Shown here: positions 1 to 64,000 of the stretch, piece by piece
Layout of the letters: every line of letters starts with the position of its first letter
Numbering within the stretch: the first letter of the stretch is position 1
NCBI GenBank assembly: GCA_024762335.1
Contig: JANTHO010000001.1
Span: 64,805-128,804, forward strand
DNA length: 64,000 nucleotides
Origin: Acidimicrobiia bacterium
GTDB taxonomy: Bacteria; Actinomycetota; Acidimicrobiia; Spongiisociales; UBA5794
Direction: 5' to 3'
The notes under the pieces: model-generated
Seen by the model: the letters and a program-made list of their open reading frames with translations, nothing else
The model's database searches: none
What the model was told of the DNA's origin: nothing
Translations under genes and position numbers: made by a program

Positions 1-246
1 CCCGATGGTGCCGTAGGTCTTGCCGGCGAGGTAGAGGTCGGCGGCCCAGGGGGAAACGATCTCTTCAATCTCGGCGGGACGCGCCGCCGTCGTGAAATCG
101 AGATCGGCGTTCGGCCGATCCAGCAACGCATCGCGCACGCTGCCGCCGACGAGGTATAGGTCATGGCCGGCCGCCCTGAATCGCTCCGCCAACTCACGCG
201 AAGCGGTTCCCTCATCCAACATGTGCTGAAGTCTGGGCGGGATCAT
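1..246 (-). CDS. cca: CCA tRNA nucleotidyltransferase / poly(A) polymerase family, N-terminal part (3' end outside window)
   Basis: Manual translation of the reverse strand: MIPPRLQHMLDEGTASRELAERFRAAGHDLYLVGGSVRDALLDRPNADLDFTTAARPAEI; GGSVRD...DLDF nucleotidyltransferase motif. Confidence 0.85.
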   Translation of the reverse strand, partial: MIPPRLQHMLDEGTASRELAERFRAAGHDLYLVGGSVRDALLDRPNADLDFTTAARPAEIEEIVSPWAADLYLAGKTYGTIG

Positions 247-280
247 GATCGCTCGATCCCTCCTGCCTGCCATGCGCCGG

Positions 281-859
281 TCACGATTCTCTCCATCGAT
301 TGGCGAGCCGGTCCGCGTACTCATTCCACGTGTAGCCAACATGGGCTTTGATCCACCGAAGATCCAGTTCCGGACGCTGCCGGTAGATCGTATACGCTCG
401 TCGCACGAGGTCGACGTTCTCGACCGGACCCGTCTTTCGCTTCCATCCACGGGCTTCCCATCCGGCTGCCCATTCGTTGATCGTCCTGACCGCAAGGTTC
501 GAGTCCGAGTAGACGGGGACGGCGATCCCCGGTGGGACGAGTCCCGCTCCTTCGATCAGCGCCGTGAGTTCCATCCGGTTGTTGGTCGTGTCCGGATGGG
601 ACCCGTAGGCCTCGTCGATGATCTCCCCGTCCACGACGTAGACGGCTCCCCACCCTCCGGGACCCGGATTCGGAACACACCCTCCGTCGGTGAACACGCC
701 GGTCTGTGGATCGAGATCGGGGCTCCCATTCACCGCGGTGGCCTGTCCCTCAGCCCGGCAGGAACGACACTGTTTCGGGATCCAACCCGGGTACCGGTCG
801 ATGATCTCTTGCGACAGGGTGAATTCCGTGCCGCACGTCTGGCAGACAAAACGTGGCAT
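281..859 (-). CDS. Ribonuclease HI-like protein with N-terminal CxxC...CxxC zinc-ribbon
   Basis: ORF; FTDGGCVPNPGPGGWGAV and NNRMELTA RNase H motifs; N-terminal CQTCGTEF...CRSC. Confidence 0.85.
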   Translation of the reverse strand: MPRFVCQTCGTEFTLSQEIIDRYPGWIPKQCRSCRAEGQATAVNGSPDLDPQTGVFTDGGCVPNPGPGGWGAVYVVDGEIIDEAYGSHPDTTNNRMELTALIEGAGLVPPGIAVPVYSDSNLAVRTINEWAAGWEARGWKRKTGPVENVDLVRRAYTIYRQRPELDLRWIKAHVGYTWNEYADRLANRWRES

Positions 860-892
860 GAAGCCATGAGGGTACCGACGGGACGGACCGAA

Positions 893-1984
893 CTATGCGC
901 TCAACAATCCCCTGGTCTGCGCCGCGGCCTTGAACTCGATCGTCGATGAGGCATAAGAGACGGCATCTTCGAATGAGACTTCTCCCCTGGCATACAGTCC
1001 GAGGATCGCCTGGTCGTAGGTGCGCATCCCGAAGAACTCCCCTTCAGCGATCTCTTCGATGATGGAAGCGGCCTTCTCCTCATCCTTCAGCTTCTCGGTC
1101 ACGCGTTCCGTGTTCACCAGTACCTCGACGGCGGCAACGCGCCCAGCACCGTCCACACGCGGGAGGAGTTGCTGGCTGATGATCCCCTTCAGCGTCGTAG
1201 AGAGGACCTGCCGGACCTGTTGCCGCTGATACGGCTCGAACGACTCGATGACTCTGTTGATCGTCTCGAGGCTGTCGAAGGTCGGCAGAATCGCCACCAC
1301 GAAGTGGCCGGTCTCTGCCGCCCTGAGTGCCATGGCCATCGTCTCCCGATCGGGAAGTTCGCCGACGAAGATCACGTCGACGTCGTTCCTCATGGCCGCC
1401 CGCAACCCGGTGGCGAACGTGTCCGTATCCAGGCCCACTTCCCGCTGCGAGATCAACGACTGGTTGTCGGGGAAGAGGTTTTCGATCGGGTCCTCGATCG
1501 TCACGATGCTCATCTTCTGTGTGGCGTTCACGTGATCGATCACCGCCGCAGCCGTTGTGGTGCGACCGGATCCGGAGGGCCCGGTGATCAGTAAGAGACC
1601 CGATTTACCGTCGGCGAGGCGCTCGACGGCGACGGGTAGTCCCAGGGCTTCGAACCCTCCCTCGACCGTCCGCACCGTCCGGAACACCAGCGTGATCGAA
1701 CCACGCTGTTTGAAGGCACTCACACGGAATCGACCGAGACCGGATCGTCCGAAAGCGAAGTCGGACTCGCCGTCGCGATCGAGCGCGGCTCGTGCCGGTT
1801 CGGTGGCGAGCTCCTCGAAGTACCGTTTCGTGTCGTCGGGGGAAACCGGTGCCAGATCGGACCGGTGGACGACGCCACTGATCCGGTACGCCGGCGGCGA
1901 CCCCACCTTCAGGTGGAGGTCGGATCCCCCAACCTGGGTGAGCTTGGTGAGAAGTTCGTCGAGGGACGGCAGCGGTTCTTGCAC
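893..1984 (-). CDS. PilT-like secretion/twitching ATPase (divergent motifs)
   Basis: ORF; GPSGSGRTT Walker A-like, TIEDPIE Asp box, AAETGHFV motif. Confidence 0.85.
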   Translation of the reverse strand: MQEPLPSLDELLTKLTQVGGSDLHLKVGSPPAYRISGVVHRSDLAPVSPDDTKRYFEELATEPARAALDRDGESDFAFGRSGLGRFRVSAFKQRGSITLVFRTVRTVEGGFEALGLPVAVERLADGKSGLLLITGPSGSGRTTTAAAVIDHVNATQKMSIVTIEDPIENLFPDNQSLISQREVGLDTDTFATGLRAAMRNDVDVIFVGELPDRETMAMALRAAETGHFVVAILPTFDSLETINRVIESFEPYQRQQVRQVLSTTLKGIISQQLLPRVDGAGRVAAVEVLVNTERVTEKLKDEEKAASIIEEIAEGEFFGMRTYDQAILGLYARGEVSFEDAVSYASSTIEFKAAAQTRGLLSA

Positions 1985-2041
1985 GATGTCTCCTAGGGCC
2001 CGTCGGGATATCCCGATGTATCGGCTGTTCGGCGACCCGCC

Positions 2042-3046
2042 TTAATCGAGATCCCAGAACAGGGACAGGATCGGGAGAAGGCGGTCGATCGCCGGATCCT
2101 CCCCGCGATCCGGTTCGTGTCGTAACGCATCGGACGAGTCGAAGCCCTCGAGCGTCGCAGCCGTCGAATCGGTGATCGCAGGCAGGTTGTAGCCGCCTTC
2201 GAGGAAGAACACCGTGTTCGTGCGTCCGATCGATCGTCCCACCGATGCGGCCATCGATCGATAGTCGTCCGACACGAGCCCCATTCCTCCGAGTGGGTCG
2301 TCGACGTGCGCGTCGTAGCCGGCGCTCACGAGCACCCAGTCGGCATCGAACTGGTCGAGAACAGGCTCCACGATCCGGTCGAAAGCCCTGCGATACGTCT
2401 CGCCTCCGGTGCCATGCGGAAGAGGAATGTTGACCGTCGCGCCGGTGCCGAGCCCCCTGCCCACATCCTCGATCCGTCCGGTACCCGGATAGAACGGTGA
2501 TCGGTGGAGCGAGAGGTAGAGAACGTCAGGGGATCGGAAGAAGATGTTCTGGGTTCCGTTCCCGTGATGGACGTCCCAATCCACGATCGCTACCCGCGCT
2601 CCGCGATCAACGAGGTAGGCGGCCGCCACGGCAACGTTGTTGAGCAGGCAGAAACCCATGGTTCGGTCACGTTCGGCGTGATGTCCTGGAGGTCTGATCG
2701 CTGCGAATCCGACGACTGCTTCACCGCCGGTGATGCTCTCGATCGCCGTGAGTCCCGCACCTGCTGCGTATCGTGCCGCATCCCACGACCGGGGAACTGC
2801 GAACGTGTCGGCGTCGATCATCCCTCCGCCCTGCATACAGAACTCGTGGAGATGATCGACGAGCTCTGAATTGTGAACCCTGAGGATCTCATTCCGTGTC
2901 GCAGCGCGTGCCGTTGCTGCAACCACTTCGAGGCCGCTCGCCAGAACACCGGCCACTGCGGCACCTACTCGCTCCGGCCTCTCCGGATGGCCGGCGGGCG
3001 CGACGTGTTCGAGGCTCGTCGGATGTGTCACCAAAATGGACTTCAT
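2042..3046 (-). CDS. Histone deacetylase / acetoin utilization (AcuC-like) family protein
   Basis: RPPGHHAERDRTMGFCLLNNVAVAA, DWDVHHGNGTQ motifs. Confidence 0.9.
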   Translation of the reverse strand: MKSILVTHPTSLEHVAPAGHPERPERVGAAVAGVLASGLEVVAATARAATRNEILRVHNSELVDHLHEFCMQGGGMIDADTFAVPRSWDAARYAAGAGLTAIESITGGEAVVGFAAIRPPGHHAERDRTMGFCLLNNVAVAAAYLVDRGARVAIVDWDVHHGNGTQNIFFRSPDVLYLSLHRSPFYPGTGRIEDVGRGLGTGATVNIPLPHGTGGETYRRAFDRIVEPVLDQFDADWVLVSAGYDAHVDDPLGGMGLVSDDYRSMAASVGRSIGRTNTVFFLEGGYNLPAITDSTAATLEGFDSSDALRHEPDRGEDPAIDRLLPILSLFWDLD

Positions 3047-3129
3047 CGGACCATGGTCCCATATCTCGAACGGCGATGTGCCGTCGCGGCGACGGTACGC
3101 TGCACATGCACCAGCCGACTGGAGGTGTC

Positions 3130-3864
3130 ATGTCGATGGCGGAGCGCCCTATTCCTGTGCTCCAGCGCGGTTCTTGGCCCAATCCGGTTCGCTTCCGGCG
3201 CGGCTGGGCACGGGCGGACGCCCGGCGTTGGAACGACGTCGTTCCCGACGCCGCGCTGCGTCTCGTGCGTGGCGGATCCTCCTTCCTCGAGTTGTGTTCG
3301 AACCGGCTCAACGCGATGGGCGCCCCCCACGTCTTCTCTCCACCTCTGCCGGCTGGGAGTCGCCGTCCGTGGGAGGCAGCGGGATTCGTCGAGTTCGTTC
3401 CACTGGCTTTCATGCGTCGTGACCTCACGGCCCACCTCCCGACACCCGACCATCTCGTCGTGGCCACGTCCGATGCGCCGTTCGACGATCTGCTCCGGAT
3501 CGATCACGAGGCATTCGACGACTTCTGGCGCTTCGATCGGTTCGGCATCGAGGAAGCCGTCACGGCAACGTCGAAGACGAAGATCCTCCTCATTCGAGGT
3601 CGTGACGGCGAACCGGTCGCCTTTGCCATCGTCGGAATAGGCCATGCCGTCGCCTATCTCCAACGACTCGCCGTCCATCCCGCCTGGCAGAACCAACGCA
3701 TGGGCCGGTCGCTGATTCGGGCTGCCGCCCGTACCGGCCGATCCGCCGGAAGTCGCGGATTGATGCTGAACACCCAGACGGACAACGATGCCGCCATCGC
3801 CCTCTACGAGTCGGAGGGTTTCGTGACGCTCCCCGAACCGTTGGCCGTGCTCCGCCGGGGATAG
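3130..3864 (+). CDS. GNAT family N-acetyltransferase
   Basis: In-frame ATG at 3130 inside ORF 2896-3864; AYLQRLAVHPAWQNQRMGRSLI and NDAAIALYESEGF motifs. Confidence 0.8.
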   Translation: MSMAERPIPVLQRGSWPNPVRFRRGWARADARRWNDVVPDAALRLVRGGSSFLELCSNRLNAMGAPHVFSPPLPAGSRRPWEAAGFVEFVPLAFMRRDLTAHLPTPDHLVVATSDAPFDDLLRIDHEAFDDFWRFDRFGIEEAVTATSKTKILLIRGRDGEPVAFAIVGIGHAVAYLQRLAVHPAWQNQRMGRSLIRAAARTGRSAGSRGLMLNTQTDNDAAIALYESEGFVTLPEPLAVLRRG

Positions 3865-3867
3865 CCG

Positions 3868-5157
3868 GTGCCCCCGCGAATCCCCAGCAGGTACCGGATG
3901 GACGTTCGCCTCGGAGCGGACGGCGACATCGAGGAATGGCTCGCGACCGATGAGCAGCTCGAACGGCCGGTCCTCATCCGATTTCCGGGACCCGATGCCG
4001 ATGCCGACCGCATCGCTCAGTTCCTCGCACCCGTCCGGGCGGCGGCGGCCACAAGCCACCCTCACGTTCAGACGATCTATATGGCCGAAGAGATCGGAGG
4101 ATCCGCGTTCGCCGTCGCCGAGTGGGACGGCGCAGTCACCATCGGCGATCGTCTCAGGGCCGGTGAGACACTTCCCGTCTCCGAGTATCTCCCGAACGCG
4201 TCCGGAGTCGCAGCAGGGCTCGCTGCGTTCCACGAGAACCGAGGAATCCACGGAGCGATCGATCCGAGCGCCATCCACTTTTCCGCCGCGCACCCTGCCC
4301 GTCTCGCCGGATTCGGACGACGACCCGTCACCACGACCGCAACGGGAGATACCGCTGCCCTCGCCGCCGCCCTCCGGACCGCGATCACCGGAACCTCCAA
4401 TCCTGCGGTACGCCCCTCGCATGTTGCCGAAGGCATCCCATCTTCGGTCGACGATGCCCTGACCGCGGCCGAGAGGGGCACCCTCGATGCGGCCGGTCTC
4501 GCAGATGCGCTCAGCGTCAGCAGCCTGCATCGGGAGCCGACGAACGACGGCCGCTGGTCGTTGAAACCGCTCGTGATATTCCTCATCGTTGCAGCGGCGG
4601 TCGTCATCCTCTCCGTGGTCGGCTTCTCAATTGACGTCGACCCCGACTCTCCGTTCCTCTATCCCGCGTCTCCTTCTGAACAGGAGAGCGACACTCCGAT
4701 AGCGCCGGCGGCGGATACGGAATCCGGGGAGCAGCCGGTGGTTCCGTCCACCGCAAGCTCCTACGACCCGTTCGGTGATGGTGTCGAAAACGACGAATTG
4801 GTGAGTGCCGTCGTCGACGGCGATCGCTTCTCTGCGTGGGAGACCGAACCCTATCCGGGGCCGCTCGGCGACACGAAGGCGGGCGTCGGCATCGTGCTCG
4901 AAGCGGTCAACCCGATCGGGGCGATCGAGATCACAGGCACACCCGGGACTCGTTTCGCGATCGCCTGGAATCTGACCCTCACAGACGATCCGGATTCGTG
5001 GGAACAGATCGGAGCCGGACAGCTGCTCACAGGAACGACCCATCTCGATGTCGCCCGCCGCGAGTCGGGGTTCTGGCTTCTGTGGCTCACGTCGCTTCCG
5101 CTCCGAGCCGACGGCTCGTACGGAACGTCGATCGCAGAGATTCGCCTCTTACCGTGA
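3868..5157 (+). CDS. Stand-alone pseudokinase–TM–discoidin-like protein (resembles C-terminal half of actinobacterial MviN/Rv3910)
   Basis: GTG start; kinase-like N-lobe, degenerate HGAIDPSAI / LAGFG motifs, one TM segment, extracellular YDPFGDGVENDELVSAVVDGDRFSAWETEPY module; located directly upstream of the ECF sigma gene. Confidence 0.7.
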   Translation: MPPRIPSRYRMDVRLGADGDIEEWLATDEQLERPVLIRFPGPDADADRIAQFLAPVRAAAATSHPHVQTIYMAEEIGGSAFAVAEWDGAVTIGDRLRAGETLPVSEYLPNASGVAAGLAAFHENRGIHGAIDPSAIHFSAAHPARLAGFGRRPVTTTATGDTAALAAALRTAITGTSNPAVRPSHVAEGIPSSVDDALTAAERGTLDAAGLADALSVSSLHREPTNDGRWSLKPLVIFLIVAAAVVILSVVGFSIDVDPDSPFLYPASPSEQESDTPIAPAADTESGEQPVVPSTASSYDPFGDGVENDELVSAVVDGDRFSAWETEPYPGPLGDTKAGVGIVLEAVNPIGAIEITGTPGTRFAIAWNLTLTDDPDSWEQIGAGQLLTGTTHLDVARRESGFWLLWLTSLPLRADGSYGTSIAEIRLLP

Positions 5158-5202
5158 CCGTGTTTGTCGCGTGCGAACCGCAATGAGACCAGAATCTCTC
5201 CT

Positions 5203-5778
5203 ATGACCGACCGCGTCGCAGAGGACCGTGCCCTGATTCGCCGCTATCTCACCGGCGACGTTGGCGCGTTCGACGAACTCATGCGCATCCACGAAGACCG
5301 CGTATTTGCCATCTGTATGCGCATGATGACGGATCGTGATGCCGCTCTCGACGCGACGCAGGACGTGTTCTTGACCGTCTTCCGCAAAGCCGATCGCTAC
5401 AAGGAACAAGCTGCCTTCAGCACCTGGCTGTACCGCGTCGCCATGAACACGTGCTACGACCACCTCCGGCGGCAGAAGCGCAAACGCACCGAATCACTGC
5501 CGGAGCAATTCGATCCCTCAGATCCGCGCGGCGGGGATGAAATGAACGCCGTTGAACTTCGCCCGGACATCGAGAACGCCCTGTCCAATCTCTCCGATGA
5601 CTTCCGGGCGGCGATCGTCCTGGTCGACCTCGAAGGGATGTCACTAGAGGGTGCTGCAAATACCCTCGAAGTGCCGGTCGGAACAGTGAAGAGCCGGGTG
5701 TTCCGGGCGAGAAAGCTCCTTGCGAAAGAACTCGGGAACCTGGCGCCGGGCTCCGGGCATCTAAGAGAAGAACCATGA
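5203..5778 (+). CDS. sigM: ECF RNA polymerase sigma factor (SigM-like position)
   Basis: Region 2 (DAALDATQDVFLTVFRKADRYKEQAAFSTWLYRVAMNTCYD) and region 4 (GTVKSRVFRARKLL) motifs; upstream of trxB as in other actinobacteria. Confidence 0.85.
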   Translation: MTDRVAEDRALIRRYLTGDVGAFDELMRIHEDRVFAICMRMMTDRDAALDATQDVFLTVFRKADRYKEQAAFSTWLYRVAMNTCYDHLRRQKRKRTESLPEQFDPSDPRGGDEMNAVELRPDIENALSNLSDDFRAAIVLVDLEGMSLEGAANTLEVPVGTVKSRVFRARKLLAKELGNLAPGSGHLREEP

Positions 5779-6620
5779 GAGACAGCGACCTCACCCTCAT
5801 CATCGATCTGATCGACGGTCGCCTTCCACCCGAAGAGGAGAAGGCGGCTCTCGCCGTGATCGAGGCCGATCCGGAGCTGCGCAGTGCCTACCGAACCCAG
5901 GTGGCGATCGTCGGCGAGCTCGCCGGCGCTCCAGCCCCGTCGATGACCCCGTCCGAACGGGAGACGCTGCACGCCGAACTCAAGACACAGCTTCAACTCG
6001 ATGAGGTGCCTGCCGTCGTGGCTTCCGCCCCCTCTCGATGGAATCGGTTGATCGCGCCGCTCGTCGGTCTGGCGGTCGGTGCAGCGGCGATCTTCGGAGC
6101 GGTCGTCGTCCTGCCGGGAACCCTCTCCGGCGGCGCCGATGAAGCGAACCTGGCCCTGTCCGAGACGACCACGACGGCCGCTGCAGGCACGCAGATGGCC
6201 GACAGCACCGTCGCTACGGCCGAAGCGGCGCCGGAAGCACCGGCCGAAGACGGCGTCCTCTCCGAGTCAGGGGCAGACGAAGTGGCCGGCGGAGCCGGCG
6301 ACGCGGCCGCCGGAATCCCCTTCGTCGCCGGTGTCGAACTCGCCGAACTCGCCGTTTCCTATGAATCCGGGGCAGCGCTGTTCGACGAATCAGCCGTGAA
6401 ACGCTCGGGCGACGATGTCGTTGTGAACGACGAACGACTCGCTTCGTGCATCGAACGCCTGTCGACCGGTGCGACCGGCTCGGCCATCACACCATTGATG
6501 ACGACCGTGTACGAGGGACTTCCTTCCGTGATCGTCGCCGTCGCCCCCCCGTCCGGAAGCGACTACCTGGTCGTCTACGCATTGGATGCGTGCGAAGAAA
6601 TAGCGACCACTCGACCGTAA
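5775..6620 (+). CDS. Putative anti-sigma factor, single-pass membrane protein
   Basis: ATGA overlap with sigma gene; acidic N-terminal domain, central TM segment, extracytoplasmic domain. Confidence 0.7.
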   Translation: MRDSDLTLIIDLIDGRLPPEEEKAALAVIEADPELRSAYRTQVAIVGELAGAPAPSMTPSERETLHAELKTQLQLDEVPAVVASAPSRWNRLIAPLVGLAVGAAAIFGAVVVLPGTLSGGADEANLALSETTTTAAAGTQMADSTVATAEAAPEAPAEDGVLSESGADEVAGGAGDAAAGIPFVAGVELAELAVSYESGAALFDESAVKRSGDDVVVNDERLASCIERLSTGATGSAITPLMTTVYEGLPSVIVAVAPPSGSDYLVVYALDACEEIATTRP

Positions 6621-6651
6621 CGGTCCGGCAGTTCGACTAACCTCAGTAGCC

Positions 6652-6960
6652 ATGACTGATCGCCCCCCCTCAGACTATCCGGCAAAGATCGCCGATCTTC
6701 TCGAGAACCTGGCTACCCGGATCCGCTCGATGACGGTGGACCGCGCATCCGTTGCCGTGACCTGGACCGCGATCGGCATTGTTGCCGTCACCGCTGCGTT
6801 CCTCGCATTGATCTGGCTCCTCGTTGGTTTCTTTCGTGCACTCGGTACCCTGATTGGACAGGAACTCGCGTACGCCGTCGTCGGGGGCATATTGCTGATC
6901 GTCGGCGTGTTGGTCTGGGTGAAGAGATTCCCAGACGAAGAGTCAACACCACAGGAGTAG
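6652..6960 (+). CDS. Small two-TM membrane protein of unknown function
   Basis: ORF with two hydrophobic segments between anti-sigma gene and trxB. Confidence 0.6.
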   Translation: MTDRPPSDYPAKIADLLENLATRIRSMTVDRASVAVTWTAIGIVAVTAAFLALIWLLVGFFRALGTLIGQELAYAVVGGILLIVGVLVWVKRFPDEESTPQE

Positions 6961-6962
6961 CC

Positions 6963-7880
6963 ATGGCCGAGAAGGTCCTGGTTGTCGGATCCGGACCAGC
7001 CGGGCTGACGGCCGCAATTTACGCAGCGCGAGCCGACCTCGATCCACTGATGATCGAAGGGATGGAGCGCGGTGGGCAACTGATGCTCACAACAGAAGTC
7101 GAGAACTTCCCCGGTTTTCCTGACGGCATCATGGGCCCGGAACTCATGGACAGCATGCGAAAGCAGGCTGAGCGATTCGGAACACGCATCGTCTCTTCCG
7201 ATGTGACGAAGGCCGATCTCTCCTCCCGACCGTTCAAAGTCTGGGTCGGTGACGATCTCTACGAAGCCGAGAGCCTCATCATCTCCACCGGTGCTTCCGC
7301 ACGATGGCTCGGCATCCCCGGCGAGAGTCGCCTCCGCGGGTACGGCGTTTCGGCATGTGCCACCTGCGACGGCTTCTTCTTCCGCGACCGGGACATCGCG
7401 ATCGTCGGAGGTGGAGATTCGGCCATGGAGGAAGCCCTCTTTCTCACGAAATTCGCCTCGAAAGTCACCATCGTGCACCGGCGCGAGGAATTCCGCGCTT
7501 CCAAGATCATGTCGCAACGGGCGCTGGACCATCCGAAGATCGAGGTGCTGTGGAACACGACCGTGGAAGAGGTTCTCGGTGACGACCTGGTGACCGGCCT
7601 GCGGGTGAAGAACGTCAAGACCGGCGAGTCGTCGACGCTCCCCGTCGAAGGCTTCTTCCTCGCGATCGGCCACGACCCGAATACCAATATTTTCCAGGGA
7701 CAGATCGATCTCGATCCCTCCGGATACATCATCACCGATCCCGGTTCCTCGAAGACCTCCGTTGACGGCGTGTTCGCCGCCGGGGACGTCGTCGACCACT
7801 ACTACCAGCAAGCCATCACCGCGGCCGGGATGGGGTGCCGCGCGGCGATCGATGTCGAACACTGGTTGAACCAGACCTGA
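6963..7880 (+). CDS. trxB: Thioredoxin reductase
   Basis: GSGPAGLTAAIYAARA, CATCDG redox motif, GGGDSAMEEA. Confidence 0.97.
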   Translation: MAEKVLVVGSGPAGLTAAIYAARADLDPLMIEGMERGGQLMLTTEVENFPGFPDGIMGPELMDSMRKQAERFGTRIVSSDVTKADLSSRPFKVWVGDDLYEAESLIISTGASARWLGIPGESRLRGYGVSACATCDGFFFRDRDIAIVGGGDSAMEEALFLTKFASKVTIVHRREEFRASKIMSQRALDHPKIEVLWNTTVEEVLGDDLVTGLRVKNVKTGESSTLPVEGFFLAIGHDPNTNIFQGQIDLDPSGYIITDPGSSKTSVDGVFAAGDVVDHYYQQAITAAGMGCRAAIDVEHWLNQT

Positions 7881-7941
7881 AATCCAGTCCATTTCCGCCA
7901 CCGAACCGGTCCGGCGGATCACACACCACCAGGGAGTCAAG

Positions 7942-8268
7942 ATGGGACAGAACACCGTGACAGGTACGGATGCGACCTTCGCCGAACTGATCGGGTCGGA
8001 CACTCCAACCCTTGTCGACTTTTGGGCCGAATGGTGCGGCCCATGCAAGATGATGGATCGCCCACTCGAGGAGATCGCAGCTGATCGGGCTGGCCAGATC
8101 CAGATCGTGAAGTTGAACGTCGACGAGAATCCCTCCACTGCAATGCAGTACGGGGTCATGAGCATCCCGACGATGATGATCTTCCAATCAGGCCAGGAGA
8201 AGAAGCGTCTCGTGGGCGCACGGAGCAAGGCACAGCTGGAAGCGGAGATCGCGTCGTTCGTCTCCTGA
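7942..8268 (+). CDS. trxA: Thioredoxin
   Basis: FWAEWCGPCKM active site. Confidence 0.97.
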   Translation: MGQNTVTGTDATFAELIGSDTPTLVDFWAEWCGPCKMMDRPLEEIAADRAGQIQIVKLNVDENPSTAMQYGVMSIPTMMIFQSGQEKKRLVGARSKAQLEAEIASFVS

Positions 8269-8293
8269 TTCTCCATCACCCGGAAGGGACAGC

Positions 8294-9256
8294 GTGAGGC
8301 TGTATCACACGGGAGATCGCGGGGAACCGGTCCGCGACATCCAGCAGCGCCTCAAGAATCTCGACTTCGCCATCACACCCGATGGGGTCTACGGGACGGC
8401 GACGCAAGCCGTCGTCCGGGAATTCCAGGAATCACGCGGACTGCCCGCCGACGGCATCGTCGGCCCCGAAACATGGAAGGCGCTCGTCGATGCCGGATTC
8501 TGTCTCGGTGATCGTCTGCTCTATCGGCGGTCGCCCATGATGCGCGGCGATGACGTCTCACGGCTTCAGCAGAGTCTCGGCGCGCTCGGTTTCGATGCCG
8601 GGAAGGTCGACGGCCTCTTCGGCCCGGACACGCTTCGTGCAGTGCTCGACTTCCAGCGCAACCGGAGCATGCCCGAGGACGGGATCGCCGGCCGCGAAGT
8701 CGTCGAGGAGCTCGCGCTCATGGCGAAGGCAACCGACAAGCCGGCGAGAACGATCGTGCGGGAGCACGAGTGGATCGATTCCCTTCCGCGACCCATCACC
8801 GGAGCCCGTATCTATGTGGATCCCGAAGGCACCGACCCTTCCACCGCAGGCATCACGTGGACGATCGGCACGGCCGTCGCCGGACATCTACGGGAGGCCG
8901 GGGCTCAGCCCCTGCTGTCGCGAAGCGTCGACACCGCCCCGAGCGAGCACCTCAGAGCGTCACGAGCGAACCGACTCGACGCCCAGATCGTCCTCTCGAT
9001 CGTTCTGCCAACCGATGGCGCCGAGGGCGTGTTCTTCTTCGGCACCACGCTCAGCACGAGCGCTGCCGGGCACGTCGTCGCCCGCCATCTCGCCCCACGG
9101 CTGGGTCTCTCAGCGCTTCCCCGGGCTGTTCCCATCCTCAAGGAGACGCGATCCCCTGCCATCGTCATCTCCATCGTCGATCCGCCCGCGAACTTCGGAG
9201 AAGAGATCGCACGGGCGTTGATCGACCTGTACGAATCGGGTCCCGACGACGCCTGA
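8294..9256 (+). CDS. cwlM: CwlM-like protein: two peptidoglycan-binding domains plus amidase_3-like fold lacking zinc ligands
   Basis: GTG start; two PG_binding_1 repeats (GDRGEPVRDIQQRLKNLDF; GDDVSRLQQSLGALGF); C-terminal amidase-like region; position between trxA and parB as CwlM. Confidence 0.75.
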   Translation: MRLYHTGDRGEPVRDIQQRLKNLDFAITPDGVYGTATQAVVREFQESRGLPADGIVGPETWKALVDAGFCLGDRLLYRRSPMMRGDDVSRLQQSLGALGFDAGKVDGLFGPDTLRAVLDFQRNRSMPEDGIAGREVVEELALMAKATDKPARTIVREHEWIDSLPRPITGARIYVDPEGTDPSTAGITWTIGTAVAGHLREAGAQPLLSRSVDTAPSEHLRASRANRLDAQIVLSIVLPTDGAEGVFFFGTTLSTSAAGHVVARHLAPRLGLSALPRAVPILKETRSPAIVISIVDPPANFGEEIARALIDLYESGPDDA

Positions 9257-9272
9257 CCTGTTCCTCGTCGGG

Positions 9273-10130
9273 CTACGATCCGAACAGCTGCCGGTAGATC
9301 CGCTCGAGATCCGCCAGCGAGCCGTACCGAATGGTGAGCCTTCCACCGTCACCGCTGGTCTTGATCTTCACGTCCGTCTCGAGTCGTTCGGCGAGACGCT
9401 CTTCCAGTTCGATGATGGCCGCGGGCCTCATCACCGGCATCGGCTTCGGTACAGGCTCCTTCCGGTGAGACCGTTCCCTCACCGCCTCTTCCGTCTGGCG
9501 AACCGACAACCCCTCGGAGACCACGCGTTCGGCGATGTGTACGGCGTAGGCCTCGTCGTCGAGCGCCAGCAACGCTCTCGCATGCCCAGCCGACAGCTCT
9601 TCGCGTTCGAGCATGCCCTGGATGTGTGGAGGAAGCTGGAGGAGCCTCAGCGTATTCGTCACGGCGCTGCGGCTCTTCCCTACCCGTGCCGCAACCCCTT
9701 CGTGCGTCATTCCAAAATCTTCCAGTAAGTTCCGGTAGGCTGCTGCTTCTTCCAGCGGGGAGAGGTCCTTGCGTTGGACGTTCTCGATCAACGCCTCCGT
9801 CAGGTCCCGTTCATCACTCTCCGACGCACGAATCACCGCGGGAATCACCGAAAGACCGGCGAGTTCGGCGGCACGGAGGCGCCGCTCCCCTGCCACGAGC
9901 ACGTACGCACCCTCACGATTACCAGGCCTCACCACGACGGGTTGCAGGACACCCACTTCGCGGATCGAGGCGGCCAACTCCGCGAGCAATTCCTCGTTGA
10001 ACCGGGACCGGGGTTGCTGGGGGTTCGGGACGACCTCCGAGATTTCGATCTCGGCGAATCCGACCGATGGGTGATCGACGGGGATCAGTGCATCGAGGCC
10101 CCGTCCCAGCCCTCCTTTACGTGCGGCCAT
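9273..10130 (-). CDS. parB: Chromosome partitioning protein ParB
   Basis: GLGRGLDALIP, NPQQPRSRFNEE, GERRLRAAELAG motifs. Confidence 0.97.
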   Translation of the reverse strand: MAARKGGLGRGLDALIPVDHPSVGFAEIEISEVVPNPQQPRSRFNEELLAELAASIREVGVLQPVVVRPGNREGAYVLVAGERRLRAAELAGLSVIPAVIRASESDERDLTEALIENVQRKDLSPLEEAAAYRNLLEDFGMTHEGVAARVGKSRSAVTNTLRLLQLPPHIQGMLEREELSAGHARALLALDDEAYAVHIAERVVSEGLSVRQTEEAVRERSHRKEPVPKPMPVMRPAAIIELEERLAERLETDVKIKTSGDGGRLTIRYGSLADLERIYRQLFGS

Positions 10131-10890
10131 GTCTCCTCCGAAATTCTCGGGCCAGTTCCCGATACGCTATGGCTCCCCTTGACATCGGATCGTAGGCTTC
10201 GATCGGTTCGCCGTATGAAGGAGCCTCCGAAAGTCGTACCGTGCGCGGGATCACCGTCCGGTACGTTGTCTCGCCGAAATGCTCCCTGACTTGCGCCACC
10301 ACGTCCGAAGCCAGCGTGGTCCGTCCGTCGTACATCGTCAGCAACACACCTTCAATTTCGAGTTGAGGGTTGAGGTTCCGTTGAACGAGTTGGATGTTCT
10401 TCATCAACTGACTCACCCCTTCGAGGGCGTAGTACTCGCACTGGATCGGAATGAGCACTTCATTCGCAGCGGCCAGGCCGTTCACCGTCAGGAGGCCCAG
10501 CGAGGGAGGACAATCGACGAGGACGAAGTCATAGTCATCCGAAACCGGCTTGAGCGCGTTCCCCAAGCGCGCTTCCCGCGAGAACATCGAGACCAGTTCG
10601 ATCTCGGCACCTGCGAGTTCAATGGTTGCGGGCACAACGAAGAGATCCCTCACCGAGGAAGGTTCGATCACGTCCTCCGCATCCACGTCTTCGACGAGTA
10701 GGTCGTACGTCGAATACTCAATCGCCGAGCGATCGACGCCCAGACCACTGGTCGAGTTTCCCTGCGGGTCGAGATCGACCAGGAGAACGCGTTCTCCCTG
10801 GAAGGCAAGGCCTGCGCCAAGGTTGATGGCGGTCGTGGACTTGCCGACCCCGCCCTTCTGGTTGGCGATGGCGACGATGGTGGAAGGCAT
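10117..10890 (-). CDS. parA: Chromosome partitioning ATPase ParA
   Basis: IANQKGGVGKSTTAINLGA deviant Walker A. Confidence 0.97.
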   Translation of the reverse strand: MPSTIVAIANQKGGVGKSTTAINLGAGLAFQGERVLLVDLDPQGNSTSGLGVDRSAIEYSTYDLLVEDVDAEDVIEPSSVRDLFVVPATIELAGAEIELVSMFSREARLGNALKPVSDDYDFVLVDCPPSLGLLTVNGLAAANEVLIPIQCEYYALEGVSQLMKNIQLVQRNLNPQLEIEGVLLTMYDGRTTLASDVVAQVREHFGETTYRTVIPRTVRLSEAPSYGEPIEAYDPMSRGAIAYRELAREFRRRHGRT

Positions 10891-11555
10891 CAGATGGAAG
10901 AGCCGTTCGTTGGCGGTGTGTTCATCAGCGTCATCCTAAGAAGCCATGCGGGGGAGTCAAGGACCCCGTCTCCGATCTTCATGACGTCGACCGATGTTCC
11001 CGGCGGTGCGGTCGGCACGAACTCCGGCGCAGCCTTCCTGCTCAATCCGACGACCGCACGTCCGTCTGCCGCGAGGAGTGAAGGAGCAACCTTGAGCGCC
11101 TCGGCCGGCGGAAGAGACGCTCGAAAGACGACGACGTCCCACGATCCGGTGAGCTTTTCCACGTCTTCCTGCCGGACTTCGACGTTCTCGATACCCAGAA
11201 CCCTGACCGCCCGCCGGGCAAGTGCACAACGCCTCCCGGAGCGATCGACCAGCGTGACACCCATCTGCGGGTAGGCGATCGCCAGCGGGATACCGGGAAG
11301 ACCTGCTCCGGAACCGACATCGAGCAGCGTCGAGGGGTTCTTCTCCCACGCCGCCGCGTAGATCAGCGAATCGGCGATGTGGCGATCCTCGAGACGCCCA
11401 GCCTCAACCGGTCCGATCCCGCCGGCTTCGGCCCCCTCCGAGGCGAGCCAGTCGCCGAAAGTGCCCAACAACGACACCTGGTCTGTCGTCAAATCGACTC
11501 CGACCAGCCCCGATACCGCGTTGAGACGGCTTTCGGGATGTTTCCCGTGAAACAT
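10890..11555 (-). CDS. rsmG: 16S rRNA (guanine527-N7)-methyltransferase RsmG (GidB)
   Basis: DVGSGAGLPGIPLAIAYP motif and synteny. Confidence 0.95.
   Translation of the reverse strand: MFHGKHPESRLNAVSGLVGVDLTTDQVSLLGTFGDWLASEGAEAGGIGPVEAGRLEDRHIADSLIYAAAWEKNPSTLLDVGSGAGLPGIPLAIAYPQMGVTLVDRSGRRCALARRAVRVLGIENVEVRQEDVEKLTGSWDVVVFRASLPPAEALKVAPSLLAADGRAVVGLSRKAAPEFVPTAPPGTSVDVMKIGDGVLDSPAWLLRMTLMNTPPTNGSSI
11539..11554. promoter_or_regulatory. parS-like centromere site TGTTTCCCGTGAAACA
   Basis: One central mismatch to the conserved TGTTTCACGTGAAACA consensus; near parAB. Confidence 0.75.
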
Positions 11556-11561
11556 CCGGGG

Positions 11562-12458
11562 TCAGTCGGAAGCGTCTCCCGTCGCAGCGATGATGACGGC
11601 GCGATGGGGATCTTCACCCTCGGAGTATGTTCGGACGCCCTCGAAGGCGGCTGCTGCGTCGTGAACGACCTTGCGGTCGGCGGCGTTCATCGGTTCGAGC
11701 ATGATCTCGCCGCCATTCTCCTTCAGCTGTTCAACGAGCTTCCCGGTGTAGATGGTCAACGCTTCTCGCCGTCGCGCACCGTAGCCGGCGATGTCGATCC
11801 TCATCCGCGGGGCGCCAAATGTACGCCGCTGCACCGTCGTGCGAGTCAACTCGAGCACCGCGTGCATCGTTGAGCCCTTCGGGCCGACGAGCGCCTCGGT
11901 CTGATCCCCAGCCACGTCGAGGTAGAGGACCTCGTCTTCGATCCGTGAGGAGATCTCCCCTTCGAGACCGAACGATGCGAGCAGGCCCGACAGGAACTCC
12001 TCGGCTACCTTGGCCTGGTCTTCGATCGAGTGCTCCGGCTTGTCCTGCTTCGCTTCTTTCGGCGTGTTGGTATCCATCGGTGGGCGCTCCTTCGGGGATC
12101 CGTTCTTCTTGCTCTCACCGGTCTGCTGACCATTCTTCGGACGAGAACCCTTGTTATTCCTGGGTTTCCGGTCACCCGACTTTTTCGACTGGTTCTTCGG
12201 TTGGGTCTTCTTCTGCGTCTTCTTCTGATTGGACCCCGTGTCGTTCTTCGCCCCGCGCCGCCCCCTGCGATTCCGTTGACGCGGCTTACGCGACACCTTC
12301 ACGATGGCCGGACGCGATCCCACACCGAGAAATCCGCTCTTCGGTTCCTGGATGATCTCAACCTGTGCTTGATCCTTCGATTCGAGACCAAGTTCGGCAA
12401 CGGCCGCTTCCACGGCTACATCGACCGTCGTTCCGCTGACTTCAACCCACTCCGACAT
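11562..12458 (-). CDS. jag: Jag/KhpB family RNA-binding protein (Jag-N, KH, R3H)
   Basis: VEVSGTTVDVAVEAAVAELGL Jag-N; VGPKGSTMHAVLELTRT KH; synteny. Confidence 0.92.
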   Translation of the reverse strand: MSEWVEVSGTTVDVAVEAAVAELGLESKDQAQVEIIQEPKSGFLGVGSRPAIVKVSRKPRQRNRRGRRGAKNDTGSNQKKTQKKTQPKNQSKKSGDRKPRNNKGSRPKNGQQTGESKKNGSPKERPPMDTNTPKEAKQDKPEHSIEDQAKVAEEFLSGLLASFGLEGEISSRIEDEVLYLDVAGDQTEALVGPKGSTMHAVLELTRTTVQRRTFGAPRMRIDIAGYGARRREALTIYTGKLVEQLKENGGEIMLEPMNAADRKVVHDAAAAFEGVRTYSEGEDPHRAVIIAATGDASD

Positions 12459-13298
12459 CTACTTCCTCCTGCGGCGATTCTTCTTCTTGCTGGCATTCTG
12501 GGATGGGCCCTTGCTCCCGGGTTCGCCATCCTCCGGCGTATCGGCCGGTAGTGCCGGCTTCTGCTCGTCATCGTCATCGTCATCGTCCATCCGGATGATC
12601 AAGGCCTGCTGGCCGACCCGGAAAAGGTTGGAGGTTGCGAAGTAGATACCGAGCCCTGCCGTGAGAGTCCAGGAAATGAATCCGAAGAAGAGCGGCATGA
12701 TCTTCATCGCCGTCTGCATCGATTGTGCGGTCTGGGACTGCTCTTTCCCGTCGTCCTTCTTCGTCTTCGTGGTCTGAAGCTGCTGGTAGAAACCGGCGAC
12801 GACGATCAGGACGATCAACAGAATGTACGGAACGGTTCCGAGATAGTTTCCACTCTTGATCGCTTCGGGCACGACCTGACTCGGGGCCTGGGTGAGATCC
12901 ATTCCCAGAAACGTCGAGTTCACGGTTCCCTCGATGTACTTCTCGACGTTGCGGAGTACGCTGAACAGAGCGAACCAGATCGGCATCTGGACGATCATCG
13001 GCAAGCACCCGGCGGCCGGATTCACACCACGCTCCGAGTAGAGCGCCATCAGTTGCTTGTTGAGTTCTTCCTTGTCTCCCTTGAGTTCCTTCTGGAGACG
13101 TTTGACCTCGGGTTGGATGAGTTGCATCGCCCTCATCGAGCGGGTCTGCTTCAGCGTCAGGGGAAACATCACCAGGGAGATGGCAAGCGTCAGAAGGATG
13201 ATGGCTATCCCGAGGTTCTGCAACGAGCCTGGCAATATTTGGTAGAAGAAGTTCAGGACCCCACCGATGAGGTCGAGCAACAAGTTCCAGGGGTTCAC
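12459..13298 (-). CDS. yidC: Membrane protein insertase YidC/Oxa1
   Basis: LTLKQTRSMRAMQLIQPEVKRLQKE; NPAAGCLPMIVQMPIWFALFSVLRN; basic C-terminal tail. Confidence 0.95.
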   Translation of the reverse strand: MNPWNLLLDLIGGVLNFFYQILPGSLQNLGIAIILLTLAISLVMFPLTLKQTRSMRAMQLIQPEVKRLQKELKGDKEELNKQLMALYSERGVNPAAGCLPMIVQMPIWFALFSVLRNVEKYIEGTVNSTFLGMDLTQAPSQVVPEAIKSGNYLGTVPYILLIVLIVVAGFYQQLQTTKTKKDDGKEQSQTAQSMQTAMKIMPLFFGFISWTLTAGLGIYFATSNLFRVGQQALIIRMDDDDDDDEQKPALPADTPEDGEPGSKGPSQNASKKKNRRRRK

Positions 13299-13582
13299 GC
13301 GTCGCTCCCTGCGTTCGTAGTGTGATTGTGTTCGGACGGCTCGGGCACGGGATCGTATCCACCTTCATGGAACGGCTGGCAGCGTCCGATGCGTTTGACG
13401 GCCATCCACGAACCGCGACCTGCACCATGAAGGCGGATCGCGTCGTATCCGTATTCAGAGCAGGAGGGATAGTACCGGCAATTTCCCCCCATGACGGGCG
13501 AAAGAACCTTCTGATAGGCCCTGACCGATCCCATCAGGAGACGTGCGGCCACCGACGGCTCCCCGTCGTGGTTGCTACTCAT
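13295..13582 (-). CDS. yidD: Membrane protein insertion efficiency factor YidD
   Basis: YQKVLSPVMGGNCRYYPSCSEYGYDAI. Confidence 0.95.
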   Translation of the reverse strand: MSSNHDGEPSVAARLLMGSVRAYQKVLSPVMGGNCRYYPSCSEYGYDAIRLHGAGRGSWMAVKRIGRCQPFHEGGYDPVPEPSEHNHTTNAGSDA

Positions 13583-13970
13583 CGGTCGTCCTCCTCTTCG
13601 ATTCGGCGATCGCTTCGCCGAGCCACCGCGTCAACCGGTCGAAGTCGGCCTCGACGACCGCCGTAGAGGCGATCACCACGTACGCCATATTCGACTCGAG
13701 TTCAACATGTCGCAATGCCTCCCGGATGCGTCGCTTCGCCCGGTTCCGGGACACCGCGTTCCCCACGCGTCGGCCGGCTACAACACCGACCTGGGGAAGT
13801 CCCGGTTCGCCCGGTGCCCCAATCACCTTGATCCCTCCACTTCGCCCGGCTGTTCCGGTGCGATAGACGGTGGAGAATCGCGCGGAGGACCGCAACGAAA
13901 CGAACGGGCGTCCGTCCCTAGGCAGTGAGCTGCCGGCGTCCCTTGAGACGACGCCGCTTGATGACGGCAC
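13575..13970 (-). CDS. rnpA: Ribonuclease P protein component (start uncertain; ORF start overlaps rpmH, so a later non-ATG start is likely)
   Basis: [23 protein letters not shown]; between yidD and rpmH. Confidence 0.85.
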
Positions 13971-14052
13971 GCCCCGAGCGGGTTCGCATGCGGGAGCGGA
14001 AACCGTGCTTGCGCTTGCGGCGCCGCACGTTGGGTTGATAGGTGCGCTTCAT
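13918..14052 (-). CDS. rpmH: 50S ribosomal protein L34
   Basis: [44 protein letters not shown]. Confidence 0.97.
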
Positions 14053-14345
14053 AGTGAGGTGTCCCCCGGTTGGGAGGTCGCGGTGCGACCGGGAAGATAA
14101 CGAACGGTGCGATTCTAGGTCACTCGGGTGCGTAGTCACGTGAGTCGGACGAGAGCGCGAAGTTGTACACAGGAACGCGAAAACTCGTCACCGATCGCGA
14201 AAGATCGTTCGCGGCCAAAAGTGGCGATTCCTTGCGAAGAAACCGTCATCGCCAAATATTGCCAGGGGCCGAATCCCTTGTCTGCCAAGAGATTCTCTCG
14301 ATCAATGCACGTGGCGAACCCGTAATAGTGTCTTGTTTCCCCGTC

Positions 14346-14375
14346 TTGCCGCCCATCGTGAGCGAGCCATATACT
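14346..14375 (+). promoter_or_regulatory. Candidate dnaA promoter (TTGCCG -18- TATACT)
   Basis: Sigma70-like hexamers with 18-nt spacer upstream of dnaA. Confidence 0.4.
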
Positions 14376-14469
14376 CGCCGCCGTCCTCGTGCCCATCGTC
14401 TCCCTTCTGCTGGAAGAGGGACTCGATCCACCGGGACACGGTTCGGGTGGCCGGGCCCATGCAACAGAA

Positions 14470-14502
14470 TTCTCCACACCCTGTGGACAGGTATGTGGAC
14501 AG
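14470..14502. promoter_or_regulatory. Cluster of DnaA-box-like 9-mers upstream of dnaA
   Basis: TTCTCCACA (14470-14478, +), TGTGGACAG (14482-14490) and TGTGGACAG (14494-14502) on the other strand; near-consensus TTATCCACA/TTGTCCACA. Confidence 0.55.
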
Positions 14503-14532
14503 GGCTTCGTAGGGCGAGAGGAGCGGACAGAG

Positions 14533-15888
14533 GTGGCCGAGACAGCTTCAAGCACCGTGGAATGGGAGACCTTCCATCAGCAAGTTCGGCGACGTGTAAC
14601 TCCCGCCGCGTGGCAGACATGGATCGAACCGCTGGATTCGAGCATCGAGTCTGGAGTTCTCCTCCTCGTAGCCCCGACCGATTTTCACTTCCGCTGGGTC
14701 GGGGATCGCTACCTCCCGGCACTGCGTGAAGCGGCAATGCAGACACTCGGCCTCGAGATCGAGTTGACCGTCCTGCCTCCTACCGATACTCCGTTCTCTC
14801 CGCGCCAAGAGCAAGAAACCCTGCCCATCGACACCATCGACCCCGCACGCTCTCGTGCCAACGATCCCCGACTCGTGCCGAAGTACACCTTCGACAATTT
14901 CGTCGTCGGTCAGTCGAATCGCTTTGCTCACGCCGCCGCCCTCGCCGTCGCCGAGCAGCCGGGAAGTCACTACAACCCATTGTTCATCTACGCGAACGCC
15001 GGTCTGGGGAAAACGCATCTCCTCCACGCCGTGGGTCATCACCGCATCGAGTTGGATCCCACGGCCGTCGTCCGCTACGTCTCCTCGGAACAGTTCTTCA
15101 ACGAATTCATCAACGGCATCCGCCGGAAACGCATGAACGAGTTCAAGGATCGCTACCGCACCATCGACGTGCTCCTCCTCGACGACGTCCAGTTCTTCGA
15201 GGGCAAGGAACAGATCCTTGAAGAGTTCTTCCACACGTTCAACAGTCTCTACGAAGCGGGCAAACAGGTCGTGATTAGTTCCGATCGCCATCCAAAGCAT
15301 CTCTCAACTCTCGAGGATCGGTTGCGGAGCCGCTTCGAATGGGGTCTGCTCACCGACATCCAGAGTCCGGACATCGAGACGCGCCTCGCCATTCTGCGCA
15401 AGAATGCCGAGTTCGCCCCATCCCCCGTTCCGCCGGAGGTGATGACGTTCATCGCAGAGAACGTCAACCAGAACATTCGAGAACTCGAGGGGGCACTCAC
15501 GCGGGTAACGGCCTTCGCTTCTCTCACCGATGAAACCATCTCCCTCACGATGGCGAAAGAGGTCCTCTCCGACATCGTCGACACCGTGCGTTCGACCCCG
15601 ATCACCGTCGACCGCATCATCGAAGTCACCTGCGACTACTGCTCGACGACCCCGGAGGAACTGGTCGGACCCAGCAGGAAACAACCGCTCGCCCGTTCCC
15701 GACAGATCGCCATGTATCTGTGCAGGGAGCACACGGATCTCTCCTTACCGAAGATCGGCAAGCGTTTCGGCGGCCGGGATCACACCACCGTCATCCACGC
15801 CGTCGACAAGGTCAAGACGCTGATGCGCACAGATATGGACGTCTTCGACCAGGTCACCGCCCTCGGTCAACTCCTGAGGACAACGTGA
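14533..15888 (+). CDS. dnaA: Chromosomal replication initiator protein DnaA (probable GTG start at 14533)
   Basis: NPLFIYANAGLGKTHLLHAVGH; KIGKRFGGRDHTTVIHAVDKV domain IV. Confidence 0.97.
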   Translation: MAETASSTVEWETFHQQVRRRVTPAAWQTWIEPLDSSIESGVLLLVAPTDFHFRWVGDRYLPALREAAMQTLGLEIELTVLPPTDTPFSPRQEQETLPIDTIDPARSRANDPRLVPKYTFDNFVVGQSNRFAHAAALAVAEQPGSHYNPLFIYANAGLGKTHLLHAVGHHRIELDPTAVVRYVSSEQFFNEFINGIRRKRMNEFKDRYRTIDVLLLDDVQFFEGKEQILEEFFHTFNSLYEAGKQVVISSDRHPKHLSTLEDRLRSRFEWGLLTDIQSPDIETRLAILRKNAEFAPSPVPPEVMTFIAENVNQNIRELEGALTRVTAFASLTDETISLTMAKEVLSDIVDTVRSTPITVDRIIEVTCDYCSTTPEELVGPSRKQPLARSRQIAMYLCREHTDLSLPKIGKRFGGRDHTTVIHAVDKVKTLMRTDMDVFDQVTALGQLLRTT

Positions 15889-16075
15889 CGGTTCTCCACA
15901 CCCTCCCATCAACGAACCGTTCCCATGTTGATTACTCTGGTGTTAGCCACAGGTCGTGTGGAGCGGCGAACCCATTCGCAGCAACGAATTTGCTGTGTTC
16001 TCCACAATCCACACCCCCTACTACTACCACTATCTTTTGAACTGAAACAAGACAAGAAGCAGAGGAAGAACAACT
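15889..16075. other. oriC: Putative oriC: dnaA–dnaN intergenic region with DnaA-box-like sites and DnaA-trio-like repeat
   Basis: TTCTCCACA (15892-15900), TTAGCCACA (15943-15951), TTCTCCACA (15998-16006), CAATCCACA (16005-16013), then CTACTACTACCACTA (16018-16032). Confidence 0.75.
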
Positions 16076-17155
16076 GTGCGTATCCGAGCAGAACGTGACG
16101 ATCTTGCCGATGTCCTCACGAGGGCCGGCCGAGCCGTAGGAAGCCGATCCCCCCTCCCCATCCTTCAAGGACTTCTCTGTGAGGTGGAAGGTGGACGTCT
16201 GCGTGTGACGGGTACCGACAATGAGGTGACGGTGCGCACGTACCTCGAGGTTGAAGCGCTCGAGGACGGTGTCACTGTGATCCCAGCGAAGCTGGCGGCA
16301 GATGCGGTGAGGAAACTCCCATCGGGTGCGGTGTCGGTAACGGCCGCCGACGGAGAAGTGGAGATCACCGGCAACGGTCCGAGGTTCAGGCTGCGCGAAC
16401 TCAGCGTCGGGGACTATCCGAAGATCGACGATGCGCTGCCGGGGGACACGGTCGATGTCGTCGGAGAGACGCTCGTCAAGGCACTCTCACAAGTGGGGAT
16501 TGCCGCATCCGGCGATGATGCGAGACCGACGCTCACCGGGGTCCTGTTCGAGGAGAATGAGGGGGGACTTCGCCTCGTGGCAACCGACTCGTATCGTCTC
16601 GCTGTGAGAGACGTGCTCGGAATCGGGGCTGCGGGATCAAAGCTCGTGCCGTACCGCGCCTTGCGAGAGCTCGGTCGAACGATCGGGGATGGCCCGATGA
16701 AGGTTGCACTCGGAGAGAGAGAAGCAGCCTTCCTCACCGATCAGGGACGGTTGACGGTACGCATCATCGATGCCACGTTCCCGAAGTACCGCCAGTTGCT
16801 CCCCGACTCGTATCCAAACCGTCTCGAGGTTTCGAAACAGCACCTGCTCGAGGCCGTCGGGAGAGCGGCTCTGGTCGCTGAGGATCACATTCCGGTTCGT
16901 CTGAACCTTCACGACGGAGGTGTGGAACTCAGCGTCATCCGTCAAGAGGTTGGCGAGGAGACGGAGCACATCGAAGGAACGTACGAGGGCGAAGAGATGA
17001 CGATCGCGTTCAACACGCGGTATCTCACTGAAGGAGTCGGTGCGATCGATGCCGATACGGTGATTCTGCAGACGATCGACGCCTTGAAGCCCGGGCTGAT
17101 CCACGGTGTGGGAGACGAAGACTTCCGGTATCTCCTGATGCCGGTCCGGCTCTAG
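16076..17155 (+). CDS. dnaN: DNA polymerase III beta sliding clamp
   Basis: GTG start; LPILQGLLCEVEGGRLRVTGTDNEV; FNTRYLTEG; LLMPVRL C-terminus. Confidence 0.97.
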   Translation: MRIRAERDDLADVLTRAGRAVGSRSPLPILQGLLCEVEGGRLRVTGTDNEVTVRTYLEVEALEDGVTVIPAKLAADAVRKLPSGAVSVTAADGEVEITGNGPRFRLRELSVGDYPKIDDALPGDTVDVVGETLVKALSQVGIAASGDDARPTLTGVLFEENEGGLRLVATDSYRLAVRDVLGIGAAGSKLVPYRALRELGRTIGDGPMKVALGEREAAFLTDQGRLTVRIIDATFPKYRQLLPDSYPNRLEVSKQHLLEAVGRAALVAEDHIPVRLNLHDGGVELSVIRQEVGEETEHIEGTYEGEEMTIAFNTRYLTEGVGAIDADTVILQTIDALKPGLIHGVGDEDFRYLLMPVRL

Positions 17156-17192
17156 TCGCTCCAAGAGAACACCCGGTCGGAGGGAGGAGAAC

Positions 17193-18272
17193 ATGTATCT
17201 CTCCTGGCTCGAACTGACCGCTGTTCGTTGCTACGAGGATCTCCACTTCGAACCGGACGACGGCGTCAACGTCCTCGTCGGAAGCAATGGGGCTGGGAAG
17301 ACCAGCGTCCTCGAATCCGTGGCCTATCTGGGTCTTCTGAAGTCGTTCAGGGGAACGCCGGATGAAGCGATCATCCGTTCCGGGGCCGACAACGCGGTGA
17401 TCCGTGGAGAATTCGAGATCGAGTCGGGCACGGTCAGAGTGGAAGTAGAGATTCCCCGGTCCGGTCGCAGGAGAGTCCTGGTCAACGGCAAGCGGCCGGT
17501 TCGCAATAGAGACATCATGGCACAGGTGCCGATCGTGGCGTTCCAGCCCGACGATCTCGACCTCGTGAAGAGAGGACCGGGCCTCAGACGCGCCTATCTC
17601 GACGATCTCGCGGCACAACTCTGGCCGCAGGCGGGAGCCGTTCAGCAGGACTATGACCGGGCGGTGCGACAGCGCAACACGCTGCTCAAACAGGGAGGCA
17701 GGGGAGCAGATCCCGTCACTCTCGACGTGTGGGACGAACGGGTGGCGGCGGCCGGTGCCTCCGTGTTTCAACATCGGATGGACGTTCTCGCAGCGCTCGA
17801 TGCGGCGATCGGCGAGGCCTACCGGCTCGTCGGCGAACGCGGGACGCTCACCTGGTCGTACACCACGAACTGGGGAGGCGAGGCGACGGAGGGCAACGTC
17901 GAGAGGCTGCAGAGCGCTCTGTTCGAGCGACGGCAACGTGACATGGATCAGCGCGTCACCAGCGCAGGTCCTCACCGGGACGATCCATCGCTCGTCGTCG
18001 ACGGGCGTCCGGCGCGCACGATGGCGAGTCAGGGGGAGCAGCGGACCGTTGCGCTCGCGATGAGGGTTGCCGCGTACCGGGTGCTTTCCGCCCGGAGGTC
18101 CTTAAAGCCGATCCTGCTGCTCGACGACGTCTTCTCCGAACTCGACGGAACGCACACGCGGGGGGTGATGTCGCTTCTCGACGACGGCCAGGTATTTGTC
18201 ACATCGGCGAGAGAAGATGAGGTTCCTGCGATCGGACGGCGATGGATCGCCGACGGAAGGAACCTCCGATGA
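17193..18272 (+). CDS. recF: DNA replication and repair protein RecF
   Basis: GSNGAGKTSVLESVAYL; LLLDDVFSELDGTH. Confidence 0.96.
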   Translation: MYLSWLELTAVRCYEDLHFEPDDGVNVLVGSNGAGKTSVLESVAYLGLLKSFRGTPDEAIIRSGADNAVIRGEFEIESGTVRVEVEIPRSGRRRVLVNGKRPVRNRDIMAQVPIVAFQPDDLDLVKRGPGLRRAYLDDLAAQLWPQAGAVQQDYDRAVRQRNTLLKQGGRGADPVTLDVWDERVAAAGASVFQHRMDVLAALDAAIGEAYRLVGERGTLTWSYTTNWGGEATEGNVERLQSALFERRQRDMDQRVTSAGPHRDDPSLVVDGRPARTMASQGEQRTVALAMRVAAYRVLSARRSLKPILLLDDVFSELDGTHTRGVMSLLDDGQVFVTSAREDEVPAIGRRWIADGRNLR

Positions 18273-18619
18273 CCAGAGCGAACTACTACAGCAACGAGCC
18301 GAAGCGAGCGGAGCCGGAGAAGATCGACGATCTGCTCGGTGCGATCATCGAGCAGGCCGGTGCGAGTGCCGACCTCGGAGCTTCGCGGCTCGTCGCCTCA
18401 TGGGATGGCCTCGTAGCGGACCGATGGAGGGGTCGATCCCGACCGATCGGCGTGCGCGACCAGACGCTGCTCGTCGAGGTTCCAGACGGGGCGGATGCGA
18501 GCATCTTGCGGTACGACACCGCCGATCTCCTGAGACGGATCTCGGCCCGTTTTGGACCGGATCTCGTTCGGGCGGTCCGCTTCCGCGTCGAGGGGGATCG
18601 CCGCGGCGGAAAGCCTTGA
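18269..18619 (+). CDS. DUF721 / DciA-like protein
   Basis: ATGA overlap with recF; located between recF and gyrB as in actinobacteria. Confidence 0.8.
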   Translation: MTRANYYSNEPKRAEPEKIDDLLGAIIEQAGASADLGASRLVASWDGLVADRWRGRSRPIGVRDQTLLVEVPDGADASILRYDTADLLRRISARFGPDLVRAVRFRVEGDRRGGKP

Positions 18620-18680
18620 AATGACAAGGGTTTCACCCAGAATCGGCTATCATCAATCCCGTGTCATCAGCCCCCGCTGA

Positions 18681-20636
<1,956 letters not shown>

Positions 20637-20644
20637 GACACCGC

Positions 20645-23077
20645 ATGCCGACTGAAGAACGCCAGGACAGGATCATCGGAATCGACATCGAGCGGGAGAT
20701 GCAGGACTCGTTCCTGGAGTACGCCATGTCGGTCATCGTGTCGCGCGCCCTCCCGGACGTTCGCGATGGCCTGAAGCCGGTTCACCGGCGCATCCTCTAC
20801 GCCATGCACGATGCGGGGATGCGTCCCGGTACACCGTTCAGAAAATCGTCCCGTGTCGTAGGTGAAGTCGTCGGATGGTTCCACCCGCACTCGCCGGAAG
20901 CGGTCTACGACTCCATGGTTCGTCTCGGACAGGACTTCTCCCTCCGGGCGCCGCTCATCCAGCCCCAGGGGAACTTCGGCACCGTCGACGATCCCCCGGC
21001 GTCGATGAGATACACCGAGGCGCGTATGGCGCCGCTCGCCACGCACCTGCTCGAGGGGATCGACGAGGACACCGTCGAGTGGACGGACAACTACTCGGGG
21101 GAGCGCCAAGAACCTGCCGTGCTGCCCGCCCGCTTCCCCAACCTCCTCGTCAACGGATCGACCGGGATCGCGGTCGGCATGGCAACAAACATCCCGCCAC
21201 ACAACCTCACCGAGGTGATCGACGCCGTTCTCTACGCGCTGGACCATCCGGACGCGACGGTGGAGGACATCTCCGAGTTCGTCCAGGGCCCCGACTTCCC
21301 GACCGGGGCGTACATCGTCGGCAGGACGGGTGTCGCGCAGGCGCTCGCCACGGGGAGAGGCTCCGTCAAAATGCGTGCCGTCACGGACATCGTGGAGATG
21401 AAGAAGCGGATGGCGATCATCGTCACCGAGATTCCGTACCAGGTATCCCGCGATCGGATCATGTCCAAGACGGCGGAGCTCGTGCGGTCGAAGGTGCTCA
21501 CCGGAATCGCCGATCTGCGGGACGAATCGGACCGCGAAGGGACGAGGCTCGTCATCGAACTTCGGAGAGATGCGAATCCACAGGTGGTGCTCAACCAGCT
21601 CTTCAAGCACACACAGCTCGAAGAGAACTTCTCCGTGAACCAGGTGGCGCTCGTCGACGGGGTGCCGCGCACCCTGAACATCGCGCAGATGGTGCACTAC
21701 TACATCGCGCACCAGCTCGAAGTCATCGAGCGTCGGAGCCGGTTCCGTCTCGCCAAAGCGGAGGCTCGTGCACATATCGTCGAAGGTCTTCTCATCGCCC
21801 TCGACAACATCGACGAGGTCGTGGAGATCATCAAGTCATCCGAGGATGTGTCGGCCGCCCGCTCCGCGTTGATGGATCGTTTCGCACTGAGCGAGATCCA
21901 GGCCAACCACATCCTCGACATGCCGCTCAGGAGGCTGACCGCACTCGAGACCGGCAAGCTCCGCGAGGAGTACGAGCAGCTCCAGGCGCTGATCGGAGAA
22001 CTCAAGGCCCTGCTCGCCAGCGAAGAGAAGCGGCGTGCGCTCATCGGAGAAGAGCTCGCCGTCATTCGAGACAAGTTCGGCAACAGGCGCAGGACGCAGA
22101 TCATCCCCGACACGGGGGAGATGTCTCTCGAAGACCTGATCGCCGACGAAGAACTCGTCGTGACGGTTTCGGCCGCCGGCTACATCAAGTCGGTGCTGGC
22201 CAAGACGTACCGGATCCAGGGCCGCGGGGGTCGCGGCGTGCGCGGCGCAGCACTGCGCGAGGACGATGTCATCGAACACGTCCTCCACACGTCGGCCCAC
22301 GCCTATCTGCTGGTGTTCACGAACCGGGGCAAGGTCTACCGGATTCGCGCCCACGAAATCCCCCGCAAGGACCGCAACTCCAAGGGCGCCCTCGTCCAGT
22401 CGGTGCTTCCCATGGAACCGGATGAGGTCATCGAAGCGGTGATCGACACTCGCGACTATGAGACATCCGCATACCTCGTCATGTTCACGAAGCGCGGACA
22501 GGTGAAGAAGTCGCGGTTCCGTGACTACGACTCGCGCAATCAAGTACTCGTTGCCATCAAACTCGCCGACGGCGACGAGGTCGTTGACGTGAGGACGACC
22601 ACCGGGGAAGAGGACCTTCTCATGTTCACGAAGAACGGTCAGGGGATCCGCTTCACCGAGAAGGACGTCCGTCCTATGGGGAGAGCATCTCAGGGCGTGC
22701 GGGGCATCAAGCTGCGTGAAGGCGACGAGGTCGTGGCCGGCACGAGAGCCGCGGAAGGGAGCGAAGTTTTGCTGCTCGCCGACGGCGGCTACGGGAAGCG
22801 CACCAAGATGGAACTGTTCCGGCGGCAGGGACGCGGCGGGTTCGGTGTCAAGGCGATGAAGTTGACCCGTGTACGGGGTTCACTCGTCTCGGCGCTCGCT
22901 GTGAGTGCAGAAGATGAGGTCTTCATGATCTCCTCGGATGGGATCGTCATCCGACAGGCCGTCGCGGACATCAGCCGTCAGCGGAGAGAGTCCACGGGTG
23001 TGAAGGTCGTGAGCCTCGACGAAGGCGCCCGTCTTTCCGCCGTGGCGCTCGTCCCCCAGAACGGCGACGAAGAGTAG
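20645..23077 (+). CDS. gyrA: DNA gyrase subunit A
   Basis: [35 protein letters not shown] repeats; no intein visible. Confidence 0.98.
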
Positions 23078-23116
23078 ACCAGCGTTTCCCTGATTCTCGG
23101 CGGCCCTCTCCTTCAT

Positions 23117-23161
23117 TCTCCCCCACCTCGGTGGGGGAGATGGCCGGAGGCCAGAGGGGGC
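23117..23161. repeat. Copy 1 of dispersed double-hairpin (REP/MITE-like) element
   Basis: TCTCCCCCACC-tc-GGTGGGGGAGA followed by TGGCC-gga-GGCCA then GAGGGGGC; reverse-oriented relative to 36821-36866. Confidence 0.75.
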
Positions 23162-23371
23162 GTCTTGGAGCCCGGCGAACGAGGCTCGGGATGGAACCCC
23201 CACCCAGTTCGAGCAGGGCTCGTAGGCGTCCCTCCATCGCTTCGCTCTGGGGGAAATGATCTTGAGGGCGAGTGTTTTCTCGTTCTTGAGTGTCCGTGCC
23301 TCTTTTGATGGTCTCTGCCGCTCGCTGGATCAAACCTCGGGCTATTGGAGAGTGGTTCCTACACTCGGCGC

Positions 23372-23824
23372 ATGGCGGTCCGACGCGTACGAAGGGTCAT
23401 TCGCAAGATCGACCCGTGGACGGTGCTCAAGGTCTCCTTGATCCTCAACACGATCGGGGCGCTCGTCTTCGTCCTCGGCACGTGGGTGACGTGGTCGCTC
23501 GCCGTCCAGCGGGGGATTCCCGACAAGCTCGTCGAAATCTTCGCCAACTTCTCGCTCGTCTTCACTCCGAACGGGGAGCTCTACTTCCGGGCCGTGGTGT
23601 TCTATGCGATCGTCACGTTTGTGTCGCTGACGGCCCTGATGACGCTCGGTGCCGTGCTGTACAACCTGATCTCTGACGTCGTCGGTGGTGTCGAACTCAT
23701 CGTTCTCGAAGAGACCTACACGGTGCCGGTGACGCGTACGGGCCCGCTGCGGCCGGTCGTCCACCCCGAAGCCAACGGGGGCGAAGCAACGAAGACAGAA
23801 CCCGTCGCGGTCATCGAGGAGTGA
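23372..23824 (+). CDS. DUF3566 family transmembrane protein
   Basis: ATG at 23372; two TM segments; immediately downstream of gyrA as usual in actinobacteria. Confidence 0.85.
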   Translation: MAVRRVRRVIRKIDPWTVLKVSLILNTIGALVFVLGTWVTWSLAVQRGIPDKLVEIFANFSLVFTPNGELYFRAVVFYAIVTFVSLTALMTLGAVLYNLISDVVGGVELIVLEETYTVPVTRTGPLRPVVHPEANGGEATKTEPVAVIEE

Positions 23825-23826
23825 CT

Positions 23827-25836
23827 TCACCCGGCCGGTGACTTGAGTGTCAGCGGGAGGTGGATCAGCGCCGACGGACCCGTGGGGGAGATGTTGACGG
23901 GTACGACGAAACGGGTCTGTTCGAAAAGACACAGACCTTCAGCATCGTCCTTGCACCACACCAGAGCGAGATCTGCGATGACCGATCCGACACCCGGATG
24001 GAGATCGATCGGCACAGTCACGGGGAACGTCGTGCCTGTGAGATCGACCCGGGAACCCGAGGGAAACGAGGCGACGGTGCCCTCTTCTGCGAGCAGGAGA
24101 GATGATGAGGCATCGGCATTGACTTTGTATCCGTCCGGGAGGACGACGTCGAGGACGATCGAAGCGGGCCCGGCGCCGGCGGCGACCTGTGGAAGGGTGA
24201 TCGCCCGGCCGTGGAAGTCGTCCCCGACGGACGTGTCGACGAACCGGTCGAGGCCCGACAGCACGAGTGTCTCGGCAACCCCGTTCGTGAGATCGAGTCG
24301 ACGGACTGCGTTGTTGTTCGTGTCCGCCACCCACAACGTGTCACCATCGACGGAGAGGCCGCCCGGCTCGTAGAAGAGCGGATCCATTCCGTCCCTCCAG
24401 CCGTGATCCGTGCCGTACAGGGTCGCCGTGTCGCCGGTGGATGGATCGACCGTCTTGATCTTCGAGTTGTAGGTGTCTGCGACAAACAGGAGACCGTCGT
24501 GATAGGCGACCCCGAGTGGATGCTGGAACCGGGCCTCCTCGCCCGTGCCGTCCTGGTCTCCGAAGTCGAACAGATTCGAGGATCCTCCTGCGACGAGCGC
24601 GGTTTCAGCTCCGGCGGCTCCGATCGCGGCGCTGCGGATCGAACTCGACTCGGAGTCGGCGAAATAGAGCATCCCATCGGCGCCGAGCGCCAACCCGGAT
24701 GGCTGCGCCAGGGCCGCTTCGAGCAGGGGACCGTTGGTGGTTCCTTCACGGCTGCTCCCAACCGACGGTTCGGCCGTGCCCCCGATGAGGTCGATCGTCC
24801 AGATCTGGTGCGTCCCGGCATTCGCCACGTGGAGCAGGGTTCCGTCGAGTTCGAGAGCCCACGGCGAGTTCAAGGAGACCTCATCAAGCGTTCCACCGAC
24901 GGGAGGCCAACCACGGACGCCGGTTCCGGCGAGCGTCGTCACGGCACCGGAGTCGAGATTGACCCGGCGCACGGCGTGGTTGTTGGTGTCGGCCACGTAG
25001 AGGGTGTTTCCGTCGAGGGCCAGTCCCTGCGGGGAGGAGAAGGATGCGGTGAGGCCGATCCCGTCGTCGAAGCCTGCGACACCGGACCCGAACACGGCCG
25101 TCACAAGACCGTCGTCGCTCGCGGCAATGATTCGATGGTGACCGGTGTCGGAGATGAAGATGCGGTCGGAGTCGGGGTCGGCGAAGACCTTCCCGGGGTA
25201 GGAGAGGACCGTCGAAGGAGATCGGTCACGTTCGAGTCGGATTGGCAGCGGCGTCGGATCGAGATCCCCGGTCGCTGAGAACCTGGCGACGAGATCGGCG
25301 ATGACCGGTTCGACGACGTCGTAGACGCCCTCACCTTCGTGTATTCCTACGACATTCCCCGCCGGATCGACGACCGCGACCGTCGGCCAGGCCCTCGCTC
25401 CCCACGCGTCCCACACGTCGAATCCGGCGTCGTTGATCACGGGATGGCTGATGTCGTAGCGCTGGATGACCTGCCGGATGTTCTCCGTGTCTCCCTCGTT
25501 GGCGAACTTGGCCGAGTGGACGCCGATCACGACGAGTTCTTCCGGGAACTCGGCTTCGAGTTGCTTCAGGTCGGGAATGATGTGGATGCAGTTGATGCAC
25601 CCGTACGTCCAGAAGTCGAGGAGCACGACCTTCCCGCGCAGGTCGTCGAGGCTGAGGGGACGATCCACGTTCAGCCAGTCGAGACCGTCGGGGAAGGCCG
25701 GTGCCGGAACGGCCTCGGCGGTCGTCTGCCCGGTGACGGTGGTGCTTGGCGATGTTGTGCCGCCGCCGGTGGTGCAGGCGACGGCAACGAGTGCCACAGT
25801 GGCCGCCATGATCAGGGTTCTCCGCATCGCCGACAT
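23827..25836 (-). CDS. Lipoprotein with thioredoxin-like (TlpA) domain plus NHL-repeat beta-propeller
   Basis: ALVAVACTTG lipobox; FWTYGCINCIHIIPDL; multiple LYVADTNNHAVRRV repeats. Confidence 0.88.
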   Translation of the reverse strand: MSAMRRTLIMAATVALVAVACTTGGGTTSPSTTVTGQTTAEAVPAPAFPDGLDWLNVDRPLSLDDLRGKVVLLDFWTYGCINCIHIIPDLKQLEAEFPEELVVIGVHSAKFANEGDTENIRQVIQRYDISHPVINDAGFDVWDAWGARAWPTVAVVDPAGNVVGIHEGEGVYDVVEPVIADLVARFSATGDLDPTPLPIRLERDRSPSTVLSYPGKVFADPDSDRIFISDTGHHRIIAASDDGLVTAVFGSGVAGFDDGIGLTASFSSPQGLALDGNTLYVADTNNHAVRRVNLDSGAVTTLAGTGVRGWPPVGGTLDEVSLNSPWALELDGTLLHVANAGTHQIWTIDLIGGTAEPSVGSSREGTTNGPLLEAALAQPSGLALGADGMLYFADSESSSIRSAAIGAAGAETALVAGGSSNLFDFGDQDGTGEEARFQHPLGVAYHDGLLFVADTYNSKIKTVDPSTGDTATLYGTDHGWRDGMDPLFYEPGGLSVDGDTLWVADTNNNAVRRLDLTNGVAETLVLSGLDRFVDTSVGDDFHGRAITLPQVAAGAGPASIVLDVVLPDGYKVNADASSSLLLAEEGTVASFPSGSRVDLTGTTFPVTVPIDLHPGVGSVIADLALVWCKDDAEGLCLFEQTRFVVPVNISPTGPSALIHLPLTLKSPAG

Positions 25837-25870
25837 TCAACCCGGTGGGAGGAGTTACTCCGGCGGAGTA

Positions 25871-26626
25871 TCAGCCTTCAGAGGTGAAGGAAGCGACGTC
25901 CAGACCAATGTTGAGGGACGCCGTCAGATACGCCTCGGCGAACTCGTCCGGCCGGTGGATACCGGCGGAGATGGCTCCGGTAGCACCGAGTACGGCGCCC
26001 GCTGCGAGAGCGATCGCTTCGAGGTGAGTGGCGAGATCGGCGATTCCCACGGTCCGCTCACCCGATTCGGTGACGGAACTCACGACGATGCCGGCCCACT
26101 CGTCCGGTACCGGCACAGCGACCTCGAGGAAGTGTTCGGTCGAACGACGCCTGGCCCCCCATCGGGCACCCACCGGCCCAGGGAAGGTGACCGCTTCTCC
26201 GTGACGGCGCGGCGTGCCCGGCTCCGTCCAGGCGAAGAGCACTCGTTCCTCCCCGGCGGTTGCGGCCGACTCGCGGGCAACGAGGCTCCGCCCGATCCCC
26301 TCCACGAGATTCGATCCGGTGAGTACCGCGGTATCGCCGACGTCGAGTGGCGGGTCGATCGAATCCGCCCAGAGAACACATGGAATCCTTCGCTCGGCGG
26401 CTTCTGCGGCGATTGAGGATTCGGGATCGTCGGTGACGACGACGTCGAATCCGGTGAGATCGTCGATCCGGCGAAGCCGGGGATCGCGGTCCTTCACGTC
26501 CCGCCTTACGACACCGAGAAGCTCCAGATCCGGTTCTCCCAGAAGAAGACGTCCGGCCCGGACGCCGATCTCGGACGTGTGGTCGAGAGCGATCTTCACG
26601 ACGACGCGTGGTCGACGGGTTGCCAC
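25871..26626 (-). CDS. Conserved hypothetical protein, Rossmann-like N-terminus
   Basis: Long ORF oriented with neighbour; VVVKIALDHTSEIGVRAGRLLLGEPDLELLGVV. Confidence 0.55.
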   Translation of the reverse strand: MATRRPRVVVKIALDHTSEIGVRAGRLLLGEPDLELLGVVRRDVKDRDPRLRRIDDLTGFDVVVTDDPESSIAAEAAERRIPCVLWADSIDPPLDVGDTAVLTGSNLVEGIGRSLVARESAATAGEERVLFAWTEPGTPRRHGEAVTFPGPVGARWGARRRSTEHFLEVAVPVPDEWAGIVVSSVTESGERTVGIADLATHLEAIALAAGAVLGATGAISAGIHRPDEFAEAYLTASLNIGLDVASFTSEG

Positions 26627-26796
26627 AATCCCGGTTTCGGGGCCGGACGGCTCGGCCGGCGAGTGGCGAAGAGGACGACGGCGACGGTGGCTGCGGCCGC
26701 GAGGACGAGGGCGTTGAGAGCTGGTTTCACGATGTGGAAGGTACCAGCTTCCCGACGTCAGGTGCGGCTCCCGGCTGCGGACTCCCGACGGTGGGC

Positions 26797-26910
26797 TACA
26801 CTTCGTGTCCCGGGTTCGCCCGGGTGCCGATCGTTGAAGCGAAGTCCGGTGAGAATCCGGCGCTGTCCCGCAACTGTGAAGCCCTCCGGGGATGAGCCAG
26901 GTCGCCTTCC
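26797..26910 (+). ncRNA. Cobalamin riboswitch aptamer
   Basis: GAAGCGAAGTCCGGTGAGAATCCGGCGCTGTCCCGCAACTGTGA core and GAGCCAGGTCGCC B12-box-like segment. Confidence 0.93.
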
Positions 26911-26987
26911 TCTCGGTACACGACTGTGCCTTCGGAGGAGGGGTTCCGTCGCTTCATGAAGGCTCCTCCAGCGAAAGGAGGAGCATC

Positions 26988-27995
26988 ATGTCCCGAAGAA
27001 TTCTGGTCATGGTCGTTGCAGCGGTGCTCACCGCGGCAGCATGTACGACGGCGACCGACACGTCCGAGTCGTCGACGACGACACTTGGAACAACCACGAC
27101 GGTGGCGGAGACCTCGACGAGTTCGACCACGACCGTTCCATCGACGACCACCACATCGACGATCCCCGATTCCACAGGGTTTCCTGTGACAGTCGATGCC
27201 CCGAACGGATCGGTGACGATCGAAGCGCAGCCGGAGCGGATCGTGTCGCTGTCGCCGACGTCCACGGAGGTCCTGTTCGCCGTCGGAGCGGGAGACCAGG
27301 TGGTCGCGGTGGACAACCAGTCGACCTATCCGGCGGTTGCGCCGGTCACCGACCTGACCGGTTTCGAACCGAGTCTTGAGGCGATCGCCGGTTACGACGC
27401 GGATCTCGTCATCCTCATGTACGACCCGGGCGAGGTGATCGCGGGACTCGAGGCGATCGGCATCCCGGTGATCATGCATCCGGCCGCCGTCACCCTGGAC
27501 GATGTCTACTGGCAGATCGAGCAGGTGGGGAGAGCGACCGGTCACAACGCTGAGGCGGAACGGCTGATCTCGTCCATGGTGGAAGGGATCACCGATGCAT
27601 CGGCGTCGGTCGATGGTGAAGGGCTGACGTACTACCACGAACTGAGTCCCGACTACTACACGGCGACGTCAAGCACATTCGTGGGGTCGCTCTATGCGCT
27701 CTTCGGCCTCGAGAACATCGCGGATGGGGCCGACCCGGACGGATTCGGCTATCCGCAACTGTCGCCGGAGCACATCCTGAATGAGGACCCGGCGATGATC
27801 TTCCTCGCCGACACGAAGTGCTGCGACCAGGATGCTTCGACCGTGGCGGCCCGGCCGGGATGGGACGTTCTCGGAGCGGTCGCATCGGAGAACATCATCG
27901 AACTCGACGACGATGTGGCATCCCGGTGGGGACCGCGTGTCGTCGATTTCGTTGAAGCGATCGCACATGCGGTCGAGGGGTACCGGGAACCATGA
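26988..27995 (+). CDS. btuF: Cobalamin/iron-type ABC transporter substrate-binding lipoprotein (BtuF-like)
   Basis: TAAACTT lipobox; PERIVSLSPTSTEVLFAVGAGDQVVAVDNQSTYP. Confidence 0.88.
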   Translation: MSRRILVMVVAAVLTAAACTTATDTSESSTTTLGTTTTVAETSTSSTTTVPSTTTTSTIPDSTGFPVTVDAPNGSVTIEAQPERIVSLSPTSTEVLFAVGAGDQVVAVDNQSTYPAVAPVTDLTGFEPSLEAIAGYDADLVILMYDPGEVIAGLEAIGIPVIMHPAAVTLDDVYWQIEQVGRATGHNAEAERLISSMVEGITDASASVDGEGLTYYHELSPDYYTATSSTFVGSLYALFGLENIADGADPDGFGYPQLSPEHILNEDPAMIFLADTKCCDQDASTVAARPGWDVLGAVASENIIELDDDVASRWGPRVVDFVEAIAHAVEGYREP

Positions 27996-29044
27996 CACCT
28001 GAGGAGATCCGTCCGAGCCGCCTCCGCTGGTGGTGGCTGGCCGCGGCACTCGCCGCGCTCGCCGGGGCGGGTCTCCTCTCGATCTTGCTGGGTGCCGTCG
28101 ATCTCGATGCCGGTTCGGTTCTGCGTTCGATCGTTGATCGTCTCCCGTTCGTCCATTTCGACTCGGGACTCACCGATCGTCAGGAGGCGATCCTGTGGGA
28201 ATTGAGAATGCCGCGCGTCGTTCTCGGCGGAATTGTCGGGTCGATGCTGGCAGTGGCGGGAGGCGCCTACCAAGGGTCCTTCCGGAACCCGCTTGCCGAT
28301 CCATACCTCCTCGGTGCCGCCGCTGGAGCCGGACTGGGCGCCACGATCGCGATCGTGTACGGGCCATCGGTATCAGCGATTCCCGTCGACCCGCTGCCGC
28401 TGTTCGCCTTCATCGGCGGTGTCGGCGGTGTCGCTGCGACCTATGCGATCGGCTACTCGGTGAGAGCGGGGAGAACGCCCGTTACGCTGATTCTCGCCGG
28501 TGTGGCCGTGGCATCCTTCCTGACGGCGGTCCAGACCTACCTGCAGCAGCGCAACGCCGACACGCTGCGCGAGGTGTACGGCTGGATCCTGGGACGCCTA
28601 TCCACTGTCGGATGGAGCGAGGTGTGGCTCGTCCTCCCGTATGTGCTCATCGCTTCGATCATTCTCCTTCTCGGCGCACGACGGCTCGACGTCCTGAGCG
28701 TCGGTGATGAAGAGGCCGTCACGCTCGGCGTGGAACCGTCGCGTGTCCGTTTCCTCATGGTGATTGCAGCCACGCTCGGCACGGCGGCTGTTGTCGCCGT
28801 CTCCGGGCTGATCGGATTCGTGGGGATCATCGTGCCGCACATGATCCGGATCGTGTTCGGATCGAGCTACCGGGTGGTGCTACCGCTCTCGATCGTGCTC
28901 GGCGCGGCGTTCCTCATCCTCGCGGATCTGCTCGCCCGAACGGTCGCCGCCCCCGCTGAAGTACCGATCGGGGTCGTGACGGCTTTCTTCGGGGCACCGT
29001 TCTTCGCGATCGTTCTGCGGTCATCGAGGGGGTTGGGCTCATGA
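27992..29044 (+). CDS. btuC: FecCD-family ABC permease (BtuC-like)
   Basis: LRMPRVVLGGIVGSMLAVAGGAYQGSFRNPLADPYLLGAAAGAGLGA; ATGA overlap with btuF. Confidence 0.92.
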   Translation: MTPEEIRPSRLRWWWLAAALAALAGAGLLSILLGAVDLDAGSVLRSIVDRLPFVHFDSGLTDRQEAILWELRMPRVVLGGIVGSMLAVAGGAYQGSFRNPLADPYLLGAAAGAGLGATIAIVYGPSVSAIPVDPLPLFAFIGGVGGVAATYAIGYSVRAGRTPVTLILAGVAVASFLTAVQTYLQQRNADTLREVYGWILGRLSTVGWSEVWLVLPYVLIASIILLLGARRLDVLSVGDEEAVTLGVEPSRVRFLMVIAATLGTAAVVAVSGLIGFVGIIVPHMIRIVFGSSYRVVLPLSIVLGAAFLILADLLARTVAAPAEVPIGVVTAFFGAPFFAIVLRSSRGLGS

Positions 29045-29844
29045 CCGGTGCGCTCACGCTCGACCGAGTGGGAGTGCGGTTCAACGGGTCGCCGATTCTC
29101 CGGTCGGTCGACCTGGAGGTCGGCCGGGGCGAGTGGGTCGGGATCATCGGTCCGAACGGGGCGGGGAAGACGACACTATTGCGGGCCGTCACGGGTGCTT
29201 TCGAATTCGCCGGCACGGTGTCGATATCGGGAACACCGACATCCAGTATGAAGAGGGGAGCGATCGCCCGGTCCGTGGCGCTGGTCCCCCAACACCCCGT
29301 TCTTCCATCGGGCATGCGCGTCGTCGACTACGTCCTTCTCGGGAGGACACCACATCTGCGGCCGGTGACGGGACCTTCGTTCCATGATCTCGACGTGATC
29401 GCAACGATCCTCGATGCGTTGACGCTTTCGGCGTTCACGGATCGCGACATCACAACGCTCTCCGGTGGAGAGTTGCAGCGTGCCGTCATCGCACGGGCGC
29501 TCGCGCAGGAGTCGCCGATTCTCCTTCTGGACGAACCGACGACGGCGCTCGATGTCGGTCGCCAGCAGGACGTCCTGGAACTCGTCGATCGGTTGCGACG
29601 GGAACGGGACCTGACCGTCGTCTCCGCGATGCACGATCTCACGATCGCCGCCCAGTTCCCCGATCGGCTGGTCATGCTGGCCGGCGGTGAAGTCGTTGCT
29701 TCCGGCGGTGCCGCCGACGTGCTCGATCCGACGCTCATCCGGAAGCACTATGGGGCGGAGGTGCGGGTCATCGACGACGGTGCGGGAGGGATCGTGATCG
29801 TTCCGGTTCGTTCTCAGGAACGAATCAGCGATTCGACGAACTGA
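29041..29844 (+). CDS. btuD: ABC transporter ATP-binding protein (BtuD/FecE-like)
   Basis: GPNGAGKTTLLRAV; LSGGELQRAVIARALAQ; LLLDEPTTALD. Confidence 0.92.
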   Translation: MTGALTLDRVGVRFNGSPILRSVDLEVGRGEWVGIIGPNGAGKTTLLRAVTGAFEFAGTVSISGTPTSSMKRGAIARSVALVPQHPVLPSGMRVVDYVLLGRTPHLRPVTGPSFHDLDVIATILDALTLSAFTDRDITTLSGGELQRAVIARALAQESPILLLDEPTTALDVGRQQDVLELVDRLRRERDLTVVSAMHDLTIAAQFPDRLVMLAGGEVVASGGAADVLDPTLIRKHYGAEVRVIDDGAGGIVIVPVRSQERISDSTN

Positions 29845-30539
29845 CCGACGAGGAAGCTCAGAACACCGCCCGCCAGACCGATCGCCAGATTCTCGAGTGC
29901 CGACCCGACGGGACTCTTTCTGGTCATCAGAGTCTTCGCGGCGCCGACGGCAACGAGACCCAATCCGGCGAGGATGACGGCGACCAGAAGGGCCGTCCGG
30001 GTATCGTCGAACAAGGCGAACGGAATGACGGAGGGAAGGGCACCGGCGAGAAAGAGGCCGGCGGAGGTGAGGCCGGCGAGGAACGGGTTGCGTCGCTCCG
30101 TATCAACGACCCCGAACTCGAGGCCGGCCATGACACCGAGCATCGCGTCGTCGTTGCCGTCGATGATCTCGACGACGGCATCGAGGTCGGCGCCGTCGAG
30201 GCCCATCTCTTCGAACATGTGGCGGAGTTCCTCGCGTTCGTGATCTCGGTACTCGACGAGGTGCTGTGCCTCGAGCGCCATCTCCGCGGCGAAGACCTCT
30301 TCCTGAGATTTCGTCGCGAGGTACTCGCCGGTCGCCATGGAGATCATCCCGGCCAGGGCACCGGCGATCCCCGTCAGAAGGACCTGGGTGGCGGAGAGAC
30401 CGCCGCCGACGACGCCGGCGACGAGGAGGAATGTCGATACAAGACCGTCGTTCACTCCGAGGATGATGTCCCGCATGTACTGGCGGGACGGACCGAGGTG
30501 ATCCTCGTAGTCGTCGGGTGGCACGGGGGGCGCAGGCAT
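29814..30539 (-). CDS. VIT1/CCC1 family membrane protein
   Basis: DIILGVNDGLVSTFLLVAGVVGGGLS; MATGEYLATKSQEEV. Confidence 0.9.
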   Translation of the reverse strand: MPAPPVPPDDYEDHLGPSRQYMRDIILGVNDGLVSTFLLVAGVVGGGLSATQVLLTGIAGALAGMISMATGEYLATKSQEEVFAAEMALEAQHLVEYRDHEREELRHMFEEMGLDGADLDAVVEIIDGNDDAMLGVMAGLEFGVVDTERRNPFLAGLTSAGLFLAGALPSVIPFALFDDTRTALLVAVILAGLGLVAVGAAKTLMTRKSPVGSALENLAIGLAGGVLSFLVGQFVESLIRS

Positions 30540-30786
30540 CCCCAGATCCTACCGACCCCCACCCCGACACGAACCCAGGGTTCTCTGCGTCCTATTTGGC
30601 GTCCCGGGCCCGCGGTATGGAGGAAGTCGCGCGGTACGATGGTCCTTCGACAAGGGAGAGATCATCAGCGACACGCCCCAAGATGAAGGGACGGAAGCAA
30701 CGGACACCGACACCGACCCGCGAACCGGGGCTCCCTCGCCCTCATGGTCGCCGCAGACGAAGATCGCCGTCGCCGTCGGACTCGTC

Positions 30787-31911
30787 ATGGTGTTTGCATT
30801 CGCCATCTGGCTCGCTCGCGGCGCTCTTCCCATCCTCGCGGTTTCAGGAATCGTTGCTTTCCTCGTTGCACCCATGGTGCGCTTCCTGCACCGGCGGTTG
30901 CACTGGCCTCGATGGCTTGCTCTGCTCGCCGGATACGTTGCCGTGCTCGTCGTCTCGCTGGCCCTGATAGCGATCCTCGTCATCGGAATCACGCAGTCGC
31001 TCAGCGGTATCGACATGACCGCGATGCAGGATTCGGTGCGCAACGTCGCTCAGTGGTTTGTCGACTGGGCCAACGGGCTCGTCATTTTCGGCGTCCATGT
31101 CGACATGAGCGAGGTCACGGCACCAATCCAGGATTGGTTGAGTAGCGGCGCATCGAGCGGTGGAGCAAGTGGCGGCGGAATCAAGATCGATGTGAATGCA
31201 CTTCAGTCGCTGCTCGGTGGGGCGTTCAACTCGATCAGGACGGTTGCGGGGATCGTGACGGCGATGGTGATGTCGGCTCTCATCACCATGATGATTGCGA
31301 TCTACCTGAACGCCGACAGCGAGAGATTCCACTCGTGGATCCAGCGTATGGTGCCCCCCGGATACGAAAGAGATGGGGCGCTGCTCTCCGATGAGACGGG
31401 TGCGATCTGGCGCGGCTATATCTACGGACAGCTGATCAACAGCCTCATCACCGGGATCATGGTGTTCATCGTGCTCGCACTCGTCGGCGTCCAGGGAGCA
31501 TTCCTCATGGGAGTGATCATGATGCTGTTCAACATGATTCCCACGTTCGGGCCCATCATTGCGGCGTTCCCGGGAGTTATCGCCGCCCTCGTGGGAGGGT
31601 CGACACGATGGCCCGACATGAACAACCTGCTTTTCGGTCTCATCGTCGCTGCGATCTACGTTGTCGTCGTCCAGGCGCAGGCGAACGTCATCGCTCCCAA
31701 GGTAATGGGGCGGGCCGTAAGGCTGTCACCGGTAATCATCATGCTTTCGTTGATCGTCGGATTCAACGTTGCAGGTCTCGTGGGTTCCCTCCTCGCCGTC
31801 CCGGTCGTTGCAACCGCGAAACTCATGATCTCCTACCTGTACGCGAAGGTGGTGGATCGTGATCTGTTCGCAGAAGGACGGGAGATAGGAATCGAGGTTG
31901 ATGATGGCTGA
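30787..31911 (+). CDS. AI-2E family transporter/permease (true start may lie upstream)
   Basis: Multiple TM segments; GQLINSLITGIMVFIVLALVGVQGAFLMGVIMMLFNMIPTFGPIIA. Confidence 0.88.
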   Translation: MVFAFAIWLARGALPILAVSGIVAFLVAPMVRFLHRRLHWPRWLALLAGYVAVLVVSLALIAILVIGITQSLSGIDMTAMQDSVRNVAQWFVDWANGLVIFGVHVDMSEVTAPIQDWLSSGASSGGASGGGIKIDVNALQSLLGGAFNSIRTVAGIVTAMVMSALITMMIAIYLNADSERFHSWIQRMVPPGYERDGALLSDETGAIWRGYIYGQLINSLITGIMVFIVLALVGVQGAFLMGVIMMLFNMIPTFGPIIAAFPGVIAALVGGSTRWPDMNNLLFGLIVAAIYVVVVQAQANVIAPKVMGRAVRLSPVIIMLSLIVGFNVAGLVGSLLAVPVVATAKLMISYLYAKVVDRDLFAEGREIGIEVDDG

Positions 31912-33442
31912 GAGGGAAGTACTTCAAGCCGACGTGGCCGTTGTGGGCGCGGGTCTCGGGGGTCTCAGCGCAGCGGGGTACCTCGCGAAAGCCGGTCACC
32001 GGGTCGTCGTGTTGGAACATCACACTGTTCCCGGCGGCTACGCCCACGAGTTCAAACGCCGGGGTTTTCGGTTCGAGGTGGCACTTCACGCGCTCGACGG
32101 TGCGGGACCCGGGGGTTGGCTACAGCCGATGCTCGACGACCTCGGAGTGCTCGATCGTGTCGAGTTCTCGAACCTGGACCCCTTCTACACGGCCCGGTTC
32201 CCGGACTACGAGATCACCGTCCCGCGTGAGTTGTCCGAGTACCTGAGCCGACTCCGGAAGGACTTCCCGGACGAGGCCGACGGGGTCGACGATCTGTTCG
32301 CCGCCATCCGCCGTATTGCCCACGACATGGGCCGATACATCAAGGACCGTAGGGCGAGGATCATGTCGAACCCGATGGAGATGATGCAGCGCTATCCGGA
32401 CATAGCGATGGCGTTCGCGCAGAACTGGCAGGTCTTCATGGACCGCTTCATCAACGACCGGCGTCTCCAGGCGGTGATCTCGGCGTTGTGGGGGTATCTC
32501 GGGTTGCCACCGTCCAGGATCTCGGCCGGCCTGTTCGCTCTGGTTCTCTCCAGCTACCACACGTCCGGCGCCTGGTACCCGAAGGGTGGAAGCCAGGCGA
32601 TGAGTCGTGCGATGGTCGATGCGCTCGTGGAACAGGGCGGCGAAGTGCGTTTCAGGAACACGGTGACGAAGGTCGATGTCGTGGATGGTCGTGCGGTCGC
32701 TGTGGACACCGATCGGGGATTGAGAGTCGAAGCGGATCTGGTCATCTCCAACGCGAGTCCGTCGGCGACGGTGTCGCTCGCCGGGAGGGATCACTTCGAC
32801 GACGACTTCCTGATGAGTGTGGATCGGGATGTCCCGGCTCTGTCGAACCTGGTCGTCTATCTCGGCCTCGACCGGGACCTGGTTGCGGAGGGGTGGGATT
32901 ATCACGAGTTCTTCCTGTCCGACGGATACGACCTCGAAGCGGACTACGAGGCGATGATGAAGGGCGACTTTTCCAAGGCGGGTCTCGTGATCGCCAACTA
33001 CACGGAGGCCGATCCCGGCTGTGCGCCGGAGGGCAAGAGCGTGATGGCCATCGTCTCCCTCGCACCCTGGGACTACCAGAACGTCTGGGGCACCGGCGGG
33101 GACACGGTTGGATACTCGAAGAACCCCGATTACATCCGCATCAAGGAAGAGGCTGCGGATCAGTTGATCGACCGTGTGGAGGAGCTGATTCCGGGCCTTC
33201 GCGACTCGATCATCATCCGGGAGGTCGGGACTCCGCTCACGAACGTTCGATACGGTCTCAACCCCGGCGGCAGCATCTACGGGCGCGAGCAGACGGTCGA
33301 GAACATGATGAACCGCAGGAGTGCGAAGTCCCCGATTCCGAACCTGCTCCTTTCGGGCGCCTGGGTAGGGGGCGGAGGCATGAGCGCCGCGATCGCGTCG
33401 GGCCGGAGCGCCGCTTCTGTGGCAAAGAGGATCCTGTCGTAG
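31898..33442 (+). CDS. Phytoene desaturase/carotenoid isomerase-like FAD-dependent oxidoreductase
   Basis: ADVAVVGAGLGGLSAAGYLAKAGHRVVVLEHHTVPGGYA; C-terminal GAWVGGGGMSAAIASGRSAA. Confidence 0.88.
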   Translation: MMMAEREVLQADVAVVGAGLGGLSAAGYLAKAGHRVVVLEHHTVPGGYAHEFKRRGFRFEVALHALDGAGPGGWLQPMLDDLGVLDRVEFSNLDPFYTARFPDYEITVPRELSEYLSRLRKDFPDEADGVDDLFAAIRRIAHDMGRYIKDRRARIMSNPMEMMQRYPDIAMAFAQNWQVFMDRFINDRRLQAVISALWGYLGLPPSRISAGLFALVLSSYHTSGAWYPKGGSQAMSRAMVDALVEQGGEVRFRNTVTKVDVVDGRAVAVDTDRGLRVEADLVISNASPSATVSLAGRDHFDDDFLMSVDRDVPALSNLVVYLGLDRDLVAEGWDYHEFFLSDGYDLEADYEAMMKGDFSKAGLVIANYTEADPGCAPEGKSVMAIVSLAPWDYQNVWGTGGDTVGYSKNPDYIRIKEEAADQLIDRVEELIPGLRDSIIIREVGTPLTNVRYGLNPGGSIYGREQTVENMMNRRSAKSPIPNLLLSGAWVGGGGMSAAIASGRSAASVAKRILS

Positions 33443-33489
33443 GGGCATTCGCGCGACTGGACGGTCCCGGGCATTCATAGACTGGTGCG

Positions 33490-35130
33490 GTGACACAGGC
33501 CGTTGCCCCACTCAAGATCAGCCGATTCCGGGCGCTGTGGATCGCCGCCGTCTTCTCGAACGTCGGATCATTCCTGCAGGCCGTCGCAGCGTCCTGGCTG
33601 ATGCTCGAACTAACCGGATCCGCACTCTGGGTGGGTCTCATGGCGGCCTCGGCGACGATTCCCCTCCTCGTCTTCTCTCTCCCCGCAGGTGCGATCGCCG
33701 ACATGTTCGATCGGAGAAAGGTCCTGATCGTCGCACAGTTGACGATGGGCGGGTCCGCGGCGGCGATGGCGATCCTCACGGCTGTGGGTCTGATCACGCC
33801 CGGACTGCTTCTCGGACTCGGCCTCCTGCTCGGCACGGGCCTCGCCTTCAACCTCCCATCCTGGCAGGCGACCGTGCCCGACCTAGTTCCGCGGGGAATG
33901 GTTGCGAGCGCCGTCGCACTCAATTCGGCGGGGTTCAACGTGGCGCGGGCCGTCGGTCCCGCTCTCGGCGGGTTCATCGTCGCCGTTGCTGGCGCACAGG
34001 TGGCGTTCGGACTGAATGCCCTCTCGTATCTCGGTCTCGTCGTCGTTCTGATCGTGCTCGCGCGGGTCATGGGATCACCCGACCGTCAAGAGACATCGAT
34101 GCGGAACGCCATCGCTCTCGGTGTACGTTTCGCCAGGTTCACACCGTCGTTCAGGAAGGTCATGGCGGTGGCCGCGATGTTCGCTCTGACCTCGGCGGTC
34201 ATTCAGGCGGTCCTGCCCGTCCGCACCGCGGAACTCGACGGCGGGGCGGGCGTGTTCGGTTTCCTGCTCGGAGCGATGGGTGCGGGAGCCCTGGTCGGCG
34301 CGTTCACCAGAGGGCCCGTCACCACGAGACTCGGTCGGTGGTCACTGCCGGCCACGATCACGCTCGTGGGGATCGCAGGCGTCGCTCTCGGTCTCGTTCA
34401 GAGTGTTCCTCCGGCGTTTGTCGCGCTGTTCGTGGTCGGTATCGGGTGGGTGTGGACGCTCGCGAACCTCAATGCCACGGCCCAGTTGATGTCCCCGGAG
34501 TGGGTGAGGGGTCGTGCCATGGGGCTCTACATGCTGTCGTTCGCGGGCACGCTTCCGCTGGGCGCGATCCTCTCGGGATGGGTTGCCGACTGCATCGGTG
34601 CCGGGGGTGCCGAGGTGCTGTTTTCGGCACTCGGTATCGGGCTCGGAATGATCGCGGTCCCCGCTCTCAGGATTCCTGCGCTGAACGATGTCGTGACCCC
34701 CGAATTCACCGACGAACGTGTCCGGTCACCGCACGTCGACACCGAGGGCGGACCGGTGCTGATGACGGCGACCTGGCAGATCGACCGCTCCGATCTCGAG
34801 GAGTTCCTCGACGTCATGAAGGAGGTGAGGCTCGTTCGGCTGAGGACGGGGGCCTATCGGTGGCGGCTCTATCGTGACGCCGGTGATCCGCACCGACTCA
34901 CGGAACTGTTCCTCACCCGGTCCTGGGAGGAACATCTGGCACAGCACCAACGCATCGACGACGCGTCACGTGACGTACTGCGCAGGGCCAGGGACTTCGA
35001 CCGAGAGAGCGGTCCGACGACGCGGCATCTCGTTGCCGTCGACATGGAGAGTCCAGAAGACTGGGAAGCGCTGATCGAAGCCCACGAGCAGTATCACGCC
35101 AGCGATGGATCCATTCCGCTGGAGTCCTGA
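33490..35130 (+). CDS. MFS transporter (EntS-like) with C-terminal soluble domain
   Basis: GTG start; 12-TM-like pattern; [17 protein letters not shown] motif; soluble tail from about residue 415. Confidence 0.88.
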
Positions 35131-35486
35131 TCGGCTCTGTCGTGCTCCACCGTCACGACGGTACGGATGCCGCCCCTGACGTTCCAGTCTCCCACGATCC
35201 TGGCCCGTCTCGGGTCGACGGCGGCGACGATGTCGTCGAGGATCCGATTGGTCACGTCCTCGTGGAAAGCGCCCTCGTCCCGATAGGACCAGAGGTAGAG
35301 CTTGAGCGACTTGAGTTCGATACAGCGCTCGTCGGGGACGTACTCGATGCTGAAATGAGCGAAGTCCGGCTGACCGGTGAGCGGACAGAGACAGGTGAAC
35401 TCCGGAGCGTCGAAGGTGATGAGGTAGTCGCGGCCGGGATGCGGATTGGGAAACGTGTCGAGCGTCTTGGTTGGTTCGGTTGCCAT
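35094..35486 (-). CDS. queF: NADPH-dependent 7-cyano-7-deazaguanine reductase QueF
   Basis: [36 protein letters not shown]. Confidence 0.95.
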
Positions 35487-35650
35487 ACGGGGAGGGTACC
35501 GGGCGAGATCGATGATCCGAAACGTGCATGGTCACCCCGCCCACGTAATCGCCAAGCGACACGCCCGACCTGAATACGGGCGGTTGTGATCAATCCCCAC
35601 ACAACGCCCATCGCGGCAGACTCGACCCCCGAAGGAACTGCGACAATCGG

Positions 35651-35812
35651 CTAGCCGGCGAACAAGTGTCCTACAACGACACCGACGACGAGCAGAACAC
35701 CGAACCAGATGAGCACCACCAGCGCCATGTATCTCCCCGCGGGAGCATTCTCATCGTCATCGATGGGCATGTGCCACCACAGGAGCTTTCGAGTGCTGCG
35801 GCCGTCACTCAT
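35651..35812 (-). CDS. 53-aa small membrane protein (below ORF track cutoff)
   Basis: Manual translation: MSDGRSTRKLLWWHMPIDDDENAPAGRYMALVVLIWFGVLLVVGVVVGHLFAG*; single TM. Confidence 0.5.
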   Translation of the reverse strand: MSDGRSTRKLLWWHMPIDDDENAPAGRYMALVVLIWFGVLLVVGVVVGHLFAG

Positions 35813-35948
35813 GGCAGCCTCCTCTCAATCAGAACCCTATCAGCCAAGAGCGCTGCAGTTCAGGTCGGCACACGTGGGTGGTCTGGTAGATACGGGTCGC
35901 CCGTTTCGTTGACGTTGTGGGCAGGGAGCATCGATCGGGAAACTCATC

Positions 35949-36242
35949 TTATCGCCGCGGTCTTCGGTCTCTCTGGGCAACGTCACACATGCGGGTTCTT
36001 GCGAACCCGAGGCCGGAAGATTCGTCGATTCGACCGATCTCGTGCACCGTCGCGGGGCCGGGCAATGCCACTGCATCGAGAACAGTCTGGTAGTAGTCAG
36101 GCGGCGTGTCGACCACATCGATCGTCGCTTGACAATCCAGCTCCGTCACAGCCAGAGGTTCTGGCTCGTCACCAGAGCATCCCGCCAGGACGGCGCCGAT
36201 CAGGCAGATCAGCAGAGCCAGGGTCGAGGGGTACGAAGCCAT
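35949..36242 (-). CDS. Small putative lipoprotein
   Basis: Signal peptide plus lipobox LIGAVLAGCSG. Confidence 0.45.
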   Translation of the reverse strand: MASYPSTLALLICLIGAVLAGCSGDEPEPLAVTELDCQATIDVVDTPPDYYQTVLDAVALPGPATVHEIGRIDESSGLGFARTRMCDVAQRDRRPRR

Positions 36243-36507
36243 GCTGCGAGACGATCAAACGACCGGCCACCGAAGTGATCCAAACGCTGCTGAGGACCGG
36301 CGAGGCCGAGTACGACGGCGGTTTCCACTCCGCGAAGTGGGCTGAACTCGTCCCTCGGGGGACCGTCACCAGACGGACTGCCGATCAACGAAACCGAACA
36401 GGCCTCCGTCCGGTGTGCGGTCGTTCTTCCACAACGTCTGAAGGAGTCGTTCACAACGAGCACCTCTGCGCGGGTACGCTTGATTCATCGACCCGAGGTG
36501 AACAAGA

Positions 36508-36690
36508 GTGAGTTCAAAGAACACATGCGCCGCCGGCGGAGGGGCCATCTACGGACTGGGCATCTTCGGGGCCTTCGTGTATTTCTGGCAGCAGGCAGAC
36601 ACGTTCTGGGGGTACGTGTTCTCCTTCTTCCAGGGTCTCTTCTGGCCGGCCTTCATGGTCTATGAGGCGTTCGCTGCCCTCGGTGGCTGA
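36508..36690 (+). CDS. Small (60 aa) membrane protein
   Basis: GTG start; GGGAIYGLGIFGAFVYFWQQADTFWGYVFSFFQGLFWPAFMVYEAFAAL, recurrent small-protein type from recall. Confidence 0.6.
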   Translation: MSSKNTCAAGGGAIYGLGIFGAFVYFWQQADTFWGYVFSFFQGLFWPAFMVYEAFAALGG

Positions 36691-36820
36691 TGGTCCTTCA
36701 TCGGGACTTTGAGGCATAGCAAAACGGGGGCCGGTTCTCCGTCTCCACCACGCCAGTGGAGGCGGCCTGAGGGAACGCAACTGGAGCCCGGTTCCTCCCG
36801 GCTTCTAGCCTCCGATGTGC

Positions 36821-36866
36821 CCCCTCTGCCCTCCGGGCATCTCCCCCACCTCGGCGGTGGGGGAGA
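36821..36866. repeat. Copy 2 of dispersed double-hairpin element
   Basis: CCCCTCTGCCC-tcc-GGGCA then TCTCCCCCACC-tcggc-GGTGGGGGAGA; matches reverse complement of 23117-23161. Confidence 0.75.
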
Positions 36867-36985
36867 ATGGAAACAGGTCCTGTGCTTCAGAGAAACCACG
36901 GATTCAGGCTCGGCGGTGGGGGAGAGTGGGAACGGGTACTGTGGCTCAGGGGAACCGTGGATTCAGGCTCGGTGGCGGGAGGACT
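36850..36985. repeat. 59-bp-period degenerate tandem repeat (two full copies plus partial third)
   Basis: CTCGGCGGTGGGGGAGA... at 36850, 36909 and CTCGGTGGCGGGAGGA at 36968. Confidence 0.8.
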
Positions 36986-37211
36986 TGAAGCGTCGCTCTC
37001 AATCACCTATCCGCTACACCCTGAGACCGGGCATGGGCGGGTTGATGTGATCAGACGAGAGAATACGGCTCGCATGGTTGGGGGTGCATATGCGGAGGTG
37101 TCTTGGAACGCCGACGAGTTGGCGGTCGTTCTGCCGGACGCGTGTGTCCGAACCGGAGGGGAATCATCGTTGAATTGCCGTCCCGGCGGCCGGGCGATGT
37201 AGCCTGCGCCG

Positions 37212-38828
37212 GTGACACAACCATGGTTCTTCGACGCCGTCTTCTACGAGGTGCCCGTCTACGCCTTCTTCGACTCGAACGGCGACGGCATCGGTGACTT
37301 TGCCGGGCTCACGGAGAAGCTCGACTATCTGGAGTGGCTCGGCGTCACATGCATCTGGCTCCTTCCGTTCTATCAATCGCCGCTTCGCGACGGTGGGTAT
37401 GACGTCTCTGACTTCAAGGAAGTGCTTCCCCGGTACGGCACGTTCGACGACGTCGTCCGTTTGCTGGAGGAGGCGCACCGGCGGGGCATCCGGGTAATCG
37501 CCGACATGATCGTCAATCACACGAGCGACCAGCACCCCTGGTTTCAAGAGGCGCGGCGACCGGGATCACCGATGCGGTCCCGGTACGTGTGGTCGGACGC
37601 GCCGGACAAATACCCCGACGCGAGGGTGATCTTCACCGACACGAACACGTCGAACTGGGCATGGGATCCGGTCGCAGGCGCCTACTACTGGCACCGGTTC
37701 TTCGCCCACCAACCGGATCTCAACTTCGACGACGCCGAGGTACAAGACGCGATCGAAGACGTGATCCGATTCTGGCTGACGGCCGGATTCGACGGGCTGC
37801 GTCTCGACGCCGTTCCGTATCTCTTCGAACGAGACGGTACCAACTGCGAGAACCTTCCCGAGACGCACGCCTACCTGAAGCGCCTCCGTGCGATGGTCGA
37901 CCGAGAGTTCGGCGACCGGATGCTCCTCGCTGAAGCCAACCAATGGCCCGGCGACGTCGTTCAGTACTTCGGTGATGGTGACGAGTTCCACATGGCCTAC
38001 CACTTCCCCCTGATGCCGCGCCTGTTCATGGCGGTCGCCCGGGGCAGGGCCGACTCCGTGATCGACATCCTGGAGCGAACACCCGATATTCCCGCCGGCT
38101 GCCGGTGGGGAATCTTCCTCCGCAATCACGACGAGTTGACGCTTGAGATGGTCACAGAAGAAGAGCGTCGCTTCCTCTGGGACTCCTACGCGCCGGATCC
38201 GGCGATGCGGAAGAACGTCGGGATTCGCAGGAGGCTGGCACCACTTCTCGGCGGGGACCGCGGGAAGATCGAACTCCTGAACGCACTCCTCCTGTCGCTG
38301 CCCGGGAGCCCGTTCCTCTACTACGGCGATGAGATAGGCATGGGTGACAACTATCTCCTCGACGACCGGGACGGTGTTCGGACACCGATGCAGTGGAACG
38401 GCACACCGACGGCCGGCTTCTCGACGGCCGACCCGGCCGAGTTCTATCTCCCGGTCGTCTCGTTACCCGACTACGCCCCGGCGGCCGTCAACGTCGACGA
38501 CGAGATGTGCGACCCGGAGTCGCTTCTGTCCTGGACCCGATCGATGCTGGCGCTCCGGGCCGGAACACGGCCCCTGATGGATGGAGACTTCCGGATCGTT
38601 CCCTCCGACTCGGCTGCAGCGTGCGTGTTCACACGTTCGAACGCCGACGAGATCGTTCTCGTCGCCGCCAACTTCTCGGACGAACCCGTGCAGGTCGGCT
38701 TGCCCGACGGGCGCCCGGGGTGGGTGGTGACGGGGAGATCGGCCGGGGCCGGGACCCCGGAAGACTCGCTGACGCTCGACCCATACGGATGGGCATGGCT
38801 GCGGCGACGCCGATCCGGGAATCGGTAG
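37212..38828 (+). CDS. GH13 family, trehalose synthase/maltose glucosyltransferase-like
   Basis: GTG start; DAVFYEVPVYAFFDSNGDGIGDFAGLTEKLDYLEWLGVTCIWLLPFY; DGLRLDAVPYL; NHDE. Confidence 0.88.
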   Translation: MTQPWFFDAVFYEVPVYAFFDSNGDGIGDFAGLTEKLDYLEWLGVTCIWLLPFYQSPLRDGGYDVSDFKEVLPRYGTFDDVVRLLEEAHRRGIRVIADMIVNHTSDQHPWFQEARRPGSPMRSRYVWSDAPDKYPDARVIFTDTNTSNWAWDPVAGAYYWHRFFAHQPDLNFDDAEVQDAIEDVIRFWLTAGFDGLRLDAVPYLFERDGTNCENLPETHAYLKRLRAMVDREFGDRMLLAEANQWPGDVVQYFGDGDEFHMAYHFPLMPRLFMAVARGRADSVIDILERTPDIPAGCRWGIFLRNHDELTLEMVTEEERRFLWDSYAPDPAMRKNVGIRRRLAPLLGGDRGKIELLNALLLSLPGSPFLYYGDEIGMGDNYLLDDRDGVRTPMQWNGTPTAGFSTADPAEFYLPVVSLPDYAPAAVNVDDEMCDPESLLSWTRSMLALRAGTRPLMDGDFRIVPSDSAAACVFTRSNADEIVLVAANFSDEPVQVGLPDGRPGWVVTGRSAGAGTPEDSLTLDPYGWAWLRRRRSGNR

Positions 38829-38837
38829 GGTTGGCGC

Positions 38838-40469
38838 ATGACTGCTGAATCGGGGCATCTGGAGTGGTGGAAGACCGGCGTCGTCTACCAGATCTATCCG
38901 CGTTCGTTCCAGGACACGAAGGGCAACGGAATCGGAGACCTGCCGGGGATCACCGAGCGGCTGGGGTACGTCTCTGAGACGCTCGGCGTCGACGCTATCT
39001 GGATCTCGCCCTTCTACCCGTCTCCCATGGTGGACTTCGGATACGACGTTGCCGACTACACCGGCGTCGACCCGATGTTCGGAACCCTCGACGACTTCGA
39101 CCGTCTGCTCTGCGAAGTGCACACACGGGAGCTTCGCGTCATCATCGACTGGGTGCCGAACCACACGTCGGACCGGCATCCGTGGTTTCTCGAGTCGAAG
39201 AGTTCCCGCAACAACCCCCGGCGCGACTGGTACGTGTGGCGGGACCCGAAGTCGGACGGCTCACCACCGAACAACTGGCAGTCCGTGTTCGGAGGTCCGG
39301 CGTGGGAGTTCGATGAGCACACCGGGCAGTTCTATCTCCATTCGTTCCTGAAGGAGCAGCCGGATCTGAACTGGCGAAACCCGGCAGTCGAGGCCGCCAT
39401 GTTCGACACGCTCCGGTTCTGGCTCGATCGGGGCGTCGACGGATTCCGCATCGACGTCGCCCACTTCATCATGAAGGACCCGGAGTTCACCGACAACCCG
39501 AGAGCAACCCCTTCGACCGGCGACGCCGACTTCAAGGATCTGGGCGACTACGACGCATGGGAGCACATCAACGACAAGGGTCATCCCGATGTGCATGCCG
39601 TCTTCCGGCGTCTCCGCCGAGTGCTCGACGACTACGACGGTGACCGTTTCGCCGTCGGCGAGATACACGTCTTCGACTGGGATGAGTGGGCGGCGTACTA
39701 CGGCGACGGCGACGAGCTCCACATGCCGTTCAATTTCTCACTCGTATGGGCAGCGTGGGATGCGAAGGCGATTCGGGCCAGGGTCGAGGCGCTCGAGGAT
39801 GCGATTCCCGCGGCAGCATGGCCGAATTACGTGCTCGGCAATCACGACGAGCAGCGACTCGCGACACGATTCGGACCGGAGAACGCAGGCGCGGCGGCCG
39901 TCCTGTTGCTCACGCTTCGCGGTCAGCCGACGATCTACTACGGCGACGAGTTGGGTCTGCGCGAGACACCGATCCCTGCCGAACAACAGCAGGATCCGTG
40001 GGGCCTCCGAGTCCCCGGTCTGGGCAGGGACGGATGCCGCACACCCATGGTGTGGACATCCGGAGACGGCCATGGATTCACCGATCCCGACGTCGAGCCA
40101 TGGCTTCCGTTCGGGGACGATGCCGATATGCGCAATGTCGAGACGGAACTGGTAGACGAGGGGTCGACGCTCATGCTGTACCGCCGAATGCTGCGGCTAC
40201 GCAAGGCAAGGCCGTCGCTCGTCGCCGGCACGATCGAGTTCCTGGATGACCTTCCGGAAGACGTCCTCGGCTTTGTGAGAACGCACGGGGACGAGCGAAC
40301 GGTCGTGTTCATCAACTTCGCAGATGAAGCACGCCCGGTCGACCTCGAACCAGGGGCAGCGCTCCTGCTCTCAACGGACCACCGCAGAACGACTATCGGA
40401 TCGGGGAGCGTGTCACTGGCCGGCAACGAGGCGATGATCATCGACCCGGGCGACCCGCATGTCGTGTGA
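38838..40469 (+). CDS. GH13 alpha-glucosidase / oligo-1,6-glucosidase-like
   Basis: VVYQIYPRSFQDTKGNGIGDLPGI; DGFRIDVAHF; NHDEQR. Confidence 0.92.
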   Translation: MTAESGHLEWWKTGVVYQIYPRSFQDTKGNGIGDLPGITERLGYVSETLGVDAIWISPFYPSPMVDFGYDVADYTGVDPMFGTLDDFDRLLCEVHTRELRVIIDWVPNHTSDRHPWFLESKSSRNNPRRDWYVWRDPKSDGSPPNNWQSVFGGPAWEFDEHTGQFYLHSFLKEQPDLNWRNPAVEAAMFDTLRFWLDRGVDGFRIDVAHFIMKDPEFTDNPRATPSTGDADFKDLGDYDAWEHINDKGHPDVHAVFRRLRRVLDDYDGDRFAVGEIHVFDWDEWAAYYGDGDELHMPFNFSLVWAAWDAKAIRARVEALEDAIPAAAWPNYVLGNHDEQRLATRFGPENAGAAAVLLLTLRGQPTIYYGDELGLRETPIPAEQQQDPWGLRVPGLGRDGCRTPMVWTSGDGHGFTDPDVEPWLPFGDDADMRNVETELVDEGSTLMLYRRMLRLRKARPSLVAGTIEFLDDLPEDVLGFVRTHGDERTVVFINFADEARPVDLEPGAALLLSTDHRRTTIGSGSVSLAGNEAMIIDPGDPHVV

Positions 40470-41354
40470 CCCGTCGGGGCGGGTGAACTCGAAGTAGACG
40501 AACGTCGAGCCCCGAGCCGGAACGGCACACGCGTAGCGCACACCATGCCCTCGTCCACTGACCCAGCGCTCGGTGGAGCGTTCGAACATCCGACCGTCAG
40601 GGGACACGGCGATCCCCGCGAGTTCTTCGTAGTTGTCGTAGAAGGTTCGTCCGCCGTCGTAGGTGGCGAGGTATCCATCGCCCCATTCGATCACGGAGTT
40701 GAGCCGCGCCCTGCGTCCGTGCCACGAGTCGTCGCCGGGGGGTTCGAACACGTACTCGATCGTGGGGAAGTACAGGCCATCGTCCGAGGCCGCCAGTACC
40801 GTTGCGTCGAGCGGTCCTGCATGCACCGTGTTCCCCTCCACGGTCGGTCCGGTCCGCGGCGGCACGGCCGCGTAGATCCACACCGCTCCATCCTTCAGCA
40901 TCACGAACGGGTCCTTGATCCAGGGAAGGCCGTAGTCGTGGGGCCAGAGCACGGTGCGGCGGCTCTGCACGTCGAAGTGTTCGATCCGGTCGGCGCGGAT
41001 CACGTCGATGCGCCAGGTGGACGTTCCTGCGATCTCATAGGAGACGTAGCACCGCCATTCGTTGCCGATCCGGACGCAGTGTCCTTCCTCGATGGAGTTC
41101 GCGGCGAAGTCTTCCTTCGTGGCCGTCCACACCTCGGTGAACTCGATCCCGTCGTCGCTGACGGCCACGCCGCACACGCCGGCCCGTCCGTGTTCGAGCG
41201 GTCGTCGCTCGCGGTAGAAGAGTGCGAACGTGCCGGAGACAGGATCGAAGCTGACCTTTCCTCCGACCCAATTCCCGTATCCGTTTCCGGGCGGTTGGCG
41301 GACGATGGTTGCGGTAGTGGGGTCGAACGCGAGGAACTCGTGGGGTTCAGTCAT
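40413..41354 (-). CDS. Five-bladed beta-propeller glycosidase-like protein (GH43/GH117-type fold)
   Basis: Repeated D/W-rich blade pattern (WIKDPFVMLKDGAVWIYAAVPP; RARLNSVIEWGDGYLATYDGG). Confidence 0.6.
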   Translation of the reverse strand: MTEPHEFLAFDPTTATIVRQPPGNGYGNWVGGKVSFDPVSGTFALFYRERRPLEHGRAGVCGVAVSDDGIEFTEVWTATKEDFAANSIEEGHCVRIGNEWRCYVSYEIAGTSTWRIDVIRADRIEHFDVQSRRTVLWPHDYGLPWIKDPFVMLKDGAVWIYAAVPPRTGPTVEGNTVHAGPLDATVLAASDDGLYFPTIEYVFEPPGDDSWHGRRARLNSVIEWGDGYLATYDGGRTFYDNYEELAGIAVSPDGRMFERSTERWVSGRGHGVRYACAVPARGSTFVYFEFTRPDGSHDMRVARVDDHRLVAGQ

Positions 41355-41372
41355 CCCCGGAACCTACCACTG

Positions 41373-42344
41373 CTATCCCTTGACGGATCCGGCCGTGATT
41401 CCCCGGACGAAGAACCGTTGGAGTGAGAAGAACACAGCCATCGGAACAACGGTGATCACGAATGCACCCGCGGTGAGGAGATGCTCGCGCAGGCCGAACT
41501 CGCCGGCCAGCGAAGCCACAACGACGGTAGCGGGCAAGGCTTCCCGGTTCCCTCCGATCATCGTCAACGCGATCAGATAGTCGTTCCAGGTCCAGAGGAA
41601 CTGGAAGATCGTGAAGGCCGCCAGGACGGGGACGGAGAGGGGAACCACAAGACGCCAGAAGATCGTGAAATGGTCGGCGCCGTCGATCCTCGCCGACTCG
41701 AACACGTCTCCCGGCAAGCCGGAGATGTAGTTGTGTAACAGGAAGATCGCAAAAGGTAAGGCGAAGCCCGTGTGGGTCAGCCAGACAGCCGGGATCGTCC
41801 CGGCGAGATCAAGATCAGGGAAGACGGTCACCGTCTTTTCGATGAGAGGGATGGTCAGATGGGCGCCGCCCGCGTACATCTGCAACAGCGGAATCAGCGC
41901 CACCTGGGACGGAACGGCGAGCAGGGCGACGGTCGCGATGAAGAGCCAGTCCCTGCCCTTGAAGTCGATCCATGCGAACGCATACGCGGCGAACGCTGCG
42001 ATGGCGATCGGAATGATCGTTGCAACGATGGCGATGGCGGCCGAGTTGAGTAGGCCGTTCGCGAGGCCGCCGGTCGCTTCGGATCCGAGAACGTCCCGGT
42101 AGTTCTGGAGCGTGAGGCCGCCGTAGCCGTGTGCGCCGTCCTGCCAGAAAAGCCACCATCCGAAGTTCCTCTGGGCGTCACGGGTACGGAACGAGTTGAC
42201 GAAGAGGCCGAGCGTCGGGATCGTCCAGATGATCACGAAGAACCAGAGCACCCAGGTGGGGATCGCCCCGAGGAAGCCCCGGACGCGTCCGCCGAGCGCC
42301 GCCGGATCGGGTCCCGTCGCCGTCTGACGTTCGGTGGTCGTCAT
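41373..42344 (-). CDS. Carbohydrate ABC transporter permease (MalG-like)
   Basis: EAA-like loop FESARIDGADHFTIFWRLVVPLSVPVLA; start ATG at 42344. Confidence 0.92.
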   Translation of the reverse strand: MTTTERQTATGPDPAALGGRVRGFLGAIPTWVLWFFVIIWTIPTLGLFVNSFRTRDAQRNFGWWLFWQDGAHGYGGLTLQNYRDVLGSEATGGLANGLLNSAAIAIVATIIPIAIAAFAAYAFAWIDFKGRDWLFIATVALLAVPSQVALIPLLQMYAGGAHLTIPLIEKTVTVFPDLDLAGTIPAVWLTHTGFALPFAIFLLHNYISGLPGDVFESARIDGADHFTIFWRLVVPLSVPVLAAFTIFQFLWTWNDYLIALTMIGGNREALPATVVVASLAGEFGLREHLLTAGAFVITVVPMAVFFSLQRFFVRGITAGSVKG

Positions 42345-44278
42345 CAGTGGGCCGCCCTTTCCTTCTGCATGCGTCTGATGTTCAGCCACATGATCGGCAG
42401 GACTCCGAGGAACAGGACGATGGCGATCGCCGAACCCAGACCGAAGTTGAGTTCGGTGAAGGCCCGCTGCCACATCTCATTCGCGAGAACCTGGGTACCG
42501 AAGTTGCCGTTGGTCATGACCTTCGGGATGTCGAAGACCTTGAGCACAGTGACGACGAGTGTCGTGACGACGACTCCGATCGTCGGGGAGACCTGGGGGA
42601 TGGTGATCCGCCAGAACACCTGGGATTCGGAGGCCCCGTCGATTCTGGACGCTTCGATGAGTTCCGTGGGGACGGCCTTGATGGCCGCTGAGAGAATCAC
42701 CATTGCAAATCCGGTCTGGATCCAGATCAGTACGACCATCATCCAAAAGTTGTTGAAGGGGGCTTCCTGGAGGAACAGGATCGGCTGACCGATCGTCTGC
42801 CCGGTTGCTTCGATCACCTGGAAGCCTCCGAGGCCGGGCCCGAGGAACCGGTAGATGAGCCAGACGATCGGCAGTGCTACGACGACGGCTCCGGCTGTGA
42901 TCGCCGGCATGTGGGCCTTTCGGCCGCGCCATGCGATGAAGAGAATCCCGACGAGGATGAGGATGAGAATGGCGACGATCACCGCCGTGGCGGTCGGCGA
43001 GTTACTCCACTGCCCGAGTTTGATCCATACGGCGTTCATCACGCCGGTCTGGGTCTTCTGTGGCGGTCGAGCGATGTACATGAAACGCCAGATGATCGAC
43101 GCACCGACGAATGAGATCGCCATCGGCATGAAGATCATCGACTTGGCGACGCTCTCGCCCTTGCTTCGATCGGAGAGGACGGCGATCGCCAAGCCCATAC
43201 CGGTCGAGAAGATCGTCACGGCGAAGATCCACCACAGGTTGTTCGAGATCGTTCCGCGAACGGCGGCGAACACGGCGAATCCGACGAGGATGACGCCTGC
43301 AGCGATCGCCGACAACGACCCTCCGGTGAGACCGACGGTCTGCCCCAGACGCTTCCCCGAAATCCTCGCCACGGCGAAGCCGATGAGGAGGACCAACACG
43401 CCCGCCCACATGAGGCGGCTTGTGAACATGTCCGTCCAGTTGCTGAAGTCGATGATGCCCGGATCGGTCACGATCGCGACATAGTTCGACATGCCCGTCC
43501 ACGTCAACTGGGTGGGTGTTCCCGTGAGGAATCCCAACCAGAACGTCCTGATGAGCGGGATCACGAGCGTCATGAGTACGAATCCCAGTGCAGGGATGAG
43601 GAAGATGTACTTCCGGGAACCGAGGGCAATGCTCTGCTTCATCCTGTGATCCGGAAGCGGGAACGTTCCGACCCAGGCACCGATCCCGGCCCCGAGCACG
43701 GCTCCTGCAATGACCGCTTCGATCCTGGAGCCCCCGCCGAGTGTCGGGATGAGCCATGCGCCGAACAGCCATCCGATCGATCCCCAGAGTAGGAGCGGAC
43801 GGATGATGCTCGTCTTGCGTCCCCGGCTTGCCCAAAGGGCTGCGCCGACGGCGAGACCGACGGCGACCGACACGACGAGCGTAACGGGCGAAATAGCCGG
43901 CAGGTACGCATCGGTGAAGAAGAATCCAAGGAGGCCACCGAGGATCACTCCGCCACTGATGCCGATCACCAGGTGCGCGCTCTGGTCGGATGTCCGTGAG
44001 AGGGCATAGCCGGCGGCGGCACCGACGATCAGGGCCAGTGCAGTGGCGGCGACGGGTTGATCGATCAGCCGATTACCCCAAAGAAGACTGAAGAGCAGAA
44101 GAGAGGAGAACCCTCCGATGAGAGAGCTGAACAGGGACCAGCGACGCGGGGCGAGGTCAAAGACCTTGTTGGCGCCGATGAAGACGATCGCACTGACCCC
44201 CACCGCGGCGATGATTCCAACGACTGTGGCAATGACGCGATCCATAATCACCCTCACTCGTGACGCGACCCCGACCAT
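42344..44278 (-). CDS. Carbohydrate ABC transporter permease (MalF-like) with about 200-aa N-terminal polytopic extension (start may be 44245)
   Basis: EAA loop LIEASRIDGASESQVFWRITIPQVSPTIG; long Gly/Ala-rich TM extension. Confidence 0.88.
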   Translation of the reverse strand: MVGVASRVRVIMDRVIATVVGIIAAVGVSAIVFIGANKVFDLAPRRWSLFSSLIGGFSSLLLFSLLWGNRLIDQPVAATALALIVGAAAGYALSRTSDQSAHLVIGISGGVILGGLLGFFFTDAYLPAISPVTLVVSVAVGLAVGAALWASRGRKTSIIRPLLLWGSIGWLFGAWLIPTLGGGSRIEAVIAGAVLGAGIGAWVGTFPLPDHRMKQSIALGSRKYIFLIPALGFVLMTLVIPLIRTFWLGFLTGTPTQLTWTGMSNYVAIVTDPGIIDFSNWTDMFTSRLMWAGVLVLLIGFAVARISGKRLGQTVGLTGGSLSAIAAGVILVGFAVFAAVRGTISNNLWWIFAVTIFSTGMGLAIAVLSDRSKGESVAKSMIFMPMAISFVGASIIWRFMYIARPPQKTQTGVMNAVWIKLGQWSNSPTATAVIVAILILILVGILFIAWRGRKAHMPAITAGAVVVALPIVWLIYRFLGPGLGGFQVIEATGQTIGQPILFLQEAPFNNFWMMVVLIWIQTGFAMVILSAAIKAVPTELIEASRIDGASESQVFWRITIPQVSPTIGVVVTTLVVTVLKVFDIPKVMTNGNFGTQVLANEMWQRAFTELNFGLGSAIAIVLFLGVLPIMWLNIRRMQKERAAH

Positions 44279-44335
44279 AGCAGGAGGGGCCGGCGCCCTG
44301 CGCCGGCCCCTCCAGTCGATTCATCCGGTTTTTCG

Positions 44336-45739
44336 TCAGCTACTGGGCCACGAGGCGTCGATGTTCGCGACCGCCTCTTCAACGGTTTCGTCACCGTTCA
44401 CGGCACTCGTACCTTCGGTCCAGAACGTCCCGGCGCCGACGGCTGCCGGCATCAGGTCGGACCCGTCGAAGCGCAACACCTCTGCGTTGAGCATGATGTC
44501 GATCATCGTCTGCTCGAGCGGGAGGAACACGGATGTGTCCATGTTCTTGTTCGCCGACAGGTAGCCGCTCAGCTGGCCGCCCTTGCGGGCCTGCTGGGCC
44601 TTCTGGCGCTCCGTCGAGTACTCCGGGGAGGCGTAGTAGTTCATGACTGCCCACACTTCGGGGCGATCATCGAACGCCGCTGCGAGCGTGCCGCCACCGA
44701 GGACCGGCTTCGTGCCGTCGGGTCCGGCCGGGAAGTAGAACACGTCGATCCCACCGGGACCGGTCGGTGTACCTTCCGGCAGGAAGGCGGAGTAGAACGA
44801 CGCCTGGCGATGCATCATGCAGTCACCGTCGACGAGCGGCTGCCCGTTGTCGCCGAACGGCGTCGAGGCGATCGAACCGCCTGCTGCGTAGACGTAGCCG
44901 GGCTTGTTCCACAGATCGATGATCGTCTGCCAGATGTCGATCATCGCCGGATCGCTGAACTTGATTTCGCCTGCGACCCACTGGTCGTAGTAGTCGGCAC
45001 CCTGGAGGCGCAGTGTCATGTCCTCGACCCAGTCGGTGAACGGCCAACCCGTTGCCGGGCCGGATTCGATGCCGACGCACCACGGCGTCTGACCGTTGGC
45101 GACCATCTGATCCGAAAGCGCCCAGAGTTCGTCGAGCGACTGTGGGATGGCGTAGCCGTTTGCATCGAACGCCTGCGTGTCGTACCACACGAGCGACTTG
45201 ATGTCGGCCTTGTTCGGGACGCCGTACTGGACGCCGTCCACGTTGCCGAATGAGACGAAGGCCTCCGGCCAGTTCTCAACGGTCGTTGCGGTCACGTCGT
45301 CCGGCAGGGGAAGGATGAACCCTTCACGTGCGAAATCGGCGAGCTTGCCCGGCTGCGGGAAGATCGCGATGTCGGGCGGGTTGCCGCCTGCGGCCTGCGC
45401 GTTGATCTGGTCCGAGAAGTCGCGAGCACCCGTGTAGGTGATCGTCATCCCGTTGGCGTCGGCGAAGACGTTGAGGGCGTCCTGCATGGCGCCTGCTTCT
45501 TCGTCGGAGCTCTCGGGACCGAAGACCGTAACGGTCGTGCCCTCGAGGCTTGCCATTGCTTCTGTGGTCGTCGTTTCGCCACCACCGGCGGTGGTGGTCG
45601 TTGCCGGAGCGGCCGTCGTGGTCGTCGCCTCCGTGCTCTCCGTTGCCGTCGTCGTGGTCTCGTCGCTGCTCGATGAGCAGGCGGCCGCAACGAGTGCGAA
45701 CGCTACGAGGACCAGGAGGACGATTCGGAATCTCTTCAT
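44336..45739 (-). CDS. Alpha-glucoside-type ABC substrate-binding lipoprotein
   Basis: LVAAACSSSS lipobox; Thr-rich linker; GGNPPDIAIFPQPGKLADFAREG. Confidence 0.88.
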   Translation of the reverse strand: MKRFRIVLLVLVAFALVAAACSSSSDETTTTATESTEATTTTAAPATTTTAGGGETTTTEAMASLEGTTVTVFGPESSDEEAGAMQDALNVFADANGMTITYTGARDFSDQINAQAAGGNPPDIAIFPQPGKLADFAREGFILPLPDDVTATTVENWPEAFVSFGNVDGVQYGVPNKADIKSLVWYDTQAFDANGYAIPQSLDELWALSDQMVANGQTPWCVGIESGPATGWPFTDWVEDMTLRLQGADYYDQWVAGEIKFSDPAMIDIWQTIIDLWNKPGYVYAAGGSIASTPFGDNGQPLVDGDCMMHRQASFYSAFLPEGTPTGPGGIDVFYFPAGPDGTKPVLGGGTLAAAFDDRPEVWAVMNYYASPEYSTERQKAQQARKGGQLSGYLSANKNMDTSVFLPLEQTMIDIMLNAEVLRFDGSDLMPAAVGAGTFWTEGTSAVNGDETVEEAVANIDASWPSS

Positions 45740-45869
45740 ATGAGCTCCCTCTATCGAGTTCATGTTGTCGGCAGCCGGTCGGCCACCGGCAGACAGGCTA
45801 CTCCATTGGACAGCCATCGGCCACAGAACCTCGACCTGACGGGTATTCAAGCGTCTCTAGACTCGCGGT

Positions 45870-47114
<1,245 letters not shown>

Positions 47115-47116
47115 GC

Positions 47117-48055
47117 GTGGCAGACGTCGTCATCACCGAGTTCATGGACGACGACGGCGTCGCTTCGCTGTCCTCCGACTTCGCCACCATCTACGACCCG
47201 ACGCTCGTCGACGACCGCCCGCGGTTGCTCGGCATGCTCGAGTCCGTTCGTGGTCTCGTGGTCAGGAATCGGACACAGGTGGATGTCGAACTGCTCGATG
47301 CGGCCCGGGACCTCGTCGTCGTCGGCCGCCTCGGCGTGGGGTTGGACAACATCGACCTTGTGGCGTGCGCCGACCGGGGCGTGGCCGTGAAGCCGGCGAT
47401 CGGAGCGAACGTGACGGCCGTTGCTGAATACGTCATTCTCACCGCCCTGGCGTTGACCCGCCGCGTTTTCGATGCGACGACCGGCGTGCTCGACGGGTCG
47501 TGGCCCCGCACCGAGTCGGTTGGAGGCGAGGTCACCGGGAAGCGTCTCGGTCTCGTTGGTCTCGGAGCCATCGGACGGGCCGTTGCCGATCGTGCAATCG
47601 CCCTGTCGATGAACGTCATCGCTTTCGATCCGTACCTCGATCCGGACGACCCGGCATGGGAAGGTGTGTCGCGGACCTCATTCGACGAACTCGTGAAGGC
47701 AAGCGACGTGATCAGCATCCACGTTCCACTCACCGACTCGACACGGAATCTCTTCGGCCGAACCACGATCGCGTCCATGCGTCCCGGATCGATCCTCATC
47801 AATACTGCGAGAGGTGGCATCGTCGACGAGGATGCCCTTGCACGGGCACTCCTCTCTGGACATCTCGGCGGTGCCGCTCTCGACGTGTTCGCAACCGAAC
47901 CGGTGACCAGAGCATCCCGCGGACGACTCGTGGACGCGCCGAACCTGATCGCAACACCACACATCGCAGGCATCACGGAGGAGTCGAACGCGCGGGTCGG
48001 AATGATGACGGCAGATCATGTGCGACGTGCCCTGACCGGAGGGGATCGTCGATGA
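47117..48055 (+). CDS. D-isomer-specific 2-hydroxyacid dehydrogenase (SerA-like)
   Basis: GTG start; GLVGLGAIGRAVADRA; NTARGGIVDEDAL. Confidence 0.9.
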   Translation: MADVVITEFMDDDGVASLSSDFATIYDPTLVDDRPRLLGMLESVRGLVVRNRTQVDVELLDAARDLVVVGRLGVGLDNIDLVACADRGVAVKPAIGANVTAVAEYVILTALALTRRVFDATTGVLDGSWPRTESVGGEVTGKRLGLVGLGAIGRAVADRAIALSMNVIAFDPYLDPDDPAWEGVSRTSFDELVKASDVISIHVPLTDSTRNLFGRTTIASMRPGSILINTARGGIVDEDALARALLSGHLGGAALDVFATEPVTRASRGRLVDAPNLIATPHIAGITEESNARVGMMTADHVRRALTGGDRR

Positions 48056-48954
48056 CGACGGTCACTGCCGTCGGCCTTGCGGTCCTTGACTTCGTATTCG
48101 GTGTTGATACGGGACCCGAGCGCGGTCGGAAGGTCTTCGCCTCATCGCTCACCGAAGCGGGCGGTGGCCCGGCAGCCACCGCGGCCGTCACTGTCGCCGC
48201 CCTTGGTGGGACCGCCCGGTTCGTGGGTCGGATCGGTGATGACACGGTCGGAGATCGGATCGTCGAGGACTTCGCCGGATGGCATGTGGATACCGGCCGT
48301 CTGCGGCGCATTCCCGGGGTTCCCTCACCGCTGTCATCGGTCGTGGTCGAACCCGACGGGGAGCGGACGATCGTGAACTACACCGATCCCCGGTTGCATG
48401 CTCCCACCGACATCGTGACTGCAGATGACCTACGGGGAGCCGACGTCGTTCTCGCTGATCTCCGGTGGCCGACCGGTGGCCTGTCGGCACTGGCTGCCGC
48501 GGCGGAGCTGGGCCTGCCGTCCATCGTGGACTTCGACGAGACTCCGGAACAGGGCCTCGTGGAGGCGCTGGAGACTCCCACACACATCGTGTTCTCGGCA
48601 CCCGCCCTCGCTGCTCTGTCGAACACCGGGGATCCCACAGCAGGGCTGGAAAGCATCAACCGACGCACCGATGCGTGGGTGGCGGTGACGCTTGGATCGA
48701 GAGGCGTGCTGTGGATCGATGACGGTGTCGTCGTCCACACGCCGGCGTACGACGTCAACACCGTCGATACCCTTGGTGCAGGCGACGTGTTCCACGGCGC
48801 GTTCGCTCTCGGTCTCGGCGAGGGTCGGCCGATTCGGGAGATCGTGCAGCGAGCGGCAGCGACGGCGGCGCTCAAGTGTGAGCGATTCGGGGGCAGGGCG
48901 GGGATACCGACTCTGGCCGAAGTAGAGACCTTCATGAAGGAGTATGCGAGATGA
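48052..48954 (+). CDS. PfkB/ribokinase family sugar kinase
   Basis: ATGA overlap; GGGPAATAAVTVAALGG; DTLGAGDVFHGAFALGL. Confidence 0.93.
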   Translation: MTTVTAVGLAVLDFVFGVDTGPERGRKVFASSLTEAGGGPAATAAVTVAALGGTARFVGRIGDDTVGDRIVEDFAGWHVDTGRLRRIPGVPSPLSSVVVEPDGERTIVNYTDPRLHAPTDIVTADDLRGADVVLADLRWPTGGLSALAAAAELGLPSIVDFDETPEQGLVEALETPTHIVFSAPALAALSNTGDPTAGLESINRRTDAWVAVTLGSRGVLWIDDGVVVHTPAYDVNTVDTLGAGDVFHGAFALGLGEGRPIREIVQRAAATAALKCERFGGRAGIPTLAEVETFMKEYAR

Positions 48955-49997
48955 GTGTGTCGGCAGGAAAGCTCTGGGGCCTGAGACGCCTCGCCGATGA
49001 GAACGGGCGATTCAAGATGGTGGCCGTCGATCAGCGTCCACCGATCAAGACGCTCGTTGCCGCGGCGCGAAGCGCAACCGAAGCGGATGACGGGGATGTG
49101 CGTGCCGTGAAGCGGCTCCTCGTGGAGGAGTTGGCGGGTGATTCGACCGCTCTCCTTCTCGATCCGCACTACGCCTATCCGGCGGCCATCGATGCGGTCC
49201 CGCCGGCGAAAGGCCTGCTTCTCACGCTCGAAGATTCCGTCTTCGAAGACACTCCTGCAGGTCGACGATCTTCTGAAATCGACGATTGGAGTGTTGAGAA
49301 GATCAAACGGACCGGTGCCGACGCCGTCAAACTGCTCGCGTGGTATCGCCCGGATGCCGACGGGTCGGTTCTCGAGCATCAGCGCGCATTCGTGGCGAAG
49401 GTCGGCGAGGCGTGTCGACGTTACGACCTCCCGTTCGTCTTCGAAATCCTTACCTACCCGCTGCCCGCCGATGACGGACTCACCGCCCCAGACGCCGCTT
49501 CGGCGCGGGCCGAGCAGGTCATTGCCGGCGTGGAGGAGTTCTCGTCACCCCGATACGGCGTGGATCTCTTCAAGTTGGAGAGCCCGGTGCCTCCATCCGG
49601 CGTTCCGGACCCCGACGACGATGGCGGCCCGACCACCCAGGGCTACTTCGACGCACTCGACGCCGCCGCGGGCAGGCCGTGGGTCATGCTCTCGGCCGGC
49701 GCTGCTCAGGACGACTTCGAACGGATCCTCACCTACGCCTATCGGGCCGGTGCAAGCGGATTCCTCGCAGGCCGGGCCATCTGGTGGCCGGCCCTGCAGG
49801 CATTCCCCGACCTCGACGAAGCGCGTCGCGAGTTGCGCAGAGACGGCGCCCCCTATCTCAGGGACATCGGAGCACTCACCGACCGGTCTGCGAAGCCGTT
49901 CACGGAACACGCCTCGTACGGCGACGAAGGCCCGACCCTCGCCGGAGACCCCTTTGATTTCCGTGCCACCTACCCGTCGTTCGGAGATGCGACATGA
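48951..49997 (+). CDS. LacD/YihT-like class I aldolase
   Basis: ATGA overlap; ADENGRFKMVAVDQRPP; DAVKLLAWYRPDAD; DLFKLESPV Schiff-base-lysine-like motif. Confidence 0.85.
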   Translation: MSVSAGKLWGLRRLADENGRFKMVAVDQRPPIKTLVAAARSATEADDGDVRAVKRLLVEELAGDSTALLLDPHYAYPAAIDAVPPAKGLLLTLEDSVFEDTPAGRRSSEIDDWSVEKIKRTGADAVKLLAWYRPDADGSVLEHQRAFVAKVGEACRRYDLPFVFEILTYPLPADDGLTAPDAASARAEQVIAGVEEFSSPRYGVDLFKLESPVPPSGVPDPDDDGGPTTQGYFDALDAAAGRPWVMLSAGAAQDDFERILTYAYRAGASGFLAGRAIWWPALQAFPDLDEARRELRRDGAPYLRDIGALTDRSAKPFTEHASYGDEGPTLAGDPFDFRATYPSFGDAT

Positions 49998-51388
49998 AAC
50001 TCGGTGTGATCGCCCTCGGCCGTCCGACGTTCGACGTCCCGTACGCGACGGCAACCGCGAACGCGGCGTGGGGAACCCTGATCGAGGGGCCGTGGGAGAT
50101 TGTCGGCTCACCCGACCTTCTGATGGATACCGACGCCGTCGACAGTGCGGTCGCGGATCTTGTCGACACCGTCGATGGCCTGATCGTTCTTCAGGCGACG
50201 TTCGCGGATTCAACGCTGCTCGTCCACGCCACGGCGGCAGACCTGCCCGTGGTCCTGTGGGCCTTCCCCGAAGAACGAACCGGCGGGCGACTTCGCCTCA
50301 ATTCCTTCTGCGGCATCAATCTCGGCGGCTACACCCTGACGAACCTCGAGAGGACCTACCGATGGGTCTATCGCGATGCCGAAGACGACGCGGCCGTCAC
50401 CGACCTGGCCGCTGCGCTTTCGGGGCCTGCGCTGCGGCCGTCCGTCGGGGACGTCAAACCGATCGACACATTCGACGACGCAATACGAGATGAAGCGACA
50501 GCGGTGCGCGACCGCATCGCCAACGCAACGATCGGCCGGATCGGAGACCATCCGGCCGGGTTCGAGCCGTGTGACTACGAGGCTCGCGTCATCAGCGAGG
50601 TGTTCGGCACGTCGATCGACGCGATCCCCCTTCCCACCCTCTTCCAACGTTCCGCCGGATCCGACGCAACCCTGGTCGAGCAGGCGACCGAACGAGCGTC
50701 GTCGTTCCTCACGGGCGTCGGCGAACTCGATACACATGCCGTCGAGCAGAGCCTTCGATTGAACGTTGGGCTCAGCGGCCTCGTCGAGGATCGTGGCTGG
50801 TCCGGGGTCGCGACCCGTTGCTGGCCCGAGACCTTCACCGAATTCGGTGGTGCCGCGTGCACACCGATGTCGCTGTTGAACGACGTCGGCGTGATCGGAA
50901 CGTGCGAAGCCGACGTGTATGGCAACATCACCGGGCTCGTCATGCAGTGGCTTGCCGGGTCGGCCGCGTTCGTGACCGACCTCGTTCATCTCGATCGCGT
51001 CTCGAATACGGCCGTCTTCTGGCATTGCGGTCTTGCGCCGTTCGAGATGGCCGACCCGGACTTCGTTCCGAGAGCGACCGTGCATTCGAACAGGAAACTG
51101 CCGCTGCTGAGCGAGTTCCCGCTCAAACCGGGCAGGATCACGTTGGCCCGATTCAGCCGGTCACGTGGAACCCATCGTCTCGTCGTCGGCGGTGGTGACA
51201 TGATCTCAGCACCGCTCGCCTTCTCCGGCACCGCGGGTGTTGCACGCCTCGATCGGCCGGTCGACGACGTGTTGGCGACGGTCATGGATGAAGGGTTGGA
51301 ACATCATTACGGCATCGTCTACGGGGATGTCCGGGAGCAGCTCGCTGCGCTGGCGTCACTCCTGTCGATGCCGGTCGTGGAACTGTGA
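49994..51388 (+). CDS. L-fucose/L-arabinose isomerase-like protein
   Basis: ATGA overlap; GTCEADVYGNITGLVMQWLAGSAAFVTDLVHLD...FWHCGLAP metal-ligand pattern. Confidence 0.82.
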   Translation: MKLGVIALGRPTFDVPYATATANAAWGTLIEGPWEIVGSPDLLMDTDAVDSAVADLVDTVDGLIVLQATFADSTLLVHATAADLPVVLWAFPEERTGGRLRLNSFCGINLGGYTLTNLERTYRWVYRDAEDDAAVTDLAAALSGPALRPSVGDVKPIDTFDDAIRDEATAVRDRIANATIGRIGDHPAGFEPCDYEARVISEVFGTSIDAIPLPTLFQRSAGSDATLVEQATERASSFLTGVGELDTHAVEQSLRLNVGLSGLVEDRGWSGVATRCWPETFTEFGGAACTPMSLLNDVGVIGTCEADVYGNITGLVMQWLAGSAAFVTDLVHLDRVSNTAVFWHCGLAPFEMADPDFVPRATVHSNRKLPLLSEFPLKPGRITLARFSRSRGTHRLVVGGGDMISAPLAFSGTAGVARLDRPVDDVLATVMDEGLEHHYGIVYGDVREQLAALASLLSMPVVEL

Positions 51389-52476
51389 GGAGCGATATGA
51401 CAGACATCGTCCGCTACGGCGTCATCGGCACGGGCATGATGGGAGTCGAACACATCCTGAACATCAACGAGCTCGACGGAGCGGTGGTGACCGCCATCTC
51501 CGACCCGGACGCGGGATCGAGGACCGCCGGGGCCGAGGCGGCCGGCATCGGCGACGACGGGGTCTTCTCCGACCACCGTGACCTCATCGCGTCCGGCCGC
51601 TGCGACGCCGTCGTCGTTGCGAGCCCGAACTACACCCACATCGACATCCTCCCGGACGTGCTCCATGCGGGCCTGCACGTCCTCGCCGAGAAGCCGCTGT
51701 GTACGACGGTGGAGGACTGCCGGACGGTGATCGAAGCGGCGGAAGATTACGACGGTGTCGCCTGGATGGGGATGGAGTACCGGTACAAGCCGCCGATCGC
51801 ACGACTCGTCGAAGAGGTGAGTGAAGGAACGGCCGGACGGGTCCACATGGTGGCCATTCGCGAGCACCGGTTCCCGTTTCTCGTCAAGGTCGGCAACTGG
51901 AACCGGTTCAGCCGCAACACGGGAGGAACGCTCGTTGAGAAGTGCTGCCACTTCTTCGACCTGATGAACCTCATCACCGGGGCCGAACCCGTCCGTGTCT
52001 ACGCATCGGGTGGCCAGAGCGTCAACCACCTCGACGAGGAGTACGACGGTGAGGTGCCGGACATTCTCGACAATGCCTATGTGATCGTCGACTACGACAG
52101 TGGAGCAAGGGCCATGCTCGACCTGTGCATGTTCGCCGAGGGAAGCAGGAACGAGCAGGAGATAGCCGTCACCGGAGACACGGGTAAGGTCGAAGCGTTC
52201 GTTCCCGAATCGGTTGTACGGATCGGGCGCCGATCGGATGGTGAGGTCACCGAATTCGAGGTCGTCGACGATCGTGTCGCCTATGCGGGACTCCATGAGG
52301 GTTCGAGCTACCTCGAGCATCTCGACTTCCTCGAAGCGATCCGCAACGGGACGTCGCCGAAGGTGACCCTCGAAGACGGGATGCGTGCCGTCGCTCTCGG
52401 CGTTGCCGCCCACCGATCGATCGACGAGGGCCGGCCCGTGATGTGGGACGAAGTGATCACACGGCCGATGCCATAG
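51385..52476 (+). CDS. Gfo/Idh/MocA family NAD(P)-dependent protein (alternative ATG start 51397)
   Basis: YGVIGTGMMGVEHI; AEKPLCTTVEDC. Confidence 0.92.
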   Translation: MRSDMTDIVRYGVIGTGMMGVEHILNINELDGAVVTAISDPDAGSRTAGAEAAGIGDDGVFSDHRDLIASGRCDAVVVASPNYTHIDILPDVLHAGLHVLAEKPLCTTVEDCRTVIEAAEDYDGVAWMGMEYRYKPPIARLVEEVSEGTAGRVHMVAIREHRFPFLVKVGNWNRFSRNTGGTLVEKCCHFFDLMNLITGAEPVRVYASGGQSVNHLDEEYDGEVPDILDNAYVIVDYDSGARAMLDLCMFAEGSRNEQEIAVTGDTGKVEAFVPESVVRIGRRSDGEVTEFEVVDDRVAYAGLHEGSSYLEHLDFLEAIRNGTSPKVTLEDGMRAVALGVAAHRSIDEGRPVMWDEVITRPMP

Positions 52477-52478
52477 CC

Positions 52479-53105
52479 GTGACGTCCTCCGCTCGACGAA
52501 ACCTCTGGGCCGGAGTGGCCTTGTTCCTTGCGCTTCTCGCCGTAACGGCGGGGGTTGTGATGGGATGGGTGCAGCCTCTCGACGACGCATGGCGGTCGCT
52601 GATGGCCGACGCCGAGATCCCGTGGCTCGTCGCCGTCGCGAAGGGTTTCCACGTCGTCGGCGGTTTTCCGGTCGCTCTCGGTACCTCGATCGTCATCGGT
52701 GTCGCTTTCGCCGTCGCGAAGAAGTGGAGGTTGTTCTGGGCGTGGATCGCGATCGTCGCCGGCGCACAGTTCCTCTCTACGGTCGTGAAACTCCTCATCG
52801 ATCGTGCCCGTCCGGTCGATGCCCTCGTTCACGAGGCTTCTGCGGCCTACCCGTCGGGACATGCGATGGTGTCGGGCGCTGCGATCGGGATCGGCCTGGC
52901 CGTTCTTGCCGGATTCGTTTGGCCGCGACGCAGACGGCTCTTCCTCTGCATCGGGATCGCCTACGCGGTCCTGATGGCGTTGAGCCGAACGTACCTGAGG
53001 GTGCACTGGCTCACCGACGTCGTCGGCGGCCTGCTGTTCGGTTGCGCAGTCGTCGCTTTCGTGGCGACGACCGCGATGTACCGCCGAGTCGACGGCGGCT
53101 CCTAG
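52479..53105 (+). CDS. PAP2 superfamily phosphatase
   Basis: GTG start; KLLIDRARPVD, YPSGHAMVSGA, RTYLRVHWLTDVVGG motifs. Confidence 0.92.
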   Translation: MTSSARRNLWAGVALFLALLAVTAGVVMGWVQPLDDAWRSLMADAEIPWLVAVAKGFHVVGGFPVALGTSIVIGVAFAVAKKWRLFWAWIAIVAGAQFLSTVVKLLIDRARPVDALVHEASAAYPSGHAMVSGAAIGIGLAVLAGFVWPRRRRLFLCIGIAYAVLMALSRTYLRVHWLTDVVGGLLFGCAVVAFVATTAMYRRVDGGS

Positions 53106-53262
53106 CGGCCCGGTTGTGCGTTTCGGATGAGACGGCAGACGAACGACACAGCCGTTTGAGCATCTGAGGCGCCGATCCGTTCCCCGGTTTCGTGGATCGT
53201 GCCGAGGGTGCTCGTGCCAGCAGTGAACTGGGATCGGACGATATGGGGAGCGTGAGACACGA

Positions 53263-53289
53263 GAGACCCCTTGCACCGCAAGGGGTCTC
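53263..53289 (-). terminator. Perfect 12-bp stem hairpin downstream of tRNA-Ile
   Basis: GAGACCCCTTGC-acc-GCAAGGGGTCTC. Confidence 0.65.
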
Positions 53290-53294
53290 GTCCG

Positions 53295-53369
53295 TGGGCC
53301 CACCTGGATTTGAACCAGGGACCTCATCCTTATCAGGGATGCGCTCTAACCAGGCTGAGCTATGGGCCC
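53295..53369 (-). tRNA. tRNA-Ile (GAT anticodon)
   Basis: Reverse complement GGGCCCATAGCTCAGCCTGGTTAGAGCGCATCCCTGATAAGGATGAGGTCCCTGGTTCAAATCCAGGTGGGCCCA folds as cloverleaf. Confidence 0.95.
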
Positions 53370-53440
53370 TCGGATCGAGAACGATAGCAAGGAAGGGGTC
53401 GTAGAGGCCAAGCCGGGAATAGGGTTGGCACCCCGAGCGA

Positions 53441-54313
53441 TTGAGGAACATCGTGGAACCCATACACCTCGTCGGCATCTCCGGCAGCCTCCGCGTCGCC
53501 TCATACAACACGGCGTTGCTGCGCGCCGCGTTCGCCGAACTGCCGGAAGGGACCACCGCCGAGATCGTCCCGCTGCACGGGATACCTCTCTACAACCAGG
53601 ACGACGAACGGGAGCGGGGCATGCCGGAAACGGTTGCGGAGCTCCGGAGGGTCGTCGGATCTGCCGACGGAATGGTCTTCGCCACACCGGAATACAACTG
53701 GTCGGTCACCGGTGCGATGAAGAACGCCATCGACTGGCTCTCGCGCGGACCGGGTTCGCCACTCGACTTCAAGCCGGCGGCCATCATTGGAGCAGGAGGA
53801 GGGTCGGGTACCGCACGATCGCAACGTCATCTGCGGGACATTCTCTCGCACAACAGCCTCTGTATCGTCGCCGATCCGCAAGTGATGGTCTCCGGAACAG
53901 CCGATCGGTTCGATGGGACGACCCTCGTCGACGAGGGTGTGAAGGTGGATCTCCGCGAGATGATCGGCCGATTGTGCGAGCTCGTAGATCGAGCCCGGTC
54001 CGCGGAACGGCTTCCGGTGAAAGGTTCGATTCTCGTCGTCGGACCTACTGCCGGAAGGGTGGACGATGCGGTCCGGTCCGTTGCCGAGATGGGGTATCGG
54101 ACGCTGACGGCACATGCGGCCGTCGACGCCATCAGGATCTTGAGTAACCGGTCGATCGCAGGCGTCGCGATCGACGCGACGCTGGACCTGGAGAATCGAG
54201 GTGCCTTGGTCGATCGGGCGGGTGATGATGTGGTGATGGCAACCGTTGAAACCCCTGCACATGCCGGTACTGAGATCGAGGAAGCGCTTCGCTACGCGAA
54301 CAGCCCGGGGTAG
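53441..54313 (+). CDS. NADPH-dependent FMN reductase-like domain fused to receiver-like C-terminal domain
   Basis: GISGSLRVASYNTALLRAA; TPEYNWSVTGAMKNAIDWLSR; C-terminal ILVVGPTAGRVDDAVRSVAEMGYRTLTAHAAVDAI. Confidence 0.8.
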   Translation: MRNIVEPIHLVGISGSLRVASYNTALLRAAFAELPEGTTAEIVPLHGIPLYNQDDERERGMPETVAELRRVVGSADGMVFATPEYNWSVTGAMKNAIDWLSRGPGSPLDFKPAAIIGAGGGSGTARSQRHLRDILSHNSLCIVADPQVMVSGTADRFDGTTLVDEGVKVDLREMIGRLCELVDRARSAERLPVKGSILVVGPTAGRVDDAVRSVAEMGYRTLTAHAAVDAIRILSNRSIAGVAIDATLDLENRGALVDRAGDDVVMATVETPAHAGTEIEEALRYANSPG

Positions 54314-54346
54314 CCTCGCTCCCTGTCCCGATCGTAAGGAGACTCC

Positions 54347-54796
54347 GTGCGTCATTGGATCCTGTTCTTTCACCTGCTGTCCGTCATCGTGTGGCTGGGG
54401 GGCTCGATCTACGTCGAGGCGCTCATGGCCGCCGCAGGACGCGGCGACGATGAGCGAACACTGACGACCGTGTTCCAGAAGGTCGGAGTGACGAATCGCC
54501 GGCTCTTCAACCTGGCGGGTGTAGCGGCGATCGTGTTTGGATTCTGGCTGGTGGTGATCACGTCGTTCGAGTTCGAGATGCTGTGGGTGACCGTCGGAAT
54601 CCTCCTGGCGACGATCGCCGTCGTCATCGACCTCTTCTACGCGACACCGCGTGTCGATCGCGCCGAACGTGCCCTGAACGCCGCGGAGGGCGAAAGTGAG
54701 GGGATTGCCGATCTCATGAAACAGGTGTCCATGGCGAGCCACGCGAGAACCGGCCTTCTGTTCGTCGCCATGATCTTCATGGTCTTCAAATTCTGA
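54347..54796 (+). CDS. Four-TM membrane protein (DUF2269/CopD-like)
   Basis: GTG start; HWILFFHLLSVIVWLGGSIYVEALM. Confidence 0.7.
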   Translation: MRHWILFFHLLSVIVWLGGSIYVEALMAAAGRGDDERTLTTVFQKVGVTNRRLFNLAGVAAIVFGFWLVVITSFEFEMLWVTVGILLATIAVVIDLFYATPRVDRAERALNAAEGESEGIADLMKQVSMASHARTGLLFVAMIFMVFKF

Positions 54797-54839
54797 CACG
54801 GTCGGCATCTCCGGCCGGTCGATAGACTGTTCGCCATAC

Positions 54840-54912
54840 GGGGACGTAGCTCAGTTGGGAGAGCACCTGGTTTGCAACCAGGGGGTCGTCGGTTCGAGTC
54901 CGATCGTCTCCA
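54840..54912 (+). tRNA. tRNA-Ala (TGC anticodon)
   Basis: GGGGACGTAGCTCAGTTGGGAGAGCACCTGGTTTGCAACCAGGGGGTCGTCGGTTCGAGTCCGATCGTCTCCA cloverleaf. Confidence 0.95.
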
Positions 54913-54943
54913 CGCTTGGTGAAGAGCCAAGAGCCAAGAATCA

Positions 54944-54971
54944 AGAGCCAAGACGACACAGTCTTGGCTCT
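54944..54971 (+). terminator. Perfect 11-bp stem hairpin downstream of tRNA-Ala, embedded in GAGCCAAGA repeats
   Basis: AGAGCCAAGAC-gacaca-GTCTTGGCTCT. Confidence 0.6.
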
Positions 54972-55028
54972 CGCTTGTCTCTGGTGGGCTAGCGTCTCTT
55001 CCAGACCGAGCGACTGGAGGACCCTCAC

Positions 55029-56186
55029 ATGGAACAGGCCGTGATCGTCGATGCCGTCCGCACGCCGATGGGGAAGAGGAATGGCTCTCTCGCCGGGTGG
55101 CACCCCGTCGATCTCGCAGCAGAGACGTTGACGGCGCTCGTCGAGCGCAACGGCTTCGATCCGGCTCTCGTCGACGACGTCATCATGGGCTGCGTGTCAC
55201 AGGTGGGGGAGCAGACATTCAACGTCGGCAGGAACGCGGCCCTCGCCGCCGGTTGGCCGGAGACGGTTCCCGGCGTCACCCTCGACCGACAGTGCGGGTC
55301 CAGTCAACAGGCGGCCTCGTTTGCGGCACAGGGGATCATGGCAGGCGCATACGACGTGGTGATCGCCGCCGGTGTCGAATCGATGACGAGGGTTCCGATG
55401 GGGATCTCCTTCTCTCAGGGTCCCGGCAAGCCGTTCGGTGAGAAGATGCGGGCGAGATACGACCATCGGCTCGTCCCACAGGGGATCTCGGCAGAGATGA
55501 TCGCGGAACAGTGGTCGCTCACCCGGGAGGATCTCGATCAGATCGCCTACGACTCGCAGATGCGCGCTCACCAGGCCACGATCGAAGGGCGATTCGCCTC
55601 ACAGATCATCCCCATCGACGTGGACGGGCGGGACGAGCCGTTGACGGGCGACGAGGGCATTCGTTCGTCCACGACGGTCGAGATCCTCGGCAACCTGAAG
55701 CCCGCGTTCAAGGAAGACGGCATCGTGACCGCAGGGAACTCCTCGCAGATCACCGACGGTGCGGCGGCAGTTCTCATCATGAGCGAGACGAAGGCTCGCG
55801 AACTCGGCCTACGTCCCCGGGCGACGTTTAAGGCATTCTCGGTGACGGGGACGGATCCGGTGACGATGCTCACCGGACCGATTCCGGCCACCCAGATCGT
55901 GCTGGAGCGAGCGGGTCTCGGGATCGACGACATCGGCCTGTTTGAGGTCAACGAAGCCTTCGCTTCGGTCGTCGGAGCATGGCTGCAGGAGACCGCCGCC
56001 GATTGGACCAAAGTCAACGTCAACGGCGGTGCCATCGCTCTCGGTCATCCCCTTGGCGCCTCCGGAGCGCGATTGATGACGACGCTCGTACACGAGATGG
56101 AGCGAACCGGTACGCGGTACGGACTCCAGACCATGTGCGAAGGCGGGGGGACCGCCAACGGCACGATCCTCGAACTCGCCGGTTGA
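55029..56186 (+). CDS. Acetyl-CoA acetyltransferase (thiolase)
   Basis: LDRQCGSSQQAASFAAQ; NVNGGAIALGHPLGASGAR; CEGGGTANG. Confidence 0.95.
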   Translation: MEQAVIVDAVRTPMGKRNGSLAGWHPVDLAAETLTALVERNGFDPALVDDVIMGCVSQVGEQTFNVGRNAALAAGWPETVPGVTLDRQCGSSQQAASFAAQGIMAGAYDVVIAAGVESMTRVPMGISFSQGPGKPFGEKMRARYDHRLVPQGISAEMIAEQWSLTREDLDQIAYDSQMRAHQATIEGRFASQIIPIDVDGRDEPLTGDEGIRSSTTVEILGNLKPAFKEDGIVTAGNSSQITDGAAAVLIMSETKARELGLRPRATFKAFSVTGTDPVTMLTGPIPATQIVLERAGLGIDDIGLFEVNEAFASVVGAWLQETAADWTKVNVNGGAIALGHPLGASGARLMTTLVHEMERTGTRYGLQTMCEGGGTANGTILELAG

Positions 56187-56257
56187 TCACGGCGACCGGC
56201 GTTCCAGCGACGTCGGGATGTCCCCAGGCTGTGGGGGATTCCGTGGATAACTACACA

Positions 56258-56271
56258 GATGTAATTACATC
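56258..56271. promoter_or_regulatory. Perfect 14-nt palindrome GATGTAATTACATC
   Basis: Perfect inverted repeat in intergenic region; flanked by TTATCCACG-like DnaA box (reverse strand, 56242-56250). Confidence 0.45.
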
Positions 56272-56335
56272 ATCCACGTGTATTTGGTCGTGACTGTCCG
56301 GTAGAGCTCTCGCGAACCCAGGGTTGCGGAGGTCG

Positions 56336-56593
56336 CTAGCGGTAGTTGAGCGTCATCCCGAAGCCGATACCGATCATTGCGAGGCCCAACAGGAGGAACT
56401 TGTTATCGGCTCGCCCTCCGAAAAGTCCCATGTAGTTGAGGAGGATCACGACGATCCCCAGAGCCATGAGACCGAACATGGTCACCACGTACCACGTTGG
56501 CGACGGGCCTTTGGTGTCGACCTGGCTGGCGGTCGGGTTCTTCGGCGGGGTCGGTCGTTTGTTGGCCTTCTTGCGGCCCTTCGATACTGGCAT
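56336..56593 (-). CDS. crgA: Cell division protein CrgA
   Basis: MPVSKGRKKANKRPTPPKNPT... two-TM protein; synteny with trpG/pknB. Confidence 0.88.
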   Translation of the reverse strand: MPVSKGRKKANKRPTPPKNPTASQVDTKGPSPTWYVVTMFGLMALGIVVILLNYMGLFGGRADNKFLLLGLAMIGIGFGMTLNYR

Positions 56594-56677
56594 GGGGTCA
56601 ATCGTAGCGACCGTTGGCTCCGATCCCAACGGGAGATCGGTTCCCGTTGTGTGGTCTCGCCGGTACGCTGCGCATCT

Positions 56678-57490
56678 ATGGACGAGACGCCAGCCACACC
56701 GACCGGCAAATCGAACTCCCGGCCAATGGAGGTCGTGAGGCGCGTCGTCCGAATCATCGGGTGGACGAGCATCGTCGCAGGCGTTCTCATCCTCGGGTTC
56801 GTCGCCCAACAACTCTTCGTCACGACCTGGTTCGCTCAACAGAACCAGGAGGCGCTCGTCGAAGAGGTGGAGACACACTTCGAGGCGGCGGAGATCACCG
56901 AGGTCGAGTACACGCCCCCCGCACCGTCGACGACCACGCCGGGAGTGGGAACGACTCAGCCACCGGGGGAGGTAACTCCCGGCGCGGGAGGCTCGGGAAC
57001 CGATCCCGGCGCACCACTTGTGCCGAAGAAGCGGACGATTCTCGTCGAATCGACACCGGAGAAGCACAGTGCGTTCGCGATCATCCGGATCCCGACCATC
57101 GATCGCCTGAAGGATGGGTGGACCGTCGTCGAAGGTGTGTCGCTCCGTGATCTGAAGAACGGTGCCGGGCACATGCCCCACACGCCCCTCCCGGGACAGC
57201 CGGGAAACGCCGTCATCTCGGGTCATCGAACGACCTATGGGGCCCCATTCCACGAACTCGACACACTCAACCCCGGCGACATCATCGAAGTTGACACGGC
57301 TCTGGGGACCCACACGTATGCTGTGAGAGAGACGATTATCGTCCGTCCGACCGAACTGTGGGTGACCGAACCGCGTGACGGGGCGTGGCTGACCCTCACG
57401 ACATGCCACCCGAAGTTCTCGGCGCGTCAGCGGTTGATCGTCTTCGCAGAACTCATCGACGGGCCCAACTGGGAGGCGATCTACGCATGA
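56678..57490 (+). CDS. Class E-type sortase
   Basis: GNAVISGHRTTYGAPFHELDTLNPGD; LTLTTCHPKFSARQRLIV catalytic Cys/Arg. Confidence 0.92.
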   Translation: MDETPATPTGKSNSRPMEVVRRVVRIIGWTSIVAGVLILGFVAQQLFVTTWFAQQNQEALVEEVETHFEAAEITEVEYTPPAPSTTTPGVGTTQPPGEVTPGAGGSGTDPGAPLVPKKRTILVESTPEKHSAFAIIRIPTIDRLKDGWTVVEGVSLRDLKNGAGHMPHTPLPGQPGNAVISGHRTTYGAPFHELDTLNPGDIIEVDTALGTHTYAVRETIIVRPTELWVTEPRDGAWLTLTTCHPKFSARQRLIVFAELIDGPNWEAIYA

Positions 57491-57632
57491 AGGACTGGTT
57501 CATCTCTCTTCCGGGTCCGATGGCCGTCAAGATCCTGATCGCTGCGATCGTGATCGTCGTCGGCCTGGTCGCGCTCTTCTTCTTCTACGACTGGGTGGGA
57601 ACGAACCTCCTCGATTCCGGCGGCACGATCGG

Positions 57633-57636
<4 letters not shown>
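57487..57636 (+). CDS. 49-aa single-TM protein
   Basis: ATGA overlaps at both ends with sortase and trpG. Confidence 0.6.
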
Positions 57637-58208
<572 letters not shown>

Positions 58209-58227
58209 GGCGGGAACCGGATTCGCC

Positions 58228-59058
58228 CTATTCGGCGATGCGGTACGTTCCCTCGCCGTCGACGGTGACCAGACCCTCGTCTGAGAGATCAGCCAAGGCG
58301 CTCTTCACATCTTTCGCGGGGAAACCCGTTTGACGGGCGATCTCCTGCTCGGTCGCCGCCCCGCCGACGAGAGAGCGGACGATGGCGCCGCGCAACTGGC
58401 GTGCGGATCCCTCGAATCGGCCCTGAGGCGTCGGAGGACGATACGAGTCCGGTCCGACGCACCATTGGCAGACGGGACAGCCGGCGCAGTCGGGATTCCT
58501 GGGCAGGCATCGCGTGGCGCCGAGATCCATCACTGCCTGATTCCACTCCGCGGCGGGATCGCCCAGATCGTCGGCAGCCACCGTACGGAGCGCCGGACCG
58601 CTCAGCGATTCCCCGTGCCAGCGGCTCAGAACCCGGCGCATGTTCGTGTCGACGGTCGCGACCCGTCGTCCGAATGCGAACGAAGCAACGGCGGCTGCCG
58701 TGTACGGGCCGATGCCGGGGAGTTCGACGAGACCGGCGGTCGTCGTCGGCCACCCGTCCCTAGAGACGATCCTCGCTGTCTCGCGCAAGCGCAACGCCCG
58801 CGAGTTGTAGCCGAGACCCGTCCAGAAAGCGAGAACGTCCCTGAGATCCGCCGATGCGAGGTCGGCTGCGGTCGGGAAGGAATCGACGAACCGCTCGTAG
58901 AACGGGATCACGCGTGACGCCTGTGTCTGCTGAAGCATCACCTCGGATACCAGAATCTTGTAGGGGTCGCTCTCACCTCTCCACGGGAAGGATCGCTGCT
59001 CCGCCCGATACCACGCCAGGAGGGCGCCGTTGCGTTCCTGCTCGACGAGGAGCGTCAT
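58228..59058 (-). CDS. mutY: A/G-specific adenine glycosylase MutY
   Basis: ELPGIGPYTAAAVASFAFG HhH; CLPRNPDCAGCPVCQWC 4Fe-4S motif. Confidence 0.93.
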   Translation of the reverse strand: MTLLVEQERNGALLAWYRAEQRSFPWRGESDPYKILVSEVMLQQTQASRVIPFYERFVDSFPTAADLASADLRDVLAFWTGLGYNSRALRLRETARIVSRDGWPTTTAGLVELPGIGPYTAAAVASFAFGRRVATVDTNMRRVLSRWHGESLSGPALRTVAADDLGDPAAEWNQAVMDLGATRCLPRNPDCAGCPVCQWCVGPDSYRPPTPQGRFEGSARQLRGAIVRSLVGGAATEQEIARQTGFPAKDVKSALADLSDEGLVTVDGEGTYRIAE

Positions 59059-61349
59059 CAGGGAGAAGTCGTGGTCGTCGCCGGGCCCTTCGAGACGACG
59101 ATGTTCACGGTTGACCCGCGATCGACCGACGTCCCCCCGATCGGATTCTGGGAGATCACGGTCCCGGCGAGCGCTGCATCCTCAACTTCGGTCTTCGAGA
59201 CAACGAGTCCCGCAGCCGTTATGGCGTTGGTCGCATCCGCTTCGGTCATGTCCGTCACATCGGGAACCGTGACCTTCTCGACCTCACCGAGAAGGACCGT
59301 CACCTGGCTGCCGTCGTCGACCTGGGTGCCCGCAGGCGGACTCTGATCGGCGACTTTGTCGATGTTCGGGTCACCGGGTGGCACGATCGTGGTCCCGCCG
59401 ACGATCACATCCACCCCAACAGCAGCACCGGCCGCGGCCGCTTCATTCGCGGTCATTCCCGTGAAGTCGGGGACGGCGACCTGTTTGATGACACCGATCT
59501 TCACCGTGACATCGGTCCCCGAGTCCACGGTCGTGCCGGCGCCGGGGCTCTGCTCTGCGACGAGACCATCGAGACCGCTGGCTGCAGAAACTTCGACCGT
59601 CCCGTCTTCGACGATGCTGAGGTTCGCGTTCTCCGCCGCGGCAGTGGCATCGGCGATCGACATGCCCACGAGGTTGGGGACGGTCGCCGGTTCGGGACCC
59701 TTCGAAACCCAGACAACGATGGTGTCCTCGCGCCCGACGACCCGACCCGCCTCGGGGTCGGTGCGTATCGTGAATCCAACGGCGATATCGGGCGAGAACT
59801 CCTCATTTGACGTGACGTTCGTGAAACCCGCTCTCGCCAACTCGAGCTGGGCCTCGTCGCCCGATTTGCCCGAGACATCCGGAACCTCGAGGGAGAACGG
59901 CCCCTTTGAGACAACGAGATTGACGAGAGAGCTCGCGGCCGCTTCGGTCCCGGCGGATGGATCCTGCGATATCACCGTGTTCGCAGGAACGTCCTCGGTG
60001 AGGGTGTATTCGACACGGCCGACCTGGAACCCCTGGGCTTCGATGAGCGCCCTGGCGACTTCTTCCGTTTCTCCGACGACCGATGGGACCGCAAACTGCT
60101 CCGTTCCTGCGGATTCGATCACGGTGACGAACGAACCCTTCTCAACTTCGGTCCCAGCCGTCGGTTCGGTGTCGATGACCACGCCGGCCGGGACCGTCTC
60201 GCTGTTCTCCAGACGATTCAGTACCTTGAGATCGAGTTCCTGGAGCGTCCTGGACGCGGTCTCCGCCGGAACGAGCTTCAAGTCCGGAATGGTGACCATG
60301 CCTCCACCTCCGCCGGTGCCGGTGAAGAGGCGGAACAGGATGAAGACGCCGATGGCGAGCAACCCCAGGAGGGCGATCACCGCGGCGACGTAAGCTCCCT
60401 GACCCGTTGTTCCGTCTTCCGTCTGGCTGGCGACGACTCGCGCGGTCTCGTCGGGTGGAACCGTCGCGGGAGGAGGCACGAGAGCGGTCGCCGCGGCAGC
60501 AGCCGCTGCACCCACGACGAGCGGCTGACGACCGGAGAGGAAGAGAAGCAGGTCGGAACGAAGATCGGCGGCGCTCGGATACCGATCGGCGGGACTCTTG
60601 GCCATCGCTGCCTCGTCGATGGCGGAGAGTTCTTGGGGAACTTCCGGGTTGACCTGAGCGGCCGTCGGTGCGAACTCGGACACGTGCTGGTACGCGACGG
60701 CGACCGGACTTTCGCCGGTGAACGGGGGTTGGCCGGTGAGCATCTCGTACAGCACCACGCCGAGCGAGTAGACGTCCGACCGGCCGTCGGCGGGAAGACC
60801 CTGTGCCTGCTCCGGGCTGAAGTACGTGGCGGTGCCGATGACGGCGCCGGTGCGGGTCAGTTCTTCGGAGTCATCGAGCGCTCTCGCGATTCCGAAGTCG
60901 GTCACTTTGACCGAACCGTCACGCGTGATCATGATGTTCCCGGGCTTGATGTCCCGGTGCACGACGCCGGCCTGATGGGCAACGGTGAGCGCCGCGGCGG
61001 TTTCGGCGGCGATCTCGGCGGCTCTCCTGGGGAAGAGAGCGCCTTCGTTCTTGAGGATGTCGCGCAGCGTCCGACCTTCGATCAACTCCATGACCATGAA
61101 GTAGGTCGGTCCATCCTTCCCCCAGTCGTATATGGCGACGATGTTCGGGTGGCTCAGGTTTGCCGCAGCCTGGGCTTCCCGCTTGAAGCGGGTGACGAAC
61201 GCATCGTCCGAGGAGAAGTTCGCATGGAGGACCTTCACCGCGACCCGGCGATTGAGCAAGGTGTCTTCGGCTTCATAGACATCGGCCATTCCACCTCTGG
61301 CGAGATGTTTGACGATGCGATATCGGTCGGAGAGAACGCGATTTTCCAT
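59058..61349 (-). CDS. pknB: Serine/threonine protein kinase PknB with six PASTA repeats
   Basis: LARGGMADVYEAEDTLLNRRVAVKVL; VHRDIKPGNIMI; DFGIARAL; TM; six PASTA-like units. Confidence 0.95.
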   Translation of the reverse strand: MENRVLSDRYRIVKHLARGGMADVYEAEDTLLNRRVAVKVLHANFSSDDAFVTRFKREAQAAANLSHPNIVAIYDWGKDGPTYFMVMELIEGRTLRDILKNEGALFPRRAAEIAAETAAALTVAHQAGVVHRDIKPGNIMITRDGSVKVTDFGIARALDDSEELTRTGAVIGTATYFSPEQAQGLPADGRSDVYSLGVVLYEMLTGQPPFTGESPVAVAYQHVSEFAPTAAQVNPEVPQELSAIDEAAMAKSPADRYPSAADLRSDLLLFLSGRQPLVVGAAAAAAATALVPPPATVPPDETARVVASQTEDGTTGQGAYVAAVIALLGLLAIGVFILFRLFTGTGGGGGMVTIPDLKLVPAETASRTLQELDLKVLNRLENSETVPAGVVIDTEPTAGTEVEKGSFVTVIESAGTEQFAVPSVVGETEEVARALIEAQGFQVGRVEYTLTEDVPANTVISQDPSAGTEAAASSLVNLVVSKGPFSLEVPDVSGKSGDEAQLELARAGFTNVTSNEEFSPDIAVGFTIRTDPEAGRVVGREDTIVVWVSKGPEPATVPNLVGMSIADATAAAENANLSIVEDGTVEVSAASGLDGLVAEQSPGAGTTVDSGTDVTVKIGVIKQVAVPDFTGMTANEAAAAGAAVGVDVIVGGTTIVPPGDPNIDKVADQSPPAGTQVDDGSQVTVLLGEVEKVTVPDVTDMTEADATNAITAAGLVVSKTEVEDAALAGTVISQNPIGGTSVDRGSTVNIVVSKGPATTTTSP

Positions 61350-61398
61350 GATCAGTAACGATGGTACCGACGGAACGGAGTTTGGGGGTGCCGGCCGG

Positions 61399-62862
61399 TC
61401 ATCGGAGGTAGGTTTCGAAGAGTCTTGCGGCGATCGGTGCAGCGACCGATCCGCCGGAGGCCGTCTCGCCCGCCGGTCCGCCGTTCTCGAGGAGCACCGC
61501 CACGGCGATGCGCCGTTCTCCCGGTTCGGGATCGACGGGTGCGAACCCGATGAACCAGACATGGGGAGATGATCCGGTCACCTCGGCGGTTCCGGTCTTG
61601 CCCGCGACGCGCAGGTCTGGTACGGCGGCGTTGTGTCCCGTTCCGGAGATCACCGCCTTCTCCATCATGTCGGAGAGCACGGCGGCGGAAGCGGGGCTGA
61701 TGGCTCTCCTCCAGAGCGTCGGTTCGGTTGTGGACTCGATCTTGCCGTCGTGGGTGAACACGTCGGCGACGACGAACGGGATCATGATGTTCCCCTCATT
61801 CGCGACGGCTGCGGCAACGAGAGCCATCTGCACGGGGGTGGCCCGCACGTCCCGCTGACCGAGAGCATTCTGAGCGGCGGCGGCAGGGTCATCGGCATAG
61901 GTCGCGGAGTCCGGCATCGAAGAGGGAACGACCGGGAGTTCGTATGGGATGACGCTGTTGAATCCGAACGCTTCCGCCGTGGCTGTGAGTGTCTCTGCAC
62001 CCACTTCCATCCCGAGCGCCGCGAGTGTCGTGTTGCATGAGTGGACGAACGCATCCTCGAGTGTCACGGTGCGACCGTCGAGACACACATCGTCGTCGTA
62101 GTTGTGGATCGTTGCCGTCGTTCCTGGAAGTTCGAGAGCGATGGGGTCTGGGAATTCGGTCGAGGGTCCTGCGATGCCCGATTCGAGTGCGGCTGCAGCT
62201 GTGATCACTTTGAAAGTGGAACCCGGTGGGTAGGTCGCGTTCACGGTGCGGTGGAGGAGCGGCTGATCCGGGTCGTTCTCGAGTTCAGCGCCGGCAGGGC
62301 CGGCGTCGGGGCCGATGAGGCTGTTGGGGTCATATCCGGGTGTCGACACGCTTGCGAGAACGGCTCCGGTCGACGGATCGATGGCGATGATCGAGCCCCG
62401 CTGGCCGGCGAGCGCTTCGACGGCCACCTGTTGGAGGGCATCGTCGATTGTGAGTCGCAGACCTCTCGGGCGCGGATCTCCACCGAGCATGACGTTCAGC
62501 ACGCCGGAGATCGTGGAGTCCCGGTGCGACACGAGGTCGTTCTCTCTCGTGCGTTCGAGCCCGCGCGAACCGAAGAGGACGGAGGTGAAACCGACCGTGT
62601 GGGCGTACCGGGCCTCCTCCGGGTAGACGCGTGTGAATGTCTGCGGGTCCGTCTGACTCGGATCCGAACGGGCCGTCACGACCGCATCGGCGGTAATGAT
62701 GGCTCCGCGTTCCCTTCCGACGCGCCAGGCGGTGAGCCGGGGGTTTCTCGGGTCGTCGCGGTATCCGGGCCCTGCGATCGCCTGGATCCATGTGGTGGCG
62801 AGGATGAGAGCGAGGAAGGTTCCGAGGATCGCCCATGCCGTTCTGCGTATGGGAGCGTTCAT
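61399..62862 (-). CDS. pbpA: Penicillin-binding protein PbpA (FtsI-like transpeptidase)
   Basis: YPPGSTFKVITAAAAL SxxK; VHSCNTT SxN; AGKTGTAEV KTG. Confidence 0.95.
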   Translation of the reverse strand: MNAPIRRTAWAILGTFLALILATTWIQAIAGPGYRDDPRNPRLTAWRVGRERGAIITADAVVTARSDPSQTDPQTFTRVYPEEARYAHTVGFTSVLFGSRGLERTRENDLVSHRDSTISGVLNVMLGGDPRPRGLRLTIDDALQQVAVEALAGQRGSIIAIDPSTGAVLASVSTPGYDPNSLIGPDAGPAGAELENDPDQPLLHRTVNATYPPGSTFKVITAAAALESGIAGPSTEFPDPIALELPGTTATIHNYDDDVCLDGRTVTLEDAFVHSCNTTLAALGMEVGAETLTATAEAFGFNSVIPYELPVVPSSMPDSATYADDPAAAAQNALGQRDVRATPVQMALVAAAVANEGNIMIPFVVADVFTHDGKIESTTEPTLWRRAISPASAAVLSDMMEKAVISGTGHNAAVPDLRVAGKTGTAEVTGSSPHVWFIGFAPVDPEPGERRIAVAVLLENGGPAGETASGGSVAAPIAARLFETYLR

Positions 62863-64000
62863 GTTCGTTCCTCATGGGAGACCCGGCCCAGGAGCGCAAC
62901 GATGAGCCCCGATGCCAGCAGCGACGACCCCCCGTACGACATGAACGGGAGCGTGATGCCGGTGATCGGGAACAGCCGAACGATCCCGGCGATGATGAGG
63001 AACGATTGGAGACCGATGAGGATCGTCAGCCCGGCGGCGAGATACTTGCGGAACCGGTCGCGTGACCGGAGAGCGATCCCGAAGCCGACGGTCACGAGAA
63101 AGGCGTATGCGACGATGATCCCGACGGATCCGGCGAGGCCGAGCTCTTCGGCGACCGCGGCGAAGATGAAATCCGTCGTGGCAGCGGGGATGAGGTCGGG
63201 CCGGCCGAGACCAAGACCTGAACCGGTCAGGCTCCCGCTTCCCATGGCGAACAGGCCCTGTGCCGTCTGGTATCCGGCACCGGTGTAGTCGGCGAACGGA
63301 TGGATCCAGGCGGAGATGCGCACACGGACATGGTCGAACATGGAGTACGCAGCAGCGCCGGCGACCGTGACGAGAAAGAGGCCTGTTCCGAGGTAGAAGC
63401 CGCGGCCGGTCGCCGCATACAACATCCCGACGAACAGTCCGAACAGAAGCAGCGAGGCCCCGAGGTCCCGCTGATAGATCAACACCACGAACGCGGCGCC
63501 TGCGGCGACGACGATCGGGCCGAGATGGCGGGGCTCCGGAAGCCGGAACGGGCCGATCTTGCGCGACACCGTCGCCATCGCTTCCGCTCGGTCCGCGAGG
63601 TACGACGCCAGAAAGATGGTGAGCAGAACCTTGGCGATCTCACCCGGTTGGAACGACAGGACCCTCGCGGCGAACGGGAGATCGATGCGCACCCAAAGTC
63701 GCGACCCGTTGACGACGGCTCCGTAGATCGGCCAGGTGGATGGAAGGAGGGGGAGCAGCAGGAGAACGGTCGCAGCGATGAGAAACAGGTAGCGGTAGCG
63801 GCGCAGGACGGCGATCCCCGAAGAACGCAGGAGCCACACGGTACCTGCCGCCGCCGCTCCGGCGAGGACGAGCCACCACCGCTGCAGCGCCGCGAGACCG
63901 GGATCCAGCCGCAGGATCTCGGTTGATCCGATCGCGGCCAGGAAGGTTGCGATCGGGAGAAGGAGGGGATTGGCGTTCGGTGCCCACATGCGGAACGCGA
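62859..64000 (-). CDS. rodA: RodA/FtsW/SpoVE glycosyltransferase (5' end probably beyond window)
   Basis: RLWVRIDLPFAARVLSFQPGEIAKVLLTIFLASYLADR; FMSYGGSSLLASGLIVALL. Confidence 0.93.
   Translation of the reverse strand, partial: AFRMWAPNANPLLLPIATFLAAIGSTEILRLDPGLAALQRWWLVLAGAAAAGTVWLLRSSGIAVLRRYRYLFLIAATVLLLLPLLPSTWPIYGAVVNGSRLWVRIDLPFAARVLSFQPGEIAKVLLTIFLASYLADRAEAMATVSRKIGPFRLPEPRHLGPIVVAAGAAFVVLIYQRDLGASLLLFGLFVGMLYAATGRGFYLGTGLFLVTVAGAAAYSMFDHVRVRISAWIHPFADYTGAGYQTAQGLFAMGSGSLTGSGLGLGRPDLIPAATTDFIFAAVAEELGLAGSVGIIVAYAFLVTVGFGIALRSRDRFRKYLAAGLTILIGLQSFLIIAGIVRLFPITGITLPFMSYGGSSLLASGLIVALLGRVSHEERT

Follow-up and report, generated by a model that had tools for sequence, protein, structure and literature searches.

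The window analyzed here, a 64,000-nt stretch of an Acidimicrobiia genome of the order UBA5794, contains the gene order pcnA-rnhA-pilT-HDAC-GNAT-pseudokinase-sigM-rsmA-small membrane protein-trxB-trxA-cwlM-parB-parA. The pseudokinase gene (positions 3868 to 5157, plus strand) has a GTG start and encodes a stand-alone pseudokinase-transmembrane (TM)-discoidin protein of 429 amino acids. It follows a GNAT acetyltransferase gene (3130 to 3864, plus strand, with a likely ATG start at 3130) after a gap of 3 bp, and the two likely form one operon. Downstream on the same strand lie the genes for a SigM-type extracytoplasmic function (ECF) sigma factor (5203 to 5778; ATG at 5203, with a TTG at 5164 also possible), a putative membrane anti-sigma factor in the RsmA position (5775 to 6620), which overlaps sigM by 4 bp, and a small predicted membrane protein (6652 to 6960) that occupies the same rsmA/trxB interval across the order and matched no family above the cutoff. 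These are followed by trxB, trxA, and a CwlM-like PG_binding/Amidase_3 gene (6963 to 9256, plus strand), a syntenic anchor in common with Rv3913-Rv3915. Upstream, on the minus strand, are genes for a PilT-like ATPase (893 to 1984) and an HDAC-like deacetylase (2042 to 3046). Elsewhere in the window, the minus strand encodes PknB with six PASTA domains, PbpA, and RodA (59058 to 63989), which are candidate signaling partners, and an FHA protein in the FhaB position is encoded nearby, just past the window end. A gene for a sortase-domain protein (56324 to 57490, plus strand) adjoins the pabA/pknB region, and an AdoCbl (cobalamin) riboswitch (Rfam RF01482, 52.1 bits) was found at 26814 to 26954 on the plus strand.

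Of 60 related genomes, 57 have an orthologue of the 429-residue protein, with 38 to 87% identity; such orthologues occur in every sampled family of the order except f8, to which the remaining three genomes, with weak kinase matches only, all belong. The open reading frame is real, given these orthologues, the position of sigM directly downstream at 62 of the 62 loci of the order with sigM in reach, and a dN/dS ratio of 0.06 to 0.09 in the kinase lobe. An AlphaFold2 model built on an alignment of 47 orthologues (mean pLDDT, 86) comprises a two-lobed kinase-like domain at residues 9 to 218, a TM helix at residues 233 to 254, a disordered stalk at residues 261 to 287, and a beta-sandwich at residues 294 to 428. 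On the DNA, the cytosolic pseudokinase domain spans 3892 to 4521 and the TM helix, with a mean hydropathy of 3.15, spans 4564 to 4629; the largely disordered extracytoplasmic stalk (4630 to 4737) has a partly conserved DPDSPFL.P motif right after the TM helix and leads into a discoidin/CBM32-like beta-sandwich domain (residues 291 to 429; 4738 to 5154), all on the plus strand. The outer domain modeled alone reached a pLDDT of 92.8. Among Pfam and NCBIfam models, none named the protein, and Pfam held no model for its outer domain. A Foldseek search with the whole model returned PknE and Stk1, with the kinase-homology domain of Mycobacterium tuberculosis Rv3910 (3uqc, 3oun, 3otv, and 3ouk) within the top twenty, while the outer domain matched CBM32 and F5/8-type C modules.

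The catalytic motifs of the window protein are lost throughout. H128-G-A (residues 128 to 130) replaces HRD, A135 the catalytic Asn, G148-F-G (residues 148 to 150) DFG, and R38 the beta3 Lys. The change is common to the order: in its 47 sequences, the beta3 Lys is always Arg, the catalytic Asn is always Ala, Ser, or Thr, and the DFG Asp is always Ala, Gly, or Ser, while the HRD Asp is gone in 46. The alphaF Asp (Asp161 in the window protein) is retained in all 47. The interval from the DFG position to this Asp is 13 residues in the window protein versus about 40 in active relatives, and alphaG is missing. The initial annotation had described a stand-alone pseudokinase-TM-discoidin gene before a SigM-like gene, with degenerate HRD, Asn, and DFG motifs and a match to the C-terminal half of mycobacterial MviN (Rv3910). 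That description holds, with R38 to be added to its list of motifs, and the structural comparison that it called for recovered both the kinase and the discoidin-type folds.

Selection on the protein was assessed in pairs within genus. The dN/dS ratio of 0.06 to 0.09 in the kinase lobe compares with about 0.08 to 0.26 in the discoidin domain, and the lobe was well lower in nearly all pairs. The dead kinase lobe is thus the most constrained part of the protein and is under strong purifying selection, so that it looks like a working pseudokinase rather than a decaying gene. Two N-lobe positions of PknB type, R10 and L33, are retained in the dead and nearly all active proteins. In PknB, these are back-to-back dimer positions; a third such residue, D76, is not retained.

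Comparison of loci places the surroundings of the gene in context. In the order, a GNAT gene lies at most 150 bp upstream of the pseudokinase gene at 50 of 63 loci, and a DegV gene is still present at 3 of 64. A fuller version of the locus is found elsewhere in the Acidimicrobiia (L217), where it reads pilT-HDAC-GNAT-Rv3909L-murJ-DegV-active kinase/discoidin-sigM-trxB-trxA-cwlM-parB-parA. An Rv3909-like gene is found at none of the 64 pseudokinase loci of the order, and searches detected an Rv3909-like protein in none of 39 genomes of the order. A homologous protein served as the query, since PF19516 was uninformative (no control matched), and the same query does match other Acidimicrobiia. 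The annotation thus correctly noted that the Rv3909-like gene is absent and that the locus has RNase H, PilT-like, HDAC-like, and GNAT genes. That they stand there "instead" does not hold: pilT, HDAC, and GNAT also flank the sister loci that keep the Rv3909-like gene and murJ and are therefore ancestral neighbors in the Acidimicrobiia rather than substitutes for lost genes. In family f8 (L203 to L208), the pseudokinase gene is gone and pilT-HDAC-GNAT-(DegV)-sigM-trxB-cwlM is retained, so the gene is dispensable there. At another locus of the sample, L213 (positions 6275 to 10081, minus strand, genome G062), a single frame of 1,268 amino acids gave matches to the Rv3909-like protein as well as to MurJ and may be a fusion of the two genes.

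MurJ is neither fused nor adjacent to the pseudokinase, as the annotation had stated. A search of the genome recovered a single full-length MurJ, an unfused protein of 537 amino acids encoded on another contig (C6); a second, weak match was to another transporter-like protein. MurJ proteins from ten genomes of the order group in a single clade, apart from the locus MurJ of other Acidimicrobiia. That the order's MurJ is a moved locus copy was rejected (union with the locus MurJ, approximately unbiased [AU] test, P = 1e-4), and its union with a second MurJ type of other Acidimicrobiia was borderline rejected (P = 0.04). Most parsimoniously, the order lost the locus murJ, and another MurJ took over its work. 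In family f9, murJ is elsewhere and the kinase is active, so kinase death is not simply a consequence of murJ relocation. A few kilobases from the unlinked murJ, contig C6 also encodes several proteins with cell-wall-binding-repeat-like sequence (repeated VVLGG...RLAGxDRYATA; L033, 1069 to 8395).

The kinase-TM-discoidin gene extends well beyond the Acidimicrobiia. In a sample of about 200 genomes of Actinobacteriota (the genomes of this study being metagenome-assembled), the discoidin-domain profile alone matched 97 of 199, nearly always in stand-alone frames, mostly of 450 to 700 amino acids. The same profile also finds the fused mycobacterial proteins; frames fused to MurJ (1,184 to 1,360 amino acids) were confined to mycobacteria. 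One of these, L188 (1,184 amino acids), matches the Rv3910 crystal constructs (E = 8e-128) and has the VALT/LSIDHPSR motifs that are given for the MviN of M. tuberculosis (PMC12599244). Many other lineages have an unfused murJ immediately upstream of the kinase-discoidin gene, which adjoins sigM in other classes too. Of 40 loci examined, 26 retain all four catalytic residues (K/D/N/D), including those of sister Acidimicrobiia families, although some of these active kinases, encoded at other loci, are possible paralogues; the other 14 lack the full set. In its ancestral state, the module was an active receptor kinase. Since it is stand-alone in all sampled lineages but mycobacteria, the unfused state is ancestral. 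Of the two origins that the initial annotation had offered, an ancestral unfused state or a split, the former therefore stands; the split of a fused ancestor was rejected as unlikely, as long MurJ-fused frames were seen in mycobacteria alone.

To place the loss of catalysis, we used a tree built from as many as six genes of the locus (1,745 columns, 60 rows); the other trees were made by quick search. In the locus-gene tree, all members of the order, f8 among them, form one clade (100/100) beside Acidimicrobiia with active discoidin kinases, and mycobacteria fall into a separate clade with other actinomycete pseudokinases. The active and dead states need at least four changes. On this tree, then, the kinase died at least four times, and its loss in the window's order is separate from the mycobacterial loss. 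Forcing the order and mycobacteria into one clade cost 667 log units (P = 8e-34), a test that concerns the genomes. Resolution is weak in the trees of the protein itself, which reject neither a grouping with mycobacteria (P = 0.33 to 0.35) nor one with Acidimicrobiia (P = 0.09 to 0.39); discoidin-only and full-length protein trees were too weak at depth to place the dead kinases. Vertical descent consequently rests on synteny and the locus-gene tree.

At the sequence level, convergence between the order and MviN is visible in a hinge Trp and in the short activation segment, of 12 residues in MviN and 13 in the window protein. The hinge Trp is present in 65 of 65 proteins of the order, in 7 of 14 other dead proteins, and in none of the 26 active ones; W86 of the window protein corresponds to MviN W789 by alignment to 3OTV, a residue reported to complete the C-spine (PMC12599244).

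MviN, of which the structures 3OTV, 3OUK, 3OUN, and 3UQC are available, consists of MurJ, the pseudokinase, a TM helix, and an extracytoplasmic domain. The window protein resembles it in having a pseudokinase, TM helix, and discoidin-like domain in the same order, in its position before sigM-rsmA-trxB-trxA-cwlM in a pcnA-...-parA locus, and in the loss of all catalytic motifs, together with the shortened segment and the hinge Trp. It differs in that it has no MurJ fusion, its MurJ being unlinked and of another clade, in that its tail has no conserved Thr for FhaA and its C-lobe no alphaG, in its replacement residues (VLIR/HGA/GFG versus VALT/LSI/FPA), and in the separate origin of its catalytic death on the locus-gene tree. 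The active kinase-TM-discoidin proteins at the same locus in other Actinobacteriota (for example, those of L163, L168, L194, and L217) are orthologous to it by synteny and discoidin domain, including within the same class, but their Lys, HRD, Asn, and DFG are intact, the activation segment runs to about 40 residues, and the C-lobe is complete; they usually have 490 to 680 amino acids. With the actinobacterial ActPs3 family of O'Boyle et al. (PMC12599244), the window protein has in common the loss of all three motifs, the activation-loop deletion, and the hinge Trp. ActPs3 members other than MviN lack a carbohydrate-binding domain (PMC12599244), whereas the window protein has a domain of that type; of the ActPs3 constraint residues, MviN W789 matches W86, and MviN F724 aligns with an invariant E23. 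Because catalytic death was independent on the locus-gene tree, the resemblance to ActPs3 is at least partly convergent. PknB-type PASTA kinases are the closest PDB sequence relatives of the lobe and have in common with it the R10/L33 positions, but the window protein has no PASTA repeats, no catalytic residues, and a discoidin-like outer domain.

We consider it probable that the window protein is a catalytically dead, single-pass envelope receptor or scaffold derived from an actinobacterial receptor Ser/Thr kinase. Its history would have begun with a gene for an ancestral receptor kinase (kinase-TM-discoidin) between murJ and sigM. The outer CBM32/discoidin-like domain may bind an envelope glycan or precursor, and the signal could cross the membrane by dimerization through the N-lobe face rather than by phosphorylation. 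A cytosolic partner would dock on the dead lobe, and the candidates for it are the PASTA kinase PknB, CwlM, and the SigM/RsmA switch. The strong conservation of the N-lobe and its dimer face points to a binding platform of this kind.

Other readings of the same data were weighed. In mycobacteria, phosphorylation of Thr947 in the MviN tail by PknB is followed by binding of FhaA and a restraint on peptidoglycan synthesis (PMC10166564, PMC12599244). It is conceivable that the window protein acts likewise in trans, with PknB phosphorylating its tail and FhaA binding there so as to hold back the flipping of lipid II by the unlinked MurJ. The module is homologous to that of MviN, the window encodes a PASTA PknB and the genome FHA proteins, an FhaA_N domain was found in 25 of 26 relatives, and a CwlM-like gene lies nearby, mycobacterial CwlM binding MurJ or FhaA according to its phosphorylation state (PMC6180346). 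Nevertheless, residues 185 to 235, the site of the MviN ADRT(947) tail, have no conserved Thr or Ser, and FhaA docking as in MviN is thus not supported by this juxtamembrane region; the MurJ of the order and the locus MurJ of other Acidimicrobiia fall into different clades (AU test, above), and FhaA_N also occurs in an f8 genome from which this pseudokinase is missing. We therefore regard this reading as unlikely. The mycobacterial model is itself contested, since a 2025 study argued that FhaA instead promotes synthesis (PMC11898655). A sensor that controls the cotranscribed SigM/anti-sigma pair, in which RsmA or SigM is bound or set free by the pseudokinase when a ligand occupies the outer domain, would suit the invariable adjacency of sigM across the order, the sigM/rsmA overlap, and the persistence of sigM beside the kinase in other classes. 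The argument is one of operon neighborhood, however, and f8 keeps sigM without the pseudokinase; we judge such control to be quite improbable. Mycobacterial sigM adjoins mviN as well, and we know of no direct control there.

Residual chemistry was also considered. The invariance of R38 (47/47) would suit an atypical nucleotide-binding enzyme with Arg in place of Lys, and ActPs2, which has the same change, is predicted to bind ATP (PMC12599244); activity of the ActPs2 or SelO-like kind is nonetheless very doubtful for a protein that has lost every metal-ligand Asn and Asp (the catalytic Asn and the DFG Asp are both missing in 47/47) and has a collapsed activation segment and the hinge Trp of MviN, which binds neither ATP nor Mg (PMC12599244). 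Finally, the complete loss of the gene in f8 could mark a functionless kinase remnant on its way out. This is scarcely credible: the gene is kept in seven sampled families of the order, and decay is contradicted by the dN/dS values, with purifying selection strongest in the dead lobe.

The receptor/scaffold reading can be extended to the phylum, although we do so only tentatively. A receptor kinase for envelope sensing, its gene lying between murJ and sigM, may have been phylum wide, with the regulatory half of MviN as its remains and with repeated, convergent loss of catalysis. In the UBA5794 order, it may have persisted as a receptor that works independently of phosphorylation once its MurJ and Rv3909-like partners had been lost or replaced, signaling having moved from catalysis to scaffolding. 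The pseudokinase extension of MviN has been described as confined to organisms having an arabinogalactan layer (PMC10166564), whereas the same module is found here as a separate gene across Actinobacteriota, often as an active kinase beside murJ. This gives an ancestral function to examine, namely, the substrate of the active kinase beside murJ. In the open literature, we found nothing specific on the Streptomyces homologue beside mviN; an earlier report of a separate kinase gene may exist. The repeated, partly convergent losses of catalysis provide natural replicates of the conversion of a kinase to a pseudokinase and bear on how the regulation by MviN arose.

Two further loci of the sample vary the arrangement. 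L212, from an AT-rich genome of the same class (G066), has between murJ and sigM a gene for a degenerate kinase of 358 amino acids with a C-terminal TM helix and no discoidin domain, probably another loss of catalysis. L191, from a mycobacterial genome (G314), encodes a second, catalytically complete kinase of 638 amino acids, whose discoidin domain groups with that of MviN.
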